Positions 1 to 36,646 of a stretch of 36,646 bases of DNA are shown here, one piece after another. A program made the position numbers and the translations under genes. The stretch's first letter is position 1, and each line of letters starts with the position of its first letter. Below the pieces are notes generated by a model. The model did no database searches, was not told where the DNA came from, and worked only from the letters and a program-made list of their open reading frames with translations. This DNA comes from Myxococcales bacterium (GTDB taxonomy: Bacteria; Myxococcota_A; Polyangia; GCA-2747355). The stretch spans positions 1-36,646 of the forward strand of contig JAGQIK010000079.1 in NCBI GenBank assembly GCA_020431405.1. Reading direction: 5' to 3'.

Positions 1-548
1 AAGGCCGCGTGGCGATGGCGCGCCGTGACGCGCGCGGCGCCCTCGCCGCGTTCGACAAGATGGGCACGCGGCGCCCGGTGGCGCGCTGGCTGTTCACCCT
101 GCGCGCCGCGCTCGGCGCCGGCGACCAGGAACGCAGCTTCGCCGCCGCCGAAGCGCTGCTCGCCGCCATCGCGCGCGGCCGTGATCCCGATGCGCTGCGC
201 ATCGCCCGCTCGCGCATCTACGACCGCGAGCTTCGCCAGCTGCTCAAGCTCAGCCGCGATCCGCGGCGCATGCTGGCGCTGCTGCGCAAGCTCGAGCCCC
301 ACCCGGGCGGCGAGATTCGTCGTCTGGTGCTGCTGCTCAGCGTGCAGCAAGCGCTGCGCATGAACGAAGCAGCGGCCAAGACGCTCGATCGGATCCGCGA
401 GTTTCGGCTGCTCGACGAGCGGCTGCCCAAGCTCTGCGAGCCGATCTACAAGGCGGCGGGCAGGCCAGCCGAGGGGAAGCGCTGCTTGGCGGAGCTCGGG
501 AAGTTCTTTCCCAAGCCGCTCGGCGAGCCACTTTGGAAGGCGCGCTGA
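1..548 (+). CDS. C-terminal part of a helical-repeat (TPR-like) protein, 5' end outside window
   Basis: The reading frame is already open at the first base and ends with TGA at 546-548, so this is the 3' part of a longer gene. A GTG at position 9 could serve as a start but has no ribosome-binding site in view. The visible ~180 residues are almost entirely predicted amphipathic helices rich in Ala, Leu and Arg, in pairs spaced like TPR or similar solenoid repeats (for example around ALAAFDKMG and AAAKTLDRIREF). No catalytic motif is visible. Such tails are common at the C-terminus of large myxobacterial Ser/Thr kinases or scaffold proteins, but the identity cannot be decided here. The gene converges on the aspartase gene with only 4 bp between the stop codons. 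Confidence 0.6.
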   Translation, partial: GRVAMARRDARGALAAFDKMGTRRPVARWLFTLRAALGAGDQERSFAAAEALLAAIARGRDPDALRIARSRIYDRELRQLLKLSRDPRRMLALLRKLEPHPGGEIRRLVLLLSVQQALRMNEAAAKTLDRIREFRLLDERLPKLCEPIYKAAGRPAEGKRCLAELGKFFPKPLGEPLWKAR

Positions 549-552
549 GCCG

Positions 553-2427
553 CTACTTCTTCATTCTGCGCGGCAGCGGGCGCGGGGCGGTCATCGACTC
601 GATGGACAGAAGATCGTCGACCTCGTCGGCGCTGAGATAGCCGTCCTCGAGCAGCACCTCGCGCACCGAGCGGCCGCTCTGAGCCGCCAGCTTGGCGACC
701 TCGCTGGCGCGCGAGTAGCCGAGCGCCGGCACGACGGCGGTGACGATGCCGATGCTTTGCTCGACGGTCTCGCGGCAGTGCTCGGCGTTGGCGGTGATGC
801 CGACGATGCAGCGGCTGGTCAGCGTTTCCACGGCGCACGAGAGCATCTCGAGCGACTGAAAGAGGTTGAACGCGATGATCGGCTCGAAGGCGTTGAGCTG
901 CAGCTGGCCCGCCTCGGCGGCCATCGTGATCGTCAGGTCGTTTCCGATCACCTGAAACGCCACCTGGTTGACCACCTCGGGGATCACCGGGTTGACCTTG
1001 CCCGGCATGATGCTCGATCCCGGCTGCACCGCGGGCAGGTTGATCTCGTTGAAGCCCGCGCGCGGGCCTGACGAGAGCAGCCGCAGATCGTTGCACAGCT
1101 TGGAGAGCTTGACCGCCGAGCGTTTGACCGTGCCCGAGAAGGCCACGAACGCCCCGGTGTCGGGCGTGGCCTCGACGAGGTTTTCGGCGAGCACCAGCTC
1201 GAGGCCGGTGATCTCGCGCAGCTCGGCAACTACGGCCTGGGCGTACTCGGGATCGGTGGTGATGCCGGTGCCGATGGCGGTGCCGCCGATGTTGACCTCG
1301 AGGCACAGCCGCACCGCTTCGCCGAGGCGCGCGATGTCCTCGCCGATGGTCAGCGCCGCCGCGTAGAGCTCCTGGCCGAGCGTCATCGGCACCGCGTCTT
1401 GCAGCTGCGTGCGGCCCATCTTGATCACGTTGCTCAGCTCGTGCGCTTTGTGCTCGAGCGCCTCCTTGAGCGAGGTCAACGCGTTGATCAGGCGCCGGAG
1501 GTCGAAGTTGAGCGCGATGCGGATCGCCGTCGGGTAGACGTCGTTGGTCGACTGCGAGAGATTGACGTGGTTGTTGGGGTGGCAGGCGTCGTAGCTGCCG
1601 CGCCGCTTGCCGAGCAGCTCCAGCGCGCGGTTGGCGATCACCTCGTTGGCGTTCATGTTGCTCGACGTGCCGGCGCCGCCTTGCACCATGTCGACCACGA
1701 AGTGGCCGTGCCAGCGGCCGCCCATCACCTCCAGGCAGGCGCGCTCGATCGCGCTGGCCACGTCCTCGTCGAGCTGATCGAGCCGCACGTTGACGCGCGC
1801 CGCGGCGAGCTTGACCATCGCCAGCGCCCTGACGAACTCGGGAAAGTGCGAGAGGCGAATGCCCGTGATGGGGAAGTTCTCCACCGCGCGCAGCGTCTGG
1901 ATGCCGTAGAGCGCGTCCTCCGGCACGTCGCGCTCGCCGAGCAGGTCGTGCTCGCGCCGCGACTCCGAGGCGTGATGCACCTTCTCGGCGGCGAGCTGGC
2001 GCGAGCTGGCGTACTGCAGCGTGCGGCTCATGTTGTGCGCGGCGCGGCTGAGCAGCTCGAGCGTGCCGCCGACGTCGTCAGCCAGCGCCTCGTGCATCGC
2101 CTCGCGCGTCAGCTCGTAGAGGCGCAGATCGCTGAGCGCCCGCCCCGACGCCGTGTGCCGCGAGGGCCCGATCAACACCGCCTCGCCGATCTCGTCGCCG
2201 GGACCGAGCAGCACGCGCAGGTCCTGCTGGCCGTGCATCTCGTGGCGTATCTCGAGCTCGCCTTCGACGACGAGGAAGAACGCGCGCCGCCGCGCACCCT
2301 GGACGAACAACACCTCACCCGCCGAGAGGCGACGCTCGACCGCGACGGAGGCGAGACGACGCAGTGTCTCGTCGCTGAGGCCGCGCATGATCGGGCTTCG
2401 GCGGATTCGCTCGACGATCTCTTGCAT
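553..2427 (-). CDS. aspA: Aspartate ammonia-lyase with N-terminal cyclic-nucleotide-binding domain
   Basis: This 624-aa protein should convert L-aspartate reversibly to fumarate and ammonia in the cytoplasm. Residues 1-120 look like a cNMP-binding (CAP/PKA-type) domain, with a GEAVLIGPSRHTAS segment at 81-94 resembling the phosphate-binding cassette. Residues ~158-624 form a complete fumarase/aspartase-fold enzyme: GGAGTSSNMNANE (250-262), NLSQSTNDVYPT (289-300), GRTQLQDAVPMTLGQE (338-353) and the signature GSSIMPGKVNPVIPE (470-484). Usual aspartases are ~470 aa, so the extra length is the fused domain. I chose ATG 2427. The upstream GTG at 2460 lies inside the hpf terminator hairpin. No Shine-Dalgarno is present; a TACACT hexamer lies 6 nt upstream. 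Fumarase is excluded less by sequence than by overall match, so aspartase is the better but not certain call. Confidence 0.88.
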   Translation of the reverse strand: MQEIVERIRRSPIMRGLSDETLRRLASVAVERRLSAGEVLFVQGARRRAFFLVVEGELEIRHEMHGQQDLRVLLGPGDEIGEAVLIGPSRHTASGRALSDLRLYELTREAMHEALADDVGGTLELLSRAAHNMSRTLQYASSRQLAAEKVHHASESRREHDLLGERDVPEDALYGIQTLRAVENFPITGIRLSHFPEFVRALAMVKLAAARVNVRLDQLDEDVASAIERACLEVMGGRWHGHFVVDMVQGGAGTSSNMNANEVIANRALELLGKRRGSYDACHPNNHVNLSQSTNDVYPTAIRIALNFDLRRLINALTSLKEALEHKAHELSNVIKMGRTQLQDAVPMTLGQELYAAALTIGEDIARLGEAVRLCLEVNIGGTAIGTGITTDPEYAQAVVAELREITGLELVLAENLVEATPDTGAFVAFSGTVKRSAVKLSKLCNDLRLLSSGPRAGFNEINLPAVQPGSSIMPGKVNPVIPEVVNQVAFQVIGNDLTITMAAEAGQLQLNAFEPIIAFNLFQSLEMLSCAVETLTSRCIVGITANAEHCRETVEQSIGIVTAVVPALGYSRASEVAKLAAQSGRSVREVLLEDGYLSADEVDDLLSIESMTAPRPLPRRMKK

Positions 2428-2433
2428 GCGGCG

Positions 2434-2439
2434 AGTGTA
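2434..2439 (-). promoter_or_regulatory. Candidate -10 element (TACACT) for a leaderless aspA mRNA
   Basis: On the minus strand TACACT (TAnnnT) ends 6 nt before the chosen ATG at 2427. Transcription would then begin at or next to the start codon, consistent with the absence of a Shine-Dalgarno sequence. No good -35 hexamer is visible. The same arrangement recurs at three other gene starts in this window. Confidence 0.35.
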
Positions 2440-2448
2440 CAGAAAAGA

Positions 2449-2482
2449 AAAGGGCGACACCTCTTTGGAGGTGCCGCCCTTT
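2449..2482 (-). terminator. Intrinsic terminator after hpf
   Basis: A 15-bp stem (2449-2463 with 2468-2482) closes a 4-nt loop. The one A/C mismatch on the plus strand becomes a G-U pair in minus-strand RNA, so the leftward transcript is fully paired. It is followed on that strand by the U-rich tail UUUUCUUUUCU. It sits downstream of hpf and upstream of the aspartase ATG, separating the two units. The plus-strand copy also ends in a short T run, so some activity in both directions is possible. Confidence 0.85.
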
Positions 2483-2500
2483 TGTCAGGTCAACTTCGCG

Positions 2501-2524
2501 GCCGCGGAGCTATTCGTCCGCGGC
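2501..2524 (-). other. Second hairpin in the hpf 3' region
   Basis: A perfect 8-bp inverted repeat, GCCGCGGA and TCCGCGGC, flanks an 8-nt loop, directly between the hpf stop codon and the intrinsic terminator. It has no U tract on the minus strand. It may stabilise the hpf 3' end against exonucleases; this is inference. Confidence 0.4.
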
Positions 2525-2545
2525 GAGCGCTTTTCTCTGCCGGCG

Positions 2546-2869
2546 CTATCCGACTCGCGCCACCGCTTTGTGCCTCTGGCTCTCTCGGCGGTGCCGCACT
2601 CGCACGAGTTGCGAGCGCAGCTTGTCAAACGCACCGGCGACGACGGCATTGATATCGTGTCCGCTCGCATCCGAAGTCAGATCCGAGCCTCTCATCGTCA
2701 TCGAGAGAATGACTCTGACCTCCGGTCCATCCGCGTTGTCGACCACCACACGCAGTGTCGTTGGTCCGTCGAGTAACCGGTCCACCTTCGAGCTGGCTCG
2801 CTCGATGGCTCGGTTAGCCACGCCGGATTGGTTGCGATCAAGACCCCGAAACGTCGTCACCAGATCCAT
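2546..2869 (-). CDS. hpf: Ribosome hibernation promoting factor / RaiA (sigma-54 modulation) family
   Basis: The 107-aa product matches short-form HPF/RaiA proteins, which bind the decoding centre of idle 30S subunits and protect ribosomes in stationary phase. Visible features are the N-terminal strand and helix (VTTFRGLD..QSGVANRAIERASSKVDRLL), a central strand region (LRVVVDNADGPEVRVILSMTM) and the C-terminal helix (NAVVAGAFDKLRSQLVRVRHRR) with a basic end. The long-form dimerisation domain is absent. The start at 2869 is set by an AGGAG site 6 nt upstream; an upstream ATG-less extension to 2908 is not needed. It lies 81 bp downstream of the HtrA gene on the same strand and is followed by a strong terminator, so the two may share a stress-induced transcript. 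Confidence 0.82.
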   Translation of the reverse strand: MDLVTTFRGLDRNQSGVANRAIERASSKVDRLLDGPTTLRVVVDNADGPEVRVILSMTMRGSDLTSDASGHDINAVVAGAFDKLRSQLVRVRHRRESQRHKAVARVG

Positions 2870-2950
2870 GTTTGCTCCTTGGCAGGAGGGGGGGACCACC
2901 TCGCACACACGAAAAACTCACGCAGCTAGAACACGCGCGTCACCTCGAAG

Positions 2951-4405
2951 CTACTTGTGCATAAGAACGTAGTGAGTGAACCCAGCGCGGTAGACGAGCA
3001 GGAGGACCCTGCCTCGCGCCGCTCGGAAGAGCTGATGAAAGCGGCTCACATTGGATATCGTAACGCGATTCACTTCCAAAATCACGTCCCCCGGACGCAG
3101 GCCCGTACGGTCGGCCAAAGACCCGGGGCGCACCGCGGTGATGACGGCGCCGCGCGACAGGCGACGCGGAATACTGTACTGATTCCGGAGCTTTGGTGTC
3201 ACGGCCTCCACCGTGATGCCAGCGCCCGAGCGCAGCGGCGGCGACTTGCCGGTGCCGCCGAGGCGCGCCGGCAGCTCGCCGAGCTTCACCGAGATATAGC
3301 GCTTCTGCCCGTTTCGGAGGATGTGGAGCTTTACCCGCCGGTGGGCGCCCGCGGCGGCGATCACATTGCGCAGCTTGCCCGCCGTGTGCACTGGCTTGCC
3401 GTCGATGGCGACGACGAGATCGCCGCGTTTGACGCCCGCGCGCCGCGCCGGCCCCTGTTGATCCAGATCCGAGATCAACACGCCCTTGTGCGTAGCCAGT
3501 CGCATGGCGCGCGCCAGATCCGGCGTCACGTTCTGAATCGCCACGCCGAGCCAGCCGCGCACCACCTTGCCGTGCTTGAGCAGCTGCTCTGCGATGGGCT
3601 TGGCCATGTTGGTCGGGATCGCGAAGCCGATGCCCTGATAGCCGCCCGAGCGCGAGAGGATCGCCGTGTTGATGCCGATCAGCTCGCCGTGCATGTTGAC
3701 CAGCGCGCCACCCGAGTTGCCGGGGTTGATCGCGGCGTCGGTCTGGATGAAGTCCTCGTAGGCGACGATGCCGACGTTGGCGCGGCCCTTGGCCGAGACG
3801 ATGCCCATCGTGACGGTCTGGCCGACACCGAAGGGGTTGCCGATGGCGAGCACCACGTCGCCGAGGCGCATCTTGCTGCTGTCGCCGATCTTGATCGGCG
3901 GCAGGTTCTTCGCCCCTTTGAGCCGCAGCAGCGCCACGTCGCTCTTGGGATCGGTGCCTACGACCTTGGCGATGAAGTCGCGCCCGTCGGCGAGGGTGAC
4001 CTTGATCTTGTCCGCCTTGGCCACGACGTGGTTGTTGGTCAGCACGAGCCCGTCCGAGCTGACGATGACACCCGAGCCGAGGCCGCGTTGCGGCCGCATC
4101 GCGCCCGGCCCGCCGCGCAAGCCGAAGAAGCGTCGCAGCATCGGCGGCATCTGCTGGTAGTTGGCGGGGTGGGCGTTGCGGGTGGAGGCGATGTTGACGA
4201 CGCTGGGCAGCGCCTTGTCGACGACGTCGGCCAGCGACGTGCGGGAGGTCAGGGTGGCGAATGCACGGTGGGCGCCGAAGCTGATGTTGTACTTGGCGCC
4301 GGCGTTGCGGGCGACCGTGAAGCCAACCGTCACGACGAGCGCCGTGACGCCAGCGACAAGCACGGGTTTGAACCGCCCGAACCGCTGCGGATCTCGTTGT
4401 TTCAT
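2951..4405 (-). CDS. HtrA/DegP/DegS-type membrane-anchored serine protease with two PDZ domains
   Basis: The 484-aa protein is a periplasmic quality-control protease of family S1C. It has an N-terminal basic segment followed by a hydrophobic helix (~14-32, VLVAGVTALVVTVGFTV) with no clear cleavage site, so it is probably anchored. The trypsin-like domain carries the triad His126 (TNNHVV), Asp156 (SDVALL) and Ser231 (GNSGG). PDZ1 spans ~285-378 (GWLGVAIQNVTPDLARAM) and PDZ2 ~393-475 (GSLADRTGLRPGDVILEVN). Two PDZ domains fit DegP/DegQ-like enzymes. I chose ATG 4405, which has AGGAG about 10 nt upstream, over an unsupported longer frame. Two minus-strand TTGACA hexamers lie upstream (4549-4544, 4452-4447), but neither has a good -10 partner. 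Confidence 0.93.
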   Translation of the reverse strand: MKQRDPQRFGRFKPVLVAGVTALVVTVGFTVARNAGAKYNISFGAHRAFATLTSRTSLADVVDKALPSVVNIASTRNAHPANYQQMPPMLRRFFGLRGGPGAMRPQRGLGSGVIVSSDGLVLTNNHVVAKADKIKVTLADGRDFIAKVVGTDPKSDVALLRLKGAKNLPPIKIGDSSKMRLGDVVLAIGNPFGVGQTVTMGIVSAKGRANVGIVAYEDFIQTDAAINPGNSGGALVNMHGELIGINTAILSRSGGYQGIGFAIPTNMAKPIAEQLLKHGKVVRGWLGVAIQNVTPDLARAMRLATHKGVLISDLDQQGPARRAGVKRGDLVVAIDGKPVHTAGKLRNVIAAAGAHRRVKLHILRNGQKRYISVKLGELPARLGGTGKSPPLRSGAGITVEAVTPKLRNQYSIPRRLSRGAVITAVRPGSLADRTGLRPGDVILEVNRVTISNVSRFHQLFRAARGRVLLLVYRAGFTHYVLMHK

Positions 4406-4568
4406 AGCAACCTTGCTCCTTCGCGCGGCCACCGCCGCGCCCATGCTGTCAACCCGCCGCTGGCGGGGAGCATTCCCCGGGGGGCGTTGGCGCGTCTCCC
4501 GGAGCTTCTGTGGATACTCGTACGGTGCGACCTCTAGAGCCGATGTCAAATCGCCTTGGCGTGGCTGC

Positions 4569-4574
4569 TAGGCT
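4569..4574 (+). promoter_or_regulatory. Candidate -10 element (TAGGCT) for a leaderless nucleotidyltransferase mRNA
   Basis: TAGGCT (TAnnnT) ends 7 nt before the ATG at 4582. The gene has no Shine-Dalgarno sequence, so transcription starting at the ATG is plausible. No convincing -35 hexamer was found. Confidence 0.3.
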
Positions 4575-4581
4575 GTAGACG

Positions 4582-5193
4582 ATGACACGCGAGCTGCGGA
4601 TCGCGGGCCTGATCCCCGCCGCTGGCGCCTCGCGCCGGCTCGGACGCGACAAGCGCCGCCTGCCGGTCGGCGACGGCCGTTGCGTGCTCGAGGTCACGGT
4701 GGATACGTTGCGCAGCGCTGGCCTGGAACCTTTGGTCGTGGTGCTGGAGCCCGACTCGCCTTGCGCCGCGTTGTCGGGCCTCGCTGGCGCACGGCTGGTG
4801 ACAAACCCCGAGCCGAGCCGCGGCATGCTGTCTTCGATCCGTCACGGGCTGCGCGCGTTGCCTGGAGATGTCGACGCTGTCGCGATCCAGCCGGGCGACC
4901 ACCCGTTCGTGCCGATCGCCGCGGTCGTAGCGCTGGCAGCCGAGCTCGAGGCGAGCGGCGCACTGCTGCTCCGGCCGCGCTACGGCCAGCGCGCAGGTCA
5001 TCCGCTGCTGCTGCTGCGGGCCCTGTTCGAGGAGGCGATGGCGTGCGACGACGGCGTCGGGCTGCGCCAGCTCGTGGCGCGGCGGCGCGCCGATCTGCGC
5101 GAGCTTCGACTCGAGCTCGACGCCGCGGCGGAAGACGATCTCGACGAGCCTGCAGACCTGGCGCGGCTCGAGCGCCTGCGCGCCGACGACTGA
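4582..5193 (+). CDS. MobA/MocA-like NTP transferase (molybdenum cofactor nucleotidyltransferase type)
   Basis: This 203-aa cytoplasmic protein has the MobA-like nucleotidyltransferase fold. Motifs in order: the nucleotide-binding loop IPAAGASRRLGRDKRRLPV (11-29), a variant of LAAGxSxRMGxxK; NPEPSRGMLSSIRHGL (75-90); the metal-site region QPGDHPFV (103-110); GHPLLL (139-144); and a C-terminal DDLDEPADL (185-193) that matches the usual DIDTPEDL. This pattern is closest to MocA/MobA-like cytidylyl- or guanylyltransferases that mature molybdopterin. No other molybdenum gene is in the window, so the substrate is uncertain; a sugar or polyol nucleotidyltransferase is possible. The GC-rich first motif has a Pro where Ala is usual (IPAAG for LAAG). 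The gene stands alone between divergent htrA and a convergent kinase gene only 16 bp away. Confidence 0.78.
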   Translation: MTRELRIAGLIPAAGASRRLGRDKRRLPVGDGRCVLEVTVDTLRSAGLEPLVVVLEPDSPCAALSGLAGARLVTNPEPSRGMLSSIRHGLRALPGDVDAVAIQPGDHPFVPIAAVVALAAELEASGALLLRPRYGQRAGHPLLLLRALFEEAMACDDGVGLRQLVARRRADLRELRLELDAAAEDDLDEPADLARLERLRADD

Positions 5194-5209
5194 GCGAGCG
5201 GACGGTGCC

Positions 5210-10777
<5,568 letters not shown>

Positions 10778-10789
10778 GGACGTCGTGCC

Positions 10790-13700
10790 TCAAGGCGCGC
10801 TGAGCTCCGAGCAGCGATGGCCGAGCGGCGGCCCACGCACGAGAGACTGCGTGCCGATCCAGACGTGCTTGCTGTGACGCCACACGCGCCGCAGCAGCTC
10901 GCAGTGCGGACGCATCAGCGGGGCGAGGTCGATCGAGCGCTGGCCGCCGAGCTCGCTGACCGCGATCAGCCGGCGCTGATGCTGCCATAGCGCGACGATG
11001 GCGCCGTGAAGGTGGTAGCGCGAGACGACGCGGCGGCGCTGCAGGTCGAAGATCAGTACCTCGCCGTTGGCCGTCCCCGCGGCGACCATCGCCGGCACCG
11101 ACCCTGCGAGCCCGCGTAGCGCGAGCAGCTCGGTCACGGGCAGGCGCGCGCTGAATGTCACGAGACGCTTGAGGGTCCCGTCGCGCTGGATCTCGGCCAG
11201 CCACTGCATCGACGCCGAGCGGGTACGGCTCAGCACGGCGAGCATGCGCTCGCCGTCCACGGCCATGGCCGTTACGTCCGCGCGCGTGTCGAGCGACAGC
11301 AGCTGGCTGCCCGCCTGGTCGTGAATGAAGAGGCGATTGATCTGTCGGCGCCAGATGCGCTCGCTGCCGAGCGCGCCGCCGTCGAGGCCGCGGCCGAGAT
11401 CGATCGCCTCTTTCGCGCCGACGCGCCAGTAGCGCACGCCGCGCCGCGAGACGGCGCCGCAGTGTGCCGTGCCGCGCACGAACACGCGGTGGTAGGGCAG
11501 CGGGTTGATCAGCTCGTGCGTGCGTGTCTTGCCGGTGCGCATGTCGCGGATGGTCGTGGAGCCGCCAGACTTCTCTCCGGGCAGGCGCACGCGACCGAGC
11601 AGCTTGTCCGCGCGCGTGTCCCATAGCTCGAGCCAGCGCGCGCGCGTCAGCAGGCAGACGCGCTCGTCGCGCTCGTCGGCGAGAAAGGCCGCCTTGGCGA
11701 CACGATCGAGCCAGCGCTTCTTGCCGGCCGCGATCGGTCTGCGCGTGCCGTCGAGCGCGTTGACTTCGGAGTCGAGCGTGTAGAAGCGTGCCGAACGACG
11801 CGAGACGAGCAGCACGTGCCACGGCGAGCGTCCGCTATCGACGTCCCAGTAGCGGATCGAATAGTCGCGCCCCGCGGTGGCGATGACGCTGCCGTCGAGC
11901 GCGAAGCTGCCGTTGTAGAGACCGAAGCGGTGACCGCGCAGCGGGCGTCGGCTGCGCCGCTCGATGTCGAAGACCTCGATGGTGGCGCCAAAACCGGAGG
12001 CCGCCGTCATGCTGCGCAGGAAGCGCCGACCGCCGGCAGCGATCAGCTCGCTCACGGGGGGCAGCCCGAAGGAGGGCATCGAAAAGAGCCACGCCTTGCG
12101 CTTGCCTTGGAGGTCGACGCGAGCGAACTGGCCCATGCGGTTGAACACGATCAGCTCGTCACCGTCTCCCAACCAGCGTGCCGAGGCGGTGCCATCTTCG
12201 GGCGTGATGTCGACGAGCTTCTTGCCGCTCTCTACCTCGAAAACCGCCGCGCGTCCGTCCATCTGCCTGAGTCCGAAGCCAGCCACCAACAGGCGCTTGT
12301 CGTCGGCCGAAAAGTCGAGGCTCGTGATGCGGGTCGCCAGGCGCATGGTGCGCAGCTGCTTGCTCTTGCCGGGTCCGCGCGCGCGCCACAGCGCGACCAG
12401 GCCATCCTGCGACGCGCTGGCTAGCGTGCGGCCATCATGCGAGTAGGCGAGGGCGTAGACCGACCGCGCGTGTCCGGTGCCGAGGAATTTCCGCTCGTGT
12501 CCGCTGTCTGCGTTGTCGACGACGACGCTGCCGTCGGAGCGTCCTTCGGCGAGCTGGTCACCTTGCGGGTTGAACGCCAGCGCCGTCGGGTAGGCGTGCT
12601 TGTAGGTGAGCCGCTGCACCTCGGCGCCCGTGCGCGCGTCCCATAGACGCAGGGTCGCGTCGCGCCCGGCGCTGGCGACGAGCTTCTTGTCTGGTCTCAC
12701 AGCGAGCGCGGTGATCAGACCGGTGTGGCCGCTGTCGAGGCGCGGCGGCTCCGCCGCAGCGTCCCACAGCACGAGGCGGCCTCCGCGGTCAGTGCTGACC
12801 AGGCGCTTTCCGCCGGCGGCGAAGGCGACCGCGGTGATCAGCTCGCTGTGTCCCGACAAGCGGCGCAACATGCGGCGCTGCTGCACGTCCCAGATATCGA
12901 CGTCGCCGAGCTTGTTGCCGAGCGCGAGGCGATGTCCGCTGGGGTCGAAGTCGAGCGCCGCGGCGTTGGTGCGTACGTGCAAAAGCTCGTTGCGCCCGTC
13001 GATGCCGACAATGCGCACCTGCTGTTGCATGCCGGCGATAGCGGTCAGCGAGCCGTTGGCGCTGATCTTTCCGGGGTAGCCCCAGCGCGTTAGCTCGTGG
13101 CGCCAGATGGCCTGCGGCACGCCCAGATCGAACGCCTCGAGCATGTAGCGCATCTGCTGACCACGTTTGGGCAGGTGTGATTGGCGTACGAGGCGCACGC
13201 GTTTGTCGATGGCGCGCATGGCGACCGCCTGCTGAACCACGCTCCTGAAGATCTGCTTGCCGGACGTGTCGAAGCACACGACGTCGCTGTATCGCAGCGC
13301 GCAGATGCGTCCGTCGCGGGTAGCGACGATCTGCGCGACCTCGCCCACCAGATTGACCGTGCGTTTGACGCGGCCGCTGTCGAGGTCGATGACCTGCAGC
13401 TGCGATGGGATCTTCCTGCTGCTCTGCTTGCCGCGGCGCTCGCGGTCGTAGACGGCGACGATAATGCTGCGGCCGTCGGCGGCGACGCGCAGCGCGGAGA
13501 CAAACGCTGGTGTGGTCTTGACCTGACGCATGGAGCGGTTGGGGAAATCGACGACGTGCACGAACCCGCGTTGGTCGACGACGGCCGCCGTGTGCCCGGC
13601 GCGGTCGACATCGAGCGTGCGGATGGTAGTGCCAACCTCGGCGGTCCACAGCGCGCCCTTGGCGGCGGCACGCCACCACACGATGCGGGCGCGGCCGGAG

Positions 13701-16700
13701 TCTTGAATTTCGAGCGCCGCGCGCGCCATCGCCCGCGCGTTGCCCGCGTCGCCGCCGAGCAGCGCGCCGTTGCCGGCCTCGGCTAGCGCACGCGCCAGCA
13801 TATCGCGCGCCCGCGCCTCCTTGCGGCTCAGCGAGACGATCCAGGCCGTGGCGACGGCGACGCTGACCACCGAGAGCGCACCGACGAGCAGCGCGATGCT
13901 GCGCCGGCGGCGCTTTCGCCGCCGCTCGTCGGCGAGCCGCTGAGCCTCGCGCTCGCGGATCGCCGCCTCGACGAAGCGCTGCACGATCGACGGCGGCGCA
14001 TCCTGCATGCGGTCGAGCGTCTTGATCGCGTCGTCGAGCGCCTCGTCGCGCCAGACCTCGTCGGGCCGCTCGCCGCGTTTCTCCCAGAGTGTGGCGGCCT
14101 GCTCGATCTCGGCGAGAAACGCGCGCTCCTCGGCGCTCTCGTCGAGCCAGTGGCGAAGTCGCCGCCAGCTGCTGATCAGCGACTCGTGGGCGAGCTCGTA
14201 GTGTGCGGCGCCGCCGCTGTCGAGCTTGCGCACCGAAAGCAGGCGCGACGTGGTCAGGCGCGAGAGCACGCGCTCGGCCTCGTGCTCGTCGAGGCCCTCG
14301 ACCAGCGACTCGCGTGAAGCGCTCCTGCGCGTGCCCTCGGCGCTGACCAGCCGCAGGAGCTGCTGGCGTGCGATCTCGAGCTCGGCCGGAGGCATTCCGG
14401 CGAGCACCGAGTCGGCGTGTGAAGCCAGCGCGCCGGCTACGCCGCCGATGGCGTCGTAGTCAGCGCGGCGCAGGGCACGGTGTTGGCGGTCGCGCCGCTC
14501 CCACAGCGCGCGCGCGGTGAACGACAGCAGCGGCAGGCAGGCGCTGCTGTCCGCGACCTCGGCCACCATCTCGGCCGGCAGCTTGGCGTCGTCGTAGCGG
14601 TAGTTGAAGACGTCGAGCGGGCGCGTGACGATCGTCTCGAGGGCGCTCGCGTCGGGGCTGCGCAACACGACGATGCTCGAGAGCACCTGGCGCGCCGCGC
14701 TGCTCTCGACGAGCTTGCCGAGGAAGTCATCGCGCAGCGTGAAGACGAGCCGCACCGGCTCCTCGGCGTCGTCGGCGGCGCTCGCCAGCGCGCGCATGAA
14801 GCGAGCGCGTGTCTCGGCGTCGGGCGTGAGCGCGACGAGCTCTTCGAGTTGGTCGACGACGAGCAGCACGCGGGTGCTGCTCGCTTCGGCGAGGCGCTGC
14901 AAGAGCAGTGCGAGGCGCTCGGGCGTCTCGTAGAGCTCGCGCGCGAGCGCTTCGTCGTCCTTGGCGAGCCCCGAGATCAGCTGTTGGCTGGGTGAGGCTG
15001 CCGCGTCCGGCTGCGACGTGTCTTCGCTGCCGCTCTCGGCATCGGGGACGGCGCCGATGCTGCCCGCGCCGAAGCTAGCCTGCATGCTGCGCGAGCGTTC
15101 ACCGTGGCGCAGCCGGCTGGCCAGCGCCTCGAAGGGCGTGTTGCCGGGGCGCAGCGTCAACACCAGCCAGCGCCCCTGCTCGCGCAGGCGCGGCACGACG
15201 CCGGCCTGCACGAAGCTCGACTTGCCCGCGCCCGACGGGCCGACGATGGCGAGCGTCGGCTCGTCGCGCAGGCGCTCGAGAAAAGCCGCCACCTCGGGCT
15301 CGCGGCCGAAGTAGACGCCGGCGTGCCGCTCGGAAAAGGACAGCAGCCCGCGAAACGGGCCTTGCTCTTCGGCGAGCTCGACGCCGCCGGCCAGCATCGC
15401 CTCGAGGGCGTCGGCCACGTCGCCGGCGCTGGGGCGATCGGCGGCCTCCTTGTTCATGCAGCGCGCGACGAGCTCGGCAAGCTCGGCGCTGACGTTGGCG
15501 TCGGTTGGCAGGCTCGGCGCGGGGTCTTCGCTGCAGACGAGCACGGGCAGCTCGGTGGCGGCGGCGCGTCCGCGCACGGCGTAGGGCAGCTTGGCGGCGA
15601 GCAGCTCGTAGAGCATCACGCCGAGGGCCCAGATGTCGGTCGGCGAGCGTAGCGTCTCGCCGCGCCACTGCTCGGGCGCCATGTAGGGCGGCGTGCCGCG
15701 CACCATGTCATCGTCGAGGCTGGTGTAGGTGGCGAGGGTCAGGTGCTCGACGGTGTCGCGCGCCTCGTCGGCGCCGTCGAGCGCGGGCTCGGGCGCGAGA
15801 TCGCGCAGTGGCTCCGACGCGAGATCGCGCGCGGGCTCGACGGCGGCTGCCGGAGCCGGCGTGAGCGTCGGTGTGACCGTGCCTGCGGGCCCGGCGGCCT
15901 CGACGGCCTCGACGGCCTCGGGCGCCGACAACGACCTGGGCGGTGCGAAGTGCTCGGGGAGCGCGGGCAGCGCCGCGTCGCCGGTGGCAGCGCTGCGCGC
16001 GATGCGCGGGGCGGGCGGCAGCGAGAGGATGCCGTCGGAGAGGCGCGCCGCCTCGCGCTGGCGCTGCCGCGCGCGCGCGCCGACGTTGCCCGGCGCAGTC
16101 ATGCGGTCGGGCACCGCGTCGCCTACGCCCGCGCCCGTGGAGGCGTCGAGCATGGTCGGCGTCGAGGCGTCGACGTTGTCGGCGCCGGCGCGCTGTGACG
16201 GCGTGGCGATGGTGTTGGCCATCGCGCCGGCCGCGCCCAGCGAGCCGTCGACACGGATCGGCTTGATGGCCGGCTGCGACGCCTCCGTGCCGGTGGTCTC
16301 GTCGCGGCCGCTGATCTTTTTCGCCAGGCCGAAGTCGAGCACGCGCACGCGGCCGTCGCGCGGGATCAACACGTTCTCGGGTTTCAGATCGCGGTGCAGG
16401 ATCGAGCGCTGGTGCGCCTCCTCGAGCGCGCGCGCGATCACCGACCCCACGCGCAGCACCTCGCGCGTGGTTAGCCGCCGCTCCTTCATGCGCTGTCTGA
16501 GCGTTTGGCCCTCGAGATACTCGAGCGCCACGTAGGGCATGCCCTCGTGCTCGCCGACGGCGTAGACGGTGACGATGTTGGGGTGGTTGAAGCGCGCCGT
16601 GGCGCGCACCTCGAACAGGAAGCGCTCCACCGCCTCGCCCGAGCCGACGTGCCGCGGGTGGATCACCTTGAGCGCGACGCGGCGGCCGAGCTTGACGTCG

Positions 16701-16807
16701 CGCGCGAGGTAGACCTCGCCGAAGCCGCCCTCGGCGAGCAGGCGCACCACGCGAAAGTGGTCGACGCGAGCGCCCGGCTCGAGGACTTTGCGCGACGCGC
16801 TGCTCAT
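10790..16807 (-). CDS. Giant Ser/Thr kinase - nSTAND - TM - WD40 receptor-like protein (copy A)
   Basis: 2005 aa, paralogous to copy B over its whole length. Kinase domain ~18-470: glycine loop AEGGFGEV (25-32), Lys47, HRDLKPEN (138-145), DFG (158-160), APE (377-379). About 210 residues of Ala/Pro-rich, low-complexity sequence (162-370) are inserted between DFG and GTPPYMAPEQW. The nSTAND module starts ~483 (GPFRGLLSFSERHAGVYFGRE), with Walker A GPSGAGKSS (523-531) and Walker B LLVVDQLEEL (648-657). A run of arginines precedes a membrane helix at ~971-993. WD40-type repeats fill the rest, clearest at HSELITAVAFAAGGKRLVS, HTGLITALAVRPDKKLVAS and HARSVYALAYSHDGRTLAS. STAND NTPases usually act as ligand-triggered oligomerisation switches, so WD40 ligand binding could control kinase clustering; that is inference. 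The start lacks a Shine-Dalgarno and has TAGACT 6 nt upstream. It is divergent from hsp20. Confidence 0.9.
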   Translation of the reverse strand: MSSASRKVLEPGARVDHFRVVRLLAEGGFGEVYLARDVKLGRRVALKVIHPRHVGSGEAVERFLFEVRATARFNHPNIVTVYAVGEHEGMPYVALEYLEGQTLRQRMKERRLTTREVLRVGSVIARALEEAHQRSILHRDLKPENVLIPRDGRVRVLDFGLAKKISGRDETTGTEASQPAIKPIRVDGSLGAAGAMANTIATPSQRAGADNVDASTPTMLDASTGAGVGDAVPDRMTAPGNVGARARQRQREAARLSDGILSLPPAPRIARSAATGDAALPALPEHFAPPRSLSAPEAVEAVEAAGPAGTVTPTLTPAPAAAVEPARDLASEPLRDLAPEPALDGADEARDTVEHLTLATYTSLDDDMVRGTPPYMAPEQWRGETLRSPTDIWALGVMLYELLAAKLPYAVRGRAAATELPVLVCSEDPAPSLPTDANVSAELAELVARCMNKEAADRPSAGDVADALEAMLAGGVELAEEQGPFRGLLSFSERHAGVYFGREPEVAAFLERLRDEPTLAIVGPSGAGKSSFVQAGVVPRLREQGRWLVLTLRPGNTPFEALASRLRHGERSRSMQASFGAGSIGAVPDAESGSEDTSQPDAAASPSQQLISGLAKDDEALARELYETPERLALLLQRLAEASSTRVLLVVDQLEELVALTPDAETRARFMRALASAADDAEEPVRLVFTLRDDFLGKLVESSAARQVLSSIVVLRSPDASALETIVTRPLDVFNYRYDDAKLPAEMVAEVADSSACLPLLSFTARALWERRDRQHRALRRADYDAIGGVAGALASHADSVLAGMPPAELEIARQQLLRLVSAEGTRRSASRESLVEGLDEHEAERVLSRLTTSRLLSVRKLDSGGAAHYELAHESLISSWRRLRHWLDESAEERAFLAEIEQAATLWEKRGERPDEVWRDEALDDAIKTLDRMQDAPPSIVQRFVEAAIREREAQRLADERRRKRRRRSIALLVGALSVVSVAVATAWIVSLSRKEARARDMLARALAEAGNGALLGGDAGNARAMARAALEIQDSGRARIVWWRAAAKGALWTAEVGTTIRTLDVDRAGHTAAVVDQRGFVHVVDFPNRSMRQVKTTPAFVSALRVAADGRSIIVAVYDRERRGKQSSRKIPSQLQVIDLDSGRVKRTVNLVGEVAQIVATRDGRICALRYSDVVCFDTSGKQIFRSVVQQAVAMRAIDKRVRLVRQSHLPKRGQQMRYMLEAFDLGVPQAIWRHELTRWGYPGKISANGSLTAIAGMQQQVRIVGIDGRNELLHVRTNAAALDFDPSGHRLALGNKLGDVDIWDVQQRRMLRRLSGHSELITAVAFAAGGKRLVSTDRGGRLVLWDAAAEPPRLDSGHTGLITALAVRPDKKLVASAGRDATLRLWDARTGAEVQRLTYKHAYPTALAFNPQGDQLAEGRSDGSVVVDNADSGHERKFLGTGHARSVYALAYSHDGRTLASASQDGLVALWRARGPGKSKQLRTMRLATRITSLDFSADDKRLLVAGFGLRQMDGRAAVFEVESGKKLVDITPEDGTASARWLGDGDELIVFNRMGQFARVDLQGKRKAWLFSMPSFGLPPVSELIAAGGRRFLRSMTAASGFGATIEVFDIERRSRRPLRGHRFGLYNGSFALDGSVIATAGRDYSIRYWDVDSGRSPWHVLLVSRRSARFYTLDSEVNALDGTRRPIAAGKKRWLDRVAKAAFLADERDERVCLLTRARWLELWDTRADKLLGRVRLPGEKSGGSTTIRDMRTGKTRTHELINPLPYHRVFVRGTAHCGAVSRRGVRYWRVGAKEAIDLGRGLDGGALGSERIWRRQINRLFIHDQAGSQLLSLDTRADVTAMAVDGERMLAVLSRTRSASMQWLAEIQRDGTLKRLVTFSARLPVTELLALRGLAGSVPAMVAAGTANGEVLIFDLQRRRVVSRYHLHGAIVALWQHQRRLIAVSELGGQRSIDLAPLMRPHCELLRRVWRHSKHVWIGTQSLVRGPPLGHRCSELSAP

Positions 16808-16813
16808 GGCCGA

Positions 16814-16819
16814 AGTCTA
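16814..16819 (-). promoter_or_regulatory. Candidate -10 element (TAGACT) for the kinase operon
   Basis: On the minus strand TAGACT lies 6 nt upstream of the ATG at 16807, with no Shine-Dalgarno between. A weak TTGATG is 15 nt further upstream. The spacing implies an mRNA that begins at the start codon. Confidence 0.35.
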
Positions 16820-16934
16820 ACAGCCCCCCTTAAGCATCAAGAAAATGCAGTCAAGGGCTTGCGCCGCCTGAGGTCGGTCACACGTTGCTCTGCGTATTCG
16901 TCATGCCGCTTGAAGCGGACAATAACCCAGGCGC

Positions 16935-16971
16935 CGTCGGCCGTATCGCCGACGCGGGAGCGATACGGAGG
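16935..16971 (+). promoter_or_regulatory. Overlapping hairpins at the hsp20 ribosome-binding site (candidate RNA thermometer or operator)
   Basis: Two inverted repeats share bases. Stem A pairs CGTCGGC (16935-16941) with GCCGACG (16948-16954), 7 bp with a 6-nt loop. Stem B pairs CCGTATCGC (16941-16949) with GCGATACGG (16960-16968), 9 bp with a 10-nt loop. They cannot form together. Stem B takes in the first two bases of the GGAGG ribosome-binding site (16967-16971). Small heat shock genes are classic hosts of 5'-UTR RNA thermometers (ROSE, fourU), so heat-controlled melting of stem B is a reasonable hypothesis. As DNA, the 9-N10-9 geometry could also be a repressor operator. A CTTGAA at 16909-16914 followed 11 nt later by CCCAGG faintly resembles a heat-shock sigma promoter but is too weak to call. 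Confidence 0.5.
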
Positions 16972-16976
16972 ACACC

Positions 16977-17378
16977 ATGCTGACCCGTTACAACCCCTTC
17001 TTTTCGACCTTTGACCGTTTCTTCGAGCACACCAATGGCCGCAGCGAGGCTGTCTTCACGCCCGCCGTCGACCTGCTCGAAAAGGAAGACCACTTCCTGC
17101 TCGTGGCGGACCTGCCGGGCGTCAAGCAGGACGCCATCGAGCTCGTCGTCAAAGACGGCACGCTGACGCTGACCGGCAAGCGCGAAGAGGCGAGCGAGCA
17201 GGAGCGCGAGGGCATGATCTACCGCGAGCGCCGCGCCGGCTCTTTCACCCGCACGGTGAAGCTCGGCGACGCCATCGACGTCAATGCCATCGAGGCGAAG
17301 TACGACGCGGGCGTGCTCACGGTCACGCTGCCCAAGCGCGCCGAGGTCAAGCCGCGCCAGATCAAGATCAACAACTAG
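16977..17378 (+). CDS. Small heat shock protein, Hsp20/alpha-crystallin family
   Basis: The 133-aa protein is an ATP-independent holdase that keeps unfolding proteins soluble in the cytoplasm. The N-terminal arm (MLTRYNPFFSTFDRFF) is short and aromatic. The alpha-crystallin domain starts at ~27 (FTPAVDLLEKEDHFLLVADLPG) and includes KDGTLTLTGKREE and the diagnostic A-x-x-x-x-G-V-L region (AKYDAGVLTVTLPK). A C-terminal IKI (IxI motif) for oligomer assembly lies in the last residues. Length and motifs are typical. The start is fixed by GGAGG 5 nt upstream of the ATG. It is divergent from the giant kinase operon, 169 bp away, and followed by a long hairpin. Confidence 0.95.
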   Translation: MLTRYNPFFSTFDRFFEHTNGRSEAVFTPAVDLLEKEDHFLLVADLPGVKQDAIELVVKDGTLTLTGKREEASEQEREGMIYRERRAGSFTRTVKLGDAIDVNAIEAKYDAGVLTVTLPKRAEVKPRQIKINN

Positions 17379-17450
17379 CGCCAGCTAGACAACACCCCCT
17401 CCGGGCGCGCATCCGCGCTCCCACTCTCCGCTCTGGTCAATTCGACCGCC

Positions 17451-17502
17451 CGCGGCGAGCCACGCTGACGACCCCGCCTACTTCGTCAGCAGGCTCGCCG
17501 CG
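17451..17502 (+). terminator. Long hairpin terminator between convergent hsp20 and kinase genes
   Basis: CGCGGCGAGCC (17451-17461) pairs with GGCTCGCCGCG (17492-17502), and inside it GCTGACGA (17464-17471) pairs with TCGTCAGC (17483-17490). The result is a ~19-bp stem with a small internal loop and an 11-nt end loop. A short T-rich stretch (TTCGTTT) follows on the plus strand. It lies 72 bp after the hsp20 stop and probably ends that transcript. Confidence 0.7.
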
Positions 17503-17516
17503 TTCGTTTCCACCGT

Positions 17517-17694
17517 GGCCTCGGGCCTCAGGCCTCGGGCCTCAGGGGGCGCGCGCACTGCACGCTTCGCAGACCTGATTAGACAGCCGCCGAATCGGCG
17601 CCGCTTCGAGCACCAAGCAGTGCAGCGGCGTTGCAGCGAAGCCCGCACGGCGCTCGCTGTCGGTCCCGAGGCCCGAGGTCCGAGGCCCGAGGCC
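17517..17694. repeat. Inverted 30-nt GGCCTCGGG-type repeat pair flanking 118 nt
   Basis: The left arm (17517-17546) is itself two copies of GGCCTCGGGCCTCAG. The right arm (17665-17694) is its near-perfect reverse complement: 27 of 30 positions match, and one mismatch is a G-U pair in RNA. The arms enclose 118 nt holding smaller inverted pieces (GCACTGCA/TGCAGTGC-like, GCTTCGC/GCGAAGC, GCCG/CGGC). The right arm abuts the stop codon of the leftward kinase gene at 17695. With the preceding hairpin this fills the 316-bp gap between convergent genes; I see no supportable protein gene in it. It may act as a terminator, a structured RNA or a dispersed REP-like element. Confidence 0.65.
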
Positions 17695-19905
<2,211 letters not shown>

Positions 19906-19912
19906 GGGAGGG

Positions 19913-19918
19913 ATTGTA
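19913..19918 (-). promoter_or_regulatory. Candidate -10 element (TACAAT) for a leaderless kinase mRNA
   Basis: On the minus strand TACAAT matches the sigma-70 -10 consensus at five of six positions and ends 7 nt before the GTG start at 19905. TTGCGT lies 19 nt further upstream (19943-19938) as a possible -35. No Shine-Dalgarno is present, so the transcript would start at or beside the GTG. Confidence 0.45.
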
Positions 19919-19967
19919 CCCGCGGGCGGTGGACACGACGCAACATATGCGCGATAGAGACGGCGCT

Positions 19968-20825
19968 ATGACACAGCGAGCGCAGGCGAGGCTCGCGGCC
20001 ACGGTGCTGGTGGCGCGCGATGGCGAGGGCGGTCCCGAGATCTTCATGGTCCGCCGTCATCACAAGAACAAGTTCATGGCCAACGCCACCGTCTTCGTCG
20101 GCGGCCGCGTCGACGACGCCGACGCCGATGCGTCACTGTGGGGTGAGCGCTCCGGGATGAGCCCCCAGCAGGCGGCCGAGCGTATCGGCGTCGCGGGCGT
20201 CGAGCAGGCGCGCGCGATCTATACGGCCGCGATCCGCGAGACGTTCGAGGAGTCGGGCGTGCTGCTGGCGTTCGACGCGGCGGGTGATCTCGTCGGCCCC
20301 GAGGGGTTGGCGGCGCTGCGCGACCAGCTCAACGCCGACGAGGTGCCGCACTTCGGCGCGCTGCTCGGCGACGCGCGCTTCGCGGCGTTTTCCGAGCTGC
20401 GCTACCTGGCGCGCTGGGTCACGCCCGAGATCGAGCCGCGGCGCTACGACACGTACTTTTTCGTGTGCCGCATGCCGCCGGAGCAGACGGCGAGCTACGA
20501 CCAGCGCGAGACGACGGCCGGCGACTGGTACCGGCCGGAGGAACTTCTGGCGGCCAACGCCCGTAAGGAGGTGCTGCTGGCGCCGCCGACGCTGTCCGTG
20601 CTCGAAGATCTGGCCGGCTCGCGCGATGTCGCCGAGCTGCTCGGTCGCGCGAGCGACGCGCCGACAGCGCCGGTGATGCCGCGGCCCTGGATGTCCGCTA
20701 GCGCCAAGGCACTGACACTGCTAATGCCTGACGACCATCGATACAACGACCCCAACAGCAGCAGCGGTCGCGAACACTATGCCGTCCTGCAAGACGGCTA
20801 CTGGCAGAGGATAAGAAATGGCTAG
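19968..20825 (+). CDS. Nudix hydrolase, NUDT19/RP2p-like with interrupted Nudix box
   Basis: The 285-aa protein belongs to the Nudix superfamily, which hydrolyses nucleoside diphosphates linked to another group. The N-terminus has LAATVLVARDGEGGPEIFMVRR, then VGGRVDD (44-50). The catalytic RETFEESG (90-97) follows only after ~40 residues, instead of the ~13 in a standard Nudix box. An insertion of this kind is characteristic of the NUDT19/RP2p group (CoA or acyl-CoA diphosphatases), so a CoA-type substrate is plausible but not shown. ATG 19968 was chosen over in-frame upstream starts (19947, 19884) because the match begins there; the ribosome-binding site is weak. Its last 8 bases overlap tldD, indicating translational coupling in a three-gene operon. 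Confidence 0.8.
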   Translation: MTQRAQARLAATVLVARDGEGGPEIFMVRRHHKNKFMANATVFVGGRVDDADADASLWGERSGMSPQQAAERIGVAGVEQARAIYTAAIRETFEESGVLLAFDAAGDLVGPEGLAALRDQLNADEVPHFGALLGDARFAAFSELRYLARWVTPEIEPRRYDTYFFVCRMPPEQTASYDQRETTAGDWYRPEELLAANARKEVLLAPPTLSVLEDLAGSRDVAELLGRASDAPTAPVMPRPWMSASAKALTLLMPDDHRYNDPNSSSGREHYAVLQDGYWQRIRNG

Positions 20826-22392
20826 CTCGAAAGACCTGACTCGACGAGAGCTCCTCGCCGCCGGCGCCGCCGCTTCGGGCGCGCTGCTACTGCCCGTGAT
20901 GTCTGGCTGCAGCAAGCCGGCCACGGGGGTCAACGATCCACGTGCCGCCGCGCTGACGGTGTCGAAAGCCTTCGAGGCGTTCGGCGTCAGCGAGGCGCGC
21001 GTGCGCAAGGTGATGGCGCGCGCGCTGCAGCACGGCGGCGACTTCTGCGACCTCTACTTCCACCGCCGCCGCATCAACTGGATCGGCCTCGAGGACCACG
21101 CCGTCAACCGCGCCTCGACGCGCGCCGACATCGGCCTCGGCGTGCGCGTGGTGCGCGGCGTCGAGACCGGCTACGCCTACACCGAGAGCCTCGACGAGGC
21201 CTCGATGCTGGCGGCCGCCGGCGTGGCGGCGACGGTGGCGCAGGGCGGCGGCAGCACGGCGCGCGCGCCCAACGCGTTTCGCGTGGGCAAGCACCCGTCG
21301 TACTACCCGGTGAAGGTGCCGTGGCCGGGCGTTTCGACCAAGGACAAGGCGGCGCTGCTGAGCAAGCTCGAGAAGCTCGTGCTCGAGCGCGACAAGCGCA
21401 TTCGCAAGGTCAACGTCAGCTACCGCGACGAAGACCACCAGATCTTGATCATCGATTCGACGGGGCGCGTGTTTGCCGACAGCCAGCCGATGACGGTGAC
21501 CTACGTCTCGTGCTCGGCCGAGCACAAAGGCAAGCGCGAGTCGAACTACTCGGCGCTCGCCGGGCGCTCGGGCTTCGAGTTCTACACCGAAGCGCGTCTG
21601 CAGAAGGCCGCGCGCGAGGTCGTCGATCGCACCACGGTGCTCTTCGACGCGGTGGGCGGCCCGGTGGGCGAGCTGCCGCTGGTGCTCGGCCCGGGGAGCT
21701 CGGGCATCCTGCTGCACGAGGCGATCGGCCACGGCATGGAGGCCGACTTCGCGCGCAAGCGCACGACGATCTACTCGGACAAGGTCGGCAAGCGCATCGC
21801 ACCCAAGGACGTGACCATCGTCGATGACGGCGTGCGCGAGGGGCTGCGCGGCTCGATCAACCTCGACGACGAGGGCAACCCGAGCAAGCGCACGGTGCTC
21901 GTGGAAAACGGCGTGCTGCGCACGTTCCTGCACGACCGCATCAGCGCCAAGCACTTCGGCGTCGAGCCGACGGGCAGCGGGCGGCGCCAGTCGTTTCGCC
22001 ACATGCCGATCCCGCGCATGCGCAACACGTACATGCTCGCCGGGCCGCACCCGCGCGAGGCGATCATCAAGTCGGTCAAGCGCGGCATCTACGCCGAGCA
22101 CTTCACCAACGGTCAGGTCAACATCGGTCCGGGCGATTTCTCGTTCTACGTCAAGAACGGCATGTTGATCGAAGACGGCAAGCTCACGCAGCCGATCAAG
22201 GACGTCAACATCATCGGCAACGGGCCCAAGGTGCTCGAGGCGGTGGCGATGGTGGGCAACGACTTCAAGCTCGACGAGGGCGGCTGGACCTGCGGCAAGC
22301 GCGGGCAGCGCGTGCCGGTGGGGCTCGGCATGCCCACGGTGAAGATCAACGCCATCACCGTCGGCGGCGCCGGCAAGAAGAAGGCAGGGTGA
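20818..22392 (+). CDS. tldD: TldD-family metalloprotease with Tat lipoprotein signal
   Basis: The 524-aa protein matches the TldD/PmbA (TldD subunit) family, zinc proteases that degrade unfolded peptides and process peptides such as microcin B17 as a TldD-TldE heterodimer. The active-site motif HEAIGH (HExxxH) is at 300-305, and the C-terminal GGWTCGKRGQRVPVGLG is typical of TldD. The N-terminus is unusual: a twin-arginine TRRELL (8-13), a hydrophobic stretch and a lipobox VMSGC with Cys31, indicating Tat export and lipidation. Classical TldD is cytoplasmic. AGAGGA 8 nt before ATG 20818 supports the start that includes this signal. It overlaps the Nudix gene by 8 bp and the tldE-like gene by 4 bp. 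Confidence 0.92.
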   Translation: MASSKDLTRRELLAAGAAASGALLLPVMSGCSKPATGVNDPRAAALTVSKAFEAFGVSEARVRKVMARALQHGGDFCDLYFHRRRINWIGLEDHAVNRASTRADIGLGVRVVRGVETGYAYTESLDEASMLAAAGVAATVAQGGGSTARAPNAFRVGKHPSYYPVKVPWPGVSTKDKAALLSKLEKLVLERDKRIRKVNVSYRDEDHQILIIDSTGRVFADSQPMTVTYVSCSAEHKGKRESNYSALAGRSGFEFYTEARLQKAAREVVDRTTVLFDAVGGPVGELPLVLGPGSSGILLHEAIGHGMEADFARKRTTIYSDKVGKRIAPKDVTIVDDGVREGLRGSINLDDEGNPSKRTVLVENGVLRTFLHDRISAKHFGVEPTGSGRRQSFRHMPIPRMRNTYMLAGPHPREAIIKSVKRGIYAEHFTNGQVNIGPGDFSFYVKNGMLIEDGKLTQPIKDVNIIGNGPKVLEAVAMVGNDFKLDEGGWTCGKRGQRVPVGLGMPTVKINAITVGGAGKKKAG

Positions 22393-23735
22393 CCGCGATG
22401 AAGCTTCTCGACGAGAAAGCCTTGGGCGCGGTGGCCGAGCTGGCCTGCGCGCGCGCCAAGAAGAAGGGCGCCAGCGCAGCGGCGGCGCGCATCGGCGCGA
22501 CCAAGAAGGACCGCATCGTGCTGCGCGACGGCAAGAAGGAAGAGGTCAAGTCCTCCATCGCGCGCAGCCTCACCATCAAGCTCTACGTCGATGGCCGCTA
22601 CGCGAGCCACTCCACCAGCGTGCTCGATGACAAGAAGGCGCTCGAGCGCTTCATCGACGACGCGGTGGAGATGACGCGGCTGTTGGCGGCCGATGCCAAG
22701 CGCCAGCTGCCCGACCCCAAGCACTACGCCGGGCGCAGCAAGAAGGACCTCGGCCTCTACGTCGCCGAGCAGACGACGTTCGCCGGGCGCGTGGCGCGCG
22801 CCAAGGCGGCGCACGACGCGGCGCGCACGGCGGCGGGCGACAAGCTGCTCTCGGTGGGCGCCGGCGCCAGCGACTATGTCGGCTTGACGCTGATGCGCAC
22901 CACCAACGGCTTCGCCGACAGCGAGCGCTCGAGCTCGGCGTGGGTCTGGGCCTCGGTGAGCATCAAGGACCCGTCGGGTCGGCGGCCGAGCGACTGGGAC
23001 CAGGCCGGCGCGCGCGGTAGTGCCGGCCTTTCGGCCGATGCGGCGGCCGCGGTGGGCAAACGCGCAGCCGAGCGCACGCTGGCGACCCTCGGCGCCGACA
23101 AGGCCAAGACGATGACGCTGCCGGTGATCGTCGAAAACCGCGCCGTCGGGCGGCTGCTCTACGGTCTGTTCGCGCCGCTTTCGGGCTGGGCGCTCGACCA
23201 GAAGCGCTCGTGCTTCGAAGACGCCATCGGCAAGGTGATCGCCAGCAGCAAGCTCGACCTGATCGACGATCCGCTGCTCGAGGGCGCCTGGGGCTCGCGG
23301 CGCTTCGACGGTGAAGGCCTCACCGCGCGGCGCCGCCACATCGTGAAGGGCGGCAAGCTCGCCGGCTACTACCTCGACAGTTACTACGCGCGCAAGCTAG
23401 GCAAGGAGCCGACCGGCGGTGGCCGCAGCAACATCGTCTTTTCGCCCGGCGAGGGCACGCTCGACGCGCTGCTGAAAGCCGCCGGCAAGGCGGTGCTGGT
23501 GACGAACTTCCTCGGCGGAAACTCCAACAGCACCACCGGCGATTTCTCGCACGGCATCTCGGGCTTCGTGATCGAAGGCGGCAAGCGCGCGCGACCCATC
23601 GCGTCGATGAACATCGCCGGCAACCACGGCGAGCTGTGGAAGACGCTGACGGGCTGGGGCGCCGACGCCTACGCCTATTCATCGGTGCGCGCGCCGAGCC
23701 TCGTCTTCGCGCCGATGGTGGTCAGCGGCAAGTAA
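22389..23735 (+). CDS. pmbA: TldE/PmbA-family partner subunit
   Basis: The 448-aa product is the TldE/PmbA-type partner of TldD. The family shares the TldD fold but lacks the HExxxH zinc site, as here. The hallmark C-terminal region FLGGNSNSTTGDFSHGISGF is present, as is an IVENRAVGRLL segment near the middle. No signal peptide or membrane helix is visible, in contrast to the exported-looking TldD. The GTG at 22389 overlaps the TldD stop in a GTGA junction, with AAGG just upstream; ATG 22398 is an alternative. The gene converges on the unknown secreted protein gene with 18 bp between stops. Confidence 0.9.
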   Translation: MTAMKLLDEKALGAVAELACARAKKKGASAAAARIGATKKDRIVLRDGKKEEVKSSIARSLTIKLYVDGRYASHSTSVLDDKKALERFIDDAVEMTRLLAADAKRQLPDPKHYAGRSKKDLGLYVAEQTTFAGRVARAKAAHDAARTAAGDKLLSVGAGASDYVGLTLMRTTNGFADSERSSSAWVWASVSIKDPSGRRPSDWDQAGARGSAGLSADAAAAVGKRAAERTLATLGADKAKTMTLPVIVENRAVGRLLYGLFAPLSGWALDQKRSCFEDAIGKVIASSKLDLIDDPLLEGAWGSRRFDGEGLTARRRHIVKGGKLAGYYLDSYYARKLGKEPTGGGRSNIVFSPGEGTLDALLKAAGKAVLVTNFLGGNSNSTTGDFSHGISGFVIEGGKRARPIASMNIAGNHGELWKTLTGWGADAYAYSSVRAPSLVFAPMVVSGK

Positions 23736-23753
23736 GCCGCGAGTAATCCGCGC

Positions 23754-24485
23754 CTAGAAGCAGCGCGCCAGCGCCAGCCTGCTGCCCACGGTGGTGCCGA
23801 GGCGCAGCAGGCGCGGCGCGTGCGTCTTGTAGCAGGTGCCCGGATCTTCGCTGCCGAAGTAGCCCGGCGGCGGACCGGCGCAGCGACCGAGATCGACCCA
23901 CGCCACGACGCCGTCGCGCTTGGAGACAAACGCGGTCAGCACGCTGTGGCCGGCCTCGTCGTCGGCGTGGCCGAGACGTCGCGCGAGCAGCGGCTTTTTG
24001 CGCTCGCCTCTGGCGAAGACGAGCAGCCGGATGGTGCTGCTGGCGAAGCTTCCCGCCTTGGCCTTGTCGGCGACCTTATCGACACGCGCGTAGCAGCCGC
24101 GCGGCGAGACACGAAAGCGCGCCAGCGGCTGGAAGCCGAGGCGCTTTTTGTAAGCCGCGAGCGAGGCGAGGGGCCTTTGTGCGCGCGCGCGCAGGCGGCG
24201 GCGAAACTCGGCGCGCAGGCGCGCGGTGGTGCGATCGACGAACCAGGCGCGCGTGACGCCGCCGAGGCTGCGTACCGCTGCGAAACGCAGCTTGCCGCGC
24301 TTTTCGCCCGGAGGTGTGCTGCCGGTTTTGGTGCACCACGCCATCAGGCCGTCGACGAGCAACAGCCCGGCCGACGCGGAGACCGCGCGCGCGGAGTAGG
24401 TGATCGGGGTGTCTTCGCAGATGTCGGTCGCGGAGGCGACCGTGGGGATGATGGTCAGGACAGCGACAAGCGCGAGGCGCCTCAC
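23754..24485 (-). CDS. Secreted protein of unknown function
   Basis: I do not recognise this 243-aa protein. It starts with a Sec-type signal peptide (MRRLALVAVLTIIPTVASA, 1-19) with likely cleavage before Thr20. The mature part is rich in Arg and Ala and holds several cysteines (first at 23 and 51, last next to the C-terminal Phe), suggesting disulfides in the periplasm. A central region is strongly basic (TTARLRAEFRRRLRARAQR). The GTG start at 24485 overlaps the stop of the small upstream gene (GTGA junction), which explains the lack of its own ribosome-binding site. A longer frame to 24701 is open but would destroy the signal peptide. Confidence 0.65.
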   Translation of the reverse strand: MRRLALVAVLTIIPTVASATDICEDTPITYSARAVSASAGLLLVDGLMAWCTKTGSTPPGEKRGKLRFAAVRSLGGVTRAWFVDRTTARLRAEFRRRLRARAQRPLASLAAYKKRLGFQPLARFRVSPRGCYARVDKVADKAKAGSFASSTIRLLVFARGERKKPLLARRLGHADDEAGHSVLTAFVSKRDGVVAWVDLGRCAGPPPGYFGSEDPGTCYKTHAPRLLRLGTTVGSRLALARCF

Positions 24486-24583
24486 TCGGCGGCTGCAAGC
24501 GCCCGCTGGCGTCGCGCGCGCTCGCGCATCACCACGATGAATCCCAGTCCAAACCAAACAGCGAGCACGGCGATCTGACTCAT
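24482..24583 (-). CDS. 33-aa single-pass membrane peptide
   Basis: A 33-codon gene reads ATG at 24583 to TGA at 24482. The product has a short N-terminus, one hydrophobic helix (residues ~4-19, IAVLAVWFGLGFIVVM) and a basic, helical tail (RERARRQRALAAAE), an N-out/C-in layout by the positive-inside rule. AGAGGA lies 8 nt before the ATG, one of the better ribosome-binding sites in the window. Its stop overlaps the GTG of the secreted protein gene, so the two are translationally coupled. The size and layout resemble small subunits such as CcmD or CydX, but no sequence match supports either. Confidence 0.65.
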   Translation of the reverse strand: MSQIAVLAVWFGLGFIVVMRERARRQRALAAAE

Positions 24584-24838
24584 AGCTGATTCCTCTCTCT
24601 TCGCGGTCCCTGCTAAGCAAGCGCGATGCCGCTGCGCTGCGACGGGATACTGCCGGGTTAGCGCCGAGCGATGACGACATGCCCCAAGGTGCAGTAGCCA
24701 CCCGAGGGCTGCACGCCCCGCGCTACACCTGTCACAGCGGTGTTACGGCTTGGCGAGGTCGGCGGTTCGCAGCGCGCACAGAAACGCTGTGATCTTCGAT
24801 GTCCTGTCGCGCGCACGCCGGTTGCAACACGCCCGGTC

Positions 24839-25405
24839 ATGGCAAGAATTCCCGCGATCTTCGCCGCCGCCCTGCTGGTGGCAGGCTGCACCGAGCCCAA
24901 CCCCGACTTTCGGGGAGGCGGCGTGACGCCGCCGCCGCCGCCGCCGCCCACGCCACGACTCGATGGCGGCGGCCCGCCGCGCGCCGACAGTCAGTGCCCT
25001 GCGATCTTCGCCGACGAGGACGGTGATGGCTTCGGCGATCCGTTCCGCGTCGAGCACCACTGCGGACCGATCTTGCCCGGCTACGTGACCCGCGGCGGCG
25101 ACTGCGCCGACAACGATCCGCGCGCGCATCCCGGACAGACCGAGGCGTTCAAGATCGGCCGACCCGATGGCGCGTGGGACTTCGATTGCGACGGCCACGC
25201 CGAGCTCGTTCCGGGCGCGCGCTTCGCGGGCTGCAAGTGGGGCGAAGGTCGCTGTCTGGGTGAGGGCTGGGCGGACAAGGAGCCGCGCTGCGGCGAGGCG
25301 AGTCTCTATCTGCGCTGCACGCTGGTGCCGGGCAGCAAGGGCGACACCAACGGCGAGCCGCGCTGCGAGCCGCTGGGCGAGCCGACGCTGGCGCGCTGTC
25401 GCTAG
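24839..25405 (+). CDS. Lipoprotein with MopE-type putative metal-binding motif
   Basis: The 188-aa product begins MARIPAIFAAALLVAGC, a lipoprotein signal with Cys17. A poly-Pro linker (TPPPPPPPTP) follows. Then comes FADEDGDGFGDP, GGDCADNDPRAHPGQTE and FDCDGHAE, the acidic Asp/Gly pattern of MopE-like putative metal-binding repeats, which are frequent in Myxococcota surface proteins. Eight or more cysteines suggest disulfides. A role in calcium or copper binding is plausible only by family. ATG 24839 is chosen because it begins the signal peptide; there is no clear ribosome-binding site. The 255 bp upstream, shared with the divergent small membrane gene, shows no promoter I can defend. Confidence 0.72.
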   Translation: MARIPAIFAAALLVAGCTEPNPDFRGGGVTPPPPPPPTPRLDGGGPPRADSQCPAIFADEDGDGFGDPFRVEHHCGPILPGYVTRGGDCADNDPRAHPGQTEAFKIGRPDGAWDFDCDGHAELVPGARFAGCKWGEGRCLGEGWADKEPRCGEASLYLRCTLVPGSKGDTNGEPRCEPLGEPTLARCR

Positions 25406-25415
25406 CCAGCGTCTT

Positions 25416-25432
25416 CGCGGCCGTTGGCCGCG
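25416..25432. terminator. Hairpin between convergent lipoprotein genes
   Basis: CGCGGCC and GGCCGCG form a perfect 7-bp stem with a GTT loop in the 28-bp gap between two convergent stop codons. There is no T tract on either strand. Its position suggests a bidirectional end signal. Confidence 0.45.
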
Positions 25433-25433
25433 G

Positions 25434-26189
25434 CTACTGCTGCGTGAGCGTGAGGGTGATGGTCGCGGTGGTGATCCAGGCGATGTTCTGGCACTGCGCG
25501 ACGATCTTGCCGCCCTGCAGATCCTGGTCGGTGACCTGCACCGAGCAGTCGGCGATCTTCACGTCGAGGCCGTAGTCTTCGTCGTAGAGGCGGATGCGCA
25601 GGCCCGACTTGAGGTCGGAGACTTTCGCGGCGAGCAGCGTCTCGTTGCTCCAGCTGGCGTTGTCCCACGGGTTGATGTCGTACTTGGTGGTGCTCTGCTT
25701 GTCCTGACCGCCGGCGGTGACGACCACGTAGGGATCGCAGCGGTCGACGATCACGATGGGGATCGCGCCCTGCGTCTGGCACATGGCGTCGCCCGCGAGG
25801 TTGATCTCGACGGTGTTGAGCTGGACCTTGTAGAGCGTGTCGGGGTTGAGCGCGGGGTCCGACGGCGGATTCGAGGGTGGATTCGACGGCGGATTGGGAT
25901 CCGACGGCGGATTCTGATTGGGGTCCGACGGCGGCGGATTCTGGTTGCCGGGGTTGTCGGGGTTGTTCGGCACGTTGTTGTTGGGCAGCGGCTTACAGAA
26001 GTTGCCCTCGCACACGCCGCCGCAGTTGCTCGGATTGCAGCTGTAGCCGGGGTCCGTCGGCGTGCTCGGCGTCGTCGGCGTCGTCGGGAACGGGTTGGGA
26101 TTGGGCAGCGGCTGCTGCGTGTCGTCACCGCCGCAACCGATAAGAAGGACTGCGAGGATGCTGGCGAAAAGGAAGGTCTTGGTTTTCAT
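25434..26189 (-). CDS. Lipoprotein with Pro/Asn-rich linker and C2-like domain
   Basis: The 251-aa protein has a lipoprotein signal MKTKTFLFASILAVLLIGC (Cys19). A Cys cluster at 51, 56, 60 and 65 (CNPSNCGGVCEGNFC) is followed by a disordered Pro/Asn/Ser linker to ~115. Residues ~118-250 resemble a C2 beta-sandwich: DPYVVV (152-157), TTKYDINPWDNASWSNE (167-183) and LRIRLYDEDYGLD (197-209), with acidic residues placed like C2 calcium ligands. C2 domains bind Ca2+ and acidic membranes in eukaryotes; here it would be outside the inner membrane or on the cell surface. The start is set by GGGAG ~7 nt before ATG 26189. The C2 assignment is by pattern and needs a profile search. Confidence 0.7.
   Translation of the reverse strand: MKTKTFLFASILAVLLIGCGGDDTQQPLPNPNPFPTTPTTPSTPTDPGYSCNPSNCGGVCEGNFCKPLPNNNVPNNPDNPGNQNPPPSDPNQNPPSDPNPPSNPPSNPPSDPALNPDTLYKVQLNTVEINLAGDAMCQTQGAIPIVIVDRCDPYVVVTAGGQDKQSTTKYDINPWDNASWSNETLLAAKVSDLKSGLRIRLYDEDYGLDVKIADCSVQVTDQDLQGGKIVAQCQNIAWITTATITLTLTQQ
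25855..25942 (-). repeat. Short tandem repeats coding the NPPSDPN linker
   Basis: Several degenerate copies of a ~12-bp GGATTCGACGGC-type unit encode the repeating Asn-Pro-Pro-Ser-Asp linker of the C2-like lipoprotein. Such arrays are prone to length change by slippage without breaking the frame. Confidence 0.6.
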
Positions 26190-26351
26190 GGCGGCTCCCA
26201 CTCCCATGTCTCGTTTTCAGACGTGGCATCGGAGTGCAAACCCAAGACCACACCGCGGCGCTTTGATATCGCGCGCTTAGCGGTGTCGAGAGGTGACGGC
26301 TCGAGTTGCCGGTATGGCTAGTGTTGGATCGGCAGGCGGCCAGCGCGAGGT

Positions 26352-27965
26352 CTAGAGCAGCACGCCGGGGTTGAGGATGCCCTGCGGATCGAGCGCGGCC
26401 TTGGCGGCGCGCAGCGCGTCGGCGAACAGCTCGGGGCGCTGTTTCTCGTAGTAGGGCTTGTGCAGGCGGCCGACGGCGTGGTGGTGCGTGATCGTGCCGC
26501 CGGCCGAGACGACGGCTTCGCCGGCGGCTTGCTTGGCCGCACGCCAGACGTCGAGCTGGGCGCCTTCGGGCGCCGGCGCGACGAAGGTGTAGTAGGGCGC
26601 CGGGCCGTCGGGATAGACGTGGGTGAAGCGGCACATCACGAAGCCGCCGCCGGCGACCTCGCCGAGGGCTTTGCCCACCGCGCGCGTGACGTGCTCGTGA
26701 AAGTCGGCGAAGCGGTCCCAGGTGATCGCTGTCTCGAAGGTGTCGGCGACGACGCCGATGGCGACGGCGGTGTTGAGCAGGTATGGCGCGCGCAGGAACG
26801 TCTCGCGCCAGGCCTTGGCGGCGGCGCCGTCCTCTTCGCGCGCGGCGCCCTGCGCGCCCTCGGCGATCTCGACGCGGCCGCCGTGCGCGCGCGCGATCTC
26901 GACGGCGCGCGCGAGCAGCGGCGCGACGTCGTGGTCGGCCGACTCGAAGGCCAGCAGCAGCACCGAGCTGCCGTCTTTGGAGGCGCGCGAGGCGAAGGCT
27001 TCGCCGCCGTCGAGCAGCCGGCAGTTGGCCGGGTAGAGCCCGGACTGCGCCACGGCGCGCGTGGCCTCGACGGCGTCGTCGAAGCGCGTGAAGGCCGCCG
27101 AGGCCTTGGCGCGAAAGCGCGGGCGCGCCTGCAAGCGCATCCACGCCTCGGTGATGATGCCGAGGGTGCCCTCGCTGCCGATGAACATGCGGTCCGGCGA
27201 CGGGCCGGCGCCCGAGCCGGGCAGCCGCCGCGTCTCGAGCGTGCCGCGCGGCGTGACGACGCGCAGCGACTCGACGAAGTCGTCGATGTGCGTGTGCAGC
27301 GTGGCGAAGTGGCCGCCGGCGCGCGTGGCGATCCAGCCGCCGAGGCTCGACAGCTCGAACGACTGCGGGAAGTGGCGCAGCGTCAGGTCGTGCGGGCGCA
27401 GCGCGTCTTCGAGCGCGGGGCCGAGGATGCCGGCCTGGATGCGCGCGGCGCGCGAGCGCTGATCGACCTCGAGCAGCCGATCGAAGGCGCCGAGATCGAT
27501 ACACATGGCGCCCGCGTACGCGTCGCCGACATCGGCCTCGACGCCGCCGACGACGCTGCTGCCGCCGCCGTAGGGGATCGCCGCCACGCGCTGGTCGCTG
27601 CACCACTCGAGCAGCGCGAGCAGCTCGCGCTCGTCGCGCGGGCGGGCGACGAGGTCGGGCGGGTGCGGGTAGTCGCCGCAAAAGCCGCGCAGCACGTCGG
27701 CGAAGCTGCGGCCGTAGGCGTGCGCGGCGCGATCGCGGCGCTCGGCGCTGACCAGCGCGGCGAGCTCGGCGTTCGCGGGGGCGGCGATGCGCGGGGCGGG
27801 GAAGTCGACCTCGTCGAGCGGCCGCGGGGTGCGCGCTTTGACCTCGTCGGCGCGGCGGCCGAGGATCGGGCCGAAGCGTTTGACGGTGCGCGCGATCTCG
27901 TCGGCCGTGGGCTGGGCGTCCTCGAAACCCCAGCCCCAGTAGGAGCGCACCCGCGCGCCGCTCAT
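26352..27965 (-). CDS. FAD-linked alkyldihydroxyacetonephosphate synthase-like enzyme (AGPS type)
   Basis: The 537-aa enzyme belongs to the vanillyl-alcohol-oxidase/PCMH FAD family and matches AGPS, which swaps the acyl chain of acyl-DHAP for a fatty alcohol, the ether-bond step in ether-lipid synthesis. Diagnostic parts: YWGWGFED near the N-terminus (9-16), YGRSFADVLRG (84-94), the FAD-binding PYGGGSSVVGG (131-141), FIGSEGTLGIITEAW (261-275), RFTHVYPDG (446-454) and the AGPS-type HHHAVGR (494-500). The ATG at 27965 overlaps the stop of the upstream PHP lipoprotein gene as ATGA, giving translational coupling. The same frame stays open far upstream but that part is a shadow of the PHP gene. 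A D-lactate dehydrogenase-like oxidase is less likely given the HHH motif. Confidence 0.88.
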   Translation of the reverse strand: MSGARVRSYWGWGFEDAQPTADEIARTVKRFGPILGRRADEVKARTPRPLDEVDFPAPRIAAPANAELAALVSAERRDRAAHAYGRSFADVLRGFCGDYPHPPDLVARPRDERELLALLEWCSDQRVAAIPYGGGSSVVGGVEADVGDAYAGAMCIDLGAFDRLLEVDQRSRAARIQAGILGPALEDALRPHDLTLRHFPQSFELSSLGGWIATRAGGHFATLHTHIDDFVESLRVVTPRGTLETRRLPGSGAGPSPDRMFIGSEGTLGIITEAWMRLQARPRFRAKASAAFTRFDDAVEATRAVAQSGLYPANCRLLDGGEAFASRASKDGSSVLLLAFESADHDVAPLLARAVEIARAHGGRVEIAEGAQGAAREEDGAAAKAWRETFLRAPYLLNTAVAIGVVADTFETAITWDRFADFHEHVTRAVGKALGEVAGGGFVMCRFTHVYPDGPAPYYTFVAPAPEGAQLDVWRAAKQAAGEAVVSAGGTITHHHAVGRLHKPYYEKQRPELFADALRAAKAALDPQGILNPGVLL

Positions 27966-30900
27966 CGCGAGCGCAGGTAGCGCAGCTTCTGCAGCGCGCG
28001 CTGGATGTCCGAGCGCTTGAGCTTTCCGGCGCGCAGCAGCTGCAGCAGCTGGCGGCTGTCGCGGCGCAGGCGCCCGAGGCCGATGCGGTGATCGTGCGTC
28101 GACGACGATGCGGCCGCGTTGGCCGAACCACCCGCGCTCGCCGACTGCGAGGCGCGCTGCGGCTGCGTCAGCGCGCTGGTCTTGATGCCGGCGCGCGCGC
28201 GGTCTTTGGCCGTGGCCCAGCTCGGCATCTTGGCGAGCGGCGTGATCGCGCCGTCGCCGTCGGTGTCGACCCAGATCGGGTTGGTGATGGCATAGGGCCT
28301 GATGAGGCTGATCGTCGGCGAGAACGGCGTGCGCAGCGAGCGCAGCGGCGGCAGAAGCGGCGTGAGGCGCTGGATCAGCTCGAAGATGCCGAGGCGCGCC
28401 ACCGGCGTCGACGAGTAGACCGGTGCCAGCGACTTGCCGTCGACGCCCATCGCGATGACGACGTACCAGGCGTCGCGCGTCGGCGTGTCGCTGAAGGTCG
28501 CCTCGTAGTTGAGCACCTTGTCGTTGGGCAGCTTGATGCAGTCGTCGGCGCCCGCGGCGCAGTCGGTCTTGCCGCTGACGATCTTGATCAGCTCGCCGTT
28601 GCGGTAGATCTCGAGGCGGTCGACGTCGAACCACAGCGGCGAGCGCACGCGCACCGTCAGGTTGACGGGCTGGTTCTTGGGCGAGCTGACGGTCTGGCCG
28701 ATGCCCTTGTCGTTGATCGAAAACTCGACGAACGGCCCGGTGGTGGCGAAGACCTCGCCGGCCTTGACCGTCGCCGCGACGGCGGCGGACTGGATCTGGC
28801 CCGGGATGTCGCTCGACGAGCGCACGTAGTTGCGCGGCAGGCCGGCCTCGCCGCCGTAGACGTCGTGGCTGTCGGAGTTGCCGAGCACGGTGCGGTGCAC
28901 GCCGCGGTTGAGCATCTGGAACCAGTCGTCGACGGTGCCGCGCACGGTGGGGCACGGATCGTTGTCGCTGACCGCCGGCGCCACCGGTTTCTGGCAGCGC
29001 TTGTCGATGCAGCTGCCGCGCAGCGGGTCGCCCGTGCAGTCGAGGTCCTTGGCGCAGGGGATCTCGCAGGTGCGCTCGTTGGGCTTGCTCGTGTCGGTGG
29101 CGATGCAGGCCTCGGGGCGGCCGGCCCAGACCTGCTGGCACTGCGCGGTGCGATCGCAGCTGGGCGCCACGCGCTGGCAGAGCCTGCGATTGGCGTCGCC
29201 GTCGACGGGCAGACACTTTTCGCGGCCCGCCGGCGTGAGCAGCTTGTCGCAGCCCGCGTCGCTCTTGCAGCTGCGCAGGCAGCTTCCGACCTTGAGGTCG
29301 CAGACAAAACCGTCGCCGCAGTCGACGTCGGCGGTGCAGCGGCACTCGAAGGCCTTGTTGGTGTAGTTGATGGCGAGCTTCTGCTCGTCGGGCGTGCGGA
29401 TCATGTACTGGCGCTGCGCTGCCTTCGACAGCACCGCCCAGTCGGCGAGGCGGTCGGCGTAGGGGCGCGACGTGTCGCCGAGGATGCGCGTCAGCTCGAC
29501 GTTGTAGTCGCGCACTTCCTTCCAGGTCGGCCGGCGCAGGATGTCGAAGTTCTTGCCGTTGATCGCCTCGAGCGCGTCGTGCTCGGCGGAGAACTTGGCC
29601 GGCGTGAGCACGCGGTTGAGCAGGCCGTTGATCGAAAAGCCCGGCAGCTCGAGCGACCACGGGTCGACGTCGTAGAACGCGAAGTGGTCGTAGAAGTGGG
29701 CCACCGCCGTGACGGTGTTTTCCGGCCCGAAGCGCCCGCGCTCGCGCAGGTTGTCGAAGATGACCTTGGGCGGCACGTTTTCCCAGTCGTTGACCGGCGG
29801 CTTGGGCAGCACGCCGGCGCCTTTACCCTCGCGCCAGTGAAAGCCGCCGTTGAGCTCGGCGCGCTCGTCGAAGCGCAGCGGAAAGCCGAGGAAGTGGCCG
29901 TAGTCGAGCGGCGAGACCTCGAGGCCGACCTGGCTCTTGATCCACGGGCGCAGCCCGAGGTTGAAGATCGTCGGCCCGTAGTCGGTGAGCTGGTCGTGGT
30001 CGCTGGAGCTCATCAGCTCGATGCCTTCGGCGGCGTAGCTGACGACGCGATCGTCGAAGGCGAGGCCGGAGTCGACGCTGTTGGGGCCGTGGATGTGAAA
30101 GTCGGCCGAGATCCAGCCCGGCGTCTCGATCACCCGGCGAAGCTGAAAGATCTGCCGCGTGGCGAAGCCCGGGCGCAGCGTGACGTAGGCCTTGTGGATG
30201 CTGTACTCCATGCCGCGCGAAGCGATGATCTGGTAGGTGCCGGGCGGCAGCCGGGTCTCGCCGTTGCCGCTGCGGCTGAGGACGGTGCGCACGGTGTTGT
30301 CGGCGAAGCGCGAGCCGCCGAGCTCGAGCGGCAGACGCGCCGCCAGCGAGCAGCTGCACGTCTTTCCGTCCCAGCTCTGGTCGGGGCGGCACTCGCCGGC
30401 GTCCTTGTAGCTGCCGTCCTTGTTGGGCACGCACAGCTGGGACTTGGCCTCGCAGAAGGGGCGCCCCGAGACCTTTGCGCAGTCTTCGTCGCGGGCGCAC
30501 TCGGGGAAGCAGACGCCGATGGTGAGCTTGCTCGGCAGCGAGCGGCCTGCCTCGTCGCGCACGTTGAACTGCAGAAACCCGGCCTCGCGCGTGACGACGC
30601 TGGTGCGTGTGGTCTGGCCGGCGGCGATGGTGACGGGCACCAGCCGCGAGGCGGGGACCTTGTTGTCGCGCGCCACCAGCAGGTAGCGGCCCGGAGGCAG
30701 CGGCCCCGCGATGCTGCCGTCACGCACCACGTCGTCGGCGCCGACGTCGCTGCGGAAGTGCGAGACCACGCCGGGCTCGCCGAGCGGCACTTCGCTGCTC
30801 TTGGAGCTGTCGATGTTGAGCGCCACCAGCTCGTCGTAGCGCTTGGCGGCAAGCTCCGCGTCGCCGAGCTGGCTCCAGGCGTCGGGCACGCGGAAGGCGA

Positions 30901-32152
30901 AGACGTTCATACCGCTGACCGGCTCGCGGCGCCGCGCGTCGATGACGTGGCCTTCGAGGGTGCCCGTCTCGATGCCGCGCTGGCGGTAGTAGCCGGCGAG
31001 CGCCGAGGCGATGTCGCCTTTGCCTACCGAGACGAAGCGCTGGTAGCGCAGCTCTTTGCCTTCGAAGCACTTGGGGTCGTTCTTGGCGCAGGCGGCGGTG
31101 TTGGTGAGCGAGACGGTGAAGGCGCCGGCGAAGACGGGGATCATCGTCTTGCCCGCGGCGAAGTAGACGTAGGAGATGTCGTCGCCGACGGCGGCGACGT
31201 AGTCGAGCGAAAGCGGCGCCGAGAAGATGTCGCCGCCCGAGTCGAACACGCTGCGGATATACGTCTCGTGGTCGAAGCCGCTGCCGGGGATGAAGACGGC
31301 GACCTTGCCCGAGAAGAGCATGAAGTCGCCAGCGATGACGCCGGCGGTTTTCTGGCCGGGCTCGCGGCAGCGCTTCATCTCGGTCTTGAGCGTACCCACC
31401 GAGAGGTTGATCAGCAGGTCGACGCACTCCGAGCCTGCTGGGCAGAGCGCGGGATCGGGCGCGCAGTCGATGCCGCCGGCGGCGGTCTCGCCGACCAGCG
31501 CGTCGAGCAGGCTGGTCTGCTTGGTCAGCCCGGGCAGCACTTGCGGCTCGCCCTTGCCGAAGAAGCGCACCGTGGTGTTGGTGCGCACGATCTGCTCGCC
31601 AGGACAGAGGTCGTAGTCGGCGACGAGCTCGAGCTTGGTGGTGTCGAAGCTCTGCTTCTGGATCGCGAAGTCGAGCAGCCCGAGCACGCCCATGATGTCT
31701 TCGCCGGGGCCGCTCGCCGTGACGCGCGCGCAGTCGAGCGTCTGGCCGTCGCGGTCGGTGGGGCAGGGCGCCACGCCGACGGCGCCGCAGCGGCCGTGCT
31801 CCATCTTGATCGCCGTGTTGACCTTGAGGTTGAGCATCGAGCTCAGCTCGTAGAACGCGTCGCGGCCGCGGCCGTTGCGGAAGCGCCGCTGCGGGCGCTG
31901 CAGGTCGACGTCGACGAGGCTGCCGTTGGCGATGGGGAACGTGCTGCGCTGGTTGTGCCGACCGTGCACGATGGCGCGCAGGCGATCGTTCTGCAGCAGA
32001 AAGTCGCCCGGGCGGCCGGCGGCGGCGGGCCCGCCGATGGTCTCGGCCATCGACTCGATGATCTTCACCGAGGCGAACGGCGACGTCTCTTCGCTGCAGC
32101 CTGCAGCCGCCATCGCGAGCAGCGCGAGGGTCGCTAGAGTTCTAGACGTCAT
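27962..32152 (-). CDS. Large lipoprotein with PHP-type (CehA/McbA-like) metallohydrolase domain and Cys-rich inserts
   Basis: 1396 aa. The lipoprotein signal MTSRTLATLALLAMAAAGC places Cys19 first in the mature protein. Residues ~25-395 are an uncharacterised beta-rich region. A carboxypeptidase-regulatory-like fold starts at ~397 (GTLEGHVIDARRREPVSGM). A Cys cluster lies at 548-601. The PHP/CehA-McbA metallohydrolase domain begins at ~679: DFHIHG (His686, His688), SSSDHD (715-720), GLEVSPLDYGHF (743-754) and, after a long gap, GNSDSHDVYGG (1091-1101). A second Cys-rich segment (937-1067) with repeated DxDCxxGxxC-like knots is inserted within this domain. Near the C-terminus DTDGDG suggests a calcium loop. 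It is probably an exported metal-dependent hydrolase acting on phosphoesters or carbamate-like bonds; the substrate is unknown. It starts 14 bp after the porin gene. Confidence 0.82.
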   Translation of the reverse strand: MTSRTLATLALLAMAAAGCSEETSPFASVKIIESMAETIGGPAAAGRPGDFLLQNDRLRAIVHGRHNQRSTFPIANGSLVDVDLQRPQRRFRNGRGRDAFYELSSMLNLKVNTAIKMEHGRCGAVGVAPCPTDRDGQTLDCARVTASGPGEDIMGVLGLLDFAIQKQSFDTTKLELVADYDLCPGEQIVRTNTTVRFFGKGEPQVLPGLTKQTSLLDALVGETAAGGIDCAPDPALCPAGSECVDLLINLSVGTLKTEMKRCREPGQKTAGVIAGDFMLFSGKVAVFIPGSGFDHETYIRSVFDSGGDIFSAPLSLDYVAAVGDDISYVYFAAGKTMIPVFAGAFTVSLTNTAACAKNDPKCFEGKELRYQRFVSVGKGDIASALAGYYRQRGIETGTLEGHVIDARRREPVSGMNVFAFRVPDAWSQLGDAELAAKRYDELVALNIDSSKSSEVPLGEPGVVSHFRSDVGADDVVRDGSIAGPLPPGRYLLVARDNKVPASRLVPVTIAAGQTTRTSVVTREAGFLQFNVRDEAGRSLPSKLTIGVCFPECARDEDCAKVSGRPFCEAKSQLCVPNKDGSYKDAGECRPDQSWDGKTCSCSLAARLPLELGGSRFADNTVRTVLSRSGNGETRLPPGTYQIIASRGMEYSIHKAYVTLRPGFATRQIFQLRRVIETPGWISADFHIHGPNSVDSGLAFDDRVVSYAAEGIELMSSSDHDQLTDYGPTIFNLGLRPWIKSQVGLEVSPLDYGHFLGFPLRFDERAELNGGFHWREGKGAGVLPKPPVNDWENVPPKVIFDNLRERGRFGPENTVTAVAHFYDHFAFYDVDPWSLELPGFSINGLLNRVLTPAKFSAEHDALEAINGKNFDILRRPTWKEVRDYNVELTRILGDTSRPYADRLADWAVLSKAAQRQYMIRTPDEQKLAINYTNKAFECRCTADVDCGDGFVCDLKVGSCLRSCKSDAGCDKLLTPAGREKCLPVDGDANRRLCQRVAPSCDRTAQCQQVWAGRPEACIATDTSKPNERTCEIPCAKDLDCTGDPLRGSCIDKRCQKPVAPAVSDNDPCPTVRGTVDDWFQMLNRGVHRTVLGNSDSHDVYGGEAGLPRNYVRSSSDIPGQIQSAAVAATVKAGEVFATTGPFVEFSINDKGIGQTVSSPKNQPVNLTVRVRSPLWFDVDRLEIYRNGELIKIVSGKTDCAAGADDCIKLPNDKVLNYEATFSDTPTRDAWYVVIAMGVDGKSLAPVYSSTPVARLGIFELIQRLTPLLPPLRSLRTPFSPTISLIRPYAITNPIWVDTDGDGAITPLAKMPSWATAKDRARAGIKTSALTQPQRASQSASAGGSANAAASSSTHDHRIGLGRLRRDSRQLLQLLRAGKLKRSDIQRALQKLRYLRSR

Positions 32153-32166
32153 GACGCGTATCAAGC

Positions 32167-33585
32167 CTAGAACATCGCCTGCAGCTGGGCGAAGACGATG
32201 TCGTTTTTGATCTCGGCGCCCTCGAGCTCGTCGCGGCGCATGTACATGCCCTGCAGCTTGAAGCGGTTGCGGCACAGGTAGACGTTGACGCCACCGCTGA
32301 TGAGCTGCTGGCGGCCCGCGGTGAGCACGGCGTTGTTGTCGCGGAAGTACTCGTAGCGGCCGGCGACCTCGACGTGCTCGCTCCAGACGAAGACCGACAG
32401 CTGCCCCGCTACGCCCCAGGTGGTGGCGTCGCCGGCGTCGGGATCGCCGCCGGGCTCGGCGTCAGGCGTCGAGCGACGCCACAGAAACTCGCCGAACAGG
32501 CGCGTGCGGAAGGCCTGCGCGGCGAGATTGAACGCCGCGCGGTGCGACGTGGTGGACTGGCCGTTTTCGTAGACGTAGGCGGCGGCGACCTGGATGCGCA
32601 GCTTGGTCGGCACGAACTCGCGCGGCGCGCCGAGCAGGTCGTACTTGAGGCGGATCGCGCCGGCGAGCCCCGCGAGGCGGTTGCCCGAGGTGATGCCGTC
32701 GGTGCCGTTGTAGACGCCGGCAGCGTAGCCGAGATCGCCGAGCTGGCCGTAGACGCGCACGCCCACGCGGCGGTTGGGCGAGATCACGTTGACCATGAAG
32801 GGGCGATCGATGAGCGTCAGCCGTCCCGACGAGCGCAGCGCGTAGCCCGAGAAGGGCATGCGGTCGACGCCGGCGGCGATCTGCAGGAACGAGAAGCGAT
32901 TCCACGAGACGGTGGCGTCGAGGATCTCCGAGCCCACGCTGCCGCCGGTGGCGGCGGTGACGGCGTCCTTGAGATCGAGCGCCAGGTAGAACTTCACGTC
33001 GGGCAAGAGCTGTCCGGAGAAGCCGAGCCGCGCGCGGCGCACGCGGAAGCCTTCGGTGTCGGCGAAGTCGCCGTCCTGCAGGGCCGAGTCGTTGCCGACC
33101 CAGATCGCGGCCTGCGTCTGGATCAGGCCGCCCATGTAGAGACGAAACGATCCGCGCCGCACCAGCGGCACGCGCGCCGAGATGTCCTGGCGCCAGCTGC
33201 GCCGCGCCGAGCGGTCAGCGTCGTCGTCGTCGTCGGGGCTGCTGTTGGACGGGTGCGCCGCCGCGGCGCTGGCCTTGGGCTCGTCGCTGCTCTTGGCGGC
33301 GCCGGTGGCCGTCTTGCTGTCGCTCGGCGGCGCGGCCTTTTTCGCGGGCGCCGTCTCGCTTTTCTTCGCCGGCTGACTCGCCGGCGCGGCCGCGGCCGCC
33401 GCGGGCGCCGCTTGCGCGGAGTCAGCGGCCGCGGGTCGCGGCGCCGATCGTCGGGCCGCACCGCCTCTGCCGCCAGAGCGCGACTGCACCGGTTCGTCGT
33501 CTTTTCGTTCTTTGGTCTGGGCGGCGGCAGGGAAAGCGAGCGCTAGGCACACTGACGCTGCGAGCAAGTAGGCAGCACGAGCCAC
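32167..33585 (-). CDS. Outer-membrane porin, OprP/OprO (phosphate-selective porin) type
   Basis: The 472-aa protein has a Sec signal (1-22, cleavage near AAA|QT), then a long low-complexity Ala/Pro/Lys and Asp-rich linker (~24-130), then a beta-barrel of alternating residues from ~145 (FRLYMGGLIQTQAAIWVG) to the C-terminal Phe (AQLQAMF), the usual outer-membrane assembly signal. Segments FRVRRARLGFSGQLLPDVKFYLALDL and LQIAAGVDRMPFSG resemble the porin O/P family, which forms anion-selective channels for phosphate or polyphosphate. The selectivity here is unproven. The GTG at 33585 has AGAGG ~10 nt upstream. It is the first gene of an operon with the PHP lipoprotein and the AGPS-like enzyme. 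The linker could span the peptidoglycan. Confidence 0.83.
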   Translation of the reverse strand: MARAAYLLAASVCLALAFPAAAQTKERKDDEPVQSRSGGRGGAARRSAPRPAAADSAQAAPAAAAAAPASQPAKKSETAPAKKAAPPSDSKTATGAAKSSDEPKASAAAAHPSNSSPDDDDDADRSARRSWRQDISARVPLVRRGSFRLYMGGLIQTQAAIWVGNDSALQDGDFADTEGFRVRRARLGFSGQLLPDVKFYLALDLKDAVTAATGGSVGSEILDATVSWNRFSFLQIAAGVDRMPFSGYALRSSGRLTLIDRPFMVNVISPNRRVGVRVYGQLGDLGYAAGVYNGTDGITSGNRLAGLAGAIRLKYDLLGAPREFVPTKLRIQVAAAYVYENGQSTTSHRAAFNLAAQAFRTRLFGEFLWRRSTPDAEPGGDPDAGDATTWGVAGQLSVFVWSEHVEVAGRYEYFRDNNAVLTAGRQQLISGGVNVYLCRNRFKLQGMYMRRDELEGAEIKNDIVFAQLQAMF

Positions 33586-33695
33586 GGGGTCAACCTCTGG
33601 GTTGGGATAACGATGAGCGTGAGCAGCGCTCGGACGCTATCACCCCGTGCTACAGTTTCGCAACGGCGCGAAAGGCCAAGGAGGAGCGGATAGCT

Positions 33696-33992
33696 ATGCT
33701 TCGTTCGATGTGCGCGCTGGCGGTGCTAGGCCTCGCCGCGCTGGGCGGTCCAGGCTGCGACAGCGCGCCCTGTATGGAGGCCGCCGACAAGATCCAGAGC
33801 TGCATCGATCAGCTCGACTGCCGCGACGCCGATCCGACCGACTTCGCACGCTGCAACACGGCGAGGACCAAGGGACAGGACGCGCTCAACCAGCTGCGCT
33901 CGGCGCCCTGTGCGCTCGACGTGAAGAATATCGCCGAGCAGATCAACAACTGCCCCATCTCTCAGGTCGAGTTCTGCAACTGCGTCTCGTGA
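33696..33992 (+). CDS. Small Cys-rich lipoprotein
   Basis: The 98-aa product has a signal peptide ending in a GGPGC lipobox (Cys21). The 78-residue mature part has eight further cysteines (26, 36, 42, 53, 72, 86, 94, 96), enough for four disulfides, and is mainly helical (EAADKIQSCIDQL, FARCNTARTKGQDALNQL). No family is recognised. AGGAGG upstream of ATG 33696 supports the start. It is divergent from the porin operon, sharing a 110-bp region, and converges on the next small lipoprotein gene. Confidence 0.7.
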   Translation: MLRSMCALAVLGLAALGGPGCDSAPCMEAADKIQSCIDQLDCRDADPTDFARCNTARTKGQDALNQLRSAPCALDVKNIAEQINNCPISQVEFCNCVS

Positions 33993-33998
33993 CCTGAT

Positions 33999-34026
33999 GC
34001 AGCGCGAGGCGCGACGCGAGCGCTGC
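33999..34026. terminator. Hairpin between convergent small lipoprotein genes
   Basis: GCAGCGC (33999-34005) pairs with GCGCTGC (34020-34026), a 7-bp stem around 14 nt that can itself pair further. It fills the 33-bp gap between convergent stop codons and lacks a T tract. Confidence 0.4.
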
Positions 34027-34373
34027 TAGGGCGCCTTCGGCGCGATCTTGCGCACACACAGCCAGCCGTCGAGGTCGGCATTCGCGCTGCAGCTCCAGTC
34101 GCGGCGCGCCTGCTCGTCGAGGAGGTTGAGCGGCTGGCGGCACATCAGGCTGCCGTCGTCGCTGCGCTGGCAGCCCAGCTCCGCCGCCGAGGCAGGGATC
34201 TTGGCGAGCGTGATGTTGGTGATCATGGCTGGCGGGATCTTCGCCAGCGTCGTGTTGGTGATGGTGACGACGTCGCCGTTGTCGGCGATCGCGGTCTGCT
34301 CGTCTGCGCCTTCGCCACACGCCACGGCACACATCAGCGCCACGGTCGCGACCATCAGGGTTTCGCCTCGCAT
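34026..34373 (-). CDS. Small lipoprotein with internal duplication
   Basis: The 115-aa product carries a lipoprotein signal (MRGETLMVATVALMCAVAC, Cys19). A 12-13 residue duplication follows: ITNTTLAKIPPAM then ITNITLAKIPASA. The C-terminal part has four cysteines, in QRSDDGSLMCRQPL, WSCSANADLDGWLC and one before them. No family is recognised. AGGAGG 4 nt before ATG 34373 fixes the start, although the spacing is short and the ATG at codon 7 is an alternative. The NHL lipoprotein gene lies 78 bp upstream on the same strand. Confidence 0.68.
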   Translation of the reverse strand: MRGETLMVATVALMCAVACGEGADEQTAIADNGDVVTITNTTLAKIPPAMITNITLAKIPASAAELGCQRSDDGSLMCRQPLNLLDEQARRDWSCSANADLDGWLCVRKIAPKAP

Positions 34374-34451
34374 CGTTCCTCCTGGGTTTTCCCGTCGACA
34401 CGAGGAGCAATCCCACGCGATGCGGCGCTGAGAACTTGTCTGTGAAAGAAA

Positions 34452-35405
34452 CTAGAGCGGGCCCGGCGTGAGGCGGACCAGGCGCTTGGCGTCGAGCACG
34501 AAGTAGAGCCGCTCGAGGCTGTCGACGGCGAAGCCGAACCACATGCGGCCGACGCCGAGCTCGACGACGACCTTGGTGCTGCCGTCGACGAGGGCGACGA
34601 TGCGCCCCGCTTCGTGATCGCTGACGTAGATCACGCCGGTCTTCGGGCCGACGGCGACGTTGCCGGGCGTTGGCCGATCGAGCGCTATCGACGAGACCGT
34701 TCGCCCCGTGATCACACGCAGCGTCTGGCGCTCGCGGGTGCCGTCGTTGATGATCACGCGGCCAGCCTGATCGGTGGCGATGGCGTGAGGGTAGAGGAAG
34801 CGCGCCGAGGGGCCATCGCCGTCGTCGGAGCCCGGAGCATCGAGGTTGCCCGCGATGTGCTGCCACGGCTGCGAGAGGTTGCTTCGCACGACGACGCTGA
34901 AGCCGGAGATGCCGTAGATCGCCGAGCCGCGCGCCGCGATGCCGCGCGGCAGGGTGTCGTGCACCGAGCAGAACCCAGAGTCGCCAACCACCCGCACGAC
35001 GCGGTCGATGATGGCCACGCCTTCGGTGCTCACCGTCACGCCGGTGATGTTGCCGCACGGTCTGTCGAGCATCTTGATGCCGTCGGCGGTGACGCGGCCG
35101 ATGTCGTGACCGTTGGAGATGTAGAGCTGATCGTCCTGGCCGATCGCTAGCCAGTTCTCACCGCGCGCGCGCAGCTGATCGCCGTAGGAGAGCCAGCGCT
35201 CGAAGCTCGGCCCCTGCAGCAGCGTCTCCGAGTGGCGCGCGACGCTGGCGTCGGATGCCGGATAGGACGCGCCGAGGTCCGGCCATGCTAGCGGATCAGG
35301 CCCGGCTAGCGGGTCGTGGTCGTAGAGCCCCGTGCAGGCGACGAGGCTGGAGGCGAGCCAGACCAGGACGAGCCAAACCACGACGAGACGATTGCTCCGC
35401 TCCAC
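34452..35405 (-). CDS. NHL/beta-propeller lipoprotein
   Basis: The 317-aa protein starts with a basic residue cluster, a hydrophobic stretch and the lipobox SLVAC (Cys24). The remainder consists of repeated short beta blades of the NHL type, clearest in GDGPSARFLYPHAIATDQAGRVIIND, TPGNVAVGPKTGVIYVSDHEAGRIVAL and GFAVDSLERLYFVLD. Such propellers usually mediate binding rather than catalysis. The GTG at 35405 is chosen because it precedes the signal sequence; no ribosome-binding site is visible and the frame is open to 35603. It is divergent from the sigma factor gene, with a 219-bp region between that holds a CCCACC-GA-GGTGGG palindrome (35478-35491) but no promoter I can defend. Confidence 0.72.
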   Translation of the reverse strand: MERSNRLVVVWLVLVWLASSLVACTGLYDHDPLAGPDPLAWPDLGASYPASDASVARHSETLLQGPSFERWLSYGDQLRARGENWLAIGQDDQLYISNGHDIGRVTADGIKMLDRPCGNITGVTVSTEGVAIIDRVVRVVGDSGFCSVHDTLPRGIAARGSAIYGISGFSVVVRSNLSQPWQHIAGNLDAPGSDDGDGPSARFLYPHAIATDQAGRVIINDGTRERQTLRVITGRTVSSIALDRPTPGNVAVGPKTGVIYVSDHEAGRIVALVDGSTKVVVELGVGRMWFGFAVDSLERLYFVLDAKRLVRLTPGPL

Positions 35406-35624
35406 GATGGTGAGGCGAGGAGCAAGGCGTGTGCCGGCGCCAAGTGCGCGGAACGTCCGCGGCCGCCCGGCGAGAGTCCCACCGAGGTGGGGCCTCGGCT
35501 CCCAGATCGGGCGTTGTGGCCCACGAACCGAATCCCCAACGGATGGCGAGAGTGCCGTTCCTTCGCGGTTTCTGCGCTGGCGCGATGCTTGCTGAGGACA
35601 CACCCGAGCGCTGGTGAAAAAAAG

Positions 35625-36227
35625 ATGCTGATGCAGGTTCTCGGCTCGCGGTTGCGCGGGATTGTCCTCGGCAGGAGAGATGCCCAGGCCAAAGCGCGCG
35701 TGATCGAATCGCTACACCATCGCTACGCCGCCCTGCTCTACGACAAGTGCGTACGCATTCTCGCGGACGCTGGCGAGGCCGAAGACGCGGTGCAAGAGAC
35801 GATGCTGTCGGCCTATAGCGCGCTCGATCGCTTCGACGAGTCGCTGGGCGGGTACCTGCCATGGCTCTATCGCATCGCCACCAACGTCTGTCTCAAGCAG
35901 CTGCGCACGCGACGCCGCAAGGGCGCGACGCCGTGCGACACGCTCGCCGAGCGCGTATCGGCGGATGCGACGCTCGATCCCGACGCGACGGATCCGCGTG
36001 GCCGCGATCCGGTGCGCCGCCTGCACTATCGCCGCATGCTCGAGCAGCTCGTCGACCGCGTCGACAAGCGCACCCTCGAGATCGTCGTGGCGCACTTTGT
36101 CGACGGGCTCGACCAGAGCGAGATCGCCAAGCAGCTCGGTATCTCGCGCCGCGCCGTAGTGAAGCGGCTGAGCAAGCTGCGCGGCCGCGAGCACGCGGAG
36201 CTGGCGGAGGCGTTGCAACATGGCTGA
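35625..36227 (+). CDS. ECF-type RNA polymerase sigma factor
   Basis: The 200-aa protein has sigma region 2 at ~33-100 (YAALLYDKCVRILADAGEAEDAVQETM with the helix LPWLYRIATNVCLKQLRTRRR) and region 4 at ~137-188 (LEIVVAHFVDGLDQSEIAKQLGISRRAVVKRLSKLRGR, a helix-turn-helix that reads the -35 box). Regions 1 and 3 are absent, as in extracytoplasmic-function sigma factors. ATG 35625 is chosen by homology; the A-rich GAAAAAAAG upstream is a poor ribosome-binding site, and ATG 35631 is possible. The gene overlaps the anti-sigma gene by 8 bp, the usual layout for a sigma and its regulator. Confidence 0.9.
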   Translation: MLMQVLGSRLRGIVLGRRDAQAKARVIESLHHRYAALLYDKCVRILADAGEAEDAVQETMLSAYSALDRFDESLGGYLPWLYRIATNVCLKQLRTRRRKGATPCDTLAERVSADATLDPDATDPRGRDPVRRLHYRRMLEQLVDRVDKRTLEIVVAHFVDGLDQSEIAKQLGISRRAVVKRLSKLRGREHAELAEALQHG

Positions 36228-36646
36228 TGCGATGACCAGCGGCGCGCTGCGTCCGGTGCACGTGCACCCGAGCCGTTTGGAGCTGGCGATCTGGCTCGCC
36301 GGCGACGCCTCCGAGGCGCAGGACGAAGCGCTCGTGCAGCACGTCGAGACCTGCCGCAGCTGCAGCGCCGCGCTCGACGAGCTGCGCCAGCACAAGAGCG
36401 AGTACGAGCGCAGCTCGCCGGCGGAGCTGGCCAAGCTGCGCACGCGCATGGGCCTGGTGGCGGGCGAGACGTCGGTGTGGCATCGCTTCGTCGTCGGGCT
36501 CGCGGCGCTGCGGCTCGCGACGAGCCTCGTCGCGCTCGCGCTCGTGGGTGTGCTCGTGTTTGTCGTCGCTTCGAGGTTGTCGCGGCCGCCGGCGCGCGAG
36601 GCGGCGCGCAGCGCGGGTGCGTTGGGTCCGCAGCGTGCTGCGTTGG
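36220..36646 (+). CDS. Anti-sigma factor with ZAS-type zinc motif, 3' end outside window
   Basis: An open frame starts at ATG 36220, overlapping the sigma stop, and runs off the window after 142 codons. Residues 41-48 read HVETCRSC, the His-x3-Cys-x2-Cys zinc motif of ZAS anti-sigma factors, preceded by a helical segment ELAIWLAGDASEAQDEAL typical of the group. One membrane helix follows at ~98-118 (LATSLVALALVGVLVFVVA), so the N-terminal domain would hold the sigma factor at the inner membrane and the C-terminal part would sense outside conditions. The missing C-terminus prevents naming the sensor. Confidence 0.83.
   Translation, partial: MADAMTSGALRPVHVHPSRLELAIWLAGDASEAQDEALVQHVETCRSCSAALDELRQHKSEYERSSPAELAKLRTRMGLVAGETSVWHRFVVGLAALRLATSLVALALVGVLVFVVASRLSRPPAREAARSAGALGPQRAAL

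Follow-up and report, generated by a model that had tools for sequence, protein, structure and literature searches.

A Porin_O_P-family outer-membrane channel and a giant exported hydrolase of the CehA/McbA type form an old, widely shared pair, an instance of which lies in the DNA analyzed here (36,646 nucleotides of contig JAGQIK010000079.1 from a Myxococcales bacterium; hereafter, the window). In the window, the pair is followed by a gene for an AGPS-like flavoenzyme, and the tie of this enzyme to the pair rests on one genome. With moderate confidence, the locus is best read as a capture-and-cleave module made up of the channel and a lipoprotein hydrolase, to which an interchangeable accessory gene is added.

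The original prediction had described three close-set genes coding for an OprP/O-like channel, a CehA/McbA-type hydrolase and an AGPS-like enzyme. Their coordinates and spacing were confirmed, and domain searches bore out all three assignments. The features of the locus are as follows.

32167..33585, minus strand: porin gene, GTG start, 472 amino acids, Porin_O_P-family outer-membrane channel
27962..32152, minus strand: hydrolase gene, ATG start, 1396 amino acids, CehA/McbA-type exported lipoprotein, PHP fold expected
26352..27965, minus strand: AGPS-like gene, ATG start, 537 amino acids, FAD enzyme, cytoplasmic (by eye, no signal peptide)
27962..27965, minus strand: ATGA shared by the end of the hydrolase gene and the beginning of the AGPS-like gene, read from the sequence
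33696..33992, plus strand: gene for a small Cys-containing lipoprotein, 98 amino acids, divergent from the porin gene

Fourteen bases lie between the porin stop and the hydrolase start in the sequence, and the three adjacent genes are probably cotranscribed. A promoter scan found none; below the operon, a weak, terminator-like hairpin of five pairs is present (26259-26247), in a region that has nine such sites where 4.4 are expected. The divergent small lipoprotein has a counterpart at the same place in genome G001 (L149:6630-6869; 41% identity), and a small Cys-containing lipoprotein, matched by position only, is found there in G003 (L148:14409-14777). Elsewhere in the window, the minus strand carries two tandem giants (5210-10777 and 10790-16807; 1855 and 2005 amino acids), each composed of a protein kinase, an nSTAND1 NTPase and WD40 repeats, as well as a fusion of a cyclic-nucleotide-binding domain and an aspartase/fumarase-type lyase that ends in FumaraseC (553-2460), possibly a ligand-controlled lyase. 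Adjacent genes on the plus strand (20818-23735) code for a PmbA/TldD-type metallopeptidase pair.

Searches for the hydrolase covered 59 genomes (58 relatives and the window's own), then 144 of the class and then 188 of the phylum; at E 1e-60 or better, it was present in 7 of the 144 and 8 of the 188, the own genome being counted in both. The surroundings of 18 full or almost full hydrolase loci from relatives were extracted, and genes were called with a codon-usage caller, by which gene starts, and hence gap lengths, are approximate. The immediate upstream neighbor of the hydrolase was a same-strand porin gene in all 16 loci with that side on the contig (L175 and L178 were left out of this count because their contigs end too soon upstream), at gaps of −1 to 245 bp and across eight families (f1, f2, f6, f7, f15, f29, f33 and f55). 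When the window porin was used as phmmer query, all 16 upstream porins were matched (1.4e-121 to 6.2e-21), a single-query search independent of the porin profile, which was built partly from loci that it scored. All nine of the 16 that were run against Pfam exceeded the Porin_O_P cut-off. The adjacency of porin and hydrolase is far beyond chance. The claim that the gene set spans the envelope is supported, as is a link of channel and exported hydrolase, which is a lasting one among assessable relatives.

The window porin matched Pfam Porin_O_P at residues 169-304 (2e-20; 73.8 bits with a cut-off of 20.9). Its architecture consists of a signal peptide (by eye), ∼110 low-complexity residues and then the barrel. 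A profile made from 13 such porins matched OprP (2e-4) and OprO (5e-4) weakly. The phosphate site of OprP is formed by K30, R34, R59, R60, K74 and K121; in a hand reading of a partial alignment, the window porin retains R59, R60 and K74 and not K30, R34 and K121, the K121 position being occupied by Ala and that of K30 by Tyr.

The hydrolase has the N-terminus MTSRTLATLALLAMAAAGC, in which a lipobox was recognized by eye; its Cys is followed by Ser. Serine following the lipoprotein cysteine leads to sorting to the outer membrane, where the protein is probably anchored, as judged from this motif. It matched NCBIfam CehA_McbA_metalo (NF038032) in two stretches (112.4 bits; cut-off 80). Whole-length alignment held for nine hydrolases, the window's included, and 12 His, Asp and Glu residues were invariant in a wider set of 19 (window included, some partial): H686, H688, D694, D718, H719, D720, E745, H753, H819, E862, D1094 and H1096. 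The landmarks of the catalytic region are as follows.

30089..30097, minus strand: H686-x-H688, predicted first metal-binding pair, both His invariant in 19/19
29993..30001, minus strand: D718-H719-D720 motif, invariant in 19/19
28952..29338, minus strand: Cys-rich insert from C939 to C1067 within the catalytic region, from alignments
28865..28873, minus strand: D1094-S-H1096, predicted last metal-binding pair, Asp and His invariant in 19/19

This 12-residue pattern is that of a PHP-type metal site; because it is intact, the hydrolase is very probably an active enzyme. The Pfam PHP model gave a weak match in only two of the nine hydrolases, and a search of the PDB with the hydrolase profile gave a single weak match, to a PHP phosphoesterase (E 0.039); the predicted PHP fold is based on this match, the NCBIfam hit and the residue pattern. 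For the N-terminal 550 residues, Pfam and PDB searches returned no match, and a single-sequence model of residues 600-1330 was unusable (mean pLDDT 34). In the Cys-rich insert, 12 cysteines were invariant in the nine-row alignment, of which C939, C945, C951 and C958 aligned in just 10 to 13 of the 19 hydrolases of the wider set; a Dickkopf_N-like match to the insert was obtained for three of the nine.

Does the pair scavenge phosphorus, the porin taking up phosphoesters and the PHP-type hydrolase freeing phosphate from them? The weak homology to OprP and OprO and the occurrence of phosphoesterases among PHP folds (the weak PDB match) point in this direction, as does a Ser/Thr protein kinase in the window that is fused to a phosphonate-binding periplasmic-type domain (17695-19905, minus strand; PF12974, 5.6e-52), possibly a sensor kinase for a phosphorus compound. 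However, Pho-box-like sites did not exceed chance (one match, away from the porin, versus 1.11 expected), and the replacement of K121 and K30 of OprP by Ala and Tyr in the hand reading does not favor a phosphate channel. Furthermore, the characterized enzymes CehA and McbA cleave carbamate esters, according to PMC8292978. We consider phosphorus scavenging unlikely.

The gene-neighborhood survey proposed with the original prediction did not find the trio to be conserved, an outcome that the prediction itself had named as speaking against it: within four genes of the hydrolase (fewer where the contig ends), an AGPS-like gene was present at 0 of the relatives' 18 loci. Adjacency of hydrolase and AGPS-like genes was seen in the window genome only; a conserved three-gene operon was rejected, and the trio as a pathway is not supported. 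The gene downstream of the hydrolase coded for an SSF sodium/solute symporter in L176 and L178, which fits an uptake module. In L148 it was a weak Porin_O_P barrel under the cut-off, in L151, L153, L154 and L155 a hydrophobic, multi-helix-looking protein (that of L155 had no match in a Pfam search), in L152 a protein kinase, in L177 a small PHP-like protein (weak match), and in L181-L184 a gene of other kinds; in L149, L150, L175, L179 and L180 it had the opposite orientation. We read the gene that follows the hydrolase as an exchangeable accessory, differing between lineages, that may handle the product. Smaller proteins with a weak PHP match were observed behind the giant hydrolase twice, as a second protein together with the symporter (L176:9374-12797) and alone (L177:10821-12293).

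The AGPS-like protein of the window contains FAD_binding_4 (1.6e-31) and FAD-oxidase_C (4.7e-43) according to Pfam, and its best solved relatives are the AGPS of Dictyostelium and of guinea pig. In a structural model, it aligned to AGPS over the full length (VIA Z 35, 516 residues), starting from residue 4 and including the AGPS-type N-terminal segment, whereas D-lactate dehydrogenases aligned only from about residue 58. Function as a D-2-hydroxyacid dehydrogenase was considered and rejected, given lower scores against such enzymes and retention of the AGPS Tyr. In a figure legend, a review (PMC3509576) names three residues of Dictyostelium ADPS that matter for catalysis: R352, R447 and Y508. 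The window enzyme keeps the equivalents of R352 (R316) and Y508 (Y458) as well as the His triplet; in place of R447 it has Leu:

26775..26777, minus strand: L397, aligned with R447, the catalytic Arg in Dictyostelium ADPS

Arg was absent from this position in all eight rows of the subclade to which the window enzyme belongs (L, A, M, I, Q, Q, Q, Q), and a search for a compensating Arg or Lys yielded two gains, at positions 24 and 240. In the tree (40 of 104 AGPS rows), the window enzyme fell, within this subclade (support 98/98), into a separate clade of 28 rows (100/100); guinea pig and Dictyostelium grouped with L140 and L141 (support 97/88) from two related genomes (G013 and G021), which are 48% identical to guinea-pig AGPS, and all four rows of this group keep the Arg. 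In the wider AGPS-like clade, Arg was kept in 61 of 92 rows and missing in 31, so some members may make ether bonds, as judged by this residue. (The 104- and 92-row counts exclude L157-L164, which repeat L128-L132, L134, L136 and L137; the AGPS set also excludes L001-L047 and includes the partial L138.) When the window's own genome (95.7% complete) was searched with L140, the best match was the window protein itself, at 27%, from which a closer AGPS seems to be absent; the window protein is a poor candidate for AGPS. Another AGPS/GlcD-like gene of this genome (L156, contig C529, 2257-6277) has two further genes close behind, and the FAD query matched one of these as well; by position, this group looks like a glycolate-oxidase-type operon.

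In the original prediction, a scavenged phosphorylated or ester-linked compound would be cleaved outside, and its product would pass via AGPS into ether-lipid synthesis. Despite the AGPS-specific full-length fold, the retained Arg316, Tyr458 and His triplet, and the fact that an AGPS is reported in M. xanthus (PMC9131029), this is the least likely of the readings named here, and a highly unlikely one: the trio is missing from 18 of 18 relatives, the enzyme sits apart from eukaryotic and G013/G021 AGPS, its second catalytic Arg is gone, and the search of the genome with L140 found no closer AGPS. An ether-lipid operon was rejected, and the AGPS-like enzyme probably makes no ether lipids.

A serious rival, and a distinct possibility, is that the AGPS-like gene is a neutral neighbor, which came to lie behind the pair and shares its transcript and not its pathway. 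Records titled Binatota, Actinomycetota, Chloroflexota, Bacillota and others contain homologues 52-62% identical to the window enzyme, and 11 of the 58 relatives, counted from rows with E 1e-90 or lower, have homologues with 48-60% identity. They reside in unrelated places: neither porin nor hydrolase was detected at E 1e-5 near any of 80 such loci (flanks of up to 10 kb, often less), and when a common neighbor of the clade was sought, the largest neighbor cluster reached 21 of 88 loci. Moreover, G008 carries an AGPS-like gene and the hydrolase on different contigs. The four-base stop-start overlap in the window, which suggests translational coupling, argues against mere neighborhood.

In the capture-and-cleave reading that we prefer, the OprP/O-like porin would admit an ester or phosphoester, which is small and probably polar or anionic, and deliver it to the giant lipoprotein, which would hydrolyze it at the envelope by means of the PHP-type metal site predicted from its sequence. 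The product would be handled in some lineages by the third gene, in that of the window by the AGPS-family flavoenzyme; because its second catalytic Arg is lost, this enzyme would most likely act, via flavin chemistry, on a substrate other than acyl-DHAP. The stronger proposal, that porin and PHP-type lipoprotein constitute an undescribed capture-and-cleave system, widespread in the phylum, with exchangeable third genes, one of them an AGPS-fold recruit for flavin-based ether or carbon-oxygen exchange on a different substrate, is a speculative one that we would not expect to hold. Among open-licence papers, none was found on the pairing of a porin with a PHP hydrolase.

The fixed porin partner is a strong clue to a role in nutrient uptake for a family characterized in pesticide degradation. 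The AGPS-like clade matters for a different reason. According to the methods of PMC11868695, ether-lipid producers were surveyed by at least 30% identity and E <1e-30 to the M. xanthus protein; surveys of AGPS homology with criteria of this type may count as ether-lipid makers a separate clade in which the catalytic Arg is missing from about a third of the rows (31 of 92).

Compared with known systems, the window enzyme has in common with peroxisomal AGPS/ADPS and MXAN_1676 the full-length fold, the N-terminal segment and the equivalents of Arg352, Tyr508 and the His triplet; it differs in belonging to a separate clade and in having Leu for Arg447. It is 29% identical to guinea-pig AGPS in the aligned part, whereas MXAN_1676 is ∼42% identical to human AGPS and adjoins an acyl reductase/acyltransferase gene, as given in PMC9131029. 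There, ElbD is described as the main and MXAN_1676 as a minor contributor to M. xanthus ether lipids. One of the two ether-lipid operons of M. xanthus (elb and MXAN_1676-1674) includes an AGPS, as does the window operon an AGPS-like gene, but the latter lacks equivalents of everything else encoded in the two (acyl reductase, acyltransferase, epimerase). With OprP and OprO, the phosphate and diphosphate porins of Pseudomonas, the window porin shares the Porin_O_P family and, in the hand reading, the Arg pair R59/R60; in contrast, similarity is weak and confined to the first third, the central Lys121 is not retained in that reading, and the genetic partner is a CehA/McbA-type hydrolase. CehA and McbA themselves, which hydrolyze carbaryl and carbofuran, resemble the window hydrolase in the NCBIfam domain, in export and in a predicted metal site of the HxH and DxH type. 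Four catalytic histidines are reported for CehA (PMC8292978); within the set of 19 window-type hydrolases, HxH, DHD, H753, H819 and DSH are kept throughout. Unlike CehA and McbA, the window-type hydrolase is a lipoprotein of ∼1200-1500 amino acids with a conserved N-terminal region, a Cys-rich insert and a fixed porin partner. A parallel to the pair is provided by Sphingomonas CDS-1, in which a TonB-dependent receptor is encoded upstream of cehA (PMC8292978), so that there, too, outer-membrane uptake stands beside a CehA hydrolase.
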